Positions 1-64,000 of a stretch of DNA of 64,000 nt are shown piece by piece (positions within the stretch are counted from its first letter, which is position 1; each line of letters begins with the position of its first letter). Position numbers and translations under genes: made by a program. The stretch covers positions 186,001 to 250,000 of the forward strand of contig NZ_QLLK01000003.1 of assembly GCF_003259505.1 (NCBI RefSeq). Direction: 5' to 3'. The notes under the pieces are model-generated. The model saw nothing but the letters and a program-made list of their open reading frames with translations, did not search any database and was not told the origin of the DNA. This stretch comes from Algoriphagus yeomjeoni (GTDB lineage: Bacteria; Bacteroidota; Bacteroidia; Cytophagales; Cyclobacteriaceae).

Positions 1-1
1 C

Positions 2-1912
2 AGTCTGGATGCTGTTGGTGCTGCGATGATCAATAGAATGCATCAGGAAGATCGGCCTGGCTACACCAGACTAGATGGCTCCGTATTTTCTACGTGGTGG
101 AATGGTGGATTAAGAACTACTCCCTATTATCATAACATCATTGGGATCCTGACTGAAATCATCGGGAATCCCACTCCTATGGAGATACCTTTGGTTCCAG
201 AGCGTCTGATTCCAAATAACGGAACACCATACCCAGTAACTCCACAGGAATGGCATTTCAGACAGTCGATTGATTACTCGGTTTCATTGAATTACGCAAT
301 TTTTAATCACGCCGTCCGTCATGGAGATGAGTTGCTTTTGAATATTTACTTGATGGGAAGAAAGTCTATAGAAAAGGGTAGTGAGGATAATTGGACTATG
401 TATCCAAAATATGCGCAAGCTGTGGAAGATGCATTCAATAAGGCACAGAAAAGTAATGGAGATGGAAATAGTAATAGATCAAGATTCCCAGCACAGTTTT
501 ACGACTCAGTTTATACAGACCCTGCAAATAGAGACCCTAGAGGTTATATCCTTTCTGCAGATCAGCCAGATTTTCCTACTGCGGTGAAGTTCATGAATGC
601 GTTGATCAAGTCAGGTATTTTGGTAGAAAAAGCTACAGCGGACTTTACAGTAAATGGGAAAAGCTATCCGGCAAATTCCTTTATTGTAAAAACAGCTCAA
701 GCGTTTCGACCACACGTGATTGATATGTTTGAGCCACAAGATCACCCAAATGATTTCCTTTATCCTGGTGGACCTCCGATCCGCCCGTATGATGCAGCTG
801 GCTGGACTCTGGCTTTGCAAATGGGAGTGGAAGTAGATAAGTTATACGAAGGTTTTGATGGGCCTTTTGAAAGAATTCCATACGGGGAAATACAATCTCC
901 TCCAGCAAAAGCACTTGCGAGTGGATCCGGCTTTTTGCTAGATGCCAGAAACAATAACAGTTATATGGCGGTGAATGATCTGCTGAAGGCAAAGGTGAAA
1001 GTGTATAGAACCACTTCTATGGCTGATGGATTACCAGCGGGTTCATTCTATGTCAGTGGCGGAAAAAAGGAATTGGAGGTCGCCGCCAAAGAATATGGAG
1101 TATATCCTGTGCCTGCTTCCATGCCAAAAGGCGCTACGCAGATTCAGCCTGCACGAATTGCCTTGTATGATTATTATGGGGGGTCTATGCCTTCAGGTTG
1201 GGTACGATGGATGATGGAGCAATTCCACTTCGAATATCAACTGGTTTTTCCAGCGGAAATCAATGCCGGCGACTTGAAAGACAAGTATGATGTGATGCTA
1301 TTCATTAGCTCGGGGATTCCTTCAGTTGGCTCCCGAGGATATGGCAGATCGCAGCCTAAGCCTGAAGAAATCGATGAGAAGTACCGTCATATGCTTGGAA
1401 GTTTTACAGTGGAGGAATCAGTTCCTCAGATTAAGAAATTCATCGAGGAAGGTGGAGAGGTTATTACTGTCGGATCCGCAACTGATTTGGCTTTTCATCT
1501 TGGTCTGCCTGTGGAAGATGCATTGGTTGAAATCGGAGCCGATGGAGAGGCTAGATCGCTCAGTGGAGAAAAGTACTACGTTCCAGGCTCAGTTCTGGAA
1601 ATGCATGTAGACAATTCTGTGCCTATCAACTATGGTATGGGCGAAACTGCCTATATCATGTTCAATAGAAGTCCAGTATTCAATCTTGCTCCAAATGCAG
1701 GGAACCAAGGAGTTAAGCCGATAGCCTGGTTTGGAGAGGAAGAGCCACTTCGAAGCGGGTGGGCGTTTGGACAGTCTTACCTGAAAAATGGCGTAACTGC
1801 TTTTGAAGCTGAGATCGGAAAAGGTAAGTTCTATGCTTTTGGTCCAGAAATCACATTTAGAGCTCAATCACATGGCACATTTAAGATGTTGTTTAATGGA
1901 TTGTATAAATAA
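2..1912 (+). CDS. M14-family zinc carboxypeptidase, C-terminal part (5' end outside window)
   Basis: The reading frame is open from base 2, so the N-terminus lies upstream of the window; the first ATG at 26 is internal. The visible 636 residues resemble the large secreted M14-like metallopeptidases of Bacteroidota. Near the start is the stretch STWWNGGLRTTPYYHN followed by GILTEIIG, where the Glu would correspond to the catalytic Glu of M14 enzymes; the zinc-binding His/Glu motif must be in the missing part. The second half (about residues 380-500 of the visible part) looks like the glutamine-amidotransferase-like domain often found at the C-terminus of this group. A role in extracellular or periplasmic peptide breakdown is inferred from the family. 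Confidence 0.8.
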   Translation, partial: SLDAVGAAMINRMHQEDRPGYTRLDGSVFSTWWNGGLRTTPYYHNIIGILTEIIGNPTPMEIPLVPERLIPNNGTPYPVTPQEWHFRQSIDYSVSLNYAIFNHAVRHGDELLLNIYLMGRKSIEKGSEDNWTMYPKYAQAVEDAFNKAQKSNGDGNSNRSRFPAQFYDSVYTDPANRDPRGYILSADQPDFPTAVKFMNALIKSGILVEKATADFTVNGKSYPANSFIVKTAQAFRPHVIDMFEPQDHPNDFLYPGGPPIRPYDAAGWTLALQMGVEVDKLYEGFDGPFERIPYGEIQSPPAKALASGSGFLLDARNNNSYMAVNDLLKAKVKVYRTTSMADGLPAGSFYVSGGKKELEVAAKEYGVYPVPASMPKGATQIQPARIALYDYYGGSMPSGWVRWMMEQFHFEYQLVFPAEINAGDLKDKYDVMLFISSGIPSVGSRGYGRSQPKPEEIDEKYRHMLGSFTVEESVPQIKKFIEEGGEVITVGSATDLAFHLGLPVEDALVEIGADGEARSLSGEKYYVPGSVLEMHVDNSVPINYGMGETAYIMFNRSPVFNLAPNAGNQGVKPIAWFGEEEPLRSGWAFGQSYLKNGVTAFEAEIGKGKFYAFGPEITFRAQSHGTFKMLFNGLYK

Positions 1913-1930
1913 ATTTAAGGATTGGTTTAT

Positions 1931-1978
1931 TTCAGAAAACGTGCTCATTACAAAATAAAGAGTTCGTTTTCTGAATAA
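1931..1978 (+). terminator. Possible terminator after the M14 peptidase gene
   Basis: TTCAGAAAACG (1931-1941) pairs perfectly over 11 bp with CGTTTTCTGAA (1965-1975). The loop is long (23 nt) and only a short mixed A/T tail follows, so this may be a weak terminator or just a stem-loop. Confidence 0.35.
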
Positions 1979-1990
1979 AAAGTTGTTTAG

Positions 1991-2008
1991 TATTTGTATT
2001 TGTATTTG
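1991..2008 (+). repeat. Triple TATTTG tandem repeat upstream of the six-Cys peptide gene
   Basis: Three perfect copies of TATTTG lie 49 bp before the start codon at 2057. The unit resembles the Bacteroidota -7 box (TAnnTTTG), so the repeat probably lies in the promoter. Copy-number change by slippage is possible but not shown. Confidence 0.5.
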
Positions 2009-2056
2009 TAGATATTTTGAAGGTTCAATTATTCAAAAATTTAAATTATAAAAACT

Positions 2057-2317
2057 ATGGCAATTCAAAAAATCATTAAAATAAGCTGCTTTTTGATTTT
2101 ATTCAGCTTAATATCATTCTCATTTTCGTATGCAGGAGATTGCGGAATAGTTTATGTGGATCCTACATGCCAGCTTTTTGCTGGAGAGGAAGGTGGAGCC
2201 GATGTTTATGTTTGCGAAGGGGATGATGGGGCATTATTTGTGATTTGCTCCTCTCCAGCATCGATGGGAGCTTGCGCAGGTCCTCCTACTACTTGTTCTG
2301 GAACATATGTGTGGTAG
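2057..2317 (+). CDS. Small exported six-cysteine protein, function unknown
   Basis: This is an 86-residue protein with a clear signal peptide (Lys-rich start, hydrophobic stretch, probable cleavage after SYA near residue 26). The mature part, about 60 residues, contains six Cys (in GDC, PTC, YVC, VIC, GAC and TTC), which could form three disulfides in the periplasm or outside the cell. It is rich in Gly and acidic residues and has no recognised domain. Its stop overlaps the start of the next gene by 11 bp, implying translational coupling with the following lipoprotein. The layout recalls the NVEALA-type small Cys-containing proteins encoded beside 6-bladed propeller lipoproteins in Bacteroidota, but the signature itself is not evident. 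Real gene likely; function unknown. Confidence 0.7.
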   Translation: MAIQKIIKISCFLILFSLISFSFSYAGDCGIVYVDPTCQLFAGEEGGADVYVCEGDDGALFVICSSPASMGACAGPPTTCSGTYVW

Positions 2318-3497
2318 AATATCACTACTCGGCAGATACATTTGTCTGCCGATTTTTTTTGCACTTTATTTATCTGCTTGCTCTGAAAATAGAAATGGGA
2401 CTATGGACTCAATCGATAGTCAGAGCTATCTTATGGATAGTCTAATCCTTAAGATTGATGATAAATCCAGCTATGATTTTAATTATTTTGACATTGGTAG
2501 AATAGATGGAATAGAGAAACTGGTTGTACTAAATCAGATTAACTCTTCTGTTGACTTTTATAGTCTCCAAGATGGGAATATTGAAGATAGATTCGATGTG
2601 CCTCAAGATGGACCTACTCCAGTTAGAAATACTCAGGGAATGCTCTTTTATAATCAAGATTCGATTTTCGTTTTCACATCCTTTTTACTTTCAAGATTCG
2701 GATTGTTTGATAAAAATGGAGAAATAAGATCATTGCACCGACCAATTATTGAAACAGATAATCTTCGAGATAAAGTTATCAATCAAGCCTCGAGCCCAAC
2801 ACTGCCAACGGTTTATTCAAATGGCAAATTGTTTTTTTCGCAATTGACATTGGGCAATCCCGCAGGTAATCCGAAGTTTTCTGAAAGTCACAACCCTGAG
2901 TTTATTTATTACCTCGAAAAGGATTCAATTGCTCAAGTACATCATTTGAAAATGCCTGCTGATTACAAAGGGAGTACTATGCCACTGTCATTTTCTTTTC
3001 ATTCTAAAGCAATGAATGATGCGAATGAATTTGTGGTTTCTTGGTTTGCTACTGATTCTCTTTATGTATTTGATATGGATTTCAATCTGAAGTCTAAACA
3101 CCTAGGTAAAAGTGGCCTTTCCAAAGGTTTTGAGAAAACAACCTATCCTTTGAGTCAGGAGGAAGCTGATCGGCTGACTATTTCACAGACTCACTATCCT
3201 AGGTTGATCTATGATCCATATCGCAGGCTTTACTATAGATTTGCTTATATAGGACGCCCGTATGATCCAAATGAACTGATTGACTACAAATCTACCCAAA
3301 AAAACCCATTTTCAATTATCGTCCTAGATGAGGACTTCATTAAGCTGGAAGAGGTGGTTTTTCCAGGAAGTGTCTATAATTTATATCATGCATTCGTTGC
3401 GGAAAGTGGACTGTATTTGCCGATGGCAAATATATTTTATGTCAATCTAAGTGAAGATGAAGTTAAGTATGAAATTTTTGATTTTAGTAGCTTGTAG
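2307..3497 (+). CDS. DUF4221-like lipoprotein, probable beta-propeller
   Basis: The 396-residue product begins with a short basic segment and a hydrophobic stretch ending in a lipobox (LYLSAC, Cys near residue 25), so it should be a lipid-anchored periplasmic or surface protein. The rest has the repeating beta-strand pattern of propeller-like proteins (for example DSIFVFTSFLLSRFGLFDKNG and DSLYVFDMDFNLKSKHLG) and resembles DUF4221 proteins common in Cyclobacteriaceae. The ATG at 2307 lies inside the upstream six-Cys gene, so the two are coupled. The 3' end overlaps the start of the next lipoprotein gene. No catalytic motif is visible; a binding or structural role is only an inference. Confidence 0.65.
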   Translation: MCGRISLLGRYICLPIFFALYLSACSENRNGTMDSIDSQSYLMDSLILKIDDKSSYDFNYFDIGRIDGIEKLVVLNQINSSVDFYSLQDGNIEDRFDVPQDGPTPVRNTQGMLFYNQDSIFVFTSFLLSRFGLFDKNGEIRSLHRPIIETDNLRDKVINQASSPTLPTVYSNGKLFFSQLTLGNPAGNPKFSESHNPEFIYYLEKDSIAQVHHLKMPADYKGSTMPLSFSFHSKAMNDANEFVVSWFATDSLYVFDMDFNLKSKHLGKSGLSKGFEKTTYPLSQEEADRLTISQTHYPRLIYDPYRRLYYRFAYIGRPYDPNELIDYKSTQKNPFSIIVLDEDFIKLEEVVFPGSVYNLYHAFVAESGLYLPMANIFYVNLSEDEVKYEIFDFSSL

Positions 3498-4494
3498 TGT
3501 TTTGATTTTGAGTTCATGTAACTCTTCTATAGATGAAGAAGTGACTTTAGAATTTCCTGTTAACATTTCAGGGTTTTATGAGGATATGATGAAAAGTACC
3601 CGGCACCCAATGTGGGGTGGACCAATCAAGGTTTTTGAATCTGAAAGGTCACTTGTTTTTCAGATTTCCGGCAGCAAAGATATTTTTCTGTTAGATGCAA
3701 TGGGTGGAGATGTTTTAAAAGCATATCCTAATCCTCCTGATACCATTGGTGGAATGGTTTACAGGAGAGATCCTGTAAGTTTTGTGATACCTAATGCCCA
3801 TGGATTTGACTATCTAAAAAATAACAGCAAACTCATTCATTTAAGTGATTTTGCTAAGCTTGAGGATACTTATAAGATCGTTGGAGACAATCTTACTAAT
3901 CCTTTTAAAATCCTTCATCTTTTGGATAATAGGTTGATTTCTTATTGGTGGGGTATTTCTACAAAAGAATCGTCCTCCACTGGAGGTGTTTATTTCACAG
4001 ACTTATCCAGTAACTCTACAAAAAAGATAATCCCAGCCGATAAAATTGAAAGAATGGCAGATTTAACGATATCAGATGAAAAAATTTACGTTCTGGAAAA
4101 ATATCGTCCATTAATCAGTATCTATGATTTTGAAGGAACGAAGCTGCAGATTATGGAAATGCCAAAGTCTAACTATTTGAAGTATCAAAAACTGGTGAGA
4201 CCTCCCGGCTATTTACAGATGACACCTGAAGATAAAGTAGCTTTCTTGGAAGATAATTATGTTGATATGTATCAGCAAGGAGATACCACTTTTGTTTTGT
4301 ATCAAACTTATTTTGCCGAAAATCAATCACTCAAAGAGAAATATATTCTTACGATTTTTTCTGATGGAAAGCTGAAAGAGAAAGTTCTTGATATAAAACC
4401 TTTGAATTTCAGTTTAACTGGAGACGTGTATTTTTTCAGTGAGACAGATTCAGGTGAGTATCTAATGAAAAAGCCCATAAGCCAATTTTTTTGA
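3469..4494 (+). CDS. Lipoprotein, probable 6-bladed beta-propeller type
   Basis: I chose the ATG at 3469 because it gives a compact lipoprotein signal (MKFLILVACSVLILSSC, lipobox LSSC). In-frame alternatives are GTG 3451 and ATG 3457. The product is about 341 residues. The mature protein shows recurring beta-strand blocks such as IFLLDAMGGDVLKAYPNP, KIYVLEKYRPLISIYDFEG and TFVLYQTYF, as in the 6-bladed propeller lipoproteins of Bacteroidota. It overlaps the previous gene by 29 bp, completing a three-gene unit with the six-Cys peptide and the DUF4221-like protein. No enzyme motif is seen. Confidence 0.65.
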   Translation: MKFLILVACSVLILSSCNSSIDEEVTLEFPVNISGFYEDMMKSTRHPMWGGPIKVFESERSLVFQISGSKDIFLLDAMGGDVLKAYPNPPDTIGGMVYRRDPVSFVIPNAHGFDYLKNNSKLIHLSDFAKLEDTYKIVGDNLTNPFKILHLLDNRLISYWWGISTKESSSTGGVYFTDLSSNSTKKIIPADKIERMADLTISDEKIYVLEKYRPLISIYDFEGTKLQIMEMPKSNYLKYQKLVRPPGYLQMTPEDKVAFLEDNYVDMYQQGDTTFVLYQTYFAENQSLKEKYILTIFSDGKLKEKVLDIKPLNFSLTGDVYFFSETDSGEYLMKKPISQFF

Positions 4495-4583
4495 TTTCTG
4501 AATATTCAATTCACTTTTTAGAAGTTTAAACGCATTTCTTTAAGTTTATGTAAATAGAGTGTACCGTCTTAATATTTGACTCA

Positions 4584-5300
4584 ATGGACTCCTACTTACA
4601 TTACGCCCATGCCGAACTCGCGCTTTGGCAGCATCAACTCAAGAAAAAGCCAGGTTTGGGAGGAAGGTTAACGCATGGAGTGCAGAATAAAATCAATAGC
4701 TGGATTCCCGATAAGGTGCATAAAGCGATCACTATGGCTATTGAGAATATGGTGAAAGCAGTGATTACCGGTTCGAGCTGGATTGTGCCGAGGCCGGAAG
4801 CGAGTCTGACTTTGAAGCAGCGGGAATTCAAAGTTCGAAGTAGAATCAAATGGTATAGAAACACAGCTTCTGTGGAAGGAGCAGTTACTGGAGCAGGTGG
4901 GATTCTGATGGGATTTGCTGATTTTCCAGCTTTTTTGACCATCAAAATGAAAATGCTTTTTGATATCGCAGCACTCTATGGGTTTGATACCAAAGATTTC
5001 CATGAGCGCTTGTTTTTACTCTACGTTTTTCAGTTAAGCTTTTCCAGTCAGCAAAGAAGAAATGATTTGATTGGCTTGATAGAGAACTGGGAAGAGTATC
5101 GAGAGACGCTTCCAAAGGACTTCAAAGAGTTCGACTGGAAGACTTTCCAATTGGATTATAGAGATTACATTGATCTTGCGAAACTGGCTCAGTTGATTCC
5201 TGTCGTGGGAGCAGGAGTGGGAGCTATCGCAAATTATCGTCTGACTGAGCACTTAGGGCGATATGCAATGAACGCTTATAGATTACGTGTGTTAGAGTGA
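4584..5300 (+). CDS. EcsC family protein
   Basis: The 238-residue protein matches the EcsC family pattern: an N-terminal helical part with IPDKVHKAITMAIENMVKA, a Gly-rich hydrophobic hairpin (TGAGGILMGFADFPAFL), the segment KMLFDIAALYGFD, and a second hydrophobic Gly-rich hairpin near the C-terminus (LIPVVGAGVGAIANY). EcsC proteins are probable membrane-associated proteins with no agreed biochemical role; the name comes from the Bacillus ecs operon, and no ABC transporter genes adjoin it here. It stands alone, with about 90 bp before it and 38 bp after it. Confidence 0.8.
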   Translation: MDSYLHYAHAELALWQHQLKKKPGLGGRLTHGVQNKINSWIPDKVHKAITMAIENMVKAVITGSSWIVPRPEASLTLKQREFKVRSRIKWYRNTASVEGAVTGAGGILMGFADFPAFLTIKMKMLFDIAALYGFDTKDFHERLFLLYVFQLSFSSQQRRNDLIGLIENWEEYRETLPKDFKEFDWKTFQLDYRDYIDLAKLAQLIPVVGAGVGAIANYRLTEHLGRYAMNAYRLRVLE

Positions 5301-5338
5301 AGTGAAGCTGTATTTTACAACTTGGAACTTATAAACCT

Positions 5339-6496
5339 ATGGATTCTCAGAAACACCTATTTAGTCTTGATCCTGATATTCATTACCTCAATTGCGGGTA
5401 TAAAGGTCCGCTCATGAAGTCTGCTGAGCAAGCCGCTATTCAAGCGCTTATTCGGGAACGAAACCCGACAAACATTAGCCCGCAGGATTTTTTCTCCGGG
5501 GCAAGGGAAGTTAAGTCAAGCTTTGCGGAGCTAGTCAATTGCGATCCTTTTCAAGTAGCATTGATTCCTTCTACTTCCTACGGGTTTGCTACTGCACTTG
5601 GGAATATTTCCTGTGAACATGGTCAGCATGCGATCGTACTTGAAGATGAGTTTCCAAGCGGGTATTTTTCCCTTAAAACCTGGTGCGACAGAAATCAGGC
5701 GTTACTTAAAGTAGTCGGGCCAGATGCAGATGCTCCAACTCCAGGTGAAAGTTGGAATAAGAACTTACTGGCTAGCATCACTTCTGAGACTGCGGTGGTG
5801 CTCATGTCATCAGTCCATTGGATGAATGGGCTGAAGTTTGATCTGGAGAGCATAGGCCAGAAATGTAAAACTGTAGGGGCGATTTTCATTGTGGATGGCA
5901 CACAATCGACTGGAGCGGCTGAAATGGATGTCAAGCGATTTAAGATCGATGCATTGATCTGCGCTAGTTACAAATGGCTTTTTGGGCCTTATGGAATGGG
6001 GATTTCCTATTTCGGACATGCATTTGATGGAGGAAAGCCATTGGAGGAATCTTGGCTGAATCGTACCAATTCGCAGGATTTTGGGAACCTCACCAAATAC
6101 GATCATGAATACACAGAGGATTCAGGTAGATACAATGTAGGAGAGATGAGTAATTTCATTCTTTTGCCTATGCTAAATGCTTCGCTGAAGCAGATCAATG
6201 AATGGACAGTGGCAGAAATAGAGAAATACTGCCATGAGCTCACTGCACCGCTTTATAATTATCTCAAAAGTAGAAATGTGGTTCTTGAGGAGGAGCAATA
6301 TACTTCTCATCACCTTTTTGGGTTAAAACTTCCAGAGGAATTCGACTCCGAGCTTTTGAAAAGCAACCTGCAAGCAAACAAAATCTCTGTTTCCAATCGT
6401 GGAGGGAATCTGAGAGTGTCGGTGAATGTATTTAATACCCCTGCTGATATTGAAAAGCTAATTCAGAGTTTGGAGGCTAGTTGGGTAGGAACTTAA
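5339..6496 (+). CDS. Class V aminotransferase-fold PLP-dependent enzyme
   Basis: This 385-residue protein has the fold-type I PLP architecture of the class V group (cysteine desulfurase/isopenicillin N epimerase-like). Visible landmarks are the N-terminal YLNCGYKGP, the cofactor-binding Asp in FIVDGTQSTGA, and the Schiff-base Lys in ICASYKWLFGPYG. The C-terminal small domain ends with SNRGGNLRVSVNVFNTPADIEKL, typical of this group. The exact substrate (selenocysteine lyase, kynureninase-like or other) cannot be assigned. It ends just before a strong bidirectional terminator shared with tRNA-Gln. Confidence 0.85.
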   Translation: MDSQKHLFSLDPDIHYLNCGYKGPLMKSAEQAAIQALIRERNPTNISPQDFFSGAREVKSSFAELVNCDPFQVALIPSTSYGFATALGNISCEHGQHAIVLEDEFPSGYFSLKTWCDRNQALLKVVGPDADAPTPGESWNKNLLASITSETAVVLMSSVHWMNGLKFDLESIGQKCKTVGAIFIVDGTQSTGAAEMDVKRFKIDALICASYKWLFGPYGMGISYFGHAFDGGKPLEESWLNRTNSQDFGNLTKYDHEYTEDSGRYNVGEMSNFILLPMLNASLKQINEWTVAEIEKYCHELTAPLYNYLKSRNVVLEEEQYTSHHLFGLKLPEEFDSELLKSNLQANKISVSNRGGNLRVSVNVFNTPADIEKLIQSLEASWVGT

Positions 6497-6520
6497 TCCT
6501 TGAACAAATTATAGGCATAA

Positions 6521-6549
6521 AAAAAACCGCTGGATTTCAGCGGTTTTTT
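6521..6549. terminator. Bidirectional rho-independent terminator
   Basis: CCGCTG (6527-6532) and CAGCGG (6538-6543) form a stem with a 5-nt loop, flanked by an A-run on the left and a T-run on the right. It can serve both the aminotransferase gene (plus) and tRNA-Gln (minus). Confidence 0.85.
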
Positions 6550-6557
6550 AGTTTCTG

Positions 6558-6630
6558 TTGGTCTACCAGGGCTCGAACCTGGACTCTTCTGAACCAAAAT
6601 CAGACGTGTTGCCAGTTACACCATAGACCA
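6558..6630 (-). tRNA. tRNA-Gln (anticodon TTG)
   Basis: On the minus strand a 7-bp acceptor stem TGGTCTA/TAGACCA encloses a cloverleaf with the T-loop GGTTCGAGCCC. The anticodon stem TCTGA/TCAGA carries the loop TTTTGGT, giving anticodon TTG (UUG, glutamine). The 3' CCA is not encoded after the discriminator base. Confidence 0.93.
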
Positions 6631-6671
6631 GTTTTGGATGAGATTCCTTTTGGGTCTCTCTTAAAGTGTCA

Positions 6672-6702
6672 CAAAGGTAAAGTCTTGGTTCTTTTTTTCC
6701 AA
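6672..6702 (-). promoter_or_regulatory. Bacteroidota-type promoter of tRNA-Gln
   Basis: Read on the minus strand, TTG (6702-6700) is followed after 20 nt by TACCTTTG (6679-6672), matching the Bacteroidota consensus TTG-N19/20-TAnnTTTG. It lies about 40 bp upstream of the tRNA. The remaining DNA up to 6948 is AT-rich and I see no gene in it. Confidence 0.75.
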
Positions 6703-6948
6703 GCTAGCCCCAAAACATTTTTCAGGTATTCTACCTATTAGTCTTTAATCTGCTGAAAATAAAGGTGTTTTAATTTCATGAGACTCTTTTTTTTGATTTG
6801 AAAGCAGGGGGTCGCTATTTCCTTAATTAGAAAGAATACTCTTTTAGATTGTGAAATTGTTAATAATGAGCAAGTTATATTGCTTATTTAGAAATGTTTA
6901 TTCATTTTTGTCGAAATATTGAAAATAACGACTAAACCTCTATTCACT

Positions 6949-7191
6949 ATGCAAGTTGAGAAATTAGAAAAAACAGTACCTGAAGTGGTACAGAAGTTAA
7001 CAAAGTTGAAATCAGAAACTTTGGCAGCTGAGCTGTCTTGGTGCTGGGTAAGTTTCCAGAATGATAAAAACCCAGTAGGAGTGATCGAAAAAGGTCAGGC
7101 TGCTCTTGAGTTATTCAAAGAAGCTAGAGAAAAGAATAGCAAGGCGGTTTCAAAGAAACTTGTCGAAAGCTTTGAAAAAGCATTGAATTAG
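6949..7191 (+). CDS. Small hypothetical alpha-helical protein
   Basis: I chose ATG 6949, giving 80 residues; an in-frame TTG at 6919 would add ten residues. The sequence is Lys- and Glu-rich, predicted mainly helical (QVEKLEKTVPEVVQKLTK...), with a central SWCWVSFQNDKNPVG and a Lys-rich C-terminus. There is no signal peptide, so it is probably cytoplasmic. It is followed by a strong terminator and is not in an operon. No family is recognised. Confidence 0.6.
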   Translation: MQVEKLEKTVPEVVQKLTKLKSETLAAELSWCWVSFQNDKNPVGVIEKGQAALELFKEAREKNSKAVSKKLVESFEKALN

Positions 7192-7196
7192 GCATA

Positions 7197-7226
7197 AAAA
7201 AACCCCGAATTTTCGGGGTTTTTATT
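7197..7226. terminator. Bidirectional rho-independent terminator
   Basis: CCCCGA (7203-7208) pairs with TCGGGG (7213-7218), with an A-run before and a T-run after. It separates the 80-residue ORF (plus) from the convergent rpsF-rpsR-rplI operon (minus). Confidence 0.85.
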
Positions 7227-7247
7227 TTTATCAAATGTTAGGAGTAA

Positions 7248-7691
7248 TTATTCTCCTGAAACGTTGAATTTAACGTTAGTTTTCACTTCTCTATGAAGAT
7301 CAACTTCCGCTTCGAATTCTCCAGCACCATCAACTGGTGTATTGATAGAGATTTTCTTTCTGTCGATGTCTATACCCTGAGCTGCTAATGCATCAGCAAT
7401 CTGTAGCGTAGTTACTTTACCGAAGATTTTACCTGACTCACCGATTTTCGCTTTGATCTCTAAAGTAAGAGCCTCAAGTTTCTCAGCGATATTCTGAGCT
7501 TCAGTTTTAATCTTTTCTGCTTTGTGAGCAGCTTGCTTGATATTCTCAGCAAGAATTTTCTTGTTAGATCCAGTGGCAAGTACTGCGAAACCTTGAGGGA
7601 TCAAGTAATTTCTTCCGTACCCTGGCTTTACAGCTACCAAGTCATTCTTATAGCCAAGACCTTTGATGTCTGTTTTTAGTATGATTTCCAT
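7248..7691 (-). CDS. rplI: 50S ribosomal protein L9
   Basis: This 147-residue protein has the canonical length of bacterial L9 and the two-lobed form joined by a long central helix. The N-terminal 23S rRNA-binding lobe carries GLGYKNDLVAVKPGYGRNYLIPQGFA, the L9 signature. A Lys/Glu-rich helix (about residues 42-75) and a C-terminal lobe with GKIFGKVTTLQIADAL follow. It is the last gene of rpsF-rpsR-rplI and ends at a strong terminator. Confidence 0.97.
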   Translation of the reverse strand: MEIILKTDIKGLGYKNDLVAVKPGYGRNYLIPQGFAVLATGSNKKILAENIKQAAHKAEKIKTEAQNIAEKLEALTLEIKAKIGESGKIFGKVTTLQIADALAAQGIDIDRKKISINTPVDGAGEFEAEVDLHREVKTNVKFNVSGE

Positions 7692-7718
7692 TTGTAATGA
7701 TCTTTTGTGATTGGACGA

Positions 7719-7970
7719 TTATTTCAACCCATCGGTTACGAATGGCAACAACGCCAAATGTCTTGCTTTCTTAATAGCCTGAGCTACTTTTCTCTGGAAT
7801 TTCGCAGAGTTACCAGTAAGTCTTCTTGGAAGAATTTTACCTTGCTCATTGACAAACTTCAACAAGAAATTTGGATCCTTGTAGTCGATGTACTTGATGC
7901 CGTGCTTCTTGAATCGGCAATACTTTTTTCTGATTTCGCCTCTATTGATTGGCTCGTTAACTAATGTCAT
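7719..7970 (-). CDS. rpsR: 30S ribosomal protein S18
   Basis: The 83-residue product has the S18 features [35 protein letters not shown] and [14 protein letters not shown]18 forms a heterodimer with S6 on the 30S platform, consistent with its place directly after rpsF. Its ATG overlaps the rpsF stop codon (ATGA type, 7967-7970), giving translational coupling. An intergenic stretch of 27 bp separates it from rplI. Confidence 0.97.
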
Positions 7971-8338
7971 TTGGTGGCTTCCTCCTTAGCTTCAACTTTT
8001 TTGTTAAACTCTCCTTTTCTTCTTCTTTCGGCATAAACAATTGAATGCTTATCCAAAACAGTAGTCAAGAATCTCATCACTTTCTCATCTCTTCTAAATT
8101 CTACTTCGAATTTGCGGATAAGCGTAGGATCGGCCTTGAATTCAACCATAACGTAGAAACCAGTAGTCTTTTTCTCAATGGTATAAGCCATTTTCTTAAG
8201 ACCCCAATTTTCCACATTAATAACGTCTGCCCCCAGTTCTTTTAACAAGTTCACAAACTTGTCGACAGTATCCTTCATCTGAACATCAGATAAAACGGGA
8301 GTTAAAATGAATACCGTCTCGTAATTTCTTTGGAACAT
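7967..8338 (-). CDS. rpsF: 30S ribosomal protein S6
   Basis: The start at 8338 gives a 123-residue protein beginning [18 protein letters not shown], the usual S6 N-terminus; the longer open frame to 8422 would add 28 non-homologous residues and overlap the promoter. The ferredoxin-like fold signature includes [27 protein letters not shown]. The C-terminal tail is Lys/Glu-rich. It is the first gene of the rpsF-rpsR-rplI operon; a good promoter lies about 40 bp upstream, leaving a short leader. Confidence 0.96.
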
Positions 8339-8375
8339 TTTTTTAATGTGTTTAAGGAATTTAATAAACAGGATG

Positions 8376-8410
8376 CAAAAGTAAGGAAATCCTGCTGTAT
8401 TCCAAACAAA
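8376..8410 (-). promoter_or_regulatory. Promoter of the rpsF operon
   Basis: On the minus strand TTTG (8406-8403) is followed after 19 nt by TACTTTTG (8383-8376), a full match to the Bacteroidota TTG-N19/20-TAnnTTTG pattern, about 38 bp before the rpsF ATG. A second TTTG at 8410-8407 adjoins the first. Confidence 0.7.
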
Positions 8411-8437
8411 TAGCCAACACAAAAGTAGGAGAAGATC

Positions 8438-8461
8438 AAAAAAAAGCCTCCCGAAGGAGGC
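8438..8461 (-). terminator. Rho-independent terminator after the coiled-coil membrane protein gene
   Basis: GCCTCC (8446-8451) and GGAGGC (8456-8461) form a GC-rich stem with a CGAA tetraloop. Eight A residues (8438-8445) give the U-run on the minus-strand transcript. It sits six bases past the stop of the gene ending at 8467. Confidence 0.85.
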
Positions 8462-8466
8462 CTTGA

Positions 8467-9396
8467 TTATTTCACGGTGAAAGTCTTTGAGCCGACTTCG
8501 TAATTATCTACAAATATTTTAACCTGATGAGTTCCTGAAACATAATCAGAGCCTTTTTCATAAAAAAATGTCAATTCCTGCTCTGTGTTATCAAATATCA
8601 CATCTTGCTTTACAGTATAGAACTTCTCTGCTCCATTCATCATGAATGTACCAGAGCCTTTGGCAACATCAAAAATTGGCTGCTCGTTTGGCGCTAAAAC
8701 CTGAACATAAATGTTTCTTGGGCCTTTTTCAGCTACTTTGTTGTCAGCTAGGTTGAAGCTCACTTTGATCCGTTCGATTTGACGATTTCTGAAGTCTTTG
8801 GTAGTTTCTACTCGCTCTTTCCCTCGGGAATTTACGGCTGCAATTTCAATGTTTTCAGCTTTCAGCATAGATGCTACATTGACCTTGGCCTGTAGATCCT
8901 CTTTTTGAAGGTTAAGCTGCGCAACTTCTTCTTCAATTTCAGCTTGGGTAGTTTTTAAATCTTGATTTTCAGTAAACAGTTGTTGATTCAAGGCACGTAA
9001 TTCTAAAATTTCCTGATCTTTCTCAACGATCATAGAATTGTAGCTTTTTATTTTTTCATTTAAAGCTGTTATCTCTGAAGAACTTCTTTGTCTTGATGTA
9101 TTTCTTTCCGCGATCAATTGATCACGAACCTCCTCAAGTGCTTCTACATCACCTCCAAGTTTTTCAATTTCTTGAATTCTAAGATCCAACTGATAAGTAA
9201 CAGAATCGAGTCGCTTGTTCAGGTCATTATTTTCTGTAGAAAGCAACAGGATTTCTTCTGTCTTTTTAGTTCTATCGATGTAATCCGTATATAGTTTGAT
9301 GCCACTTATTATTACTAAGAGTATCAATACTATTATGATAATGTTTTTACCCTGATCTTTCTTTTCAGGTGTATTTTTTTCAAATTCAGTATTCAT
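8467..9396 (-). CDS. Membrane-anchored coiled-coil protein, function unknown
   Basis: The 309-residue product has a short charged N-terminus, one membrane segment (about residues 18-36, [19 protein letters not shown]), and a long coiled coil (about 45-190) rich in Glu, Leu and Gln heptads. A C-terminal beta-rich globular domain follows, including [27 protein letters not shown] and a final [22 protein letters not shown]. This layout suggests a periplasmic or cell-envelope spacer protein tethered to the inner membrane. I recognise the overall type as common in Bacteroidota but know no function. It is divergent from the TPMT-like gene, with only 17 bp between start codons. Confidence 0.8.
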
Positions 9397-9413
9397 TAGA
9401 ATAGGACTTTAGA

Positions 9414-10016
9414 ATGGCTTTTTTAGACAAAGATTATTGGACTGAAAGGTACGCTACAGGCAAGACTGGCTGGGATATTGGTTTTGCCTCTCCTCCTTTA
9501 ATACAATATTTAGACCAAATTGAAAATAAGACCTTGCAAGTTTTGGTTCCGGGAGCTGGCTCGGGGTATGAGGTAGCTTATGCCAGAAAATTGGGCTTTA
9601 AAAATCTCCATATTTTAGATTTCTCTGAAGAAGCTTTGGTCAGGTTTAATGCCATTGATCCAGGGTTTCCAGCTAGCCAAATTCATCATCAAGATTTTTT
9701 CGAACATCAAGGTTCCTACGATCTGATTTTGGAGCAAACGTTCTTTTGTGCACTTGATCCTTCACTGAGAACCAATTATGCTTTAAAAATGAAGGAGCTA
9801 CTTAAACCAAACGGAAAACTGGTCGGAGTTTGGTTTGATCGCGAGTTTGACTTTGATGGACCTCCGTTTGGAGGAAAGTCAGCTGAATATCGAAGCCTTT
9901 TTGAACAATATTTTGATGTGATCATTTGTTCTCCCTGTTACAATTCTATTCCAGAGAGAGCGAGTTCGGAGGTGTTTATGATTTTGGGGAATTCAAAAAT
10001 CCAGGATGTATTCTGA
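9414..10016 (+). CDS. TPMT-family SAM-dependent methyltransferase
   Basis: This 200-residue protein resembles the thiopurine S-methyltransferase family. Signs are the N-terminal DYWTERYATGKTGWDIG, SAM motif I VLVPGAGSGYEVAYA, the acidic motif II LHILDFSEEAL, and LILEQTFFCALDPSLR followed by KPNGKLVGVWF. Many bacterial members methylate thiol, halide or metalloid substrates; the natural substrate here is unknown. It starts 17 bp from the divergent coiled-coil gene and its last 24 bp overlap the convergent methyltransferase gene. Confidence 0.82.
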   Translation: MAFLDKDYWTERYATGKTGWDIGFASPPLIQYLDQIENKTLQVLVPGAGSGYEVAYARKLGFKNLHILDFSEEALVRFNAIDPGFPASQIHHQDFFEHQGSYDLILEQTFFCALDPSLRTNYALKMKELLKPNGKLVGVWFDREFDFDGPPFGGKSAEYRSLFEQYFDVIICSPCYNSIPERASSEVFMILGNSKIQDVF

Positions 10017-10772
10017 TTTTTCTCCTGGGTAATTTAAGAACACAATTCCACATTCAAAGAAGTCCAAAGTAAGCCGAACTTCCCGTTTGCGTTTAATTTC
10101 TTCCCACGCCTTTTCCATCTCTGCCGACCAATGAATATCGCCTATGGCGATAATTGATTTAGGATGGGTTTTTGCTAAAATTTGTTCAAAGTAATGTAGG
10201 GTGCCTTCATAGGTATGCGTAGCATCTACCAGCGCAAAATCGACTTGGGTAAGATTACTCAAAGTGTAGGGAAGTGTATCCTTAAGCACACCAATTTGGA
10301 GGCTCAAATTATCATATCCTTGACTGGGAGTTGCTACTCTTGCTATCTCCTCTGAGCCCTCAAATGAGTACAAATTTCCTTTAGTGACTTTCGATAGGTA
10401 TCTGCTTGTAATTCCCATGCATGTTCCTAGTTCTAAGACGGTGTCTGCAGGGGTAAGTGTGCAGAAGTACTGGTAGAGTTGGGCGAATTTCCGACTACTT
10501 GTGCTGAATTTTGTGATATCTGCGACTTTTCTCAAAGTGGTATTTACACGCTTCGAGCCTGCCCCATAATCTGATACTTCGATAATATCATCTGTAGTTA
10601 GCAGACTTTTTCTAAAAGCTTCAATTTCTAGGTCTTCTTCTTTCCTGGAATGAATAAAATGATTCAGACCTTGATAGGTATTGAATAATAAAGGAGACTG
10701 AAGAGAATATTTATCTTCCTTCTTTAGCCAATAATTAAGATAGGAGAGAAGTGGGTAAACCTGATTCAGCAA
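9993..10772 (-). CDS. Class I SAM-dependent methyltransferase (O-methyltransferase-like)
   Basis: The 259-residue protein has a methyltransferase core from about residue 95: motif I DTVLELGTCMGITSRYLS, a post-I acidic motif LYSFEGSEEIARVA, and VDFALVDATHTYEGTLHYFEQI followed by SIIAIGDIHWSAEMEKAW. This matches O-methyltransferase-like enzymes (Methyltransf_24 group). The N-terminal part is helical. Substrate is unknown. It is one base downstream of apaG, suggesting one transcript, and overlaps the opposing TPMT-like gene by 24 bp at their 3' ends. Confidence 0.8.
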   Translation of the reverse strand: MLNQVYPLLSYLNYWLKKEDKYSLQSPLLFNTYQGLNHFIHSRKEEDLEIEAFRKSLLTTDDIIEVSDYGAGSKRVNTTLRKVADITKFSTSSRKFAQLYQYFCTLTPADTVLELGTCMGITSRYLSKVTKGNLYSFEGSEEIARVATPSQGYDNLSLQIGVLKDTLPYTLSNLTQVDFALVDATHTYEGTLHYFEQILAKTHPKSIIAIGDIHWSAEMEKAWEEIKRKREVRLTLDFFECGIVFLNYPGEKSEYILDF

Positions 10773-10773
10773 A

Positions 10774-11160
10774 TTAATTTTGGAAGTAACTCGCGATCAT
10801 TTGAAATTCTGGAATAGTCACATCGAACTTAGTTCCATCAAAAAGTTTTTCCATGCTGTAAACTCCAGTCATCTTGCCCAAACCTGACTTCAAATTGCAA
10901 CCTGAAACATAGCTGTGGGATTCTCCTGGTTCCAAAATTGGTTGCTGGCCAACTACACCTTCACCTTCAATAATTTTTTTTGTTTCTGCAGCATCAAAAA
11001 TTTCCCATCTTCTGCGTAATAACTGAACAGTTTGGCTGCTTTTGTTTTCAATAGTTACTTTGTATGTAAATACGAAATGGTGCTGATGTGGACTTGAGAA
11101 TTCTGACTGGTAAGTGACTTCAACACTCACCTGGATTCCAGATGTAACTGCTATTACCAT
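10774..11160 (-). CDS. apaG: ApaG protein
   Basis: The 128-residue protein spans the whole ApaG/DUF525 domain, an immunoglobulin-like beta-sandwich. Visible motifs are VEVTYQSEFSSPHQHHFVFTYKVTIEN, QLLRRRWEIFDA, VVGQQPILEPGESHSYVSGC and MTGVYSMEK. ApaG has been linked to cobalt/magnesium sensitivity in enterobacteria, but its biochemical role is unsettled. It precedes the O-methyltransferase-like gene by one base and is divergent from ung. Confidence 0.95.
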   Translation of the reverse strand: MVIAVTSGIQVSVEVTYQSEFSSPHQHHFVFTYKVTIENKSSQTVQLLRRRWEIFDAAETKKIIEGEGVVGQQPILEPGESHSYVSGCNLKSGLGKMTGVYSMEKLFDGTKFDVTIPEFQMIASYFQN

Positions 11161-11222
11161 GTAAAGAATAATTTAAAAGTTTGTAAAGATATGATTTATA
11201 GTAATAATATCAATAAATACAG

Positions 11223-11885
11223 ATGATAGTCAAAATAGAACCAAGCTGGTACAAGGCTTTGCGTAAAACATTTGAGCAAAAATTTTTTACAGACTTAATT
11301 ACTTTTGTCAAAGACGAGTATGCGAGCGGAAAGGTTTTTCCCCCGGGTAAAGAAATATTCAATGCATTTGATCACTGTCCTCTAACTACGGTCAAGGTAG
11401 TTGTACTTGGGCAAGATCCCTACCATGGTCCTGGGCAAGCACATGGTTTATCGTTTTCTGTAAAAGCCGGCGTGCCATTTCCTCCTAGCCTTCTGAATAT
11501 ATTTAAGGAGATAGAAACTGACTTAGGCAAATCTTTACCTTCAAACGGTGATCTTACACGCTGGGCAGATCAAGGGGTTTTCCTATTAAATGCGACCTTG
11601 ACGGTAAAAGCTCATGAAGCAGGTTCTCACCAGAAAAAAGGATGGGAGGAATTTACGGATGAGGTAATTCGGACAATAAGTAACGACCGTGAAAACGTCG
11701 TTTTTTTACTATGGGGAGCTTACGCTCAAAAAAAATCAGTGCTAATAGATTCAAAAAAACACTTGGTTCTGAAAGCTCCACATCCAAGTCCACTATCTTC
11801 TTATAGAGGTTTTTTTGGATGTAAGCACTTTTCCAAAACCAATGAATACCTGATTGCAAATGGGAAAAAGCCAATAGAGTGGTAA
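11223..11885 (+). CDS. ung: Uracil-DNA glycosylase, family 1
   Basis: This 220-residue enzyme removes uracil from DNA as the first step of base excision repair. It carries the water-activating motif GQDPYHGPGQAHGLSFSV (catalytic Asp), the Pro-rich loop PFPPSLLNIFKE, the uracil-recognition segment LLNATLTV and the DNA-intercalation motif HPSPLSSYRGF. Length fits the family. Its stop codon lies in the first bases of a strong bidirectional terminator. Confidence 0.97.
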   Translation: MIVKIEPSWYKALRKTFEQKFFTDLITFVKDEYASGKVFPPGKEIFNAFDHCPLTTVKVVVLGQDPYHGPGQAHGLSFSVKAGVPFPPSLLNIFKEIETDLGKSLPSNGDLTRWADQGVFLLNATLTVKAHEAGSHQKKGWEEFTDEVIRTISNDRENVVFLLWGAYAQKKSVLIDSKKHLVLKAPHPSPLSSYRGFFGCKHFSKTNEYLIANGKKPIEW

Positions 11886-11922
11886 ATGATAAAGCCCTGT
11901 AGTTTTTCAGGGCTTTATCATT
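11885..11922. terminator. Bidirectional terminator between ung and lepB
   Basis: A perfect 15-bp stem joins AATGATAAAGCCCTG (11885-11899) to its complement (11908-11922). The outer part of the stem supplies A/T tracts on both strands. The stem overlaps the stop codons of both converging genes, ung and lepB. Confidence 0.8.
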
Positions 11923-12994
11923 AGTTTATTCCATTAAATATTCTGCTCCAGCGAATCTTGCTGAACATTGATTCATGCTTGTCCAGAGATAGCCATAGGA
12001 ACCATGCCTTGCCTACTATGTGGTCCTCAGGGACAAATCCCCAATACCGTGAATCCAGTGAATCGTGGCGGTTGTCACCCATCATGAAGTAATAATTCTG
12101 CTTGAAGGTATAGCTGTCTACTTTCTGACCATCGATGAAAAGTTGACCGTCTTTTGCTTCCACATTTTCTAGGCCTTCATAATTCACGATAGTGGAAGCG
12201 TACCGCATCACATTATCTGCAGTCATTGGGATCGTCCAATCCTTCGCGGGAACCTGAAGTGGACCGAAGTTGTCCCGGTTCCAACCCAGTGCGAGTCCAT
12301 CAGGGAAAATAAGTGAATCTCCTTTTGCTTTCTCAATACGCTTAGTCGCAGAGCTAACCACAGGAGAAGATTCTAATCTGTTAATCATTTGTTCTGTACC
12401 GAACACCAAGTAGCCTGACCCATCACTAAATGGTATATAGCTATCAGGGTTGATCTCATAATCTTTGAAGAAATCCGTTGTCAGTGGTCTATTCGTGATC
12501 ACATCATAAGAATACTGCATTTCCGAAGGTTTCTCAGCTGCTTGGTCATTGACAAATAGATCGCCGCTCTTTACCTGAACCACATCACCTGAAATCCCGA
12601 CTGCTCTTTTGATGTAGTTGGTCTTTAGATCAGTAGGGTATTGGAATTCAGTAGGATAGTTAAAAACTACCACATCATTTCTTTCTACATCGGAGAAACC
12701 AGGAAGTCTATAATATGGAAGCTGGATAGCATCGGAATATGAAGGGATTTCTGTTCCCCATATTTTTTGATGCGTTAATGGTACCTGAAGTGGAGTCATT
12801 GGGAATCTAGTCCCATAATGCATCTTACTAACAAATAGAAAATCCCCAACCAACAATGATTTTTCCATCGAAGCTGTGGGAATTGTAAAGGGTTCTAGTA
12901 ATAGCCATCGGATTAAACTGGCTGCTACTACGGCAAAAATCAAAGCATCACCCCATTCTCTGGCTGCTGATTTTTTCTTAGTTGACTTACTCAT
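11921..12994 (-). CDS. lepB: Signal peptidase I
   Basis: The 357-residue protein is an inner-membrane serine protease that removes signal peptides from exported proteins. It has one N-terminal membrane segment (about residues 16-34), the catalytic Ser motif TIPTASMEKSLLVGDFLFV, the catalytic Lys region YIKRAVGISGD, and the C-terminal box GDNRHDSLDSRYWGFVPEDHIVGKA. It is longer than the E. coli-type enzyme because of an insertion between these boxes (about residues 160-270), as is usual in Bacteroidota. It is the last gene of the parA-parB-DUF5683-dapB-lepB operon. Confidence 0.96.
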   Translation of the reverse strand: MSKSTKKKSAAREWGDALIFAVVAASLIRWLLLEPFTIPTASMEKSLLVGDFLFVSKMHYGTRFPMTPLQVPLTHQKIWGTEIPSYSDAIQLPYYRLPGFSDVERNDVVVFNYPTEFQYPTDLKTNYIKRAVGISGDVVQVKSGDLFVNDQAAEKPSEMQYSYDVITNRPLTTDFFKDYEINPDSYIPFSDGSGYLVFGTEQMINRLESSPVVSSATKRIEKAKGDSLIFPDGLALGWNRDNFGPLQVPAKDWTIPMTADNVMRYASTIVNYEGLENVEAKDGQLFIDGQKVDSYTFKQNYYFMMGDNRHDSLDSRYWGFVPEDHIVGKAWFLWLSLDKHESMFSKIRWSRIFNGIN

Positions 12995-13009
12995 GATTAG
13001 TTTTTAGGT

Positions 13010-13732
13010 TCAGAAAGATAGAAAATCATCCATGGAAAGCACACCTTTCTTTCCTTGAATCCACTCAGATACTAAAATTGCGCCAAGGGCGAATCCTTGA
13101 CGGCTATGAGCTGTATGTGTGATTTCGATATGGTCGATTTCTGACGAGTAGCGGATAATATGTGTTCCGGGAGCCGGATCTATGCGCTTGGATGTGATAG
13201 GCAGCGACTGTTCGATTTCGTTCGCTCCTTCGGACAGGTTCCAAGTGTGTAGCCCTTCTGTGTTTTTGATGATGCCTTCGGCTAAAGTGATAGCAGTTCC
13301 AGATGGAGCATCTTTTTTGGCAGTATGGTGTATCTCTTCTACGGAGCTTTTGTAGCCAGTAGTTTCATTCATAAGCTTGGCTAGGAATTCATTGACTTTG
13401 AAAAAGATATTCACTCCAATGCTGTAATTAGAGGCGTAGAAAAACGCTCCGTTTTTAAACAATGTTAATTGCTCTATTTCTGGTTTTTGGTCTAGCCATC
13501 CAGTGGTGCCCGAGACTATAGGAATACCTCGCTCGATTGCCCATTTAATGTTTTCTACGGCCGCTTCTGGCTGACTAAACTCAATCGCGACATCTATAGT
13601 AGACGGGTCTAGTGTATTTAATTCTTCAAGGTTGTCAATATTGATTTTCCCCGCTATGCTATGGCCACGTGATTCGGCTAGCTGACCTATCAGCTGGCCC
13701 ATTTTCCCGTACCCGAGAAGTAAAATATTCAT
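13010..13732 (-). CDS. dapB: 4-hydroxy-tetrahydrodipicolinate reductase
   Basis: This enzyme reduces hydroxytetrahydrodipicolinate with NAD(P)H in the lysine/meso-diaminopimelate pathway that feeds peptidoglycan. The 240-residue sequence has the nucleotide-binding GYGKMGQLIGQLAE, the loop IVSGTTGW, ASNYSIGVN, and the substrate-binding EEIHHTAKKDAPSGTA. It is slightly shorter than the E. coli enzyme, as is common in Bacteroidota. It lies two bases after the DUF5683 gene and 15 bp before lepB. Confidence 0.96.
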   Translation of the reverse strand: MNILLLGYGKMGQLIGQLAESRGHSIAGKINIDNLEELNTLDPSTIDVAIEFSQPEAAVENIKWAIERGIPIVSGTTGWLDQKPEIEQLTLFKNGAFFYASNYSIGVNIFFKVNEFLAKLMNETTGYKSSVEEIHHTAKKDAPSGTAITLAEGIIKNTEGLHTWNLSEGANEIEQSLPITSKRIDPAPGTHIIRYSSEIDHIEITHTAHSRQGFALGAILVSEWIQGKKGVLSMDDFLSF

Positions 13733-13734
13733 AG

Positions 13735-14343
13735 TTAAAAGTTGAGTTTTACTGAAAGCCCCACCGATGTGTTGTTTGAAGAAAACCTTTCGTAGTGAGG
13801 CTCAAATTTTAATGCGATATCGTCCGATACATCAAAACCTGATAGATGCGCATCTACATTTGCGTCAATCAAGTTCAGTGCATAGATACCTACTAATAAC
13901 AGGTAGCAAAGATCACGGTTTTTTCGCCAATAATTAACATTTCGAACCAAGCCATCCCGATTTAAACTTGGGAAATCTGTTGGAAGATCATCGTCAAAAT
14001 CGGAAAGAGCTTGTTTAAAGATTTGGTACCTTCTATTATTGAAGTTAATGAAGTAAATATCAGTGATTAGGCCGGCATATATCAAAGGAACCTTCCATGC
14101 TTTTTCATTATAAACTTGTCCTGCGCCAGGCAAAATAGCAGAAAGTATGGTTGCTTTTTTAGGGTTTTTTGGAAGTAAAGAATAATCTGGTTCTACCTTC
14201 GTCACCTCTGGTCTTTCTACCTCTACTTCCTCTGTCACCTGCGCGAAGGATGGTATGCTAAGGAAGAAACAGAAAAGCAAAAATCCCACTGTGATGAGTG
14301 GGGACTTCTTTAAAACTAATCTATGAGAATATGATAGTTGCAA
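13735..14343 (-). CDS. DUF5683 domain membrane protein
   Basis: The 202-residue protein has an N-terminal signal peptide (cleavage near SFAQ, about residue 35), a short acidic linker, and the DUF5683 signature KKATILSAILPGAGQVYNEKAWKVPLIYAGL. Two hydrophobic segments follow (about 85-105 and 150-170), and the C-terminus ends in beta strands with a terminal Phe (SVGLSVKLNF). It probably sits in the envelope; its function is unknown. It is found between parB and dapB with two-base gaps on both sides, so it is certainly co-transcribed. Confidence 0.88.
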   Translation of the reverse strand: MQLSYSHRLVLKKSPLITVGFLLFCFFLSIPSFAQVTEEVEVERPEVTKVEPDYSLLPKNPKKATILSAILPGAGQVYNEKAWKVPLIYAGLITDIYFINFNNRRYQIFKQALSDFDDDLPTDFPSLNRDGLVRNVNYWRKNRDLCYLLLVGIYALNLIDANVDAHLSGFDVSDDIALKFEPHYERFSSNNTSVGLSVKLNF

Positions 14344-14345
14344 TG

Positions 14346-15257
14346 TTAGATGATTTCTAGGATTTCCAGAATTCGGTTGAGATCAGAGGCTGAGTTAAAT
14401 GGGATTTTGATTTCACCCTTATTTTTTGGGTTTGACTTCAATGCTACCTTAGTCCCAAAATGAGAGGCCAGTCGCTGCTGAAGTTTATTGATCTCATATT
14501 TACGGACCGGATCTAGCTCCTTATTAGCAGGCTTTTCTGGTTTTCCTTCATTTAAAGCTTTCACTAAAGCCTCAACTTTTCTCACACTTAACTCTTCTTC
14601 AACTGCTTTTTTGAAAATAGCTAGTTGCTTATCTACATCTTCAATATTGATTAAAGCACGAGCATGTCCCATAGATAATTGCTGATCGCGGATCGCTGCC
14701 TGAATGGTGGGAGGAAGTTTTAGAAGGCGGAGGTAGTTATTTACAGTTGTCCTGTTTTTACCAACTCTATCTCCCAGTTCTTCCTGTTTCAAATCACATT
14801 CTGCCAGAAGTCGCTGGTACGATTGGGCAATTTCCAACGCGTTTAGGTTTTCACGCTGTATGTTTTCAATAAGTGCCATTTCCAGCATTTGCTGGTCATT
14901 GGCGGTTCGGACGTAAGCTGGGATTTGTGTTAATCCAGCGATTTTTGAAGCTTGAAATCTACGCTCTCCTGAAATCAGTTGATACTCATCTGTGTCCAAC
15001 CTCCTTACTGTAATCGGCTGAATGATACCTTGAACCTTTATCGATTCGGCAAGTTCTGCCAGAGCATCTTTATCAAAATGAACACGTGGTTGAAAAGGAT
15101 TGACTTGTATTTGATCAAGGGGTATTCCAAAAATGCCAGTTTTAACTACCTCAGGTAAAATCTCCTCAGATTTGTGTTTGGCAGGACTATCTTCAAGCAG
15201 GGCTCCAAGACCTCTTCCCAAGACACTTTTTTTTCGGTTAGGCTTATTATCTGACAT
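14346..15257 (-). CDS. parB: Chromosome partitioning protein ParB
   Basis: The 303-residue protein is a centromere-binding CTPase-type ParB. After a short N-terminal ParA-interacting stretch (SVLGRGLGALLED) come the ParB/Srx domain, with QVNPFQPRVHF and the nucleotide-binding GERRFQASKIAG, then ENIQRENLNALEIAQSY, the helix-turn-helix around GKNRTTVNNYLRLLKLP, and LSMGHARALI. A C-terminal dimerisation domain follows. I found no parS-like palindrome in this window. It lies two bases after parA. Confidence 0.96.
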   Translation of the reverse strand: MSDNKPNRKKSVLGRGLGALLEDSPAKHKSEEILPEVVKTGIFGIPLDQIQVNPFQPRVHFDKDALAELAESIKVQGIIQPITVRRLDTDEYQLISGERRFQASKIAGLTQIPAYVRTANDQQMLEMALIENIQRENLNALEIAQSYQRLLAECDLKQEELGDRVGKNRTTVNNYLRLLKLPPTIQAAIRDQQLSMGHARALINIEDVDKQLAIFKKAVEEELSVRKVEALVKALNEGKPEKPANKELDPVRKYEINKLQQRLASHFGTKVALKSNPKNKGEIKIPFNSASDLNRILEILEII

Positions 15258-15259
15258 AG

Positions 15260-16042
15260 TTATTTGGTCACTTTTTGTACATCATTTTTCTGTACTATTT
15301 CACCCGCCAGATTCAGATACGCTACGGCACCTTTACCATCTGCATCAAAGGAAATAGCTGGCAAACCAAAGCTCGGTGCTTCGCTAAGCCTTACATTACG
15401 AGGGATGATTGTTTCAAAAACCATGTTTTTAAAATGCAATCTAACTTCTTCGACGACTTGGTTAGATAGTCGAAGTCTCATATCATACATGGTGAGCAAA
15501 ATCCCTTCGATCTCAAGATCTTGATTCAGTCTTGTTTGAATGATTTTTATGGTATTTAATAATTTCCCCAAACCTTCTAAGGCGAAGTATTCACATTGAA
15601 CTGGGATAATCACTGAATTGGCAGCCGTAAGCGCATTGATTGTGATTAATCCTAATGACGGAGAACAGTCGATGATGATGAAATCATACAAATCCTTAAG
15701 ATCGTGAATGACCTCCTTCATCTTTTCCTCTCGATTATCCAGGTTAATCATCTCCACCTCTGCACCCACTAAGTCAATGTGAGATGGTACCAATTCTAAA
15801 TTTTCAATTTCTGTCTTATGTATGATTTCTTTAACGTCAATTCCATCTACCATGCACTCATAAATGCTGGTGTTGATGGATTTGGGATCATGACCTAAAC
15901 CAGAGGTAGTATTAGCCTGTGGGTCAGCGTCAATCACCAGGGTTTTAAATTCCAGGACAGCCAAACTAGCCGCCAAGTTCATCGCTGTGGTAGTTTTGCC
16001 TACTCCGCCTTTCTGGTTGGCTATGGCAATGATTTTTCCCAT
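15260..16042 (-). CDS. parA: Chromosome partitioning ATPase ParA
   Basis: I chose the ATG at 16042, giving about 260 residues that begin MGKIIAIANQKGGVGKTTTAMNL, the deviant Walker A typical of ParA/Soj proteins; the frame stays open to 16072 only through a TTG. Further signs are VIDADPQANTTSGLG and IIIDCSPSLGLITINAL. Together with ParB it segregates the chromosome origin region. First gene of a five-gene operon with two-base spacings (parA, parB, DUF5683, dapB) and 15 bp to lepB. Confidence 0.97.
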   Translation of the reverse strand: MGKIIAIANQKGGVGKTTTAMNLAASLAVLEFKTLVIDADPQANTTSGLGHDPKSINTSIYECMVDGIDVKEIIHKTEIENLELVPSHIDLVGAEVEMINLDNREEKMKEVIHDLKDLYDFIIIDCSPSLGLITINALTAANSVIIPVQCEYFALEGLGKLLNTIKIIQTRLNQDLEIEGILLTMYDMRLRLSNQVVEEVRLHFKNMVFETIIPRNVRLSEAPSFGLPAISFDADGKGAVAYLNLAGEIVQKNDVQKVTK

Positions 16043-16525
16043 GGTGTTATTTAAAGAGTAATTTAATCTCAATATTAAGCAAAATGAATTCTTTTATGGC
16101 TGATCGGGCTGCTTTTTTTAGCGAGTACAAAAGGAGCTCTGGTCGATCAGTTTAGATTTTCTCGAGATATTTTTGGTAGGTAAAATATTGATTATAAGTG
16201 CCTTGATTTGTTCTGTTAATGTCTATTCTACACTGACATCCTGTTGATTATTTATAGATGCCCACTTATGAATCTGTATTTCACAAAAAAATGTGATTAT
16301 CCTACCGAGATCGAAATTTAAATGGTTGCATAGTTTGGGATGGTACGCAGAGGAGCTTTTTGCAAATTTCATCCCCTATAGCACAGAGGGAAGCTGGAAA
16401 AATCTAGAAGGGAGTTGGACGAGAACGTGGAGGCTTTTCTAATTGCAAACTTTCTGAATAAATATTTTTTTCACCTATATATAATCAGATTTTTTTTCAA
16501 CTAGCTTTGATCTCAGTTAGCTCAT
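16043..16525. other. Non-coding region upstream of parA
   Basis: About 480 bp without a supportable gene, between divergent parA and the 122-residue ORF. It contains the inverted heptamer CTGATCG (16100-16106)/CGATCAG (16144-16150). No full match to the Bacteroidota promoter pattern was found for parA. Confidence 0.5.
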
Positions 16526-16894
16526 ATGAAGATTTCAGGAATTCTAATCTTATTTCTTAATCTAGTTGCATCGGTAACCTTTTGGGCGGTTAATACCTCA
16601 TTGATTGTTGATTACTCAATTCAATCAAACAGCGAAATAGCGTTTCCTGAATTAGCTATTCAGCAAAGTTCAATCCTGGAGATAGGTGATGCACTTACAA
16701 ATAGGACAGCTCCAGAAAGACCGGTAGTTCGCACCGTCCATAATTTTTTCAAATCTCAAACTATAGCCAATAATTTTTCTGGTTTATCGGCAATCTGTCA
16801 AGCAAGTGAGCTGAATTATAATAAAGCTGCGTTTACCCTAGACACAAACTTACCTGCTTTTTTAATCGTTTTTCCCCATCATTATTTTACTTAG
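16526..16894 (+). CDS. Small exported hypothetical protein
   Basis: The 122-residue ORF starts with a hydrophobic signal or anchor (MKISGILILFLNLVASVTFWAV). The remainder has mixed composition and ends with AFLIVFPHHYFT. No family is recognised. The flanking DNA (about 450 bp before, 296 bp after) is otherwise empty, and the signal-like start is the main support for it being real. It might be a short remnant of a larger gene. Confidence 0.45.
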   Translation: MKISGILILFLNLVASVTFWAVNTSLIVDYSIQSNSEIAFPELAIQQSSILEIGDALTNRTAPERPVVRTVHNFFKSQTIANNFSGLSAICQASELNYNKAAFTLDTNLPAFLIVFPHHYFT

Positions 16895-17190
16895 TCAAAA
16901 ACCTAGCTAAAGGCTTTTAAAGGAACTTGGCTAAACACCAGAATTCTATCCTATTCTTTTCCATGGATAGGCTCAGTTGCCAACTCAAGCGGTATTTCGA
17001 TCAATACATACTTAGCCATAAACTAAGTTAGGTTCCTTGTATGGAAAAAACGCTGGAAAAACTTCATGTTCCGCATTGCTTTGATTCAAGTAATTCCAAA
17101 GCAAAAAATATCCATCACTTGCTTTTGGGTTTCCCCAATGCCCAATTATCAATCTTATTTATACAAGCTAATTAGGCTTCACACTATATC

Positions 17191-18621
17191 ATGACATTCA
17201 AAAAAAACACCTCTATCGTGCTAATCCTAGCCGCCTTGGCAACGCAGGCAGCAATATTTATCGTCATTCATATGATTTGGCCTGGACTGGTTTCCGAGTC
17301 CACTCTAATTGCAAGCAGATGGTTAGGCTTGATCGCAATCGTAGGCTACTGCCTGAAGAGAGCCTCACTAACTACTTGGATATTCGGCAGTATGCTTATC
17401 GGCATTGTCATAGGCTTGGATTTTCCTGAGCTTGCCATGAATCTGAAGGTGGTCAGTCAGGTTTTTCTTAAAATGATCAAAACGGTGATTGCCCCTCTTC
17501 TTTTTGCTACTCTGGTGGTGGGTATTGCCGGGCATTCCAACCTGAAGCAAGTCGGCCGAATGGGTTGGAAATCCCTGCTATATTTTGAAGTAGTCACCAC
17601 GTTTGCCTTGTTGATCGGATTAGTAGCGATCAATATTTCTCAAGCTGGAGTCGGTATTGAGCTGCCTGCTGGTGAGGTTCCGATTCAAGGTTCTGCTAGA
17701 ACTTGGCAGGAGGTGATTTTGCATGTTTTTCCTGAAAATATTGCCAAGTCTATTTTTGAAGGAGAAATTCTTCAAATAGTAATTTTCAGTATTCTGTTTG
17801 GGATAGGGTTAGCGATGGTGAAAGATGGTAAACACAAGCAAACCATGCTTTCCTTCACCGAAAGTCTCTCAGAAGTTATGTTCAATTTCACACGAATTAT
17901 CATGTATTTCGCTCCTTTTGGTGTGGGGGCTGCGATAGCATACACTGTAGGAGAGATGGGATTGGGGATTTTGGTCAATCTTTTTCATTTGTTGGCCACA
18001 CTCTATGTTGCATTGCTGGCATTCTTATTACTGGTTTTGCTCCCAGTTGCGCTTCTGCTGAAGATTCCTGTAATCAAATTTTTAAAGGCAATCTCGGAAC
18101 CCGTTTCTATTGCCTTTGCAACCACCAGTTCTGAGGCGGCACTTCCAAAAGCCATGGAAGCGATGGAAAAGTTTGGAGTACCTCGCAAAATCGTCGCATT
18201 TGTAATGCCAACAGGCTATAGCTTCAACCTGGACGGCACGACTCTCTACCTTTCGTTGGCAGCAATCTTTGTTGCCCAGGTGGCAGGAATAAAAATGGGG
18301 ATAGAAGAACAGCTACTGATGGTCCTTACTTTAATGCTCACCAGCAAAGGAGTTGCAGGAATTCCAAGAGCTTCCTTGATAATTTTGATGGGAACCGCGG
18401 CTAGTTTCAATCTGCCTATGGCCCCTATCTTTTTGATCCTGGCAATTGATGAATTGATGGATATGGCTAGAACATCAGTCAATGTAATTGGCAACTGTCT
18501 GGCCACTTGCGTGATAGCAAAATGGGAAGGTGAATTTGGGCTGCCTCCCATTGAGAATCTAGATTTTAGTTCGCATGAACCTGTATTGAATAAGGAAATG
18601 CAGGAGGTATTGAGCAATTGA
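17191..18621 (+). CDS. Dicarboxylate/amino acid:cation symporter (DAACS family)
   Basis: The 476-residue inner-membrane carrier belongs to the GltP/DctA family, which imports glutamate, aspartate or C4-dicarboxylates with Na+ or H+. Family landmarks are VVSQVFLKMIKTVIAPLLFATL, the Ser-rich hairpin FATTSSEAALPKAME, the conserved PTGYSFNLDGTTLYLS in TM7, and hairpin 2 plus TM8 with NVIGNCLATCVIAKWEGE. Length and the number of hydrophobic segments fit. The exact substrate cannot be read from the sequence. A DedA gene follows after 56 bp. Confidence 0.92.
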   Translation: MTFKKNTSIVLILAALATQAAIFIVIHMIWPGLVSESTLIASRWLGLIAIVGYCLKRASLTTWIFGSMLIGIVIGLDFPELAMNLKVVSQVFLKMIKTVIAPLLFATLVVGIAGHSNLKQVGRMGWKSLLYFEVVTTFALLIGLVAINISQAGVGIELPAGEVPIQGSARTWQEVILHVFPENIAKSIFEGEILQIVIFSILFGIGLAMVKDGKHKQTMLSFTESLSEVMFNFTRIIMYFAPFGVGAAIAYTVGEMGLGILVNLFHLLATLYVALLAFLLLVLLPVALLLKIPVIKFLKAISEPVSIAFATTSSEAALPKAMEAMEKFGVPRKIVAFVMPTGYSFNLDGTTLYLSLAAIFVAQVAGIKMGIEEQLLMVLTLMLTSKGVAGIPRASLIILMGTAASFNLPMAPIFLILAIDELMDMARTSVNVIGNCLATCVIAKWEGEFGLPPIENLDFSSHEPVLNKEMQEVLSN

Positions 18622-18677
18622 GATGAGCAACTATAGTGCATCCATTCACATCTGTCCACAGTTAATTCTATCCAACT

Positions 18678-19310
18678 ATGATTGAGTTTATTCAATCTAC
18701 TTTAGGGCTAATAAGTCCTGAATTGATCATCAATAAGGGCGGTCTCATCCTACTGCTTGCGATTATATTTACAGAAAACGGTCTGTTCTTCGGATTCTTT
18801 TTGCCTGGAGATTCCCTGTTGTTTCTTGCTGGTATGCTTTGTGGATTACCCATATTGGATGTCAGCATTCTATTGTTGATAAGCTGGATAGTACTGGCAG
18901 CATTCTTAGGATATTTACTATCCTATGTTGTTGGATTAAAGTTGGGTAATTGGTTACTATCCCGGCCAGATTCACTCTTCTTCAAAGCGAAATATCTCAA
19001 TATGGCCGCATCTTATTTTGAAAAGAGGTCTCAAGGGGCTATCATTATCGGAAGGTTTATCCCGGTAATCCGAACTTTCCTCCCTCTCTGCCTTGGGCTT
19101 ATAAAATCAGATTTTAAGATTTTCATGATTTATAACCTCATCGGATCTTTAATCTGGACATCCAGCTTGGTGCTGGCAGGATACTTCCTGAAACTGATCT
19201 TTCCAGACCTAATTCATTATCTCGAATGGATAATCTTACTAATTATGGTTGTTACATGCATACCAGTTCTCAAGCAATTTTATAAAATCAAGAAAGGTCA
19301 GGGTTCTTAA
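18678..19310 (+). CDS. DedA family membrane protein
   Basis: The 210-residue protein has the DedA/SNARE-associated (VTT) domain. Marks are FTENGLFFGFFLPGDSLLFLAG at the N-terminus, and the signature GRFIPVIRTFLPLCLGLIKSDFKIFMIYNLIGSLIW. Four or five hydrophobic segments are visible. DedA proteins are inner-membrane proteins; some members have been implicated in lipid-carrier (undecaprenyl phosphate) flipping and membrane homeostasis. The Arg in GRFIPVIR and the acidic residue in FTENG match the essential family positions. It is probably co-transcribed with the upstream symporter. Confidence 0.9.
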   Translation: MIEFIQSTLGLISPELIINKGGLILLLAIIFTENGLFFGFFLPGDSLLFLAGMLCGLPILDVSILLLISWIVLAAFLGYLLSYVVGLKLGNWLLSRPDSLFFKAKYLNMAASYFEKRSQGAIIIGRFIPVIRTFLPLCLGLIKSDFKIFMIYNLIGSLIWTSSLVLAGYFLKLIFPDLIHYLEWIILLIMVVTCIPVLKQFYKIKKGQGS

Positions 19311-19427
19311 GCCTTAGTAACAAAGCAAGAGATAGCATTATGTCATCATGTAATGTTTAATGAATAGTATGTATTCTAATCCCATGTTAATCTTTTCATA
19401 TCAACACTTAAATCAATCAACCTTAGT

Positions 19428-20387
19428 ATGAGTATTTGGATAATTTTCATCGCCTGCATCTTGCTTTTTCTTTCGCTGGATCTGGGAGTATTTAATAAAA
19501 AAGCCCATGTCATACAGACCAAAGAGGCAGCAATTTGGACAGGTGTCTGGGTTTTCATTGCATTAATGTTTTCATGGGTCATCTGGTGGATTTTCTCGGA
19601 AGGTATGGTTCCGAATCCAACAGGATTAGAGCCTAAAGATGCTGTACTTAAATATGTTACAGGTTATCTAATTGAATTTTCCCTGAGCATAGACAATGTC
19701 TTTGTGATTGCAGTTATTTTCAGGTCTTTCGCAATTCCAGCTATTTATCAACACAGGGTACTGTTCTGGGGAATCTTAGGAGCGATCCTATTTAGAGCCA
19801 TTATGATAGTTTTTGGAGTGGCACTGATCAACCAATTTGATTGGATAGTCTATTTATTTGGAGCATTTCTCTTGTACACAGCTTACAAAATGCTGAAATC
19901 GGATGCCTCTGAGTTTAACCCCAAAAACTCCTTTATTTTCAAAAAAATGAGAAGAGTACTTCCATTTACCAGGTTTATTGACGGGGAACACTTCTTTATA
20001 GTAAAAAGGGGAATCCGTGTGGCGACCCCGCTTTTTATGGCATTGATTATCATAGAGCTTACAGATATCCTTTTTGCACTGGACAGTATTCCTGCCATAC
20101 TTGCCATTACGGCTGACCCATTCATTGTTTTCAGTTCGAATATCCTGGCTATCATGGGATTAAGATCCATGTACTTCCTGATTTCGCGCATGCTCAATAA
20201 ATTCCGGTTTATCAATTATAGCTTGGTGGGTATTCTGGCCTTTGTCGGATTAAAAATGATATTTTCCCATCATATAGAAACTCCCGAATGGTTGTCTTTG
20301 GCGGTGATATCACTTGCTCTGGCAGGGGGAATTTTGGCCTCCTTGTTAATCCCGGCTGAGGTGGTCGAAAATGATAAATCAGTGTAA
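19428..20387 (+). CDS. TerC/Alx family membrane protein
   Basis: The 319-residue protein belongs to the TerC family in its Alx-like form. It has about nine hydrophobic segments, the first signature FSLSIDNVFVIAVIFRSF with the conserved Asp-Asn pair, and the second IELTDILFALDSIPAILAIT with conserved Asp/Glu residues. Members export Mn2+ or protect against alkaline and tellurite stress. No yybP-ykoY-type riboswitch could be recognised in the 117 bp upstream. The gene is convergent with the PiT-like gene. Confidence 0.9.
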   Translation: MSIWIIFIACILLFLSLDLGVFNKKAHVIQTKEAAIWTGVWVFIALMFSWVIWWIFSEGMVPNPTGLEPKDAVLKYVTGYLIEFSLSIDNVFVIAVIFRSFAIPAIYQHRVLFWGILGAILFRAIMIVFGVALINQFDWIVYLFGAFLLYTAYKMLKSDASEFNPKNSFIFKKMRRVLPFTRFIDGEHFFIVKRGIRVATPLFMALIIIELTDILFALDSIPAILAITADPFIVFSSNILAIMGLRSMYFLISRMLNKFRFINYSLVGILAFVGLKMIFSHHIETPEWLSLAVISLALAGGILASLLIPAEVVENDKSV

Positions 20388-20447
20388 TATTTGCTCTCCA
20401 CGTACCTATTTTGACCTAAGTGAAAATGTATAATTCATGACCCAGTG

Positions 20448-20479
20448 GGGAAGTTCCTAATGGATATCAGGAACTTCCC
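20448..20479. terminator. Stem-loop between convergent genes
   Basis: GGGAAGTTCCT (20448-20458) pairs over 11 bp with AGGAACTTCCC (20469-20479), with a 10-nt loop. It sits between the TerC gene and the convergent PiT-like gene and may end both transcripts, though the T-tracts are poor. Confidence 0.55.
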
Positions 20480-20507
20480 TCCTGTACTGAGATCTAGAAT
20501 ATGCCTG

Positions 20508-21476
20508 TTATACTTCCATAAGGTTTAACATTCCAACTGCATAGGCCAACAGGATACTTACAATCAATCCTATATTGACTTTATACAGATCCCTGAAAAT
20601 TTGCTTTCTTGATTTACCGATTTCGTTCTTATTGAGTCGGTAACTGATTGCGATCTCACGTCCTGCCAAAATTCCAATAAATACCCAAGTAGTACTCATA
20701 GGGACATTGCTCAGCTCAGTAAAGAGAAATAAAACGATGGCGTAAGTAAGGTCTATAAAAGTGGCCGAACGAATATGTTGAGTGTTGGCCTTAGAGTGGA
20801 CAATTTCCTGGATTTTGCCGCCTCGTGATTTAAAAAGAAGTGCCATTAACACCAAAATGATGAATAAGGAAATGAGCAATTCTGTCAGAGTCAACTGGCG
20901 CGGTAGATAAACATACAAATTGGCAAAATCCTGAACTAGCCATTGGGACCATAAAAGACCAGTAGATAACCATTGTGCTACTAGCCAGCCCTTTTTGGAT
21001 TTTTCCTTTTCTGCCCTCGAAATACTTTCTTTTGATTCAAACTTCTTTGCAATCAAAAGGTAAATCCCAAATGCAAAAACAAAAGCCACTGCGTATCCCA
21101 AAATCGACTTTAGGATCATCTTTTCAATCACTGCCTGAGATGAAAAGACACTTAAGATCATGAATGTGGTACTTACAGGTAGTCCAAACCTAGTAAGAAT
21201 AATCAGAACCAAAGGAGGAATTATATACCAGAAAGCCATCTTTTCCGGCAGTGGGATCATGTCCAATCGACCATAAGATACATCCCCTTGATTCACGATC
21301 CATCCATATACAATCACTAAAGTCAAAATACCTGCAGCATATAGCCACAGGATCCACCACTTCTTTTTATGATTGGATGTGAGAAATGTCCCTAATGTCT
21401 GTATGACATCGTTTCCGATAACAGAATAGGTTGCCAAAATAAAGGCAACCAAAGGTATAATTTGGTGCAACTGCAT
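20508..21476 (-). CDS. Divergent PiT-type (PHO4 superfamily) transporter
   Basis: I chose ATG 21476, giving about 322 residues; a TTG start at 21545 would add 23 basic residues. The protein has about nine membrane segments arranged as an inverted repeat. The first repeat carries SVIGNDVIQTLGTFL and GLPVSTTFMILSVFSS, the second QDFANLYVYLPRQ and NVPMSTTWVFIGILAGREIA. These mirror the GANDVANA and PVSTT signatures of Na+ or H+/phosphate transporters, but with clear departures, so the substrate may not be phosphate. No PhoU-like regulator gene adjoins it. Confidence 0.65.
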   Translation of the reverse strand: MQLHQIIPLVAFILATYSVIGNDVIQTLGTFLTSNHKKKWWILWLYAAGILTLVIVYGWIVNQGDVSYGRLDMIPLPEKMAFWYIIPPLVLIILTRFGLPVSTTFMILSVFSSQAVIEKMILKSILGYAVAFVFAFGIYLLIAKKFESKESISRAEKEKSKKGWLVAQWLSTGLLWSQWLVQDFANLYVYLPRQLTLTELLISLFIILVLMALLFKSRGGKIQEIVHSKANTQHIRSATFIDLTYAIVLFLFTELSNVPMSTTWVFIGILAGREIAISYRLNKNEIGKSRKQIFRDLYKVNIGLIVSILLAYAVGMLNLMEV

Positions 21477-21868
21477 TGCTTTTTCTTTAAGATATCGGAG
21501 GTTTTTCCGCCTAATTTTCCGCAAGATTAGGTATAATTCTGACAAGAAAATAGCATGTCTGCTAAAGGAGTTTTTCTACAAAACGGGAGGAGATTTTTAC
21601 GCCTGAAAGTGTTGATTTAGAACGTATCTCTTGTTAAAATTTTATTTTGTAGCGCATATATTCAGTCGTAGTTAAACACAAATGGTTTTGAAGGGTTGTG
21701 ATTTGAATGATATGGCCTACAGGTTGAATGATTAAACAAGTTTCTAGTCCTGGAATTCGCGTAATTTTATTAAGCATTAATACCTTTAACCAAGTTAGTT
21801 GCTATAGTGCACTTCGGCTTATTTTCGCTTATTTACAAACACTATCAAGACGTTAGACCCAAATTGCT
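21477..21868. other. Non-coding divergent region before the hybrid regulator gene
   Basis: About 390 bp between two divergent genes with no supportable ORF. It must hold the promoters of both the PiT-like gene and the hybrid two-component regulator; no full TTG-N19/20-TAnnTTTG match was found. Confidence 0.5.
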
Positions 21869-24800
21869 TTGAGATTATTTCTTGTTTTCTTTCTGGTATT
21901 TTCTTTGAATTGTTCTTTAATGGCCAATCAGGAAACCCTTTCCCAAGAGGAATTTTCAATTGATGTGATCAATGTGCGTAAAGGGCTGCTAAGTAATTTT
22001 GTAACTAAGGTAGTTTCTGATGAAAATAACTTAAAATTTTTTGCAACCGAAGGGGGGATATCGAAATACGACGGGTATAATTTCACGGATTTCAGACCGG
22101 GAGAAGGTGGGCAGGGTTTGGAAAATGAAAATATAGAAACGCTTTTTAGAGATCGGGATAACTTAATCTGGATAGGAACAAAAGGTGGGGGACTATCTGC
22201 TCTGGATTCCAGAAAGAATAGAATCCAGAACATGAACCATATTTTTTCAACCAATCTCAACAAAAAGCTAAGAGTCATTTCTATTAATCAGGATGGCGAA
22301 GGAATGATCTGGGTAGGCACCTGGAACAGTGGGTTATATGTTATTGACCCCTTGAAGGAGGAGCTAATTCATCATTACAAGTCCAATTCACCCATTTATA
22401 ATATTCTGGTAGATCAATATAAAAATGTTTGGTATTTGAATGGTCGACAGTTATTTAAATTTGATCCCTCAGAATCCCGTATGCTGAGATTTCCAACTTC
22501 CAATACCTTTTATAACATGGTGGAAGACGTTCATCGGAATAAGATTTGGTTGATCGGAAATCAGGATAGCAAAGTAGCATTGTCCAATTTTGATTATGAA
22601 GATCAAAAGCTAAAAGAAGTTCCTATATCGATTGAAGCGAGGTTTGTAAAAAGCATTGCCTTAGACGCTAAAAATAGGTTGTGGTTTGGGAGTTGGGGAG
22701 ATGGACTGTTTATCAGTGATTCAGAGGTCAAGAATTTTAAGCGCGTCAATACTAACCCTCAAGGTGCTGAAGTGAATAATATCAATTACTCTATAATTAT
22801 GAGTATTGATATTGATGATAATGGGATTGCATGGCTGGGAACTTCTCAGGGAGGAGTTTTAATTCTGTACCCCAATAAAGGCTTTGAAATAGCAAGGAAT
22901 GCCTCAGATCAGCAGATTTCTGACCGTAATATCACTACTTTTTTTAAGGATAGTGATGGAGTTTCCTATAAAGGAACATTGATGGAAGGGCTATACTCTG
23001 ATAATAAATCAGCCTCCTACTCCTGGGTAAAAAGCATAGAAAAAACCAGGATAAACTGTGTTTTTGAAAAAGGGAATCACCTATTTATTGGGACTGGCAA
23101 AGGGCTTTATGTGATTAAAAACCGGGATTTTGAAAACCCAAAACACTTATTCAGGCAGCAAAAAATCACCGCTATTTTACAGGATAGTAAGAATAGACTT
23201 TGGTTGGGAACCCAACAATATGGTTTGAAAATGACCGATTTAGAATCAGATCCCGAACTCAAGGGTTGGACGATTTTTTCAGAAACTGAAATCAACCATA
23301 CCTTAACAAATAATCGAATTAGCCAGATCAAAGAAGATAAATATGGGAAAATCTGGTTAGGGACTTACTCGGGAATTAATCTATTTGATGAAAAAAGGCA
23401 GAATTTCATTTCTCAAAATGAATTGCATGTGAAAGACTTATCGGCCATTATTATCAATGATCTTTTTTTTCAAGGTGACACTTGTTATTTGGCAACTCCA
23501 ACAGGCTTGATTTCATTGAAAAATTCAAAAGATAAATTGGAAATAATCGATTCTTTTAATCGAAGCTCAGGCTTATCCAATGATTTTATTTGTGCCGTTG
23601 AGCAGGATTCTAAAGGTAATTTATGGTTGAGTACTATGACTTCTATCACTAGATTCAAACCTGAAGATAAGACCTTTGTCAATTTTGATCGGGAAGATGG
23701 AGTGATGATAGACTCCTTCCACAGTGGGGCTTCATTTGTTGATGATGAGGGTAAAATTTACTTCGGAGGATCAAATGGCTTAATATCTTTTGATCCACAA
23801 TTGATTTCAGATGATTTTACTGTTCCTGAAGTTATCCTGACAAGACTTACTGTAAATAATAAGTCATTAAATGTGGGAGATCAAGTGGATGGAAAAGTAA
23901 TTCTGGAGAATTCAATTCATAATACTGAAGAAATTGATTTGGGTTATTCCCAAAATCACCTTTCATTGACATTCACTGTAAATGATTTTTTTGGCCCGGA
24001 AAATATCTTTTATAGCTATCAGGTAAAAGGAATGAATGATTCCTGGATGAATCTCGGTACAGTGAATCAATTGAGTTTCACGGGTCTTCAACACGGGGAG
24101 TATGAGATTTTGCTCAGGGCCAGCAGAAACAACATTGACTGGAGTCCTGTCAAATCACTGAAGATACATATTGCAACTCCACCTTGGTTAACCGGGATGG
24201 CTTTCATTTTATATTTCATTTTGGTGATTGGGATTATTCTAATTATCCGATATATCTCTGTCAGACAGGCTAGACTTAAGGCGGAGTTGAGGATTATCCA
24301 AATTGAGAAAGAGAAAGAGCATGAGCTGAATGAAGCTAAGATTACTTTCTTTACCAATATTTCACATGAATTTAGAACTCCACTTACCTTAATCTTAAGT
24401 CCGGTTACTGAACTAATTGAGCGAAATGACCTGAAAGAGATAATCAAGGAAAAATTGCTGTTGGTAGAGTCGAATGCCAAGCGAATGCTGAAATTAATCA
24501 ATCAACTTTTGGATTTCCGGAAGTCAGAACATGGGCTATTACTGCTAAAAGTCACCCGTTCTAACTTTATTGATTTATCCCGGGAAGTTTACCTGAGTTT
24601 TAAGAGCCTTGCAATCAGGAAAAATATTGAATTCACTTTCGAAACTGAATTGGAAGAGCTCTATTTTGATTTTGATAGGAATCAAATGGAGATAGTATTG
24701 ATGAATCTTTTGTCTAATGCCTTCAAATACACAAAGGAGGAAGGTAAAATCCACGTGAGAATAAACCTAAAAGAGAAAGATTTGATCATGACGGTGGAAG

Positions 24801-25891
24801 ATTCAGGAATTGGAATGTCTAAAATAGAGTCTGAGAAAATTTTCGACCGATTCTACCAAGTTCAGAATTCTGAGACTTCCAACTTAGTAGGCAGCGGAAT
24901 AGGTTTAGCATTTTCAAAAAACATTGTGGATTTGCATCAGGGAGAGATTTCCGTAGAAAGTGAAGAGGGGAATGGCACTTGCATTCGTATTGTATTGCCA
25001 GTGATCCAAACTATTCAGAAACCATCAAGAAATGAGTTAGTGGAAGAGCTGGGGGGGCAGCTTTCTGGTGAATTGGATTTGGAGGACAAACAACTGCTCA
25101 AAATCACCTCTACTAAAAAGGAATTTTCTATTGTGATTGCTGATGATAGTGAGGATATCAGGACGTATCTCAAATCTCTACTTTGTGAGGAATACGATGT
25201 GATGGAGGCTGTAGATGGGCAAAAAGCCTTGGAATTGGTGCAGAAGGAGCTTCCAGATCTTGTGATTAGTGATGTGATGATGCCAAATATGGACGGGATT
25301 AGGCTATGCCATGAGATCAAAAATCAAATCAACACCTCTCATATTCCTGTAATCCTTTTGACTGCCAGGGCTTCATTGACTTATGAAATGGACGGCCTGC
25401 AGGAAGGAGCTGATGATTACATCACTAAGCCATTTAATCCAGGAATCGTGAAAACTAGGATTCAGAATATTCTGGCGAATAGAAAAATACTTAGAGAACA
25501 TTTTCTGAATAAAGTTCGATTCGAACCTGAATCAACTACTGTTTCAGATAATAACCTTGACAGTCTATTTATTGAGAAAGCAATCACCTTAGTCAATGAT
25601 AATTTACAGAATGAAGGTTTTGGAATTGAGGTAATGGTGGATGAACTCAATATGAGTCAGTCTACACTTTTCCGAAAGATCAAAGCTTTAACTGGACTTT
25701 CGCTTACTGGTTTCATCAGATCTGTGAAGTTGAAGCATGCTGCAAAAATGATTCTGCAATCTGACATTAAACTGAGTCAAGTTGCTTTTGAAGTTGGTTT
25801 CAATGACTACAAGTATTTCACGAAGTGTTTTCAGCAGCAGTTTGAATGCCTTCCTTCTGAGTACCGGCAAAAAATCCTTCAAAAGGCCTAA
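21869..25891 (+). CDS. Hybrid two-component system sensor/regulator (HTCS)
   Basis: A single 1340-residue protein combines a complete signalling chain. A signal peptide (start codon TTG 21869) is followed by periplasmic regulator-propeller repeats (about residues 40-680, repeated motifs such as MIWVGTWNSGLYVI and KIWLGTYSGINLF), a Y_Y_Y domain (about 690-765), a membrane segment (about 775-795), a histidine kinase with phospho-His in ISHEFRTPLTLI (near 833) and ATPase boxes, a receiver domain with Asp in VISDVMMPNMDG (near 1134), and a C-terminal AraC-type DNA-binding domain. HTCS proteins sense oligosaccharides and switch on adjacent polysaccharide loci, so the susC gene just downstream is the likely target. 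Confidence 0.96.
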   Translation: MRLFLVFFLVFSLNCSLMANQETLSQEEFSIDVINVRKGLLSNFVTKVVSDENNLKFFATEGGISKYDGYNFTDFRPGEGGQGLENENIETLFRDRDNLIWIGTKGGGLSALDSRKNRIQNMNHIFSTNLNKKLRVISINQDGEGMIWVGTWNSGLYVIDPLKEELIHHYKSNSPIYNILVDQYKNVWYLNGRQLFKFDPSESRMLRFPTSNTFYNMVEDVHRNKIWLIGNQDSKVALSNFDYEDQKLKEVPISIEARFVKSIALDAKNRLWFGSWGDGLFISDSEVKNFKRVNTNPQGAEVNNINYSIIMSIDIDDNGIAWLGTSQGGVLILYPNKGFEIARNASDQQISDRNITTFFKDSDGVSYKGTLMEGLYSDNKSASYSWVKSIEKTRINCVFEKGNHLFIGTGKGLYVIKNRDFENPKHLFRQQKITAILQDSKNRLWLGTQQYGLKMTDLESDPELKGWTIFSETEINHTLTNNRISQIKEDKYGKIWLGTYSGINLFDEKRQNFISQNELHVKDLSAIIINDLFFQGDTCYLATPTGLISLKNSKDKLEIIDSFNRSSGLSNDFICAVEQDSKGNLWLSTMTSITRFKPEDKTFVNFDREDGVMIDSFHSGASFVDDEGKIYFGGSNGLISFDPQLISDDFTVPEVILTRLTVNNKSLNVGDQVDGKVILENSIHNTEEIDLGYSQNHLSLTFTVNDFFGPENIFYSYQVKGMNDSWMNLGTVNQLSFTGLQHGEYEILLRASRNNIDWSPVKSLKIHIATPPWLTGMAFILYFILVIGIILIIRYISVRQARLKAELRIIQIEKEKEHELNEAKITFFTNISHEFRTPLTLILSPVTELIERNDLKEIIKEKLLLVESNAKRMLKLINQLLDFRKSEHGLLLLKVTRSNFIDLSREVYLSFKSLAIRKNIEFTFETELEELYFDFDRNQMEIVLMNLLSNAFKYTKEEGKIHVRINLKEKDLIMTVEDSGIGMSKIESEKIFDRFYQVQNSETSNLVGSGIGLAFSKNIVDLHQGEISVESEEGNGTCIRIVLPVIQTIQKPSRNELVEELGGQLSGELDLEDKQLLKITSTKKEFSIVIADDSEDIRTYLKSLLCEEYDVMEAVDGQKALELVQKELPDLVISDVMMPNMDGIRLCHEIKNQINTSHIPVILLTARASLTYEMDGLQEGADDYITKPFNPGIVKTRIQNILANRKILREHFLNKVRFEPESTTVSDNNLDSLFIEKAITLVNDNLQNEGFGIEVMVDELNMSQSTLFRKIKALTGLSLTGFIRSVKLKHAAKMILQSDIKLSQVAFEVGFNDYKYFTKCFQQQFECLPSEYRQKILQKA

Positions 25892-25916
25892 TAAAGCGTA
25901 TTATGCTAGGTAAGAG

Positions 25917-25940
25917 AGACATCCACAAGATGTCTTTTTT
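25917..25940 (+). terminator. Rho-independent terminator after the HTCS gene
   Basis: AGACATC (25917-25923) and GATGTCT (25929-25935) form a stem with a 5-nt loop, followed directly by TTTTT. It separates the regulator transcript from the susC operon. Confidence 0.75.
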
Positions 25941-25972
25941 CATTTTGAACCATTTCACCACTTGATTGATCT

Positions 25973-25992
25973 GTCTACCCCCACGGCTAGAC
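25973..25992. promoter_or_regulatory. Inverted repeat upstream of susC, candidate regulator site
   Basis: GTCTA and TAGAC flank a 10-nt C-rich centre, lying 57 bp before the susC start. Its place between the HTCS terminator and susC makes it a candidate operator, but AraC-type regulators usually bind direct repeats, so this is weak. Confidence 0.3.
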
Positions 25993-26049
25993 GTATTATT
26001 AAGCAAAATTTGATTCAATAGTTAAGTCAACAACCCAAAATAAACTCAA

Positions 26050-29000
26050 ATGAAACACTCATTTACAAAGCATGAATTATTAAAGAGGGGATGGTCGATC
26101 AGGATTAAATTAAAGCTTCCCTTGTTAATGCTTTTACTATTGACATTCCAAGTGTCTTTTGTAAATGCATTTCAATCATCAAATCAGGTGACCGGCGTGG
26201 TTACTTCCGATTTTGATGGATTGCCTATTCCGGGAGTAGTGGTTCTTGTAAAAGGAACTACGCAAGGCTCAGTTACTGATATTGATGGTAAATATTCCAT
26301 TCAAGTACCAGGAACAGAATCTGTATTGGTTTTTAGCTTGATAGGATTTGAATCGCAGGAAATTACCGTAGGCAATCAAAGTCAGATAAATGTGATTTTG
26401 GCGGAGTCCGAGTCACTTTTAGATGAAGTGGTGGTAGTAGGTTATGGTGAGCAAAAGAAGCTGAACCTTACTGGATCAGTGGAAACCATCAAGTTTGATG
26501 ATGCCGTCAATCAACCAGTTACTAACTCAGCCCAATTGATGTATGGAAAATTTTCCGGTGTGCAATTGACACAGGCTACCGGATTACCTGGGGCTGATGG
26601 TTCCTCTATTATAATTAGAGGTATCGGTACTTTTGGAGGGACGAATCCACTCGTCGTAATCGATAATATTCAGTATGAAGGACTGGCTGAATTCAATAAT
26701 TTAGCTCCTTCTGATATTGAGAGTATTTCTGTGCTCAAGGATGCTTCAGCCTCTGCGATTTATGGAGCTAGAGGTGCAAATGGAGTCTTGGTAGTCACTA
26801 CGAAAAAAGGAACGAAGGGTAAATTCTCGGTGGATTACAATAATTATTTTGGGGTTCAGCAAGTAACCGTGATTCCCGAATATTTGGATGCTGTCAATTA
26901 TGCTACGCTTAGAAATGAGCGGGACTTAAATGTCAATGGACCAAATGCAGCTCTAAGATTTTCGGAAGCTGATATCGAGGCTATTAGAAATGGCACAAAC
27001 CCAGACCAATTTTCCAATACAAAATGGTCAACTATCGCATTGAGGAATGCCCCTATAGAAAACCATTACTTGTCTTTTTCTGGAGGAACTGATAGAACTA
27101 CATTCAGACTTTCATTGGGTTATTTGAACCAGGAGGCTGTGGTCAATGGCAAGTTTAAATCAGATAGATACAATCTTGGAATTAATTTAAGCATTAAGCC
27201 AAATGAATGGTTGACAATCTCAAATGTTACTAACGCCTATTGGTCAAAATTTGTAGGGCCAAGTGGAGGTGCATCTGCCATTACAGGCGAAACAGGCATT
27301 ATTAATCAATTCCAAAGGTCCTCCCCGGTTGTCCCGGTATACTATTCTAATGGAGAGTTGGCAGTTGTGGATGGAGCCTATCAGAACGTGAATTTTTCAT
27401 ATCCCATCAATAATGTGTTATTGACTGGCACTTTTGGCGACTACTCTAACGACAACATAAATATCAGTGAAAGGATTGGTTTAAGTGCTCAGATCGCCAA
27501 AGGACTCGTATTCGAAACCAGTGGAAGTGCTATCATCAACTTTGCAAATATTTCCAATTTTAGACCAACGCTTATTACTCGTGATTGGGAAGGAAACATT
27601 GTAGGTCAGAATGATTTGAATGATTTGAACAATAACCTGAATTTCAACTATCGGTTATTAAATGAGAATATTCTACGGTACAATTTCACAATTGATAAGT
27701 CTCATAATCTTGGCTTTATGCTTGGTCACTCTGTGATCTATGATAAGGTGGATGGCTTTGCTGGCTCACTACAGGGATTCCCTTCGGATGCTATTCAAGA
27801 ATTTGACGGAGGAGGGGTTTTGAATCCATCAGTAAGTGGCGGTGCCAACGAAGAAGCTTGGCAATCCTTTTTTGCCAGAGTAAACTATAACTTCCAGGAG
27901 AAATACTTATTTGAAGCTAATGTAAGAAGAGATGGATCTTCCAAATTTGGTCCAACTAATCGCTATGGAACCTTCCCTTCTTTGAGTGCTGGTTGGAATA
28001 TCGCCAGAGAAGAGTTCTTGAATACTTCAAAAACTTTAACGGAATTGAAAATTCGTGCAAGTTGGGGAATCAGTGGGAATGATAGAATTGGTAACTACAT
28101 CTTCGAACAGAGCTATAATTCAGGTCTTGATTACCAATTAGGCCAGGATGTAATTGTTCCTGCCGTTGCTTTAACATCTTTATCCAATCCTTTGATCACT
28201 TGGGAGACCATAGAGCAATTTGATATCGGAGTGGACGCGTCGTTTTTCTCCAATAAGTTAAACCTGACTGCAGATTACTTTAATAGAACTAGTTCAGATA
28301 TTCTTTATACCAATTTCCCAATTCCTAACACGATAGGTGTGACCAACCTTGCAGCACAAAATGCTGCTGGAATGGAAAACAAAGGATTTGAATTATCACT
28401 AGGGTACAGAGAAAATATTGGCAAGGCGAAATTCAATGTTTCTGCCAATGTGACTCGTATGGCGGATAATAAAGTAACGGATTTAGGCCCGGGCGGAGAA
28501 GAGACAATCGGTGGAAATACGATTATCAGAATTGGCGTTCCATTCAACTCTTACTTTGGCTATCAAGTTGAACGAATTTTCCAAACCCAAGAAGAAATTG
28601 ACAATGCACCTAAGCAGTTTGGAAGTAATTTAACTGCTCCTGGGGATTTTCAGTATGCTGATATTTCAGGGCCCGAAGGCGTACCTGATGGAGTTGTGGA
28701 TGCAATGGATAGAACTGTTATCGGTAATCCATTTCCAAGATGGATCTATGGTATAAATGCCAATATGCAGCTTAGTGGCTTTGACTTGAATATCGTATTT
28801 CAAGGTGTTGGGAATATAGATCGCCTGTTGAACAGTAATGGTCAGTTGCCAATGCCTGATGAAAGGAATAATGCACTATCCTATTGGATTGATCGATGGA
28901 CTCCTGAAAATCCATCTGAAGTCCTACCTAGATTAGGAGGTGTAAATAATACTGTTACCTCGACTTTTTACATTCAAGATATGTCCTATCTGCGATTGAG

Positions 29001-29205
29001 AAATATAGAATTGGGATATACGATACCAAATACTATTTCTAAGAAAGTTTTGCTTCAAAAAGCCAGAATATTCGTCAGTGGACAAAACCTGCTAACATTT
29101 ACAAAAGTGGAAAACTTTGATCCTGAGCGACAGAGAGGTGGTAATACAGATCAAACCACGCCATTGTACAAAGTGATTTCTGCAGGTATCAACATTAAAT
29201 TTTAA
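26050..29205 (+). CDS. susC: SusC/RagA-type TonB-linked outer membrane transporter
   Basis: The 1051-residue protein is an outer-membrane barrel that imports glycan oligomers with energy from TonB-ExbBD. After a signal peptide (cleaved near VNAF, residue 40) comes a carboxypeptidase-regulatory-like domain (about 46-125, VTGVVTSDFDGLPIPGV to IGFESQEITV), then the SusC signature DEVVVVGYGEQKK, the plug domain with SIIIRGIGTFGGTNPLVVID and KDASASAIYGARGANGVLVVTT, and a long beta-barrel ending in ISAGINIKF. It is followed after 5 bp by susD. The gene symbol denotes the family, not starch specificity. Confidence 0.96.
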   Translation: MKHSFTKHELLKRGWSIRIKLKLPLLMLLLLTFQVSFVNAFQSSNQVTGVVTSDFDGLPIPGVVVLVKGTTQGSVTDIDGKYSIQVPGTESVLVFSLIGFESQEITVGNQSQINVILAESESLLDEVVVVGYGEQKKLNLTGSVETIKFDDAVNQPVTNSAQLMYGKFSGVQLTQATGLPGADGSSIIIRGIGTFGGTNPLVVIDNIQYEGLAEFNNLAPSDIESISVLKDASASAIYGARGANGVLVVTTKKGTKGKFSVDYNNYFGVQQVTVIPEYLDAVNYATLRNERDLNVNGPNAALRFSEADIEAIRNGTNPDQFSNTKWSTIALRNAPIENHYLSFSGGTDRTTFRLSLGYLNQEAVVNGKFKSDRYNLGINLSIKPNEWLTISNVTNAYWSKFVGPSGGASAITGETGIINQFQRSSPVVPVYYSNGELAVVDGAYQNVNFSYPINNVLLTGTFGDYSNDNINISERIGLSAQIAKGLVFETSGSAIINFANISNFRPTLITRDWEGNIVGQNDLNDLNNNLNFNYRLLNENILRYNFTIDKSHNLGFMLGHSVIYDKVDGFAGSLQGFPSDAIQEFDGGGVLNPSVSGGANEEAWQSFFARVNYNFQEKYLFEANVRRDGSSKFGPTNRYGTFPSLSAGWNIAREEFLNTSKTLTELKIRASWGISGNDRIGNYIFEQSYNSGLDYQLGQDVIVPAVALTSLSNPLITWETIEQFDIGVDASFFSNKLNLTADYFNRTSSDILYTNFPIPNTIGVTNLAAQNAAGMENKGFELSLGYRENIGKAKFNVSANVTRMADNKVTDLGPGGEETIGGNTIIRIGVPFNSYFGYQVERIFQTQEEIDNAPKQFGSNLTAPGDFQYADISGPEGVPDGVVDAMDRTVIGNPFPRWIYGINANMQLSGFDLNIVFQGVGNIDRLLNSNGQLPMPDERNNALSYWIDRWTPENPSEVLPRLGGVNNTVTSTFYIQDMSYLRLRNIELGYTIPNTISKKVLLQKARIFVSGQNLLTFTKVENFDPERQRGGNTDQTTPLYKVISAGINIKF

Positions 29206-29210
29206 TCATC

Positions 29211-30746
29211 ATGAAAAAGCTAATCTATATACTAAGTGCATTTTGTTTGATTTCTTGTTCTGAAGATTATTTAGAGCGAGGTTCATTGACACAACTCGCA
29301 GAAGGTAATTTCTGGCAAAATGAAAAAGATGCCTTATTAGGAATCAACGGAATCTATGAGAACCTACAGGACAGAGTTCTTTATAGCGGTAATCTAAACG
29401 GTACAGCAGGGTTGCCACAGCACGATAGTTTTGCAGACAATACTTTTAATAATTATAAGTTTGAAGGTCCAGGGAATTTTGTAGAAGGTAGAGCAGATCC
29501 TTCCTTTGGATTTTTCAATGCATTCTGGTCTTCCAATTACAGGGGGATAGCTCGCGCTAATATTGCAATTGATAATATCAGTAGAATTCCTGATACAAAC
29601 ATTGACCCTGAAATCAGGAACCAATTAGTTGGTCAAGCAAGGTTTCTAAGAGCTTTATTCTACATCAATTTGGCAATATATTTCGAAGATGTGCCATTGA
29701 TTCAGGATTTTCAGATTCTGGAAGACTCATACGTGCCTAAAAACACCTATGATGAAGTGAGGTCATTTATAATTTCTGATTTAAATATGGCGATAGATGA
29801 TCTCCCTGTGACATATCCTGCTTCTCAATTTGGTTATGCTACAAAAGGAGCTGCTTTGGCTTTGCTGGCAAGATTTGAATTGTATAATCAAAACTTCCCT
29901 GAAGTGGTAAGATTGACTACTGAAATTATGAGTTTGGGATATGAATTGTATCCTAATTATGCAGAGCTTTTTTCTTCGGCATCAGAACTTTCAAAAGAGG
30001 TAGTTTTTTCAGTTCGTTTTATTCAGGACCAATCAAACAACGGGGAGACTTTCTCTGCAACCTTTTTAGGTATACCTAAAGTGAATGTGCAACCTATGCC
30101 AAATATGGTAGATGCGTACCTCGCGATTGATGGATTACCCATCACCGAATCTCCTCTGTATGATCCTACAAATAAGCAGGAAAACAGAGACCCAAGATTA
30201 GTGGCATCTGTGTATTTCGAAGGAGATATTTTTATTAAGTACTTAGATCGACCATTTAGAGGTAATACGGCAACAAAATATGGTTTGAAGAAATATGTCA
30301 GAGATGATCAATCTGCCGATGGAATCGGACCGGCAGCTCCAGGAGGTCAGGATTTTTATGTGATTCGATATGCAGAAATTCTATTAATGAGGGCAGAGGC
30401 ATTAGTAGAAACAGGCCAGTTAGCAGAAGTTTATACACTGCTTGATCAAATCAGAACCAGAGCTGGCATGCCAACTGTAACAGAAGTAAATGGTACAGAT
30501 CTTAGCCCAACTGAATTAATGGAAATGGTTAAACTGGAGCGAAGAATTGAATTGGCATTTGAAGGATTAAGATTCTTTGATGTAAAGAGATGGGGAGAGG
30601 TAGAGGAAGCTTACGCTAGAGCCAGTGCTGATCCTGTTGGACCTTACAATCCTGAGTACAGGGGAAGACAATCAGAAGTCTTTGCAATCCCTCAATCAGA
30701 AATAGATGCTAACCCGAATCTGGTGCAAAATCCAGTTTGGGATTAA
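29211..30746 (+). CDS. susD: SusD/RagB-type glycan-binding lipoprotein
   Basis: The 511-residue protein is a surface lipoprotein with signal MKKLIYILSAFCLISC (lipobox LISC). It has the alpha-helical TPR-like SusD fold: LGINGIYENLQDRV near the N-terminus, GQARFLRALFYINLAIYF in the middle, and the typical C-terminal block YAEILLMRAEALVETGQ, LERRIELAFEGLRFFDVKRWGE and VFAIPQSEIDANPNLVQNP. It caps the SusC barrel and captures glycan. It lies five bases after susC. A stable stem-loop follows it before the sulfatase gene. Confidence 0.95.
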   Translation: MKKLIYILSAFCLISCSEDYLERGSLTQLAEGNFWQNEKDALLGINGIYENLQDRVLYSGNLNGTAGLPQHDSFADNTFNNYKFEGPGNFVEGRADPSFGFFNAFWSSNYRGIARANIAIDNISRIPDTNIDPEIRNQLVGQARFLRALFYINLAIYFEDVPLIQDFQILEDSYVPKNTYDEVRSFIISDLNMAIDDLPVTYPASQFGYATKGAALALLARFELYNQNFPEVVRLTTEIMSLGYELYPNYAELFSSASELSKEVVFSVRFIQDQSNNGETFSATFLGIPKVNVQPMPNMVDAYLAIDGLPITESPLYDPTNKQENRDPRLVASVYFEGDIFIKYLDRPFRGNTATKYGLKKYVRDDQSADGIGPAAPGGQDFYVIRYAEILLMRAEALVETGQLAEVYTLLDQIRTRAGMPTVTEVNGTDLSPTELMEMVKLERRIELAFEGLRFFDVKRWGEVEEAYARASADPVGPYNPEYRGRQSEVFAIPQSEIDANPNLVQNPVWD

Positions 30747-30772
30747 AATAGTGACATAGATTAACCGGGATT

Positions 30773-30808
30773 CATCACTCTCATCACTAGTTGGTGGTGG
30801 GAGTGATG
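30773..30808 (+). promoter_or_regulatory. Stem-loop between susD and the first sulfatase gene
   Basis: CATCACTC (30773-30780) pairs with GAGTGATG (30801-30808), and the inner CATCAC/GTGGTG extends the stem with G-U pairs. No U-run follows. It could be a partial terminator or mRNA stabiliser that lowers expression of the enzyme genes compared with susCD. Confidence 0.55.
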
Positions 30809-30825
30809 TCTTAATTCCAATATAT

Positions 30826-32214
30826 ATGAAAAACTTAGCCTTATTATTTGTTTTCTTAGCAAGCAGTGCTTTTGCTCAAAATAGATCCGCATTCGATAAA
30901 CCCAACGTGATCATCATTCTAACTGATGACCAGGGATATGCCGATGTCGGGTTCAATGGTAGTACTGAAATACCTACACCAGGTATTGATAGAATTGCAA
31001 AAAATGGAGTTGTTTTCACCTCAGGATATGTGTCTTATGCTGTTTGCGGACCAAGTAGAGCTGGTTTGTTGACCGGAAGGTATCAGGATAAATTCGGCTT
31101 CTCCAAGAATCCTCTATTGGCACCAAAAGATCCCTTGATGGGACTTCCGCTCAGTGAGGAGACCATGGGAGACGTGATGAAAAAGGCCGGATATACTACT
31201 GCTGTGATTGGCAAGTGGCATATGGGCGCACATCCGACTCTAAGACCAAATGAAAGAGGCTTTGATGAGTTTTATGGCTTTCTCTCAGGTGGTCATGATT
31301 ATTTTCCAGAAAATCTGGTCTTGGAGGATATTGACCAAGCAAAGACCCAATATGATGGGTATAAAACCAAACTACTTAGAAATACTGAGAGGGTAGAGGA
31401 GACAGAATACCTGACCGATGCATTCTCCAGAGAAGCAATTGATTTTGTTCAGCGAAATCATAAAGCCCCTTTCTTTATGTATTTAGCCTATAATGCTCCT
31501 CATGCCCCTATGCAGGCCACTGAGAAATACCTTAGCCGCTTCCCGAATATAAAAGACAACAAGAGGAAGACATATGCCGCAATGGTAAGTGCAGTGGATG
31601 ATGGAGTGGATGCACTCTTGAATAAACTGGAGGAATTGGGAATTGATGATAATACATTGGTATTCTTCTTATCGGATAACGGAGGACCCACCAGCGCAAA
31701 TGCATCGGATAATTCCCCATTAAGAGGATTTAAAGGTGATTTTTTTGAAGGTGGTATTAGGGTTCCATTTGCCATGCAGTGGAAAGGTGTTGTGCCGTCC
31801 GGAAAATCCTATGATCATCCAGTGATTTCGCTGGATATATTTTCCACAGCTGTTGCCCTGGCTGAAGTAGCACCTAAAAACGAGTTGGATGGAGTGAACC
31901 TAATCCCATTTCTAACTGGTGAAAACTCAGGCTTGCCACATCAGGAATTATACTGGAGAAACTATGCTGCAAATCGCTTTGCAATTCGAATAGCAGACAG
32001 CAAGCAAATTTCTGACAGTGAAAATATTTATCTATTTGATATACAGAAAGATATTTCAGAAAGCGTAAATCTCTACAGTACCCAGACTGAAAGAGTTTCT
32101 CGGTTAAATCATCTAGTTGAAAAATGGAAAAAATCTATCATGGATCCTGTTTTCATGGGCTTACTGGAGGATAAAGAATATTCAAAATTACATCCAGACA
32201 GATTCAACAAATAA
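30826..32214 (+). CDS. Exported sulfatase (type I, formylglycine-dependent)
   Basis: The 462-residue protein has a signal peptide (cleaved near AFAQ, residue 18) and the type I sulfatase fold. The modification motif is CGPSR at residue 74, followed by AGLLTGRYQ; the Cys is converted to formylglycine by a separate maturase. Metal-binding residues are visible in IIILTDDQGYADVG and FFLSDNGGPTS, and catalytic-site residues in GKWHMGAHPTLRPNERGFDEF and NAPHAPMQ. It removes sulfate esters from carbohydrates. Its place directly after susCD suggests it acts on the glycan imported by this locus. The exact sulfatase subfamily is not assignable by eye. Confidence 0.93.
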   Translation: MKNLALLFVFLASSAFAQNRSAFDKPNVIIILTDDQGYADVGFNGSTEIPTPGIDRIAKNGVVFTSGYVSYAVCGPSRAGLLTGRYQDKFGFSKNPLLAPKDPLMGLPLSEETMGDVMKKAGYTTAVIGKWHMGAHPTLRPNERGFDEFYGFLSGGHDYFPENLVLEDIDQAKTQYDGYKTKLLRNTERVEETEYLTDAFSREAIDFVQRNHKAPFFMYLAYNAPHAPMQATEKYLSRFPNIKDNKRKTYAAMVSAVDDGVDALLNKLEELGIDDNTLVFFLSDNGGPTSANASDNSPLRGFKGDFFEGGIRVPFAMQWKGVVPSGKSYDHPVISLDIFSTAVALAEVAPKNELDGVNLIPFLTGENSGLPHQELYWRNYAANRFAIRIADSKQISDSENIYLFDIQKDISESVNLYSTQTERVSRLNHLVEKWKKSIMDPVFMGLLEDKEYSKLHPDRFNK

Positions 32215-32220
32215 AGTCAA

Positions 32221-33915
32221 ATGACAAATTCTGAAAAAAAGAATAAGAAGGGTTCCCGCTCTGTAAACTCTGGATTAATAAAGTTGACTGTTTTGCTATC
32301 TATGACTTTCATGGTGAATTTTCAGTGTCTAGCTACTGAATATTATTTTCATCCGAGGTTCGGAAACGATCAAAATACTGGTAAATCTAAAGATCAAGCT
32401 TTTAAAAGTTTGAAGAAAGTTGCTTCACTTGATTTGAAAGGTGGCGATAAGCTTCTGTTGGCTGGTGGTGAGACCTTTTATGAGACTTTGGATCTAACTG
32501 GGAAAAATGGAAGTGTAGAGAATCCAATTTTTATTGATTCATATGATGAGCAACTATCCGGAGAAGTTACGAAAAGTCAAATCGATGCCAAAGGCCTTGA
32601 AAATGGAATACTTATCAAAAACTCAAACTACATTTCTGTCAAAAACTTAAAAATAGCTGCCGCCGGATTTGGCGATTCTTCTCCTATAGGAACAATGAGA
32701 ATCGGGGTTTTAATAACGGTTACCAAAGATTTAAATACTCGCGGGATCACACTTGAAAAACTTGAAATAGAAGATGTGTTTTACGAAAACAAAGGATTTC
32801 AGAGAGGACAAGAGGAGGTGAGATCTGCAAATGGAACCCAGAAATATGGGTGGGGAATTCGATTAATCAATGCAACCGAATCAGGTATGATAGAGGAAGT
32901 AAAAATTCTCGATTGTAGTATCTCCAATCTTAGTCATACCGGAATAAAATTGACTGGTGGTAGTAATCAAGGCATAAGAAATATCACCATTTCCCGTAAT
33001 ACTGTCTCCAAAACTGGAGGTCCTGGAATCCAAATGTCCGGAGTGAAATTCGTTTATGTTTCCGAAAATGAAGTGACCTATTCTGGAAGCAACGACGATA
33101 GCAGGAAATGGGGTAGAGGCAGCGGGTTATGGACTTGGGGATCCTCCATGGTCTTGATAGAAAAAAACAAGTTTATGTATGCCAATGGTCCAGGTGATTC
33201 TGCCGGTGCACATATTGATTTTAACTGCGATAACATAGTCTTACAGTATAATCTTAGTGCTCATAATGCAGGAGGTTTTTGCGAGATTTTAGGTAATAAT
33301 TACAATTGTGCCTATCGCTACAATATCAGCATCAACGATGGCTTTCGAGAGAAGGGGGTAAGTGGTGCTTTTCAAGAAGGAAAAGTATTTTGGTTGAGTG
33401 GGTATCAAGGAAATCAAAAAGCAAGAAAGGGTCCTGTTAATTCATATTTTTATAACAACACCATTTTTGTCAATGAAGAACATGTCTCCAAAATTGCTAT
33501 AGATAATCGCTCAAGAGGCGTGTTGATAGCAAATAATATTTTTCATTTGATGGGAGGAGCTTCATTGGTAGAAGGTGATCAGTACATGCCCGATGATAGC
33601 GAAAGTAGACAAGTGATTGATGTGATTTTTGAGAATAATCTATTCTTGAAAGAAGCTATGTGGCCTAGTTCCGCGGCTATTCTTGAAAATAAATCTCTGG
33701 TAGGGAATGCATCCTTTAGTAATCCCGGCGGATTAGCATTAGAAGACTACATCCCTCTAAATATAGAACTTGTTCAACTGGGTATCACCATTCCATTTAT
33801 TCCATATGATGATTTTGGATTGATGGAAGGGTTGAATCTCAAGAAGGATATTCTCGGAAATCAAATTTCAGGAACTCCTTCAATTGGAGCCATTCAAGTA
33901 AAAGCAAATCAATAG
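32221..33915 (+). CDS. Exported right-handed parallel beta-helix protein
   Basis: The 564-residue protein has an N-terminal basic leader and hydrophobic signal (cleaved near CLATE, about residue 41). A right-handed beta-helix follows: YYFHPRFGNDQNTGKSKDQAFKSL is the usual entry motif, followed by repeated turns such as GIRNITISRNTVSKTG and FVYVSENEVTYSGS. This fold is used by polysaccharide lyases, some glycoside hydrolases and epimerases. The catalytic residues cannot be assigned by eye, so the enzyme class is open. It lies six bases after the first sulfatase and 64 bp before the second one, so it should act on the same sulfated glycan. Confidence 0.8.
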   Translation: MTNSEKKNKKGSRSVNSGLIKLTVLLSMTFMVNFQCLATEYYFHPRFGNDQNTGKSKDQAFKSLKKVASLDLKGGDKLLLAGGETFYETLDLTGKNGSVENPIFIDSYDEQLSGEVTKSQIDAKGLENGILIKNSNYISVKNLKIAAAGFGDSSPIGTMRIGVLITVTKDLNTRGITLEKLEIEDVFYENKGFQRGQEEVRSANGTQKYGWGIRLINATESGMIEEVKILDCSISNLSHTGIKLTGGSNQGIRNITISRNTVSKTGGPGIQMSGVKFVYVSENEVTYSGSNDDSRKWGRGSGLWTWGSSMVLIEKNKFMYANGPGDSAGAHIDFNCDNIVLQYNLSAHNAGGFCEILGNNYNCAYRYNISINDGFREKGVSGAFQEGKVFWLSGYQGNQKARKGPVNSYFYNNTIFVNEEHVSKIAIDNRSRGVLIANNIFHLMGGASLVEGDQYMPDDSESRQVIDVIFENNLFLKEAMWPSSAAILENKSLVGNASFSNPGGLALEDYIPLNIELVQLGITIPFIPYDDFGLMEGLNLKKDILGNQISGTPSIGAIQVKANQ

Positions 33916-33979
33916 ACGTTAAAATTACCTTTTCACAATAAAATTATATCTGAATTCTTCGGAAACAATTGACCTATAA

Positions 33980-35551
33980 ATGAAGACTAACAAAATATAC
34001 CTTGGTTGCCTTTATCTGGTGATTCTTTGCTCATCGTATTTGGTGGCGTGTAAATCAAATGATTCAGAATCAACCAGTGGAAAACACCAAAATCCCAATA
34101 TCATATTTATCTACATGGACGATCTAGGCTATGGAGATGTAAGCGCATACGATGCAGGCACTCTTGTGACGCCTAATTTTGATAAACTAGCCAATGGTGG
34201 GATAAGATTTACCAATGCATATGCATCTTCTGCAACGTGTACGCCAAGCAGATACGCAATCTTAACAGGTACATACCCATGGAGAAATGAAAATGCCAAG
34301 ATTCTTCCGGGTACTGCTCCACTTTTAATTGATACTGCCCAAATGACGGTTCCAAAAATGCTAAAGCAGGTTGGATATAATACAGGAGTGGTAGGAAAAT
34401 GGCATCTAGGTTTGGGGAGTGGAAATGTAGATTGGAACTACGAGATCTCTCCAGGACCAAACCAAGTCGGCTTTGATTATTCTTATATCATGGCAGCAAC
34501 TCAAGATCGTGTTCCAACTGTATATATCAAAAATGGAAATGTAGTAGGACTCGATCCAAATGATCCAATTCTTGTAAGTTATGATGAGAATTTTGAAGGA
34601 GAACCCACAGCAATTACCCATCCTGAAATGCTCACTATGAAATGGCACCATGGTCATAATAACAGCATTGTCAATGGTGTGCCAAGAATTGGGTTTATGA
34701 AGGGTGGTGAGGCTGCTAAATGGTCAGACATTGATATGGCAGATCACTTTTTGGAGAAAGCAAAATCATATGTGAAAGAAGAAGCAACTATGGATGCTCC
34801 TTTCTTTTTATACTATGCGATGCAGCAGCCTCATGTGCCAAGAACACCTCATCCAAGGTTTGAAGGTACTTCAGGAATGGGGCCAAGAGGAGATGCCATC
34901 CTTGAAGCAGACTGGATTGTGGGCGAATTTTTAAAGGAATTGGAAACGCTGGGAATTTTGGAAAACACCTTAATCATATTTTCGAGTGATAACGGACCGG
35001 TTTTGAATGATGGTTACTACGATGATGCAGTAGAGAAGATCGGCAATCATACTCCTGCAGGCCCATTTCGGGGCGGGAAATATAGTTTGTTTGAGGCTGG
35101 AACAAGACTTCCTTTTATTGCCTATTGGAAGGGTAAAATTCAACCTGCAGTTTCAGATGCGATGATAACTCAACTAGACTTGATGGAATCATTGGCAGCT
35201 TTAGTAGGAAGTGATGTGCAAACTGATGACGGTGAGAATCTATTGGATGTTTTGATGGGGAAAAGTCAGCAGGGAAGAGAAGATTTCGTTTTGGAAGCTA
35301 CCAGTCGAACTGCTTATAAAAAAGGAGATTGGGCTATGATTCCACCTTATAAAGGTCCTAAGCTAGAGAAAAATGTAAATATTGAATTAGGGAATCTAAT
35401 GGAATACCAATTGTATAATTTAAAAGAAGATCCCTCCCAAGAAAACAATCTAGCTGAATCTAATCCTGAAAAGTTGGCTGAAATGATCCAAGGCTATGAG
35501 GCAATAAGAGGTCAGGGCAATAGAGAAATACAGCAATTGGAGTTGAAGTAA
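33980..35551 (+). CDS. Sulfatase lipoprotein (type I, arylsulfatase-like)
   Basis: The 523-residue protein starts with a lipoprotein signal (lipobox YLVAC, about residue 24), so it is membrane-anchored. The formylglycine motif is CTPSR at residue 87, followed by YAILTGTYPWR. Other conserved parts are IFIYMDDLGYGDVSAYD, GKWHLGLG, MQQPHVPRTPHPRFEG and IIFSSDNGPVLNDGYYDD. It differs clearly from the first sulfatase in length and motif (CTPSR against CGPSR), so the two probably remove sulfate from different positions or residues. It is the last gene of the susC operon and is followed by a terminator. Confidence 0.93.
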   Translation: MKTNKIYLGCLYLVILCSSYLVACKSNDSESTSGKHQNPNIIFIYMDDLGYGDVSAYDAGTLVTPNFDKLANGGIRFTNAYASSATCTPSRYAILTGTYPWRNENAKILPGTAPLLIDTAQMTVPKMLKQVGYNTGVVGKWHLGLGSGNVDWNYEISPGPNQVGFDYSYIMAATQDRVPTVYIKNGNVVGLDPNDPILVSYDENFEGEPTAITHPEMLTMKWHHGHNNSIVNGVPRIGFMKGGEAAKWSDIDMADHFLEKAKSYVKEEATMDAPFFLYYAMQQPHVPRTPHPRFEGTSGMGPRGDAILEADWIVGEFLKELETLGILENTLIIFSSDNGPVLNDGYYDDAVEKIGNHTPAGPFRGGKYSLFEAGTRLPFIAYWKGKIQPAVSDAMITQLDLMESLAALVGSDVQTDDGENLLDVLMGKSQQGREDFVLEATSRTAYKKGDWAMIPPYKGPKLEKNVNIELGNLMEYQLYNLKEDPSQENNLAESNPEKLAEMIQGYEAIRGQGNREIQQLELK

Positions 35552-35588
35552 ATCCTAATTGTTGTACGAATGTTCAGGTTTAGCTATC

Positions 35589-35645
35589 AAACTCCCAAAT
35601 TGATGTGTTGTGATTTTATCAGAATGCATTGGTTTGGGAGTTTTT
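35589..35645 (+). terminator. Terminator of the susC operon
   Basis: AAACTCCCAAA (35589-35599) pairs with TTTGGGAGTTT (35633-35643), followed by more T. The loop is long (33 nt), but the perfect 11-bp stem and T-run make this a likely terminator. Confidence 0.65.
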
Positions 35646-35969
35646 GTCTGCCCCTATGCCAAGAAATTTCAAGGGTTTAAATGATAACTGCTAATTAGAA
35701 TTCAATACTTTGATAGGCATAGTTTTAATTTTTTCCATAAGACATTTAGTATAATTTTTTTTTCTCAGAGTTTGAGCTGTTTAATAAAGTTGAAGTCAGT
35801 CTAAAGTAAAACCTGTTAAGATGGCCCATTTAAGTGGATCATCTACTTCTATCGTTCGATAAGCGGTCTCGCAAACGAGATTCCAATAGCATTTCGCAAT
35901 ACTATGATTGATTACTCTAATTGATTTCAAACATCTGCTCATCAGATCCTCTACTTAATTGAATTAAAT
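35646..35969. other. Non-coding gap between convergent operons
   Basis: About 320 bp of AT-rich DNA between two terminators. I see no gene, RNA or clear repeat here. Confidence 0.5.
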
Positions 35970-36003
35970 AAAAAAAGAATGCGGGTTCAAAGAGCCCGCA
36001 TTC
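35970..36003 (-). terminator. Rho-independent terminator of the GH128 gene
   Basis: GAATGCGGG (35977-35985) and CCCGCATTC (35995-36003) form a 9-bp stem. The A-run before it gives a U-run in the minus-strand transcript. It sits 24 bp beyond the stop codon of the glucanase gene. Confidence 0.85.
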
Positions 36004-36027
36004 TATTCTTATAAACCCTATGGCTTG

Positions 36028-39000
36028 TTATTCCACCACTAATTTATGCTGGATCAGCTGATTGCCATGTTGAATAAGGATCAGATATAGACCAGGTTTT
36101 AAATTGTTCTGTAGTTCAATTCTCTGCCCATTTGCCTCTACGTGGTTCTCTGATATCCAAATTCTCCCATACATATCAGAAATACTCAAGTTTATCGTTG
36201 TGCTTTCCTGAAGATTTGGAAGGGTGATATTTATCCGATTAAAACTTTTGACTGGGTTCGGATAAACAGTAAAGTCCTCCATTGTAAGCAGTATATCAGA
36301 AGAGAGGGAGGCAACTGATTCTGTGGAAACAATTCTAGCTGAAGACACATCTTCTAGCTCTTTGGGAATTTCGATCAGCTCTATTTTATCGACCAATGGG
36401 GCTTCATTGGTTGCAGGTCGTATTTCGATTTGGTTAGCTCCAGCCTGCAGTTCTACTTCTATTGTTTTGGTAGCAGTTGTTCCGCCATTACCACACCATT
36501 CCCCTGAATCCATGAAGGAGACTTGTTTTGTAGTTCCGTTAATAATGACTCTGGCTGTTCTATCAACAGCAGATAAATAGGTGATGGCTAGCTGATAGTT
36601 CCCCGCTTTAGCTACATTGACATTCTCGAAAATAATAGCATTTGCATAGGAGAAACCCATATTCACTAATGCTCCATTTGACGCAACCGGGCAATTAACA
36701 ATGGCCGAAGAACCTTCTAAAGTGGCCTCTTCTGCTTCTAAAGATATATTTTTCTTTTTCAGACTGATTTTGTCCAAAAACGGTGCATCAGTTTCTGTTC
36801 GTAGAATTTCAATTACGTTTACCCCCTGATTCAGATTTACAGTAATCTCATAAATTGCTGTATTTCCGCCTTCAAAGCACCAGTTACCGGATGGGGTTAC
36901 GAGTTGGTAGCCTAAAGCCTCTCCATTGACAATTAGTCTAAAGTTCCTTTGAACTTTGCTCATGTATTGAATTGACAAGCTATAAGCTCCAGCTTCAGCT
37001 GCTATTACTTGATTGAATCTAACGCCAGAAGAAAATCCTGTTCGTAAATTTACTTGCTGCCCATTAGAAGATGTTCCGCAATTTACAGCGATGGCATTCC
37101 CTAGTAACTCAGCATTTTCAGCCTCATAGTCCATTGGACCAAATACTCTGACCACATCAGGGTCAATTTCTGAAGGAAGTTTTCCTTCTGACGCTACTGC
37201 AAGTCTATCTATTTTGAAATCCTGTGTTGAGTAGGCAAGGGTTAGGGTGTGAATTCCGCCACTTAGGAAAAATGGTAATGCGCTATCTTCACCGCCTTGT
37301 GAGAAATGGAAACTTTTCCAATACCACTCAAAGGCATCATTTTCCAGGTTATCCCACTTTCTAAATGGGGCGTCATCAACTTTGATCCAGAGTGAATTAT
37401 CCTCTGTACTCAACGATTGAATTTTTGCACAGATTCTATACTGATCTTTTTCTTCCACTTCAAAATTGAAAGAAACCTGTCCATCCGTACCTGGAGGTGT
37501 GTTTAAAGAACTTCCGGAAGGAACTGCTTCAATAAATTGCTCTCCGATGGCTGATGTTGAGGTTTTGACTTCCCATAGATTTCCATAATTACCTGCTTCT
37601 GCTTCGAGCCAATAAATGATGTCTGTATTTGTCAGACCCCATTTTTCAGGAGATTCTGTACAGGAATTTAAAGGTGCGGGTTCCAGGTTTACCTCATCAC
37701 TAGTGGTAATAAAAGCCAACTGGTCTAATAATAAGGAACTGTTAGTATACTCAAAACTAATTCTATGCGTACCTTCCTGAAGGGTATAAAAACGAGGTAA
37801 TTGAAGCCAGCTAAATTCGGAGGTGTTTAGTCCACCAATGGTTTCAAATTCCCCATCATCAACTTTTACTTTTATTCCAGTTCCGCCAATAGTCTTTACC
37901 CGAAGCCAGATTTTAAAGATTTTGGCCTCGCTTAAATCCACTTCGTAATGAAGTTGTGAGGCTAAAGCTGATGCTCCTTCCAAAGTGTTATTGCCTCTTA
38001 CATATTTTCCATTAGAGCTTTCTTCATCTTCTATAACTTTCCACTTATTCCCTAGGTAAAGAGCGCATTCAGCTTCAAAACTTAGGATTTCTGGAGTTTC
38101 AGGCGCAAAGGGCTCATTCAATCCCAAAAGATTTCCATCGGATTCAAAAGTGGCTTCAGGAATGGATGGGGTGGAAAAATGGTTTTTATATAGTTCACCA
38201 ATATTGGTCAGATTACCGTTCTCATCTGTTAAATCCGCGGATTCTACAGGATTAGATGAATTAGCACTCATTGGTTCGAAATAGGCATAGCGCTCTACAT
38301 ACTCCAATGATTCTAAATAAGGTAAGGCTAACTCTAGGAAAGCTGCCTGAATGGCATTTCCCCTGTTTGGGTTTGCGTTGAATTCAGTGATCCAAATGGG
38401 TAGGCCATAAATTCTATGGACATTTTCCAAGTAATTCTTAAAACGGTTAAAAATCTCTTGAGGATCAGCATTGGGACTGTTTGCAGGATTGCTTCCCCAA
38501 TCATACCAGTGAACTGCCACAAAATCGAATCTTACATCTCTCGCTTTTGCCAATTCCGCAAATTCAAGTAGCCAACCAGTTGGACCATTTTCCCTAGGAG
38601 CTGGAGTACCCAGACGCATTCCGGTTTTCATTAGGTTTTCATAGTACCCAACAGCAACTTCTATCTTGCAGAGGTTATTGAATTGTCCAGATTGGTCATC
38701 GCAGTTATCAGACTCGTTAAAGCCAAGCAAATGATTGACTTTATCTTTTTCAATGATTCTTTTAAGAACTGGTGGAGCTGTAGCCCCTGCGCCCCAAGCC
38801 ATTGGGACATATTCATAGTTTGGCTGGCTATCCGTTCCATTTCCCCAGTTATAATACCAGCCTGCATCAACTCCTTCTGTAAATCCACCGGTTCCTTTTT
38901 TGATCACCCAATTCCAAGGTAAAACCCGGATAAAACTCACATTACCTTGAAGAGCAACCGGAAGAGACTCTATGATTAAATCCTCTGTAGAAGCTATGTA

Positions 39001-39900
39001 AACTTTACTTTTGCTCGTTCCATTTTCAGCAACTGAAAAGGTGGCCATAAACCCCCTTTTCAATTTAAAAGAAGAGGTCATGTCATTCATTCCGTTAGGT
39101 ATGCTGGACCCAGAATAAATGTCCCCCTCGTAGATGACAGCTTTACTACCTTCTAAGCCTGTTCCGCTGTAGATTTCTAAAGCTTCATAGGTACTGGAGT
39201 ATGGCCTGATTAATGTGCCTGATTGATAAAATTGATTAATTCTGAAATCCACATCCATTGTAGCTGTGTTGTTCTGAACCAATACCTGATCCTGCATAGT
39301 GAGAAGAAACTGATCTGGATTGGTGCTTTTCAAAATCACCCAAGAATCCAAATCATTAAAATTAATATGTACTGCTGATTCTAAAGCACCATTTTGCTGA
39401 ACTGTTAATGTTGATTTTTTATCCAAAGAAATCACACCGTTGTCAAGTGTTGCCATAACATCAATTTCTGAATTGATAATTGTAAAGCCGATTTCCGAAC
39501 ACACAAAACTTATATTCTGTGGAATTTCAATTATAGCGTCTTCTATCCAAAGATTGTAAGCGATTGGTATTCCGGGTTCTATGGTTCCTGCTGCTGGAAT
39601 TTTATCTTTACCTAGATCTATTTCAGATGGACAAATTTGGTTTGGAAGTTTGTTTGATCCGGGAAGGCAAAAAGGCTTTACACTTCCTTGCAAACTATCT
39701 TCATTCAGACCTGGAGGGGTGGGGGCTTCCGGTCGTTGATTTACAATTCGCCAATTGGCTTCATTGAAAAAATCATCATTTTGTTCTCCAGTCCAAAAAA
39801 GATACTTGGATAATTGTCCACAGGATTCTGAATTCCCCTGAGCCCAAGAAGGGCAATTCAACAGAAATAGACTTAATACTAGTAGGTAGATTTTTTTCAT
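36028..39900 (-). CDS. Multidomain GH128-type endo-beta-1,3-glucanase with CBMs and T9SS tail
   Basis: The 1290-residue exported protein starts with a signal peptide (cleaved near SWAQ, residue 20) and a beta-rich region (about 25-290). A catalytic domain of the GH128/Asl1 type follows (about 290-580): HLLGFNESD (acid/base Glu near 392), VAVHWYDWG and LPIWITEFNAN (nucleophile Glu near 502). GH128 enzymes cut beta-1,3-glucans such as laminarin. Four carbohydrate-binding-like modules follow, the last two a tandem pair with related EAEnA...VNC(G/P) starts (near 940 and 1070). The C-terminal 80 residues (VYPNPVKSFNRINITL ... LIQHKLVVE) form a type IX secretion sorting domain. It opposes the susC operon, so co-regulation is plausible but not shown. 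Confidence 0.85.
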   Translation of the reverse strand: MKKIYLLVLSLFLLNCPSWAQGNSESCGQLSKYLFWTGEQNDDFFNEANWRIVNQRPEAPTPPGLNEDSLQGSVKPFCLPGSNKLPNQICPSEIDLGKDKIPAAGTIEPGIPIAYNLWIEDAIIEIPQNISFVCSEIGFTIINSEIDVMATLDNGVISLDKKSTLTVQQNGALESAVHINFNDLDSWVILKSTNPDQFLLTMQDQVLVQNNTATMDVDFRINQFYQSGTLIRPYSSTYEALEIYSGTGLEGSKAVIYEGDIYSGSSIPNGMNDMTSSFKLKRGFMATFSVAENGTSKSKVYIASTEDLIIESLPVALQGNVSFIRVLPWNWVIKKGTGGFTEGVDAGWYYNWGNGTDSQPNYEYVPMAWGAGATAPPVLKRIIEKDKVNHLLGFNESDNCDDQSGQFNNLCKIEVAVGYYENLMKTGMRLGTPAPRENGPTGWLLEFAELAKARDVRFDFVAVHWYDWGSNPANSPNADPQEIFNRFKNYLENVHRIYGLPIWITEFNANPNRGNAIQAAFLELALPYLESLEYVERYAYFEPMSANSSNPVESADLTDENGNLTNIGELYKNHFSTPSIPEATFESDGNLLGLNEPFAPETPEILSFEAECALYLGNKWKVIEDEESSNGKYVRGNNTLEGASALASQLHYEVDLSEAKIFKIWLRVKTIGGTGIKVKVDDGEFETIGGLNTSEFSWLQLPRFYTLQEGTHRISFEYTNSSLLLDQLAFITTSDEVNLEPAPLNSCTESPEKWGLTNTDIIYWLEAEAGNYGNLWEVKTSTSAIGEQFIEAVPSGSSLNTPPGTDGQVSFNFEVEEKDQYRICAKIQSLSTEDNSLWIKVDDAPFRKWDNLENDAFEWYWKSFHFSQGGEDSALPFFLSGGIHTLTLAYSTQDFKIDRLAVASEGKLPSEIDPDVVRVFGPMDYEAENAELLGNAIAVNCGTSSNGQQVNLRTGFSSGVRFNQVIAAEAGAYSLSIQYMSKVQRNFRLIVNGEALGYQLVTPSGNWCFEGGNTAIYEITVNLNQGVNVIEILRTETDAPFLDKISLKKKNISLEAEEATLEGSSAIVNCPVASNGALVNMGFSYANAIIFENVNVAKAGNYQLAITYLSAVDRTARVIINGTTKQVSFMDSGEWCGNGGTTATKTIEVELQAGANQIEIRPATNEAPLVDKIELIEIPKELEDVSSARIVSTESVASLSSDILLTMEDFTVYPNPVKSFNRINITLPNLQESTTINLSISDMYGRIWISENHVEANGQRIELQNNLKPGLYLILIQHGNQLIQHKLVVE

Positions 39901-40462
39901 GATTCTTGGGTTTACTGATTGTTTTATTGTTCACCCAATTTCTATATCCAACTTGTCAAAGCTGAGGGTATTTATGTCAGCTGATAGGGGAAATAGGTCA
40001 AATTGCTTTTGAAGTAATGGAAGAGTTGTTATTTAAGGAAAAAAAGGAATGCCTGCCTTTTACAGTTTACTATTTCTTGTGATTTCCAATTGATAAATGG
40101 AGATTAAAAAAGGTGGAAATAATGACATTTACCCTTTCATTTCAATCGTAAAAATCTCTCGTTAAAAAAATGAGGTGCCCTAAAGATGCCTTATATGTTT
40201 TTTTTACCTCTGAATTCTCCCAAAGTTAGTCCTTGGTTTTGATGCGCCCATAAGCTTCCTGCCTAAAGCCGCTTGCTTCGCTGTGCTGTTTATTTGGTTG
40301 ACTCCTGGTCTTATCACTCCCAAGGCCAGTGAAGCGGTTCTAATTCATTGTTCACTAAAACCAAAAGAAATCGAGCAAAATGGGATGTATTTGCCTAGCG
40401 AACCTACCTTCTAAGCGAGATTCTATGTGGCCTTTGCATAGCAATACTTGACACATAAAATT
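39901..40462. other. Gene-poor region upstream of the GH128 gene
   Basis: About 560 bp with only short, unconvincing ORFs. The left part must carry the promoter of the GH128 gene. From about 40230 base composition shifts to more GC and stays patchy, which fits decayed mobile DNA, but no recognisable protein can be reassembled. Confidence 0.45.
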
Positions 40463-40612
40463 ATGGATACGCAGGAAAGAACAATTGATTTGTATGAAGT
40501 TGCTGAGATCAAGCTGAGCTACAGTGCAAAGGTAAAAGCCAGTCAAAGACCGAAGGTTGACAGTTCAAGACAGTTGCAAAAAAACCTTTCCAGAGCATCC
40601 GCTGATGCCTGA
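40463..40612 (+). pseudogene. Remnant of a RadC-like (JAB domain) gene, N-terminal fragment
   Basis: A 49-codon frame reads LYEVAEIKLSYSAKVKASQ then RPKVDSSR, which closely matches the N-terminus of the RadC-like JAB-domain proteins carried on Bacteroidota mobile elements. After about codon 36 the match is lost; a +1 shift would read DSCKKTFPEHP, which could continue the family pattern a little. The conserved JAB metal-binding region (HNHPSG) is absent from the following DNA, so this is a truncated, frameshifted remnant. It suggests that a mobile element once occupied this gap. Confidence 0.55.
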
Positions 40613-41216
40613 TTCCTATTACTGTTTCCTTCACATGCCTGGGATAGAACTCCGTTTGAGGCTCTACCTTATCCAAAAGTCAATCCCACTAAAGAATCCC
40701 CATGGGCTGAAAGTGGCGCCAAGTGGCCATTTTAGCCATATGATGTTCTTATTGTCCTGGATACGCTTCTTATGAAGCTCAATGGGTTGGGTGATGGTTT
40801 GGTCATCCCAAGCATTGGTAAAAAACTGGGGCACTATCATTCCGGGAAGACTCACTCTGCATTTGTAGTCAACCGCATTTTTTTTGATGCACCTTGCCTT
40901 GGCTAAAAGAACTTAGTGAGGCCATCGTCAGATTAAAAATGAAGAGATTTTTCGTTGTTTTGTGTGTAAGTAGGACTTGTTACTGTTTCAAAATGATGAG
41001 TCAAATTTGGTTTAAAGAAAGAAGTCAGTCGTTCCAAAAATGTATCTGCGGACCTTTGGATGTGTTTTTGGACTTTTTGGAAATGAGTGCTGAGAAGAAG
41101 TAATTTGATGCGTTTTGCAGCTTCCTTTAAAGAAATCTAGAATATTCTATATTGAAGCCTCCTTTAAATAAAGGAATCCGGGTTTTTGGTTGCAATTACT
41201 TCCAAGAGAGAATGAT
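40613..41216. other. Degenerate gene-poor region before the AraC regulator
   Basis: About 600 bp with short ORFs on both strands (for example 40664-40855 minus and 40894-41103 plus) that show no recognised family, no start signals and frequent stops. Likely debris of the same element as the RadC-like remnant. The right end must hold the promoter of the AraC gene. Confidence 0.45.
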
Positions 41217-42194
41217 ATGGATTTTGTAAGCTCGAGCATTTATCATAAAGCCAAATCCTTGGCTATCAAAGAAGGATTGCCACCGCTACAATTCAGAGAA
41301 AAACATTCGCCCCTTGATTCTCCCTATTTACCCATCGATTTCCTGTATGATATGTACGAATGGGCCATTGAAAATCTTTCCCCGGGATTCAGTGTGCGTC
41401 AGGGAATGCAACTGAATTCCGATGATTACGGTACGCTAGGTCTATCCTGGAAAACCAGCTGGCAGGCACGAGATATATTGGATCGATTGCAGCGTTATAT
41501 GGTCTTGGTCACAGACCAAGGTAGTATTAAGATGAGGGAAGATCATGGACAATCCCAACTTTTCCTTCACCGTCCACCTAATCGAAAGGGTATCGAGATA
41601 GCCAATGAGGTGTCTTTCGTGATGCTCACGGGAATCTTGGAGGAGGTGACTTCTCAAAAAATTCTGCCAGTCCAGGTCGCTTTTCAGCATTCGCATACCT
41701 CCTCTGCCCAATCATTAAAAGAATTTTTCCAATGTCCGATTTCATTTGGTGCTTCCCTTAATATGCTACAATTCCGAACAGAATCCCTTCAAATTCGGAC
41801 AATCAAAGCAGATAAGAGCATCCATCAATTTATTGTGGATCGCCTGGAAGAAGAGAAACAAGGGGTTTTTTCGCAGTCAGATCAGATGCTATATGACATC
41901 AGACAATTGATTACAGAAAGTCTCCCGAGTGGCATCCCAAGTATTATCCAATTAGCAGATCACCTCAATATGAGTGCCCGGACGCTCAAGCGTAGATTGG
42001 CAGAGAAAGAGCTAACCTTTCGGGATCAAATTCAATTGATACAGAAAGAAACTGCACAAGATTTATTGCTGAATTCTCACTTGAGCATTGCAGAAATCGC
42101 CTTTCAGACTGGGTTTTCAGAGCAAAGCGCATTCAACAGGGCTTTTAAAAGGTGGACCCAACTTTCTCCAATGGAGTACAGAAAATCGAAGTAG
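41217..42194 (+). CDS. AraC-family transcriptional regulator
   Basis: I chose ATG 41217, giving about 325 residues; the frame is open to a TTG at 41190. The N-terminal two thirds resemble the arabinose-binding-like domain of the OruR/ArgR-type AraC regulators (GFSVRQGMQLNSDDYGTLGLSWKTSW, then QVAFQHSHTSSAQSLKEFFQCPISFG). The C-terminal 90 residues are the AraC helix-turn-helix pair: IQLADHLNMSARTLKRRLAEK and LSIAEIAFQTGFSEQSAFNRAFKRW. The DUF4386-MDR operon starts 217 bp downstream on the same strand and is the likely target. Confidence 0.88.
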   Translation: MDFVSSSIYHKAKSLAIKEGLPPLQFREKHSPLDSPYLPIDFLYDMYEWAIENLSPGFSVRQGMQLNSDDYGTLGLSWKTSWQARDILDRLQRYMVLVTDQGSIKMREDHGQSQLFLHRPPNRKGIEIANEVSFVMLTGILEEVTSQKILPVQVAFQHSHTSSAQSLKEFFQCPISFGASLNMLQFRTESLQIRTIKADKSIHQFIVDRLEEEKQGVFSQSDQMLYDIRQLITESLPSGIPSIIQLADHLNMSARTLKRRLAEKELTFRDQIQLIQKETAQDLLLNSHLSIAEIAFQTGFSEQSAFNRAFKRWTQLSPMEYRKSK

Positions 42195-42411
42195 CAAAAG
42201 ACATTTGGCCTACATGGTCAAGGAATTGGCCCAAAGTGTCAACTTTACTTTTTCGCGCTGCCCTACCTTTACCTCCATCTATTAATCCTGTCTTGAACAA
42301 GGGAAAACTTCATGTCTTTCCTATCACCGAATTGAAAAATAGGGGCTGAGCCTTCAAGACTGGAATAATTCTTTCCAATTAATAAGAGAATCGTTTGCTA
42401 ACTGTTTTACC

Positions 42412-43125
42412 ATGAAAAATCAAGCTAATCTAAACCAAAGTGCCATATCAATACGGATGATCGGGTTACTCTATGTGCTTGTCATCATCCTCGCAGGTTT
42501 CAGTCAAGGATATGTGAGAGAAGGGATTTTTGTAGAAGGAAATGCGTTGAACTCTGCTGCGAATATTCTCGAAAATGAGGAGCTATTCCGGTTTGGTTTG
42601 ATCACAGACCTTTTGGCTTTTATGTTGGATGCAGTCATTTCGGTGATGTTTTATTTGCTATTAAAGCCTTATGGAAAAACCCTAGCCCTAATTTCCTCTT
42701 CCTTACGGCTTTTAGCCCATCCAGCGATTGGAGCATTCAATCTGCTGAATCACTACTTGGCCCTACATGTGCTGAAAAGTGAGCCACTAAGCCTCTCCTT
42801 TGATCAGGGCCAGATCGAGGCTATGAGTCATCTCTTCCTGGATGCCCACCGCTATGGCTACCTGATCGCAGGAGCCTTTTTCGGGATTCATTGTCTTTTG
42901 CTTGGACTTCAGCTGTTTCAAAGCGGAGCTTTCCCCAAGATTCTTGGAATCTTGATGGGGTTTGCAGGCTTGGGCTACTTGATTGAAACCTTTGGCGACT
43001 TTGCTTTTCCGGGAAATGAGTCTCTGCTTGCCTGGATCGTCGGTATATCTGCTGCCTTGGGTGAAGTTACACTTGCATTTTATTTTCTAATCAAAGGCTC
43101 AAAAATCAAATCCACAAACTTATGA
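42412..43125 (+). CDS. DUF4386 family membrane protein
   Basis: The 237-residue protein has six to seven hydrophobic segments and matches the DUF4386 pattern: an N-terminal RMIGLLYVLVIILAGFSQGYVR, the middle LITDLLAFMLDAVISVMFYLLLKP and SLRLLAHPAIGAFNLL, and the C-terminal AWIVGISAALGEVTLAFYFLIKG. Function of the family is unknown. Its stop codon overlaps the ATG of the downstream MDR oxidoreductase (43122-43125), so the two are translationally coupled. Confidence 0.85.
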   Translation: MKNQANLNQSAISIRMIGLLYVLVIILAGFSQGYVREGIFVEGNALNSAANILENEELFRFGLITDLLAFMLDAVISVMFYLLLKPYGKTLALISSSLRLLAHPAIGAFNLLNHYLALHVLKSEPLSLSFDQGQIEAMSHLFLDAHRYGYLIAGAFFGIHCLLLGLQLFQSGAFPKILGILMGFAGLGYLIETFGDFAFPGNESLLAWIVGISAALGEVTLAFYFLIKGSKIKSTNL

Positions 43126-44078
43126 AAGCAATCATCTATGAAACGTACGGTTCGCCGGAAAACCTTAAACTAAAAGAAGTAAATCGCCCCGAACCCAAGG
43201 CAGATGAGGTCCTAGTTAAAGTGTTGGCTGCTTCAGTCAATCAAGCTGATGGGCATCTTTTGAGCGGAACTCCCTTTCCGGTCCGATTTTCCTCTGGATT
43301 ATTCAGACCTAAACACCAAATTCTCGGGGCGGATATTTCCGGGGTAATTGAACGGGTTGGGAAAGACGTTACGCAGTTTCAGGTAGGTGACCAAATATTC
43401 GGAGACCTTTCGGGCAGTGGATTTGGTGGCTTTGCTGAATATGCGGTAGCGAAGGAAGGTGTATTGGCTAAAAAACCTAAAAATCTAACGTTTGAGGAAG
43501 CTGCAGCAATGCCCATGGCCTCAGTGACTGCATTGCAGGGATTGAGAGACCTGGGAAAAATCAAAAAAGGGGATGAGATCCTTATCAACGGGGCTTCTGG
43601 AGGCGTCGGTAGTTTTGCCATTCAAATCGCCAAGGCTTTGGGGGCAAAAGTCACCGCAGTGTGCAGCAGAAGAAATGCAGATCTAGCCAAAACGCTGGGA
43701 GCCGATGAAGTGATAGATTATGCAGTTCGAAATTTCACCCAAGAAGACAGGAAATTCGATTTGATTTTAGATGGACCTGTCAACCATTCTCTCAATCAGA
43801 TTGAACCGGTTTTGAAAGGTGGCGGTCGCTATGTAGCCTTTGGATTTTCCATGGAGGCACTCATGCTGGGCTCTTGGAAGTCCTACCGTACAGGGAAGAA
43901 ATTCGCCACGCTGATGGCCAAGGTGAAAAAAGACGATTTAGTGCTGCTGGCAACCCTTGCAGATGAGGGAAAGATTTATCCTCCTATCCAGCAAAACTTC
44001 ACGCTAGATGAAGTACCTGAAGCTTTGAGCCTGATGAAAAAGGGAAAAATATCCGGGAAGTTGGTCATTACCATTTAA
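43122..44078 (+). CDS. MDR-family NAD(P)-dependent alcohol dehydrogenase / quinone oxidoreductase-like
   Basis: The 318-residue protein has the medium-chain dehydrogenase/reductase fold: a GroES-like N-terminal domain (ADEVLVKVLAASVNQADGHLL, LGADISGVIERVGKDVTQFQVGDQIFG) and a Rossmann domain with INGASGGVGSFAIQIAKALGAKVTAV. The usual Cys and His ligands for catalytic zinc are missing, which points to the quinone-oxidoreductase-like branch. It probably reduces small quinones or enones, though the substrate is unknown. Its ATG overlaps the DUF4386 stop. Confidence 0.87.
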   Translation: MKAIIYETYGSPENLKLKEVNRPEPKADEVLVKVLAASVNQADGHLLSGTPFPVRFSSGLFRPKHQILGADISGVIERVGKDVTQFQVGDQIFGDLSGSGFGGFAEYAVAKEGVLAKKPKNLTFEEAAAMPMASVTALQGLRDLGKIKKGDEILINGASGGVGSFAIQIAKALGAKVTAVCSRRNADLAKTLGADEVIDYAVRNFTQEDRKFDLILDGPVNHSLNQIEPVLKGGGRYVAFGFSMEALMLGSWKSYRTGKKFATLMAKVKKDDLVLLATLADEGKIYPPIQQNFTLDEVPEALSLMKKGKISGKLVITI

Positions 44079-44115
44079 GGAGACGAATATCTCTAGATGA
44101 AAACCAAAAAGGAAT

Positions 44116-45339
44116 ATGAAGAAGAATATAAAAAGAATAGTAGGGGTCTTGATTTTTGCTCTATTTCAACTCAGTGCACAAGCGCAACTGGCCCAAAAAG
44201 TAGAATTAACGCCTGATAGTCAGCTTTTAGGGCTTGGAAAGCAGTATTTGATTCAGTCCGGACTATTACAAGAACAGCGTCCAATCCTTGTTTCACTACC
44301 TCATGATTATGAAAACAGCGAGACCTCCTATCCGGTCATGTATGTGTTGGATGGGCTGGAAAATATTAAACACACCGTAGGAACTATTGAAATATTAATC
44401 GAATCGGGGCTCATACCTCCTATGATTCTGGTTGGGATTCAGAGTTTGGATAGGAACAGAGACTTGACACCCTCTCAAGCTGGACAAAATGTCTATGGAG
44501 GTACCGGAAATGACGGAATTGCTCAAAGTGGCGGAGCTGGGAAATTTTTGAAGTTTATTAGCCAGGAAGTTTTTCCCTTTGTTGAAAATCATTTCCGTAC
44601 ACATCCTTATCGAATTCTGGAAGGACATTCTTTGGGTGGCTTATTCGGTGTTTATACCCTGATGGAGCAGCCAGATCTTTTCGATGCTTTTATCATTGAG
44701 GCCCCTGCACTCTGGTGGAATGGAGAGGAGATGACTCTAAAAGCTTCCACCTTTTTCGCAGAAAATCAAACCCTGAAGAAGACTGTCTACTTTGGAGTAG
44801 GTGGTGGAGAAGGCTGGGGAATGAAGCAGGAATTGATCAGGTATGTGGATGAGATCAAAAAGAATCAACCAGAAGGGTTCCGTTGGTTTCATGAAGAAGT
44901 GGGCGATGAAGATCATATGGCTTCCCGTCTCTTACTCAATTATCATGGTCTGAAATTTTTATTCTCGGATATGCGTCTCCCGGATAGCCTTCAAACCAAC
45001 TTTTCTGAAGAAGGATTTCTGGTAGGCGAGGAGCAGTTAAAAAGGAAATATGGATCCAAAGCCAAGCGAACGGCCAATGAATACGTGAATATGGCTATGC
45101 AGGAAATCGAAAGGAAAAATGAAGAAGGAGCCATCACAGTCTTAAAAAGAGCGACTCAGGCTTACCCTAACTACCTTGGAATACTGACTTTTCTCGCCAA
45201 AACCTACGAAAGTGTGGGACAAGTCTATCTTGCAATTGAGACCTACAGAAAGGGTATTGAACTATCCCAGCAGTATAAACTGGGTTTAGAAAATGATTTT
45301 TCCCAACAGATTGACCGTTTGAACCATCAACGAAACTGA
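44116..45339 (+). CDS. Exported esterase (alpha/beta hydrolase) with C-terminal TPR
   Basis: The 407-residue protein has a signal peptide (cleaved near SAQAQ, residue 24). A putative esterase domain of the esterase D/enterochelin esterase type follows: YPVMYVLDGLENIKHTVG, and the nucleophile elbow EGHSLGGLFGVYTL near residue 173. A catalytic His candidate lies in VGDEDHMASRL. The last 100 residues form TPR-like helices (AITVLKRATQAYPNYLGILTFLAKTYESVGQ). Close relatives are common in Bacteroidota; the substrate is unknown. The gene follows the MDR gene by 37 bp and is probably in the same operon. Confidence 0.85.
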   Translation: MKKNIKRIVGVLIFALFQLSAQAQLAQKVELTPDSQLLGLGKQYLIQSGLLQEQRPILVSLPHDYENSETSYPVMYVLDGLENIKHTVGTIEILIESGLIPPMILVGIQSLDRNRDLTPSQAGQNVYGGTGNDGIAQSGGAGKFLKFISQEVFPFVENHFRTHPYRILEGHSLGGLFGVYTLMEQPDLFDAFIIEAPALWWNGEEMTLKASTFFAENQTLKKTVYFGVGGGEGWGMKQELIRYVDEIKKNQPEGFRWFHEEVGDEDHMASRLLLNYHGLKFLFSDMRLPDSLQTNFSEEGFLVGEEQLKRKYGSKAKRTANEYVNMAMQEIERKNEEGAITVLKRATQAYPNYLGILTFLAKTYESVGQVYLAIETYRKGIELSQQYKLGLENDFSQQIDRLNHQRN

Positions 45340-45340
45340 A

Positions 45341-45424
45341 ATGAAAAAAGAATTAATAATCGTAGGGATTGGATGCTTGTTTTTAAGTGCATGCAGCTCC
45401 CATTCACAAGAAAGTTTAAAATAG
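45341..45424 (+). CDS. Very short lipoprotein-like ORF (27 residues)
   Basis: The ATG lies one base after the esterase stop. The product is little more than a lipoprotein signal: a basic start, a hydrophobic stretch, the lipobox FLSAC with Cys at residue 18, then ten residues ending ESLK before TAG. It is either a truncated lipoprotein gene or a genuine tiny lipopeptide. The tight spacing to the esterase gene and the perfect lipobox support translation; no longer frame follows it. Confidence 0.4.
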   Translation: MKKELIIVGIGCLFLSACSSHSQESLK

Positions 45425-45559
45425 ACCGCTTTTATTAGAGAAACTCAGATCATTTTTCTTACATTTTTTAGCCAAAAAACTTGGGAAGCTTTATCTTGAA
45501 AATATCTTCAAACATAAATCTAAGCTCCAAAACACGTTTTTGGTGTTTTTTGACTTTGG

Positions 45560-47341
45560 ATGAATCAACACTCCATCGCTGTTCTACCCTTTGACAACCT
45601 CAGTTCAGACCCGGAAAACGAATATTTTTCAGACGGCATGGCTGAGGAAATCATCAATGCCCTCAGCAAAATACAGAGGCTGAAAGTCATCGCACGTACT
45701 TCTTCTTTTGCTTTCAAAGGTCAAAAACTGGATGTACGGATCATCGGAAACAAGCTGGGCGTTTCCTCAGTCATTGAGGGCAGTATCCGAAAAGCGGGCA
45801 ATCGGGTTCGGATTGCAGTCCAACTGATTCGTACCGACAATGGCTTTCATATTTGGTCCGAAACCTTTGACCGCACACTTCAGGATATTTTTGAGCTGCA
45901 GGATGAAATCAGCCTTTTGGTCGCCGACCGAATCCGGGAGAATTTTGGACATATGGAAATCGAAGATAGCTTGGTTTCCACCAAGACGAACAATCCGGAA
46001 GCCTATGACCTGTTTCTGAAAGCCAGCCATCATTTCAAGCGAAAGGACTTAGCCGATGTCAAAGAAGCTTTGGTTTTATATACCAAAGCCACCGAACTGG
46101 ATCCTGGTTTTACCGAAGCTTTTGCTTACATCGGTGAAACCTACCTTCACCATGCAGGCTTCAACCTGATTTCTGCCAAAGAAGGTTTTCAGAAATCCAG
46201 AGAATTTGCTCAAAAAGCTTTGGCGATCAATCCCAAGGACATGCGTGCCCACAAAGTCATGGCTTACGTACATCTATTCCATGACTGGAACTGGGAGGCA
46301 GCCATCGCTTCCTACAATCAGGCCGTAGCAGCTGGATTGAATAATGAGATCGACTTTATCACCAACTACTATATTTTCATCCAAAAGGACTACGACCTGG
46401 CCATAGCTATTGCCAAGGAAAATCAATCTCGCGATCCGCTGCACATCATCAGCTACTGGTGGCTTGGGCTGTGTTATTACCTCTCAGGGCGATTTGAAGA
46501 TGCCCTTTTTGCCTTTGAAGAATGTCTTTGTGTCAAGCCTAATTTCAGCGAGGCTCTTCGTTGGAAAGGTTTGGTTCTAGGCTATTTGGGAAGATTTGAC
46601 GAGGCATTCCAGACGCTTGATAGAGCTGTCGAACTAACCAATGGAGAGGGCTTGGTCAAGCTGGATCTCATGACGGTTAAAGTGCTCAGTGGAGACACGG
46701 AGGGTGTACTCGAAGAGCTGGAAAATAGTCACTACATCGATCCCTGTGACCCGGCAGCATTGTACAGCCTGATGAACAGGCCGAATGAGGCCGTCCATTT
46801 CCTCCAAAAAGGACTGGAGGAAAAGTCCAGCATGATGGTCAGCCTGAAATATTGGTGGGTTTGGGACAATATTCGTGAGCATGAGGGGTTTCAGGAAATC
46901 TATGAACAAATGAATTTCCAAGATCACAAAGCACATCGGCACCATCCTTCTAATCAACAACTAATCATCGCTCAATCCAGCCAACTAGCCGAGGAGGATA
47001 GCGAGCAGTTCCTGCAAATCCTGCGTGAAAAAATGGCTCTGGAAGGAGTGGTCACGGACACCAATTTAACTTTACGCTCTCTGGCGGAGCAAATCGACCT
47101 CCATCCCAACAAGCTTTCCTGGCTGATTAATATGAAACTGGGCCAAAACTTCAATGACTATATCAATTCCCATCGCTTGGGAATATTCCAGCGAAAGGCA
47201 ACTGATAAAGCAAATAGTCATATTACACTTTTGGGCTTGGCTTATGAAAGCGGATTTACATCCAAATCCGTGTTCAATGATTTCTTCAAAAAATCTACCG
47301 GGCTCACTCCCAAGGCTTGGGTAAAATCTCATCGAAACTGA
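45560..47341 (+). CDS. FlgO/TolB-like domain, TPR and AraC-type DNA-binding regulator
   Basis: The 593-residue protein combines three parts. Residues 1-130 form a FlgO/TolB-like domain (SIAVLPFDNLSSDPENEYFSDG, VIEGSIRKAGNRVRIAVQLI) of the type found in adenylate-cyclase-like and regulator proteins. Residues about 145-450 hold TPR repeats (for example LDPGFTEAFAYIGETYLHHAG). The C-terminus is an AraC-type helix-turn-helix (LRSLAEQIDLHPNKLSWLINMKLGQNFNDYINSHR and LLGLAYESGFTSKSVFNDFFKKSTGLTPKAW). There is no signal peptide or membrane segment, so it is a cytoplasmic regulator, possibly tuned by protein-protein contacts. The three genes downstream share a common upstream element and are likely targets. 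Confidence 0.88.
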   Translation: MNQHSIAVLPFDNLSSDPENEYFSDGMAEEIINALSKIQRLKVIARTSSFAFKGQKLDVRIIGNKLGVSSVIEGSIRKAGNRVRIAVQLIRTDNGFHIWSETFDRTLQDIFELQDEISLLVADRIRENFGHMEIEDSLVSTKTNNPEAYDLFLKASHHFKRKDLADVKEALVLYTKATELDPGFTEAFAYIGETYLHHAGFNLISAKEGFQKSREFAQKALAINPKDMRAHKVMAYVHLFHDWNWEAAIASYNQAVAAGLNNEIDFITNYYIFIQKDYDLAIAIAKENQSRDPLHIISYWWLGLCYYLSGRFEDALFAFEECLCVKPNFSEALRWKGLVLGYLGRFDEAFQTLDRAVELTNGEGLVKLDLMTVKVLSGDTEGVLEELENSHYIDPCDPAALYSLMNRPNEAVHFLQKGLEEKSSMMVSLKYWWVWDNIREHEGFQEIYEQMNFQDHKAHRHHPSNQQLIIAQSSQLAEEDSEQFLQILREKMALEGVVTDTNLTLRSLAEQIDLHPNKLSWLINMKLGQNFNDYINSHRLGIFQRKATDKANSHITLLGLAYESGFTSKSVFNDFFKKSTGLTPKAWVKSHRN

Positions 47342-47542
47342 TTTTAATGTCTGATAAAGTGGGGATAGCACTTTTCAAAGACTCGTAATTTTGGAACAGA
47401 ACACTACTTCAATATCCCTAAATAGGGTGGTTGATTGGATTCTTGATGCTTTTATCAGCGGTTCGGATAATTTTTGTAAAAAACCAGATTGAGCACTATC
47501 CATAATCGGAGTCGGAATGACAGAAAAGATTCAGTGATCAGA

Positions 47543-47594
47543 AAAAGTCCGAAATCATAAAGTCGGACGAATGCCGATGCATTTTCCTTCATCT
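47543..47594 (+). promoter_or_regulatory. Conserved upstream element, copy C (before the Vat-like gene)
   Basis: This stretch reads AAAAGTCCG...TCATAA...GACGA.TG.CC and contains the inverted repeat GTCCG (47547-47551)/CGGAC (47564-47568). It aligns with the two longer elements at 48374 and 48719 in the blocks AAAAGTCCG, TCATAA and GACGA. Likely a regulator site. Confidence 0.5.
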
Positions 47595-47622
47595 TTGATT
47601 TATTCAATCAAAAAATAGAATC

Positions 47623-48243
47623 ATGACAGGACCAGATAAAAACCAAGCCTTTCCATTAGCAGGCTATGACCGACTTTGCTTTCTAAAAAATGTAATCAAA
47701 AACCCTCAGATCCAAGTAGGCGACTATACCTATTACGATGATTTTGAGGACGTTCACAACTTTGAGAAAAATGTCAAATATCTCTTCGATTTTGTGGGGG
47801 ATCGATTGATTATCGGGAAGTTTTGTATGATCGCCTCGGATGTCACCTTCATCATGAACGGAGCCAATCACTTATCCAAATCCCTTTCAGCTTACCCTTT
47901 TGCCATATTTGGTAAAGGTTGGGGAAAAGCCATGGAAGGGAAAAGCTATCCCAATAAAGGAGATACCATCATCGGAAATGATGTGTGGATCGGCTACGGA
48001 GCGACCATCATGCCGGGAGTCCAGATCGGTGATGGAGCCGTCATTGCGAGCAAGTCAGTGGTCACCAAAAATGTAGAGCCGTACACCATCGTGGGTGGAA
48101 ACCCTGCCCAAGAAATCAGAAAACGCTTTTCTGATGAAAAAATCGAGCAGCTACTGAAGCTGAAATGGTGGAACTGGCCTATCGAGCGAATCAGCCAAAA
48201 TGTTCAAAATCTAGCCGGGGATCAATTAGAGGCTATTGTTTGA
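47623..48243 (+). CDS. Vat-like xenobiotic O-acetyltransferase (left-handed beta-helix)
   Basis: The 206-residue protein has the hexapeptide-repeat acetyltransferase fold and closely follows the streptogramin A acetyltransferase (Vat) pattern: [31 protein letters not shown] with the expected catalytic His, [45 protein letters not shown] and [13 protein letters not shown] followed by KWWNWP. Vat enzymes inactivate streptogramin A with acetyl-CoA. Whether this one confers resistance or acetylates another hydroxyl compound is unknown. It is followed by a strong terminator and preceded by copy C of the shared element. Confidence 0.85.
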
Positions 48244-48277
48244 GTGAATTAGTCCGTATTCCCTAGCTACTCCAATT

Positions 48278-48316
48278 GCCAAAAGGAATCAACTTTCCTT
48301 TTGGCATTTCTTTTTT
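48278..48316 (+). terminator. Rho-independent terminator after the Vat-like gene
   Basis: GCCAAAAGGAA (48278-48288) pairs with TTCCTTTTGGC (48295-48305), a perfect 11-bp stem with a 6-nt loop, followed by ATTTCTTTTTT. Confidence 0.85.
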
Positions 48317-48373
48317 ATCGTCAGAGAGTTTTAACTCCAGCTGGACAAGCTCCATTTTTTTTTCTACCCAGCC

Positions 48374-48453
48374 AAAAGTCCGGGATTTCACCGAAAGGTC
48401 CCGATTCATAATTCAAGACGACTGGCCTGCCTTTACGCCCCAATTTTGTCCCA
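48374..48453 (+). promoter_or_regulatory. Conserved 80-bp upstream element, copy A
   Basis: By eye, 72 of 80 positions are identical to copy B (48719-48798). Both end 31-44 bp before a start codon. The core contains AAAAGTCCGGGATTTCACC, TTCATAATTCAAGACGACTGG and CAATTTTGTCCCA. Each copy precedes its own gene, so this is probably a shared promoter/operator. Confidence 0.75.
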
Positions 48454-48484
48454 GTCATTAATCAAAAACCTAATACATACAAAG

Positions 48485-48700
48485 ATGAAAAATAAAGCAA
48501 TCACACTAGGAACAGCCATTGGGGTAGCCATCGGGACACTCATCGGAGTCGCCATTGGTACTGCCATCGGAATCATTGCACTCGGATTATTGGGAGTGGA
48601 CTTTGACAATCAAATCACTTTCTGGGTCAGCACCGGAATGGCCGTAGGCGGAGGAATCAGCCTGGTTAATTTCATGCTCAAATCGGCCAAGGAAGACTAA
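48485..48700 (+). CDS. Small glycine-zipper membrane protein
   Basis: I chose ATG 48485 (71 residues) because the longer frame to 48446 would run into copy A. The product has two hydrophobic segments; the first is a striking glycine zipper (ITLGTAIGVAIGTLIGVAIG, then TAIGIIALGLLG), the second around ITFWVSTGMAVGGGISLVNF. Such repeats pack helices tightly in membranes. Function is unknown; candidates include a small envelope-stress or membrane-associated protein. It is flanked on both sides by copies of the conserved element. Confidence 0.7.
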   Translation: MKNKAITLGTAIGVAIGTLIGVAIGTAIGIIALGLLGVDFDNQITFWVSTGMAVGGGISLVNFMLKSAKED

Positions 48701-48718
48701 TTCCACCCCATTTAGGTA

Positions 48719-48798
48719 AAAAGTCCGGGATTTCACCAAAACGTCCCAATTCATAATTCAAGACGACTGGCCTGGCAATACCGCCCAATTTTGTCCCA
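48719..48798 (+). promoter_or_regulatory. Conserved 80-bp upstream element, copy B
   Basis: Second long copy of the element at 48374, 72 of 80 positions identical by eye. It lies 44 bp before the start of the outer-membrane barrel gene. See copy A for the shared core. Confidence 0.75.
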
Positions 48799-48842
48799 TC
48801 AATTTGAAATAAAAACAAGTCAAACTTAAACAACACAAAAAA

Positions 48843-49403
48843 ATGAAAAAGCTAATCTTTATCTGCATCATCGGTCTGATCACTACCTTGAATATTCAGG
48901 CCCAAACTGAAAAACCTTTCCGCAAAGGCTTTACCGCCGGGGCCTCTATTGGAGCGGGCGTATTGCACTTCACTGATGGAATGAGTGAAAAAGCCACTCG
49001 AGGTGGCATCTCCCTTCCCAATCTGAAAATGGGTTGGTTTGTATCTCCCCGCACAGCCATCTATGTCAATACTGTCGGACAAATCTATGAGTCCGAGGGC
49101 GTAGACCGGAGCTTTGAAGGCATCATCCCTTCCATTCAATACTGGGCTACTGACAAATGGTGGGTCAGCGGAGGATACGGTGCATCCCTAGACATCAGAG
49201 CGCTCTATGAATCCAAGGCTGATTCCCGAAAAAACGATTGGGGTAAAGGAGTTTTGATTTCCACTGGCTACGAAGTTCTTCAGCGTGAAAAATGGGCTTT
49301 AGACATCCAAAGCCGATTGTACATGGGCCGAGTTACTCGAAATGAAGGAGGTAACCTAGACGCCACCAATTTCTCCATCGGAGTGGGAATTACACTCTTT
49401 TAA
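48843..49403 (+). CDS. Outer-membrane beta-barrel protein (small porin-like)
   Basis: The 186-residue protein has a signal peptide (MKKLIFICIIGLITTLNIQAQ, cleaved after residue 21). The mature part consists of short amphipathic beta strands typical of eight-stranded barrels: FRKGFTAGASIGAGVLHF, NLKMGWFVSPRTAIYVNTVG, WWVSGGYGASLDI and a final strand FSIGVGITLF ending in Phe. A porin or envelope-stability role is inferred from the fold only. It is preceded by copy B of the shared upstream element. Confidence 0.8.
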   Translation: MKKLIFICIIGLITTLNIQAQTEKPFRKGFTAGASIGAGVLHFTDGMSEKATRGGISLPNLKMGWFVSPRTAIYVNTVGQIYESEGVDRSFEGIIPSIQYWATDKWWVSGGYGASLDIRALYESKADSRKNDWGKGVLISTGYEVLQREKWALDIQSRLYMGRVTRNEGGNLDATNFSIGVGITLF

Positions 49404-49500
49404 TTCAGAAGACCATTTCAATAGAAACCAGTAAGGAAAAGTCATGATGAATTCACTGGCTTGCCTTGCTGGATTTCTTCACTTATTCAATCCCATAAAA

Positions 49501-49791
49501 ATGAAAACAAAAACAGGATACCACGTCATTTTGATCTTGTTTTTCTTTCACTTGCTAGCTTCTGAAGCTATTCCATTATTAAAACAAGAACTGGAAGAAG
49601 TATGGAAGAAAACTGAAAGATTAGAAGCAATGGATGAGAATATAATTTCTTTCGAAATAAAGGTTTTTAACTTAAAAAAAGCTTGGATAATTGAGGGAAT
49701 TAGAAATAACAATGATACCCTAAATCAATCAGAGGCATATATAAGCCAATTGTCAACTAATCAAACTCAATCAGAATGCAAGGAAAAATAA
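49501..49791 (+). CDS. Small exported hypothetical protein
   Basis: From ATG 49501 the product is 96 residues; an in-frame ATG at 49444 would add 19. The chosen start gives a signal peptide (MKTKTGYHVILILFFFHLLAS). The mature part is Glu/Lys-rich and helical (LLKQELEEVWKKTERLEAMDE), then turns Asn/Gln/Ser-rich at the C-terminus. No family is recognised. Its 3' end overlaps the SDR gene by 16 bp. Confidence 0.5.
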   Translation: MKTKTGYHVILILFFFHLLASEAIPLLKQELEEVWKKTERLEAMDENIISFEIKVFNLKKAWIIEGIRNNNDTLNQSEAYISQLSTNQTQSECKEK

Positions 49792-50645
49792 TGCTGGCAG
49801 GAGCCACCGGTTATTTGGGAGGCTTTATTGCCAAAGAACTCAAGCGACAGAGACGTGATTTTCTTGCCTTTGGAAGAAGCGAAGAAAAACTTAGAAGCCT
49901 TGGTCTGAATAAAAATCAATGGCAATTGGTCGATGTGACGAAGTTGGCGTCATTTCCAAAAATCGAGGAACCAATCGATACGATCATTTCCACAGTTGGC
50001 ATCACCCGGCAAAAAGACGGACTAAGCTACATGGACGTGGATTATCAAGCCAATCTAAATCTCCTGGAATTTGCCATGAGGCATCGGGTCAGAAAATTTA
50101 TCTATGTATCTGTACTGAACGGATCCCAAATGCGGCACTTGAAAATCACCGCTGCCAAAGAGCGTTTTGTGGATGCCTTAAAAGAATCCGGATTAGCCTA
50201 TAGCATTATTCGGCCCAATGGTTTTTTCTCTGACATGAAAGACTTTTTGTCCATGGCCAAATCAGGCCGCGTCTACCTTTTTGGAGACGGAGAATACAAA
50301 CTTAACCCTATTCACGGCATGGATCTGGCTCAGGTAGTCATTGATAGTGTCACTTCTCCCCAGCCGGAGGTAGAAGTGGGAGGACCTGATATTTTGACTC
50401 AAAATGAAATCGGAAGACTGGCTCTTAAATCCATAGGGAAAGAAGTCAAAATCGTTCATTTGCCGGATTGGATGCGAAGGGGAGTTCTTGGAATGATGAG
50501 GACTTTCACCAATCCACAGACCTATGGACCGATAGAGTTCTTTCTTACCATGATGGCCCGGAATAATATTGCCCCACGGCATGGAGTGCATCGCTTGGAA
50601 ACCTTTTTTCGGGAGGAAAGTGATCGGTTAAGAGAGTCAGAATAA
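49776..50645 (+). CDS. NAD(P)H-binding SDR-type oxidoreductase (NmrA-like)
   Basis: The 289-residue protein has an extended Rossmann domain: IMLAGATGYLGGFIAKELKRQ, a basic residue in LAFGRSEEKL suggesting NADP preference, and DTIISTVGITRQKDGLSYMDVDYQANLNLLEFA. The catalytic Tyr-x-x-x-Lys is not clear (YVSVLNGSQMRHLKITAAK), so it may be an atypical, possibly regulatory or binding member. Then come SIIRPNGFFSDM and a C-terminal cap. Substrate unknown. It overlaps the preceding small ORF and converges with the LytTR operon. Confidence 0.85.
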   Translation: MQGKIMLAGATGYLGGFIAKELKRQRRDFLAFGRSEEKLRSLGLNKNQWQLVDVTKLASFPKIEEPIDTIISTVGITRQKDGLSYMDVDYQANLNLLEFAMRHRVRKFIYVSVLNGSQMRHLKITAAKERFVDALKESGLAYSIIRPNGFFSDMKDFLSMAKSGRVYLFGDGEYKLNPIHGMDLAQVVIDSVTSPQPEVEVGGPDILTQNEIGRLALKSIGKEVKIVHLPDWMRRGVLGMMRTFTNPQTYGPIEFFLTMMARNNIAPRHGVHRLETFFREESDRLRESE

Positions 50646-50723
50646 CCTCTTCCAATCCTTATTGATAAAGTGGTTTATTCTTAAACAAATTGGTTTTTAA
50701 CGTAAAAAATTGACAATAAAAAT

Positions 50724-51419
50724 TCAAGTTAAATACCTTTGAAGGCTTGCTTTATAAGTCTGGCCGATAGGAATCATCACTCCTGAAATCCTGATTTGGT
50801 TTCCTTCTACAAACTCAATTCGATCGCGATTGATCAAATAGGATTTATGAACTCGGATAAAGCCGGGAGAAGGTAACTTCGCCTCCAAATCTGAAATCTT
50901 ATCCGGACAAATCAGCATCCCGCCGGAATGAAAAACCTTAGTGTAATTCCCCAAAGCTTCTACATAAAAAATATCCTTCAATTCAAGTTGAACATACTTT
51001 TTGTCTGATTTGAGAAAGATTTTGCCAGGATAATCTACTGCAGAATGCTCATTTGTCTGTTCTTGGCTAATTCTCAATTTATTGATTGCCTTGATAAACC
51101 GATCCAATCCAAAGGGTTTCAATAAATAATCCGTGATATCCAACTCATACCCCTCCAAGGCAAATTCCTGATGGGCTGAGGTAACAATTACTTTAGGCGG
51201 ATCTGAAATTGACTTGAGCATTTCAAACCCAGTCAACTTGGGCATATTGATATCCAAAAAGATTAAATCAGCTTTTTCTTTTCTAAAAAATTCCAGTGCC
51301 TCAAATCCATTGTAGAAATTTCCAACCTTAGTCAAAAAGGAAAAATTCTCACAATAGTTTTCAATGATTCGGTGAGCTATCGGCTCATCGTCCAAAATCA
51401 CGTAGTTGATCAACTCCAT
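50724..51419 (-). CDS. LytTR-type response regulator
   Basis: The 231-residue protein has a receiver domain (YVILDDEPIAHRIIENYC, phospho-Asp in LIFLDINMPKLTGFEML, then VIVTSAHQEFALEGYELDITDYLLKPF) and a C-terminal LytTR DNA-binding domain (DIFYVEALGNYTKVFHSGG, FIRVHKSYLINRDRIEFVEGNQI). LytTR proteins bind direct repeats upstream of their targets. Its start overlaps the 3' end of the histidine kinase gene by 10 bp, so they form one two-component pair. The divergent ABC transporter operon is the likely target. Confidence 0.95.
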   Translation of the reverse strand: MELINYVILDDEPIAHRIIENYCENFSFLTKVGNFYNGFEALEFFRKEKADLIFLDINMPKLTGFEMLKSISDPPKVIVTSAHQEFALEGYELDITDYLLKPFGLDRFIKAINKLRISQEQTNEHSAVDYPGKIFLKSDKKYVQLELKDIFYVEALGNYTKVFHSGGMLICPDKISDLEAKLPSPGFIRVHKSYLINRDRIEFVEGNQIRISGVMIPIGQTYKASLQRYLT

Positions 51420-52624
51420 AAAATTTCCAAGATCACTTGATGGACATCCTTATTTTTTGTGATTTGCAAAAAATGAGAATCAGGATAAGCCAATTCCAAC
51501 CTTCTTTTCAAGTTTTCCAGTCCTATGCCTGGATTATGGCTTTGCGTGTTGGGATCGAAGTTATTTTCCACTGTAAATCTTAATCTTTCCTGATTTGAAT
51601 CGACCAAAATCCTGACGAATGCCTGCTCTGTCAACTTCTCCACGCCATGCTTAAACGCATTTTCTACCGGTACAATTAACATCAACGGTGAAATCATCTG
51701 ATCCTCCTGTATTGTAACCTGAAAGTCAATTTCCGGTGCATATCTATGTCTTAATTTCTGTAATCCTAGAAAGTTTTCCAAATACCCCACTTCCTTACCA
51801 AGCAATACTGTTCGTTCACTTCCCTCATAAATTGTGTACCGCATCATATCCGAAAGCCTCAAAACAACTTCTGGCGCAGCATCTGATTTTTCCACACATA
51901 ACCCATAGAGATTGTTTAATGTATTGAAGAGGAAATGAGGATTAATCTGATTTTTCAGCATGGCCAATTCGGCCTGATTTTTTTGATTTTCTAAATCTTT
52001 GATCTTTTTCCACTGCTCAAAAATCCAAAGTAAGAGAAAGAAGGGGATAGGAAGTAGCAACATGAAAATCACCAGTTCTCGGTGTTCTTGAAAATAACTT
52101 TCAGTGTACCTCATGTAAACAAACAGCAACCAAATCAATGCATATACTATAAAAATCAGCTTTTGATACTTTTTAAAAAATGCAGGAGCAACAAACCATG
52201 CAACACCTATCCAAAACAGGATCAGTAAACCTATGGAAACTGGATTATCAGGGAAGGCCATCCATTGATCCAAAAGCAGAATCACCGTAAAGAATAGAGC
52301 TAAATAAAGGATATGAAGTAAGCTTTTACTTCGAAAACGGACTTTTTTACCATAATAAAACACCAGGCTTACAAGAATCCACCAAGACCCAAGGATTAAA
52401 ATATTTTCCAGATATTCCTCAGGGTCAATACGAATGAACCCCAATTGCTGAAGTAGAACGGTGATTAAGAGAGTTACCCCTAATCCCCAACCTAATGCCT
52501 TTAAAATTGAAGCTTTTGGAAACATCCTTCTAAAGTAGCCAAAGCCTGTTTTCCAAAAAACAAAAATGACGAATAGGCCAATTTTGATGACAAACACCAC
52601 CAAACTCCCTTTTTCATTCAACAA
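51410..52624 (-). CDS. LytS-type sensor histidine kinase
   Basis: The 404-residue protein has about six hydrophobic segments in its first 210 residues (for example IKIGLFVIFVFWKTGF and VIFMLLLPIPFFLLLWIF), a short coiled linker (EQWKKIKDLENQKNQAELAML), and the His_kinase domain with the phospho-His motif LKNQINPHFLFNTLNNLYGL. A compact ATPase domain ends with NPGIGLENLKRRLELAYP. The ligand is unknown; the sensor is formed by the membrane segments themselves. Expected partner is the overlapping LytTR regulator. Confidence 0.92.
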   Translation of the reverse strand: MLNEKGSLVVFVIKIGLFVIFVFWKTGFGYFRRMFPKASILKALGWGLGVTLLITVLLQQLGFIRIDPEEYLENILILGSWWILVSLVFYYGKKVRFRSKSLLHILYLALFFTVILLLDQWMAFPDNPVSIGLLILFWIGVAWFVAPAFFKKYQKLIFIVYALIWLLFVYMRYTESYFQEHRELVIFMLLLPIPFFLLLWIFEQWKKIKDLENQKNQAELAMLKNQINPHFLFNTLNNLYGLCVEKSDAAPEVVLRLSDMMRYTIYEGSERTVLLGKEVGYLENFLGLQKLRHRYAPEIDFQVTIQEDQMISPLMLIVPVENAFKHGVEKLTEQAFVRILVDSNQERLRFTVENNFDPNTQSHNPGIGLENLKRRLELAYPDSHFLQITKNKDVHQVILEILWS

Positions 52625-52726
52625 TACCCGATTGGATCAATTCATCCTCATTTCAAGGTGGTTCGACATCTTAATTAGATGGACCCAAGTGAATTCCTAA
52701 AATTCGTCAAGTCAAAATAATGAGCC

Positions 52727-53614
52727 ATGAATAACTCACTTGAAATACGAAATCTCAGTAAAACCTATTCAAATGGCGTGAAAGCGCTTAATGACATTTC
52801 CATCACCATAGAAAATGGAATGTTTGGTCTATTGGGGCCAAATGGCGCCGGGAAATCAAGTTTGATGAGAACAATAGCCATGCTCCAAGCAGCAGAGTCT
52901 GGAAGGATTCTCTTCAATGATTTGGAGGTTCTTCAAAGACCAGAGGAAATCCGATCGGTCTTGGGCTATTTGCCTCAGGAATTCGGAGTCTATTCCGGCA
53001 TATCAGCATGGGAACTGATGCATCACATGGCGGTGCTCAAAGGTATCGGAAATCGATCTGACAGAACCAAACAAATTGATCAGCTCCTTCACCAAACCAA
53101 TCTTTTCCAACACAGAAAAAAAGCTGTTTCCTCCTTTTCCGGAGGAATGCGCCAACGCTTTGGCATTGCCCAAGCTCTGCTCGGAAATCCAAAATTAATC
53201 ATCGTAGATGAGCCAACCGCAGGCTTGGACCCTGAAGAGCGCAACCGCTTTCTCAACCTGCTTTCTGAAATCGGGGAGCATGTCATTGTGATTCTGTCCA
53301 CCCACTTGGTGGATGATGTACAGGAACTTTGTACACAAATGGCCATCCTAAATCAGGGAAAGATCCTGGCTCAGGGGAATCCACAAACCTTAACCGGCAG
53401 CCTTCAAGGAAAAATATGGGCCAGGAAAATTGAAAAAACTGAATTAGCCCGATATCAATCCGAATTCAAGGTAATCTCTTCCAAATTGATTGCCGGAAAA
53501 ACCAAGATTCACATAGAATCAGAAACTTCCCCGGGTACCGAATTTGAACCAATATCCCCCAGTTTGGAAGATTTTTATTTCAGCACTTTACAGACGCAAA
53601 ATTCACAGCCATGA
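52727..53614 (+). CDS. ABC transporter ATP-binding protein
   Basis: The 295-residue ATPase has Walker A (LLGPNGAGKSSLMR), the Q-loop (LGYLPQEFGVYSG), the signature FSGGMRQRFGIAQALL, Walker B with catalytic Glu (LIIVDEPTAGLDPEERNRF) and the switch His (VILSTHLVDD). A C-terminal extension follows, as in exporters of the ABC-2 type. Its stop codon overlaps the permease start (ATGA, 53611-53614). Substrate is unknown. It is divergent from the LytS/LytTR pair, which probably controls it. Confidence 0.95.
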   Translation: MNNSLEIRNLSKTYSNGVKALNDISITIENGMFGLLGPNGAGKSSLMRTIAMLQAAESGRILFNDLEVLQRPEEIRSVLGYLPQEFGVYSGISAWELMHHMAVLKGIGNRSDRTKQIDQLLHQTNLFQHRKKAVSSFSGGMRQRFGIAQALLGNPKLIIVDEPTAGLDPEERNRFLNLLSEIGEHVIVILSTHLVDDVQELCTQMAILNQGKILAQGNPQTLTGSLQGKIWARKIEKTELARYQSEFKVISSKLIAGKTKIHIESETSPGTEFEPISPSLEDFYFSTLQTQNSQP

Positions 53615-56600
53615 ACCAGTTTTTCCAACTTCTACGCTTCGAATTGCTGATTCAATTCAAGACTTGGACAGCTCCGGTATTTGTGCTAGCCTATTTTGGT
53701 TTTGCCTTCCTTATGGGAGGACAGGGAACTGCTTCTTCTGAAACACTTTATAATTCAGAGTTTGAGCTCTTTTTCAAAATGGGACTCCTAAGCCTCGGAG
53801 CAGTATTTTCCATTATGTTTTTTGCGGTCAAAGCCACTCAAAGAGATGCCCAATCGCAAATGGAAGCACTGGTGTATGTGACTCCAATTTCAAAAAAACA
53901 GTTTTTCTTGACTCGTTTCTTGGGTTCTTGGTTGACTTCCTTGCTGATTATTTTGCCAGCCATCATTGGATTTCATTTGGGAGTCGCTTTTTCTGACCTG
54001 GATCCCAGCAGAATAGGCGTTTTTCAGTTCAGTTCCAGTCTTTCTGTGGCTTTCAAACTACTCATTCCAACCATCACCACGCTGACCGCTTTTCTTTTCA
54101 CGGTTGGGCTTTTATCCAGGAATCCACTTGCCACCTATGCGATGGCTGTGGGCATTTATGCGGCTTATTTTATTTGCTCGATTTTTCTTAACTCTCCTTT
54201 AATGGCCAATGCCGCTCCCATTGCAAGCGAGAATTTGGTTTGGGCGGGATTGGCCGATCCATTTGGACTTTCCGCCTTTTTCCATCAAACGAACCTATGG
54301 ACGAGCTATGAAAAGAATCATTTGGGAATCCAAATTTCAGGACTCTTTGCATGGAACAGGTTAATATGGTTGCTATTTTCGACCGCTCTTTTGACAGTTG
54401 CCTATAGGATTTTCTCATTTAGAAAGTCAAATGAAAGCAAAAAACAAAAAAAGGAGAAGTTATCTGAATCTCCCAACTCAGTTCAGATCGATAAAATTTC
54501 ACCCCGCACCGGGAACTACAGCGCAGTCTTTGGCTCTCATTTGAATCTATCCCTTCGGTTTATCTTTACCAGTATCCCATTCTGGGTGATTTTGGGGGCT
54601 TGGATGATCATCGCTTCTACGGAGATTTATTTTAAGCTTTTCTCCGGAGGCTCCTATGAGGAAAGCTACTATCCAGCCACTCAAATCTTGTTAGAAAGAG
54701 TTCAACAGCCGCTATTCCTATTTGGAATCATCATCCTATTATTTTTCAGTGGCTCTCTGACTTGGAGAGAAAAAGATAGCCGAATGGGCAGTTTGGTAAA
54801 TGCTACCCCTGCCCCGAAAGGACTGCTATTCCTCTCTATCTTGACCACCTTAGTGCTTGTGATGCTCACCATGATTAGCATAACAGTGCTGATTTGTTTT
54901 ATATTCCAGTTGGCCGAACAGCCTTGGAGCAAAGATACCTGGACTTTATTTTTACTTTTTCTTAGCCCGGGATGGAGTCTTTTATTTTTCAGTATTCTGT
55001 TTTTATGGATTCAGCGGATTACTCCTCACAAATATCTGGGTATAGGGCTTTCGGCGATAAGCTTTGGGATCTTTGCTGGGCCATTAAGTTCGACAATAGG
55101 CTTGAATCATCCTTTGTTTCTTATTGGAAGCACTCCCTTCCTCACCTATAGTGAATTAGCAGGCTTTGCATTACAGTTCAGTCCGTTCTCAATTCTTAGC
55201 CTACTCTGGGGAATCCTTGCCCTGGCACTTGCAACATGGCTTTATTCCTCCTGGGATCATACTTTTTTATTTCAGCATCATAAAGCCTTCAAAACTCCAT
55301 CTTCCCGATTGGCCATCCTATGTTTCACCATTTTTCTAGGCTTTTGGATTAGTGTTTTTTTAAAAACTGAGAAAGAAGGAAGTTTTCCCACGAATTCTGA
55401 AATCTTGGATCTAAAAGCTCGCTATGAAAAAGAGTTTAAGGAATTTAATGGAGCACCTGTTTTAGCTTTTGCTGACCTTCATTTTGAACTGGAAATGCAA
55501 GTTTCAAAAGGAACTTACCATGCTGAAGTTAAAGGAAAACTATTCAATCCAACCCTCAAACCTATTGACGATCTACTGATACATGAAAAGGAAAAACTGA
55601 TAGATTTTCAGCTGGAAAAGGTGAAAGACTATGGATATGTAGAAGAATTAGACTTGTACCGGATCCGCTTTTCGAAAGCTATTCAGCCCGGTGATAGTTT
55701 GGAGTTTTCTTTCAAAGTCAACCCGAAAAAAACAATACTCGGGACCCAAAAAGCAATTGTACCCAACGGTTCTTACCTCAATTTCAGGGATTTCGCGCCT
55801 TTCTTTGGTTATTCAGAATCCTTGGAAATCAGAGATTATGCTGACCGCAAAAAGAGAGGCTTAGCTCCAAAGCTTTCAGATAATCAGGACAATTCCCACA
55901 GTGGAGCCGATGAAAAAAAACTTTTCAAAATAAATTTTGAAGCTATTCTGAAAACAGAAAAAAATCAGACAGCCATAACTTCAGGCAAGCTGGTAGAAGA
56001 AAAAATTGAGGGGAATCAAAGAATATTTCATTACCGCTCTTCCGAACCCATCCTCCCTGCCGTAGCCTTCTTTTCCGGCGTTTATCGGAAGGACAGTCTG
56101 AAAAATTACAACGAGCAATTGGAAGTTTATAGCCTTGAAAGCCATGCTCGGGTAAACTCCAAAACACTTCGAGTCATACAAGAAACCCTAGCGTATTGTA
56201 GCGAAAACTTCGGGTCTTACCCTTTCGATCACTTGAAATTGGTGGAAATCCCAGGATTTTGGGGCTTTGGGGGTTATGCACATCCCGGAGTAATCAGCAT
56301 GACTGAGGACAAGTATTTCCTGGTCAAGGAAGGTTCGGCTCAATTTGATCTTCAGACCAAGCGAGCAGTTCATGAAGTGGCACACCAGTGGTTTGGTCAC
56401 CTATTGGCTCCACGGAATTTGCCGGGAGCCACATTAGTTGTGGAAGGCTTGGCTAAATATGCAGAAGTTTTATTCCTAGAGAAAAAACTTGGCAAAGCGG
56501 CGACTTGGTACCTGACTGATCAAGCCAACCGAACCTATTTCAGTGGACGGGCCATAGCTTCAATGCCGGAAAACAGCCTTTCTGAACAGGAAAATCAAAG

Positions 56601-57156
56601 CTATTTAGCTTATGGAAAGAGTTTGTCTGCATTTCTTGCAGCAAGAGAATTATTGGGAGAAAAAGAGCTCAACAGCATAATTCGGGAGCTGGTGGACACT
56701 TCTCGAAGTCATGCCAAGCCGTTGGTTGATACTCAGCTTTTACTTGAGAAAATGAAGAAAAAAACCTCTCTCGAAGGCCAAAAACTGATAGAAGATTGGT
56801 TCCAAAGAATCATCACTTATGACATTCGAATTTTAGATATAGAAATCGAGAAAACCCAAGATGGTCAAATTCAACTAACTCTGGACTATGAAGCTTCCAA
56901 AATGGAAAGGCAAACTGACGGTTCGGAGCGGGAAGTGGCTATGGAAGAGGAAATCGAATTGGCCGCATTTACTGTACACCCCAAAAATCTGGACACTGAC
57001 CAACAAGTCCTCTTTTCTCAAAAGGTAAAAATTCAATCAGGCAAAGGACAAATTAAAATGATGCTAGATCAAATACCCTCGTGGATTGTATTGGACCCTT
57101 GGGGTACACGCCCAGATCAAAACCGGGAGGATAATTTCAAAGAGATAAAGAACTAG
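53611..57156 (+). CDS. ABC-2 type permease fused to M1-family aminopeptidase domain
   Basis: The 1181-residue protein has two membrane parts (about residues 1-270 and 310-580, about twelve hydrophobic segments) of the ABC-2 permease type, followed by an exported domain (about 600-1181) of the M1 gluzincin aminopeptidase fold. The zinc site HEVAHQWFGH starts at residue 921, with the third ligand Glu in LVVEGLAKYAEVLF 19 residues on. That is one residue longer than the classic M1 spacing, but I believe it is usual for this fused group. The exon-like fusion links transport to peptide cleavage at the outer face of the inner membrane, so the substrate may be a peptide or a peptide-capped compound. 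Translationally coupled to the ATPase gene. Confidence 0.9.
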   Translation: MNQFFQLLRFELLIQFKTWTAPVFVLAYFGFAFLMGGQGTASSETLYNSEFELFFKMGLLSLGAVFSIMFFAVKATQRDAQSQMEALVYVTPISKKQFFLTRFLGSWLTSLLIILPAIIGFHLGVAFSDLDPSRIGVFQFSSSLSVAFKLLIPTITTLTAFLFTVGLLSRNPLATYAMAVGIYAAYFICSIFLNSPLMANAAPIASENLVWAGLADPFGLSAFFHQTNLWTSYEKNHLGIQISGLFAWNRLIWLLFSTALLTVAYRIFSFRKSNESKKQKKEKLSESPNSVQIDKISPRTGNYSAVFGSHLNLSLRFIFTSIPFWVILGAWMIIASTEIYFKLFSGGSYEESYYPATQILLERVQQPLFLFGIIILLFFSGSLTWREKDSRMGSLVNATPAPKGLLFLSILTTLVLVMLTMISITVLICFIFQLAEQPWSKDTWTLFLLFLSPGWSLLFFSILFLWIQRITPHKYLGIGLSAISFGIFAGPLSSTIGLNHPLFLIGSTPFLTYSELAGFALQFSPFSILSLLWGILALALATWLYSSWDHTFLFQHHKAFKTPSSRLAILCFTIFLGFWISVFLKTEKEGSFPTNSEILDLKARYEKEFKEFNGAPVLAFADLHFELEMQVSKGTYHAEVKGKLFNPTLKPIDDLLIHEKEKLIDFQLEKVKDYGYVEELDLYRIRFSKAIQPGDSLEFSFKVNPKKTILGTQKAIVPNGSYLNFRDFAPFFGYSESLEIRDYADRKKRGLAPKLSDNQDNSHSGADEKKLFKINFEAILKTEKNQTAITSGKLVEEKIEGNQRIFHYRSSEPILPAVAFFSGVYRKDSLKNYNEQLEVYSLESHARVNSKTLRVIQETLAYCSENFGSYPFDHLKLVEIPGFWGFGGYAHPGVISMTEDKYFLVKEGSAQFDLQTKRAVHEVAHQWFGHLLAPRNLPGATLVVEGLAKYAEVLFLEKKLGKAATWYLTDQANRTYFSGRAIASMPENSLSEQENQSYLAYGKSLSAFLAARELLGEKELNSIIRELVDTSRSHAKPLVDTQLLLEKMKKKTSLEGQKLIEDWFQRIITYDIRILDIEIEKTQDGQIQLTLDYEASKMERQTDGSEREVAMEEEIELAAFTVHPKNLDTDQQVLFSQKVKIQSGKGQIKMMLDQIPSWIVLDPWGTRPDQNREDNFKEIKN

Positions 57157-57365
57157 ATTTTATTTTTATGAATAAGGTTAAAAATTTTAGTCGTCATGCG
57201 ATAATTAGGGCTTGGTGTTAAAATTTAAGAATTGCTCCTTTCAGGACTAAAGATGGGATTTAAGGAGGAACAGTGTACACGATGAATTAAAGAGTTTAAG
57301 ACAACAGAAGTGTGCTTTTATTCTGTGAAAGTTGTTCAAACAGCAAAAGGAAAAAGTAATACAGA

Positions 57366-57417
57366 ATTCGTACACTTCGTACTCCACGTACCCCTCGTAC
57401 CGTACGAAAATACGAAT
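57366..57417. repeat. Array of CGTAC pentamers with 9-bp period, bounded by inverted repeat
   Basis: CGTAC starts at 57369, 57378, 57387, 57396 and 57401; the first four are exactly 9 bp apart. ATTCGTA (57366-57372) and TACGAAT (57411-57417) form an inverted repeat around the array. Confidence 0.7.
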
Positions 57418-57490
57418 CTTTGAAAAGAGCGGATATTTAAAAATTAGCCGAAGAAGAAAGTGGGAGTCGATTTTCCAAAATCTAATCCAA

Positions 57491-57514
57491 TTCGCTACTG
57501 ATTTCGCTACTGAC
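57491..57514. repeat. Tandem 12-bp duplication
   Basis: TTCGCTACTGAT is followed directly by TTCGCTACTGAC, a near-perfect tandem repeat with one mismatch, just before the tRNA-Ser terminator. Confidence 0.7.
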
Positions 57515-57524
57515 TCTAAAAACA

Positions 57525-57562
57525 AAACCCTAACTATCAATATTTCAGGTAGTTAGGGTTTA
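57525..57562 (-). terminator. Terminator of tRNA-Ser
   Basis: AAACCCTAACTA (57525-57536) pairs over 12 bp with TAGTTAGGGTTT (57550-57561). An A-rich stretch to the left supplies a U-rich tail on the minus strand. Confidence 0.75.
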
Positions 57563-57568
57563 TTCTTG

Positions 57569-57653
57569 CAGAGGAAGAGGGATTCGAACCCCCGGTACCT
57601 CTCGGTACAACGGTTTTCAAGACCGCCGCATTCGACCGCTCTGCCATTCCTCT
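57569..57653 (-). tRNA. tRNA-Ser (anticodon TGA)
   Basis: On the minus strand an acceptor stem AGAGGAA/TTCCTCT is followed by a D-arm, the anticodon stem GCGGT/ACCGT with loop CTTGAAA (anticodon TGA, serine), a long variable arm (TACCGAGAGGTA) typical of class II tRNAs, and the T-loop GGTTCGAATCC. The discriminator is G and CCA is not encoded. Length is 85 nt. Confidence 0.93.
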
Positions 57654-57689
57654 GGGTCGTCCTCAGAGATATTTCCCTGATTTGGTCTG

Positions 57690-57720
57690 CAAAGGTAAAT
57701 TAAAAGCTAACTTTTGCAAA
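57690..57720 (-). promoter_or_regulatory. Bacteroidota-type promoter of tRNA-Ser
   Basis: On the minus strand TTTG (57720-57717) is followed after 19 nt by TACCTTTG (57697-57690). The -7 box is identical to that of tRNA-Gln at 6672-6679. The remaining DNA to 57925 shows no gene. Confidence 0.75.
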
Positions 57721-57925
57721 GCTCATATTGTCTTTTTATTCTAACCCGCTGATTGTTTTAGGATTATTTTTTGAAACACAGCATTTGAAACCGTCCCTAA
57801 ATAAAATCTTGGACTATTCTACAGTTGCTTTTTTGCATAAGTGATGATAAAATAAAGTGAGGCAGAGGGTTCAATGTACGTGAAGGGGGCCGGAGGCGAG
57901 AAGTCCTAAAATTGGAAGACTATCC

Positions 57926-58912
57926 TTATTCCGTGATTATACTTTTTATCTCCAAAGTTGAGTTTTCCGAATCTGTACTTTTCTTTCGCTTTTTATTTTC
58001 CTCTACCAAATCCAAACTCACATTGACTTCAAAGCAAACAATCACGATAATCGAAGTGATCAGCAGCCAGAGCATGAGAGCTATCAAAGTCCCGATAGAG
58101 CCATAAAGCTTATTGTAGCTTGCGAAATTATTTAAGTAAAACGAGAAGCCGTAAAAACCCAGAGTGATTAGTAGGCCTGCTAATTTGGCCCCAGTGGAAA
58201 AGAAATTCCATTTGTCATGCACTGCTGGTGCAAATCGGAAGATGAAAGCAGTAGTGATATAGAACATCAACAGTAAAATCAGGAATTTAAGACTTGAAAA
58301 TAAGAAAATCATAAACCCTGAATTGAATACCTGAAGCTCATCCAGTCTTCTGATCAATACGCCTCCCAAAATCATGACTATGCTAGCAGTGATCACTGTA
58401 AATGCCAAGACCATCACTATACTCACAGCAATCCCGCGACTTTGGAGAAATCCTCGGTTATCCTTGGTTTGATAAACTGAATTAAAGGAGTTCATCATGG
58501 ACATTACTCCCTGCGTAGAAGCAAATAAGGCAAAGAAAAAACCCAAGGATAGCATGCTCTGCCTAGGCTTGGATACAATATCCATGATGGTATTTTCCGA
58601 TTGGGTATATACTTCTGCAGGTAAGATTTCTTGGATAAAGGTCAGAATATTCTGCGTAGTGATATACGGAAAAATGTCCTGCAGGTAAGGAATCAAGTTT
58701 AGTAGGAAAAGAATTAAGGGGAATAGGGCGATAGTGAAGCTAAATGCCATTGATCCTGCACGCTCGATGATGTCATCTTTCTGCATCTGAACCAAAAAAA
58801 TTCTCCCTACATCAAAGAGGTTTTTATCGGGGTCTCCGAAATGAATTTTCTTAAGCTTGCGTGCTTGCCAAAGCAATTTGACTTCTAACCTAAGGATTTT
58901 TGTTTTGATCAC
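57926..58912 (-). CDS. YihY/BrkB family inner-membrane protein
   Basis: The 328-residue protein has six main membrane segments and the YihY signature: MQKDDIIERAGSMAFSFTIALFPLILFLLNLIPYL near the N-terminus and FRFAPAVHDKWNFFSTGAKLAGLLITLGFYGFSFYL followed by YGSIGTLIALMLWL near the C-terminus. The name virulence factor BrkB is historical; function is unknown, with a transport role often suggested. It is the last gene of the mltG-thioesterase-YihY operon (one base after the thioesterase). Confidence 0.9.
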   Translation of the reverse strand: MIKTKILRLEVKLLWQARKLKKIHFGDPDKNLFDVGRIFLVQMQKDDIIERAGSMAFSFTIALFPLILFLLNLIPYLQDIFPYITTQNILTFIQEILPAEVYTQSENTIMDIVSKPRQSMLSLGFFFALFASTQGVMSMMNSFNSVYQTKDNRGFLQSRGIAVSIVMVLAFTVITASIVMILGGVLIRRLDELQVFNSGFMIFLFSSLKFLILLLMFYITTAFIFRFAPAVHDKWNFFSTGAKLAGLLITLGFYGFSFYLNNFASYNKLYGSIGTLIALMLWLLITSIIVIVCFEVNVSLDLVEENKKRKKSTDSENSTLEIKSIITE

Positions 58913-58913
58913 T

Positions 58914-59330
58914 TTATCCTACTTCTTGAAAATACGGTTCCAATAAAGCTAACAAATTATGTGGAGGTCTGGTTGGACGATGACTGTCTTTTTTGAGGAA
59001 AGTCAGAATGGTCCAGCCTTCAGTGATCAGTTCTTCCTGTGAATTAAAGACCTGATATTCAAACCTAATTCGAACCCCAGGCAAGGTTGGAATGGTGGTT
59101 TTGATAGAAAGCAGTTCGTCATATTTGCCTGGCTTCAGGTATCGGAAATGACTTTCTAGTACGGGCATCATTACTCCCTCGTCCTCCATTTCTTTATATG
59201 AAAACCCAATACTCCGCATGGCTTCCACTCTGGCCACTTCGAAGTACATCGCGTAATTGCCATAGTAGACATAACTCATCTGATCAGTCTCAGCATATCT
59301 TACACGAATTTGAGTTTCTGATTGATACAT
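58914..59330 (-). CDS. Acyl-CoA thioesterase, YbgC/FadM-type hotdog fold
   Basis: The 138-residue protein has the single-domain 4HBT hotdog fold: IRVRYAETDQMSYVYYGNYAMYFEVARVEAMRSIG contains the catalytic Asp and the conserved Tyr/Asn of this group, and the end has IRFEYQVFNSQEELITEGWTILTFL. Members hydrolyse acyl-CoA or, in the Tol-Pal-linked YbgC branch, act with phospholipid synthesis. No tol/pal genes adjoin here. It lies two bases after mltG and one base before the YihY gene. Confidence 0.9.
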   Translation of the reverse strand: MYQSETQIRVRYAETDQMSYVYYGNYAMYFEVARVEAMRSIGFSYKEMEDEGVMMPVLESHFRYLKPGKYDELLSIKTTIPTLPGVRIRFEYQVFNSQEELITEGWTILTFLKKDSHRPTRPPHNLLALLEPYFQEVG

Positions 59331-59332
59331 AA

Positions 59333-60376
59333 TTAGTAAATCTTGGCAGCATTCAGTGCCGCTTGATACCTTCTGGCATTGGCATTATGCTGCGCCAAAT
59401 TGGTAGCAAAAGAATGATATCCTGAGAAATCCTCCTTGGCGCAGAAGTATAAAAACTTATGATCTTCCGCATTCAGGACAGCATTCAATGAGTTAATGTC
59501 TGGTAGGTTTATAGGGCCGGGAGGAAGGCCAGCATACATGTAAGTATTGTATGGACTGTCGGTTTCTTTATGGACGTTTAACACGCGTTTTAATTCAAAA
59601 TCTCCCAGTGCAAAAACTAATGTGGGGTCTGCCTGAAGAGGCATGTTTAAACGTAATCGGTTTAGGTAAACTCCGGCGATTTTCGGGCGTTCATCCGATT
59701 TTTGACTTTCAGCCTGAACAATACTTGCCAGCGTACTGACTTCTTTTGGAGTTAGTCCAAGCAAACTGGCTTTTTGCTTTCGCTCATCTGTCCAAAAGCT
59801 TTCATATTCCCGGTGCATTCTGTCAAATAGTGCTTCTGCACTTGTGTTCCACCAGACCTCATAAGTATTTGGAATAAACATCGACATGATCGTTTCTTCA
59901 TCAAAATCAAACTTTCGGATATACACTGAGTCTTGAATCAGGTCTAAAAATTGATCCTCAGAAATCTCCATGTTAGCAGTTATTTTTTCTGCCAAATCCT
60001 CCTTAGTTCGCACATTGTTGAACGTTACCCGGATTGGAGTTTGTTTTCCAGAACGTAGGAGTCTAACCAATTCCAGATTAGTCATCTTTGGTTCGATGGT
60101 GTAAAGTCCTGGTTTCACGTTTTCCTGATAGTCCATGACTTTGGCTAAAAAGCCAAAACTCACTAAGTCATTGACGACATGATTGTCATAGAGCTTATTA
60201 GAAACTGTTTTGAACGTGTCATTACTCCCAATTTTCAACATGTAATTCTGGTCAGATTCAATCAGCACATTTGGGCTGAAAAAAATCTGATAGAAATAGA
60301 AACTCAAGGAGATAGCCATCACTGAAAAAGCAATGACTAGGACGAGGTAGATGTTTTTTCTTTTTTCGCTTAGCAT
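59333..60376 (-). CDS. mltG: Endolytic murein transglycosylase MltG
   Basis: The 347-residue protein has one N-terminal membrane segment (about residues 8-30), a LysM-like subdomain (MLKIGSNDTFKTVSNKLYDNHVV), and the YceG/MltG catalytic domain with the catalytic Glu in LASIVQAESQKSDERPKIAGVYLNRL, then LQADPTLVFALG and PYNTYMYAGLPPGPINLPDINSLNAVLN. It cleaves nascent glycan strands in the periplasm and ends their growth. First gene of its operon, divergent from the NUDIX gene. Confidence 0.95.
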   Translation of the reverse strand: MLSEKRKNIYLVLVIAFSVMAISLSFYFYQIFFSPNVLIESDQNYMLKIGSNDTFKTVSNKLYDNHVVNDLVSFGFLAKVMDYQENVKPGLYTIEPKMTNLELVRLLRSGKQTPIRVTFNNVRTKEDLAEKITANMEISEDQFLDLIQDSVYIRKFDFDEETIMSMFIPNTYEVWWNTSAEALFDRMHREYESFWTDERKQKASLLGLTPKEVSTLASIVQAESQKSDERPKIAGVYLNRLRLNMPLQADPTLVFALGDFELKRVLNVHKETDSPYNTYMYAGLPPGPINLPDINSLNAVLNAEDHKFLYFCAKEDFSGYHSFATNLAQHNANARRYQAALNAAKIY

Positions 60377-60462
60377 ACTGATGCCAAAAATAGGGAAAAA
60401 TCTAAGGTGGAGTTTGTGCCTGAGATAAGGTAATGATATCTTTCTAAGTAAAATTATGTTTC

Positions 60463-60897
60463 ATGGAAGTGGTTTTAGTCACCTGTGCCCTGATATTTTT
60501 GGATGGAAAAGTGCTTTGCGCTCAGCGATCTGACTCAATGCAGCTCCCAGGATTATGGGAATTTCCAGGCGGAAAGATCGAAAAAGATGAAACCCCTCAA
60601 GAGTGTTTGGTTAGAGAGATCAAGGAGGAATTATCAATTTCTATTCAAGTTATTTGTCCTTTAAAGCCTAATGATCATTCATACTCCATAGGCAAGGTGA
60701 TTCGGTTGATGCCTTTTGTTTGTATTTGGCAAGACGGAGAGATTAATTTGCTTGAACACCAAAGTGTAGAATGGGTGGCTAAAGAAAATTTAAAATCACT
60801 TGAATGGGCACCAGCTGATATTCCAATTGTTGAAGACCTATTTGAGAATTGGAACATAATTCAAAAACAACTAGTTGATAAAAACACAGAACTATAG
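60463..60897 (+). CDS. NUDIX hydrolase, MutT-like
   Basis: The 144-residue protein has the NUDIX box GGKIEKDETPQECLVREIKEEL with the metal-binding REIKEE, preceded by LWEFPGG, and an N-terminal TCALIFLDGKVLCAQRSDSMQLPG. This layout is that of MutT/8-oxo-dGTP diphosphatases (CTP pyrophosphohydrolase group), which clean the nucleotide pool. The exact substrate needs assay. The final Gly of the classic box is replaced by Ser. It precedes the YrdC-family gene by 3 bp. Confidence 0.9.
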   Translation: MEVVLVTCALIFLDGKVLCAQRSDSMQLPGLWEFPGGKIEKDETPQECLVREIKEELSISIQVICPLKPNDHSYSIGKVIRLMPFVCIWQDGEINLLEHQSVEWVAKENLKSLEWAPADIPIVEDLFENWNIIQKQLVDKNTEL

Positions 60898-60900
60898 GAT

Positions 60901-61530
60901 ATGTCCGCTGAATTAATACGATTATATGAGGAAAATCCTGATCCTGATAAGATCAGAGAAATTGCATCCAAACTCCGTGATGGTGGTGTGGTGATTTACC
61001 CTACAGATACTGTTTACGGTTTGGGCTGTGATATCATGAATTTGCGAGCGGTGGAACGCATTTGCAAAATCAAGGGAATCAACCCTAAAAAGCACAACTT
61101 CTCGATTATCTGTGCTGATTTGAGTAATATTTCTCAGTTCACTAAGGTGATCACAAAACCGGTCTTTAAGATGATGAAAAAGGGCTTACCAGGTCCTTTT
61201 ACATTTATTTTAGAGGCGAGTAACCAAGTGCCTAAGATTTTGCATAGTAAAAAGAAGACTATAGGAATTAGGGTTCCTGATCATAATGTACCTCGAATGC
61301 TTGTTGAGGAACTGGGACATCCCATCCTTACAACTTCGATAAATGACGATGATGAAGTGATAGAATACAGTACTGATCCAGAATTGATTTTCGAGAAATA
61401 TCAACATCTCGTAGATATAGTGATTGATGGGGGGTATGGGCAAAATGTAGCCTCAACGGTGTTGGACTGCACTGGGTATGAAGTGGAAGTGCTTAGGGAA
61501 GGTTTAGGCAAAGTTGAAGAGTTAGAATAG
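60901..61530 (+). CDS. Threonylcarbamoyl-AMP synthase, YrdC/Sua5-type
   Basis: The 209-residue protein consists of a YrdC domain: VVIYPTDTVYGLGCDIMN, the KxR-type site around KGINPKKHNFSIICADL, MMKKGLPGPFTFILEAS, GIRVPDHNVPRMLVEELGHPILTTSIN. It makes threonylcarbamoyl-adenylate from threonine, bicarbonate and ATP for the t6A37 tRNA modification. It lacks the extra C-terminal Sua5 domain, so it is the short TsaC/YciO type; which of these two it is cannot be settled by eye. WbqC follows after one base. Confidence 0.9.
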   Translation: MSAELIRLYEENPDPDKIREIASKLRDGGVVIYPTDTVYGLGCDIMNLRAVERICKIKGINPKKHNFSIICADLSNISQFTKVITKPVFKMMKKGLPGPFTFILEASNQVPKILHSKKKTIGIRVPDHNVPRMLVEELGHPILTTSINDDDEVIEYSTDPELIFEKYQHLVDIVIDGGYGQNVASTVLDCTGYEVEVLREGLGKVEELE

Positions 61531-61531
61531 A

Positions 61532-62158
61532 ATGACTAAGATTATTGCAGCTGACCTGCATTATTTCCCAAATCTTGAGTTTTTCGCTGCTATTGCTGGC
61601 GCTGATGAATTGATCTTTTTTCCAGAAGATAGGTATCAAAGACAATCCTATTTTAATAGAACTCAAATCCGTTTAGCAAACAATGTTGGGACACTCAGTG
61701 TGCCGATTCAAGGGCGAAGACCAAGAATTCCCCTACATAAAATTAAGGTAAGTAATGATCAAAACTGGGTCAATATTCATTTAAGAGGTATTCAAAGCGC
61801 TTACGGTAAAGCCCCCTTCTTCGAATATTATTTCCCGTATTTTCAAAAGGTTTTCGAGCAAAAAACAGAAAACCTTTGGGACTTAAACTTGCAAATGCTG
61901 ACAATCTGTCTCAAGTTACTAGGTATGCCTGTCAAGATGCGTGTGCATGAAAAGGACCAAGATCCAACCTGGGGAAAAGACATAAGAGGGCTTCTCATGC
62001 CATCAGTGCCTTTTTCGGAGCGTGACTACTACCAGCCGGAACCGTATTTCCAACTTTTTGGCTTAGACTTTGATCCCAACCTCAGCATTCTGGATTTGTT
62101 GTTCTGCGAAGGGCCTGCATCTAAAAGCATAGTCTTAAAGTCTGTAAAAAAACATTGA
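61532..62158 (+). CDS. WbqC family protein
   Basis: The 208-residue protein has the WbqC pattern: HYFPNLEFFAAIAGADELIF, YQRQSYFNRTQIRLANNVGTLSVPI with the conserved Asn-Arg, and LRGIQSAYGKAPFFEYYFPYF in the centre. WbqC proteins are found in glycan-synthesis and house-keeping contexts in Bacteroidota; some are linked to glycosylation loci, but the catalytic role is unclear. It begins one base after the YrdC gene, so the NUDIX-YrdC-WbqC genes form one operon. Confidence 0.87.
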   Translation: MTKIIAADLHYFPNLEFFAAIAGADELIFFPEDRYQRQSYFNRTQIRLANNVGTLSVPIQGRRPRIPLHKIKVSNDQNWVNIHLRGIQSAYGKAPFFEYYFPYFQKVFEQKTENLWDLNLQMLTICLKLLGMPVKMRVHEKDQDPTWGKDIRGLLMPSVPFSERDYYQPEPYFQLFGLDFDPNLSILDLLFCEGPASKSIVLKSVKKH

Positions 62159-62184
62159 ACAATCTGCAAAAGGATTGTGTTTTT
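62159..62184 (+). terminator. Possible terminator between WbqC and clpC
   Basis: ACAATC (62159-62164) and GATTGT (62173-62178) form a short stem, followed by GTTTTT. The stem is only 6 bp, so this is a weak candidate. Confidence 0.4.
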
Positions 62185-62239
62185 AAAACAAATTCGGTAA
62201 CATACGTACAGGATTATTAAACAATCAGATAGGAATTAA

Positions 62240-64000
62240 ATGGAAGCAAAATTTTCGAACAGAGTCAAAGAGGTGATCTCTCTTAGCCGCGAAGAAGCTC
62301 TTCGCCTTGGACATGATTACATTGGCACAGAGCACCTCTTGCTGGGGATGATTCGCGAAGGAGAAGGTGTTGCTGTTTCCATTCTTAAGAAATTGGGAGT
62401 GCCAATGGATGAGTTGCGGAATGCAATTGAACGCGCTGTAAAAGGTACCGCAAATCACAACGTCAAAAATATGGCAAATATCCCTTTGACTAGACAGTCA
62501 GAGAAGGTATTGAAGATAACTTATTTGGAGGCCAAGATCTTTAAAAGTCAATTGATTGGAACGGAGCATTTGCTTCTTTCCATCTTAAGAGATGAGGACA
62601 ACATCGCCACGCAAATACTTAACAAATTTGAAATCAATTACGATTCGGTAAAAGAGATGCTGGAAATGTCATCGGATTCTGCGCCTCGCTCCAAAACTGA
62701 GGCAGAAGATGGAGATGACGATGGTTCCAAGCTTTTCGGTTCTACTGGCAGTGGTTCTGGTGCATCTAAGCCTGGAGCTGAAAAGTCAAGAACGCCGGTT
62801 TTGGATAATTTCGGAAGGGATTTGACCAAAATGGCCGAAGATGACAAGCTTGATCCAATCATCGGTCGTGAGAAAGAAATTGAGCGCGTAGCGCAGATTC
62901 TTTCCCGTAGAAAGAAAAATAACCCGATACTAATTGGTGAGCCAGGTGTAGGTAAAACTGCCATTGCCGAAGGATTGGCCTTGAGAATAATTCAGAAAAA
63001 AGTGTCCCGTGTTCTTTTTAATAAGCGAGTGGTGACCTTGGATCTAGCTTCTTTGGTAGCTGGTACTAAATATAGAGGACAGTTTGAGGAGAGAATGAAA
63101 GCCGTGATGAATGAGCTGGAAAAATCTCCAAATGTCATTCTATTCATCGATGAACTTCACACAATTGTAGGAGCGGGTGGAGCTTCAGGATCTCTAGACG
63201 CATCCAACATGTTTAAACCTGCTTTGGCACGAGGAGAGATCCAATGTATCGGAGCTACTACACTAGATGAGTACCGTCAATACATCGAAAAGGACGGAGC
63301 ATTAGCCCGTAGATTCCAAATGGTGATGGTAGATGCTACTACGCCAGAGGAAACTGTGCAAATCCTGAATAACATCAAGGATAAGTACGAAGATCACCAT
63401 AATGTGAATTATACCGACGAGGCTATAGTCGCTTGCGTAAAGCTTTCCGATAGATATATTTCCGATAGATTCTTGCCAGATAAAGCGATTGATATTTTGG
63501 ATGAGGCAGGAGCCAGAGTCCATATCAATAATATCCATGTGCCGGAAGATATTTTGAAATTGGAGGCTGAGGTAGAAGATATCAAAACTGAGAAAAACCG
63601 TGTGGTAAAATCTCAGAAATATGAAGAAGCAGCTCAGTTGCGAGACAAAGAGAAGAAATTGCTCGAGCAATTGGAAACAGCTAAAAACAAGTGGGAAGAA
63701 GAAAGTAAGTCTAAACGATTTACTGTAGAAGAAGATAATGTAGCAGAGGTGATTGCCATGATGACTGGAATTCCTGCCAAAAGAATTGCCCAAAAAGAAG
63801 GAGCTAAGCTTTTGAATATGAACGGTGATTTGTCTGGAAAAGTAATCGGTCAGGATGAAGCGATCAAGAAGCTGACAAAAGCAATTCAGAGAACTAGAGT
63901 CGGGTTGAAAGATCCTAAAAAACCAATTGGTTCATTTATTTTCTTAGGACCTACTGGCGTTGGTAAGACTGAGTTGGCTAAAATGCTAGCTACTTATCTT
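62240..64000 (+). CDS. clpC: ATP-dependent Clp protease ATPase subunit ClpC (3' end outside window)
   Basis: The frame is open from ATG 62240 to the window end (587 codons visible). The order is that of ClpC: a double Clp_N repeat domain (residues about 5-150, [15 protein letters not shown] and [14 protein letters not shown]), a low-complexity Gly/Ser/Asp linker, the D1 AAA+ domain with Walker [14 protein letters not shown] near residue 234 and Walker [17 protein letters not shown], a UVR-type middle region ([19 protein letters not shown]), and the start of D2 with [11 protein letters not shown] near residue 571. It unfolds substrates for ClpP. The remaining C-terminus lies beyond the window. 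Confidence 0.96.

Follow-up and report, generated by a model that had tools for sequence, protein, structure and literature searches.

The question raised by this locus is whether an unusual AraC-type regulator controls the genes that follow it through a DNA element recurring in front of them. Operators of Bacteroidota regulators are, to our knowledge, rarely known. The stretch analysed here (hereafter the window) comprises 64,000 nucleotides from Algoriphagus yeomjeoni. The regulator gene (45560–47341, + strand) encodes a 593-aa protein, which, as judged from its reading frame, Pfam matches and AlphaFold model (mean pLDDT 87.7), begins with an α/β domain, continues as a TPR superhelix and ends with an AraC-type HTH at approximately residues 478–593. 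Residues 508–589 score 42.5 bits against PF12833 (HTH_18; cut-off 33.6), which identifies an AraC/XylS DNA-binding domain, and PF00165 gives 23.7, under its cut-off of 26.6. Pfam returned TPR-type and AraC HTH families only, with no OmpR-type winged helix, and the FlgO label given to the protein in a preliminary description of the locus found no support, there being no FlgO entry among the 16 Pfam families detected at E ≤ 0.01. The AlphaFold model contains no lone long helix between the domains. Among solved structures, no sequence match to the N-terminal domain fell under E 0.16, and the genome holds no second copy of the regulator at E ≤ 1e-8. No paper on this type of TPR-AraC regulator was found in the portion of the literature that was searched.

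Three genes follow on the same strand. The first (47623–48243) codes for a Vat-like xenobiotic O-acetyltransferase of 206 aa, which matches NCBIfam NF000311 over nearly its full length with 287.2 bits, short of the NCBI cut-off of 300, and recovers PDB chains of the VatA/VatD type with E about 1e-62. The second (48485–48700) is an ORF for a small glycine-rich (glycine-zipper) protein of 71 aa without a match in NCBIfam, and the third (48843–49403) encodes a secreted protein of 186 aa, probably a small outer-membrane barrel, although its 19.7 bits against PF13505 do not reach the cut-off of 28.7. The glycine-zipper and barrel proteins are 72–92% and 66–93% conserved, respectively, in 8 other near loci. 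The gene calls made earlier, namely a TPR and HTH_18 regulator, a Vat-like hexapeptide transferase, a small glycine-rich protein and a weak outer-membrane barrel, were thus recovered.

Elements A (48374–48453) and B (48719–48798), which precede the glycine-zipper and barrel genes, form an 80-nt direct repeat whose reported likeness held exactly, with 72 of 80 positions (90%) identical. In A, a box of sequence AAAAGTCCGGGATTTCA (48374–48390, +), a direct repeat of the core's first half lying 20 nt upstream of it, is followed by the predicted operator core (48398–48421, +) and the TTTG of a -7-like box (48445–48448); the corresponding parts of B lie at 48719–48735, 48743–48766 and 48790–48793, likewise on the + strand. 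The predicted core of element C, ahead of the Vat-like gene, has the sequence GTCCGAAATCATAAAGTCGGACGA (47547–47570, +; GTCC...GACGA, 0 mismatches to the core pattern) and aligns with the second half of A and B. It contains the inverted repeat GTCCG/CGGAC noticed before, with halves at 47547–47551 and 47564–47568, and its TTTG is at 47594–47597 (+); it lacks the upstream box, so that C is a genuine element but not a full copy. In A, B and C alike the TTTG lies exactly 23 nt past the core. Many unrelated copies elsewhere in the genome, which would have spoken against a local regulon, were looked for and not found: a search of the 4.97 Mb genome with A as the query gave A and B as the sole matches at E ≤ 1e-3, and every place matching the core pattern apart from the three cores has at least 3 mismatches. 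A pattern for the wider family, with up to 3 mismatches allowed, likewise found no other place in this genome.

Sites from the near loci revealed a rigid architecture. The core is 24 nt long (GTCC…GACGA) in all 32 near-locus sites, even though the pattern had allowed other lengths, and TTTG follows 23 nt past the core in 30 of the 32 (the pattern overlooked one further site, whose later inclusion brought the total to 33). Within the core we recognized a 22-bp imperfect inverted repeat, GTYC-N-GAWTT-NN-AA...NC-N-GRAC, followed by GA. The direct copy of its first half, 20 nt further upstream, is seen in A, in B and before a divergent gene; C is without this half-copy, yet forms a better inverted repeat. 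The -7-like box reads CAnnTTTG, with C rather than T as the first base of the Bacteroidota consensus TAnnTTTG given in PMC4747536, its TTTG stands at a conserved fixed distance, and no site overlaps it. Across the near loci the core and its spacing to the -7-like box are conserved better than the flanks, and in related loci the element is kept before four genes. An initial short pattern, AAGTCCGNNNTCATAA with 3 mismatches, proved useless since its control matches outnumbered the real ones.

The distribution of the element follows that of the regulator. The strict core pattern occurred in 14 of the 334 family genomes searched, comprising 10/10 genomes with a regulator ortholog of at least 80% identity and 4/324 of the rest, and the reversed control pattern gave a single match in the same 334 genomes. 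Those ten genomes account for 29 of the 33 strict matches, each within 6.4 kb of the regulator. In G088 the pattern lies 33 nt behind a TPR-AraC paralog, in G347 it lies 3.7 kb downstream of that genome's own regulator ortholog, in G254 it falls on the end of an AraC gene whose sensor part differs, and in G175 it is near neither an ortholog nor an AraC paralog. Two loci with orthologs of 62–64% identity (L043 and L044) have no site scoring above 9, and none was found in L109. Both A and B are retained at orthologous positions by 8 other near loci, and the glycine-zipper and barrel genes still have the elements in front of them in Cyclobacterium lianum, where they are more distant by 6 kb.

More distant family members were scanned with a core-only matrix, trained solely on the near sites and used at a threshold of 14. 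It gave 85 matches in 44 of 58 AraC-bearing loci, as against 9 in reversed sequences, and 59 of the 85 have TTTG at offset 23, compared with a mean of 0.41 at other offsets; these loci were chosen for holding the regulator and several are closely related, so that the counts are not independent. Among 12 distant genomes, 19 of 21 distinct sites (one of 22 rows, the reverse-strand reading of the same palindrome, being omitted) lie on the same strand and within 6 kb downstream of an AraC-bearing homologue, where the expected fraction is 0.4%. Two sites in Arenibacter genomes (G356 and G357) have no AraC-bearing homologue on the same contig. Two of these genomes (G353 and G354) have no core match, and at 2 mismatches 7 of the 21 AraC-bearing homologues lack a site within 6 kb. 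Homologues whose match ends before the AraC domain have a site within 6 kb in 2 of 19 cases, both on the same contig as, and close to, an AraC-bearing homologue. Scores of at most 10.6 were obtained in 11 loci with AraC-less homologues (one cut by a contig end); as these loci have a higher G+C content, we relied on the same-genome control of 2/19 instead. Among the genes that follow the element in the wider family, those for a zinc-type oxidoreductase are the most frequent. This tally covers 53 of 78 downstream genes, near-duplicates having been set aside by eye; no reading frame was picked for the downstream gene at 5 of 83 sites.

As read from its genes, the regulon is partly decayed in the window, where the MFS gene, a hydrolase gene and the divergent gene are remnants. 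The MFS transporter gene, which directly follows the regulator in relatives (intact in 8 of the 9 other near loci and shorter in L040), survives as its C-terminal end at 47344–47517 (+; tblastn 40% over 58 aa, with in-frame stops). A shortened remnant of a β-lactamase-fold hydrolase gene, which is intact in some relatives, lies at 49501–49791 (+), with 29% over 62 aa to the L010 protein, a member of PF00144. Pfam and the near-locus comparison identify the next gene (49776–50645, +) as a conserved neighbour encoding an NmrA-like NAD(P)-binding protein, for which no element of its own was found. On the opposite strand, the divergent secreted gene, which bears the element in relatives, persists as a pseudogene at 40569–40952, interrupted by stops and matched by tblastn at 46% over 130 aa. 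Ahead of it we noted a probable fourth, decayed element that the preliminary description did not contain, with a 25-nt core at 41029–41053 (-) and 23 nt to TTTG (the complement of 41002–41005). Its PWM score of 12.2 is by itself within chance, as scores of 12.8 and 14.0 arise inside coding sequence of L012 and L013, and it was retained because its position matches that of the intact element of relatives.

Taken together, the co-occurrence of core and regulator, the location of the sites downstream of AraC-bearing homologues and the fixed geometry lend strong comparative support to the link proposed earlier, and the shared element is very probably the operator of the 593-aa protein, which would bind there and switch on the genes that follow. 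The signal sensed by its cytoplasmic part, formed by the α/β domain and the TPR superhelix, would probably be a xenobiotic or stress from one; acting at a core that ends 23 nt ahead of the TTTG, the regulator would bring RNA polymerase to a local group of genes for detoxification and the envelope. The Vat-like enzyme, the outer-membrane protein and the remnants of the MFS and β-lactamase-fold genes make an envelope and drug-modification response plausible. The sites probably serve activation rather than repression, given their position just upstream of an imperfect -7-like box, and CAnnTTTG is what one would expect of a promoter needing help at -33.

The core lies upstream of the -7-like box, from about -30 on, and this position would in itself also suit a regulator that represses, or that does both depending on ligand. 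AraC-type proteins are mostly activators, with sites abutting or overlapping the -35/-33 region, and this habit, the imperfect box and the lack of any site overlapping it make repression unlikely here. It is a little less likely still that the core is a general operator for a broad class of Bacteroidota AraC HTH domains, the regulon not being private. G254 points in this direction, as the strict pattern there overlaps the end of an AraC gene that matches only residues 426–590 of the regulator; the lack of further sites in the genome of the window, at both levels of stringency described above, speaks against it.

Another AraC protein could be the true binder, above all one of 334 aa encoded at 41190–42194, whose gene is present in this region in L011–L013 as well as in the window. 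This is very improbable, since at 1e-60 only 4 of 59 genus genomes have the protein, two genomes (G033 and G029) have the regulator and the element without it, the local copy in G047 has stops, and the gene was not found at 1e-20 in the fetched stretch of 5 of the 10 near loci (L010, L014, L038, L039 and L041). An inverted repeat upstream of genes could also mark an attenuator or riboswitch acting in the transcript; a transcript initiated from the conserved TTTG box would not include the core, which stands at a fixed distance upstream of it, and with no Rfam match within 40500–50700 we give an RNA element hardly any credence. The 90% likeness of A and B might recall a recent functionless duplication, which their retention at orthologous places and the persistence of core and spacing beyond the flanks contradict; a dispersed repeat was rejected on finding two copies of A/B and three cores genome-wide, and the chance of either is close to nil.

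Here the sequences of many genera reveal a regulator subfamily together with its operator and the fixed promoter spacing, so that predicted targets and swaps of specificity can be tested directly. The window also offers a natural case of regulon decay, in which targets were lost and the operator left. Should the Vat-like enzyme inactivate antibiotics, the control of such genes in marine bacteria would be illustrated as well.

Foldseek matched the sensor part of the regulator to the periplasmic domain of CadC (3ly9; E 7.0e-07, TM 0.61 by target length) with an rmsd of 6.4 over 375 columns and at rank 8, the ranks above being TPR proteins, and CadC was not among the best 50 matches of a second structure aligner; the sensor part may resemble that domain. 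The NCBIfam HilA/EilA model gives 47.5 bits over residues 3–295, far short of its cut-off of 589. CadC and HilA-type (ToxR-like) proteins have an N-terminal winged helix, in contrast to the C-terminal AraC-type HTH of this regulator. Of 23 regulators of a sister clade that were examined, 17 have an N-terminal extension, and a PF00211 nucleotidyl cyclase domain stands at the N-terminus in 4/4 scanned. These proteins are akin to class III nucleotidyl cyclases with TPR modules, whereas the regulator of the window is without a cyclase domain; no description of a cyclase-TPR-AraC fusion was found in the part of the literature searched. Position 574 of the HTH (D/E or T) agrees with operator position 3 (C or T) in 34 of 36 rows, 7 of 43 having been excluded because they had no site or a different residue; with only 3 independent contrasts on the tree, too few for a test, this co-variation is suggestive and not significant.

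We tentatively entertain a broader scheme, which we regard as possible though rather doubtful, in which the regulator of the window is a stripped member of a Bacteroidota family uniting a nucleotidyl cyclase, a CadC-like TPR sensor and an AraC activator in one polypeptide. The full-length clade would couple cyclic-nucleotide synthesis to transcription of its own downstream operon, the cyclase-less clade of the window would have turned the same operator system on drug-modifying genes, and residue 574 would read operator position 3.

Among the presumed targets, the Vat-like protein resembles Vat streptogramin A acetyltransferases over nearly its full length, with a score below the NCBI cut-off. 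For the control itself there is a parallel with the AraC/XylS local regulators, which share the C-terminal HTH_18 and sites beside the promoters of adjacent genes. In AraC, the I1 and I2 half-sites are direct and spaced about two helical turns apart, an arrangement that the direct half-site 20 nt upstream of the core resembles. The present regulator differs from AraC/XylS in that no AraC-type ligand-binding domain was matched, its sensor being an α/β domain with a TPR superhelix, and in that its conserved core is an inverted repeat common to the whole subfamily.

The two 80-nt elements A (48374-48453) and B (48719-48798), which precede the glycine-zipper and barrel genes of the window, are near-identical (72 of 80 positions) as previously described, and when the whole genome was queried with A, A and B were the sole matches at E<=1e-3. 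An element C upstream of the Vat-like gene had been proposed as a diverged third copy: it shares the core, a 24-nt predicted operator (47547-47570), but the upstream box is absent, so that it is not a full copy. Because a core pattern derived from relatives, GTCC..AATNAT.......GACGA-(23)-TTTG, matches C without mismatches and A and B with one mismatch each, we regard C as the same core devoid of the upstream box. Five further places in this genome match the pattern, each with three mismatches, and a backwards control yielded four matches. The preliminary description had also proposed that the AraC-type protein encoded nearby recognises the element and activates the three genes.

In ten near loci, including that of the window, the element lies upstream of the vat-like gene in 10, the glycine-zipper gene in 9, the barrel gene in 9, and a divergent gene for a secreted protein in 5, the last being counted only where the script looked. 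A pattern search read 32 of the 33 near-locus sites, all with a core of 24 nt, and TTTG follows it at 23 nt in 30 of these 32, with the remaining two, both vat-like, having TTTA. Sites of the glycine-zipper, barrel and divergent genes possess a box resembling the first half of the core 20 nt upstream; vat-like sites lack this box, but their inverted repeat is more complete. The TTTG belongs to a -7-like box of the form CAnnTTTG, and the Bacteroides -7 consensus is given as TAnnTTTG in PMC4747536. In Cyclobacterium lianum (L095; 15122, 15466) the glycine-zipper and barrel genes, although about 6 kb farther downstream than in other near loci, retain their elements.

Among the 334 family genomes searched, the strict pattern is present in 14, with one match in the backwards control. 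All ten genomes with an ortholog of the regulator (593 aa; 45560..47341, + strand) at 80% identity or more have it, and these contain 29 of the 33 matches, all within 6.4 kb of the regulator. A strict-pattern site lies 3.7 kb downstream of the genome's own ortholog in G347 and directly behind a TPR-AraC paralog in G088, while in G254 the overlap is with the end of an AraC gene whose sensor is different (L077, 1501-1551); the site in G175 is near neither kind of gene. The N-terminal part encoded by the L077 gene is unlike the TPR sensor and by eye appears membrane-bound. Loci L043 and L044 (orthologs of 62–64% identity) had no site scoring above 9, and none was found in L109.

In more distant loci, a matrix including the -7-like box (threshold 17.5; top score in reversed sequences 17.0) detected 83 sites, spread over 47 of the 69 loci, with identical spacing between core and box in all 83, even though a deviation of one base had been permitted at a small penalty. 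As a fairer test, a core-only matrix trained solely on near sites gave 85 matches in 44 of 58 AraC-bearing loci versus 9 in reversed sequences; TTTG stood at offset 23 in 59 of the 85, against an average of 0.41 at other offsets. Scanning 12 whole genomes gave 21 distinct sites, of which 19 follow an AraC-bearing homologue on the same strand at a distance of up to 6 kb, frequently 15–20 nt past its stop. Such downstream regions comprise 0.4% of bases; the resulting binomial P of 2.6e-43 is an overstatement, since several of the genomes are closely related. Of 19 homologues in these genomes whose match stops short of the AraC domain, two had a site no more than 6 kb away, in each case near an AraC-bearing homologue. 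With two mismatches allowed, 7 of 21 AraC-bearing homologues were without a site at this distance, G353 and G354 had zero matches to the pattern, and the contigs of two Arenibacter sites bear no AraC-bearing homologue. These sequence comparisons make it very probable that the element serves as the operator for the regulator encoded beside it, with a local regulon. The regulator would then be an AraC-type protein, probably an activator, that has a TPR sensor and acts through an operator common to the family and fixed in its geometry; binding and the direction of control are predictions.

A family scan of 53 of the 78 genes behind distant sites revealed 21 zinc-type dehydrogenase/quinone reductase-like and 9 beta-lactamase-fold genes, which makes detoxification a fair guess for the role of the regulator family's targets. 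A reductase of the same kind occurs in the window (43122-44078), with no element of its own. The Vat-like enzyme falls just under the NCBI cut-off and retrieves PDB Vat chains at 1e-62, which points to drug modification in the window's regulon, as the preliminary description had envisaged. A second AraC-type gene (334 aa; 41190-42194) adjoins DUF4386 and quinone reductase-like genes; of the 59 genomes of the genus, 4 contain it at 1e-60.

Orthologs of the regulator were detected in 7 of 59 genus genomes, its own included, at 1e-100, and in 25 of 334 family genomes at 1e-120. Named relatives among the best 80 of 211 matches are, for example, Algoriphagus marincola, A. boseongensis, A. formosus and A. 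iocasae, as well as Lunatimonas salinarum and Cyclobacterium lianum. Since, among these matches, the Lunatimonas ortholog (L093) is closer to that of the window (91% identity) than is the ortholog of Algoriphagus sp. PAP.12 (L097; 80%), horizontal transfer of the cluster is suggested. The near-locus order is, with variations, regulator, MFS transporter, Vat-like, glycine-zipper, barrel, hydrolase and NmrA-like. The window carries a remnant of the MFS gene and a shortened hydrolase gene (the hydrolase is reduced in L012 and L038 as well), and its divergent secreted-protein gene is a pseudogene (40569..40952, - strand), preceded by a probable decayed element (41029..41053, - strand).

When 23 distant homologues were examined, 17 proved to have a reading frame that extends upstream by 182–233 residues, and in all four scanned this extension is a PF00211 nucleotidyl cyclase above the cut-off. 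A class III nucleotidyl cyclase domain is fused N-terminally to the TPR-AraC regulator in L139, L143, L132 and L117, from Saprospiraceae and Flavobacteriaceae relatives. A cyclase-like stretch occurs in 41 of 77 loci, and its fusion to the regulator was found not to be universal. In 34 of 36 rows, representing only three independent contrasts, operator position 3 is C or T according to whether HTH residue 574 is D/E or T. A Pfam search of the regulator (E<=0.01) gave no match to FlgO, the assignment made earlier. The predicted structure (mean pLDDT 87.7) combines an alpha/beta domain, a TPR superhelix and an AraC HTH. In Foldseek, TPR proteins rank first and the CadC periplasmic domain eighth, with the highest TM by target length (0.61) in the first ten; a second aligner listed other TPR proteins, with CadC not in its 50 rows. 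On this structural model the sensor is likely to be CadC-like.
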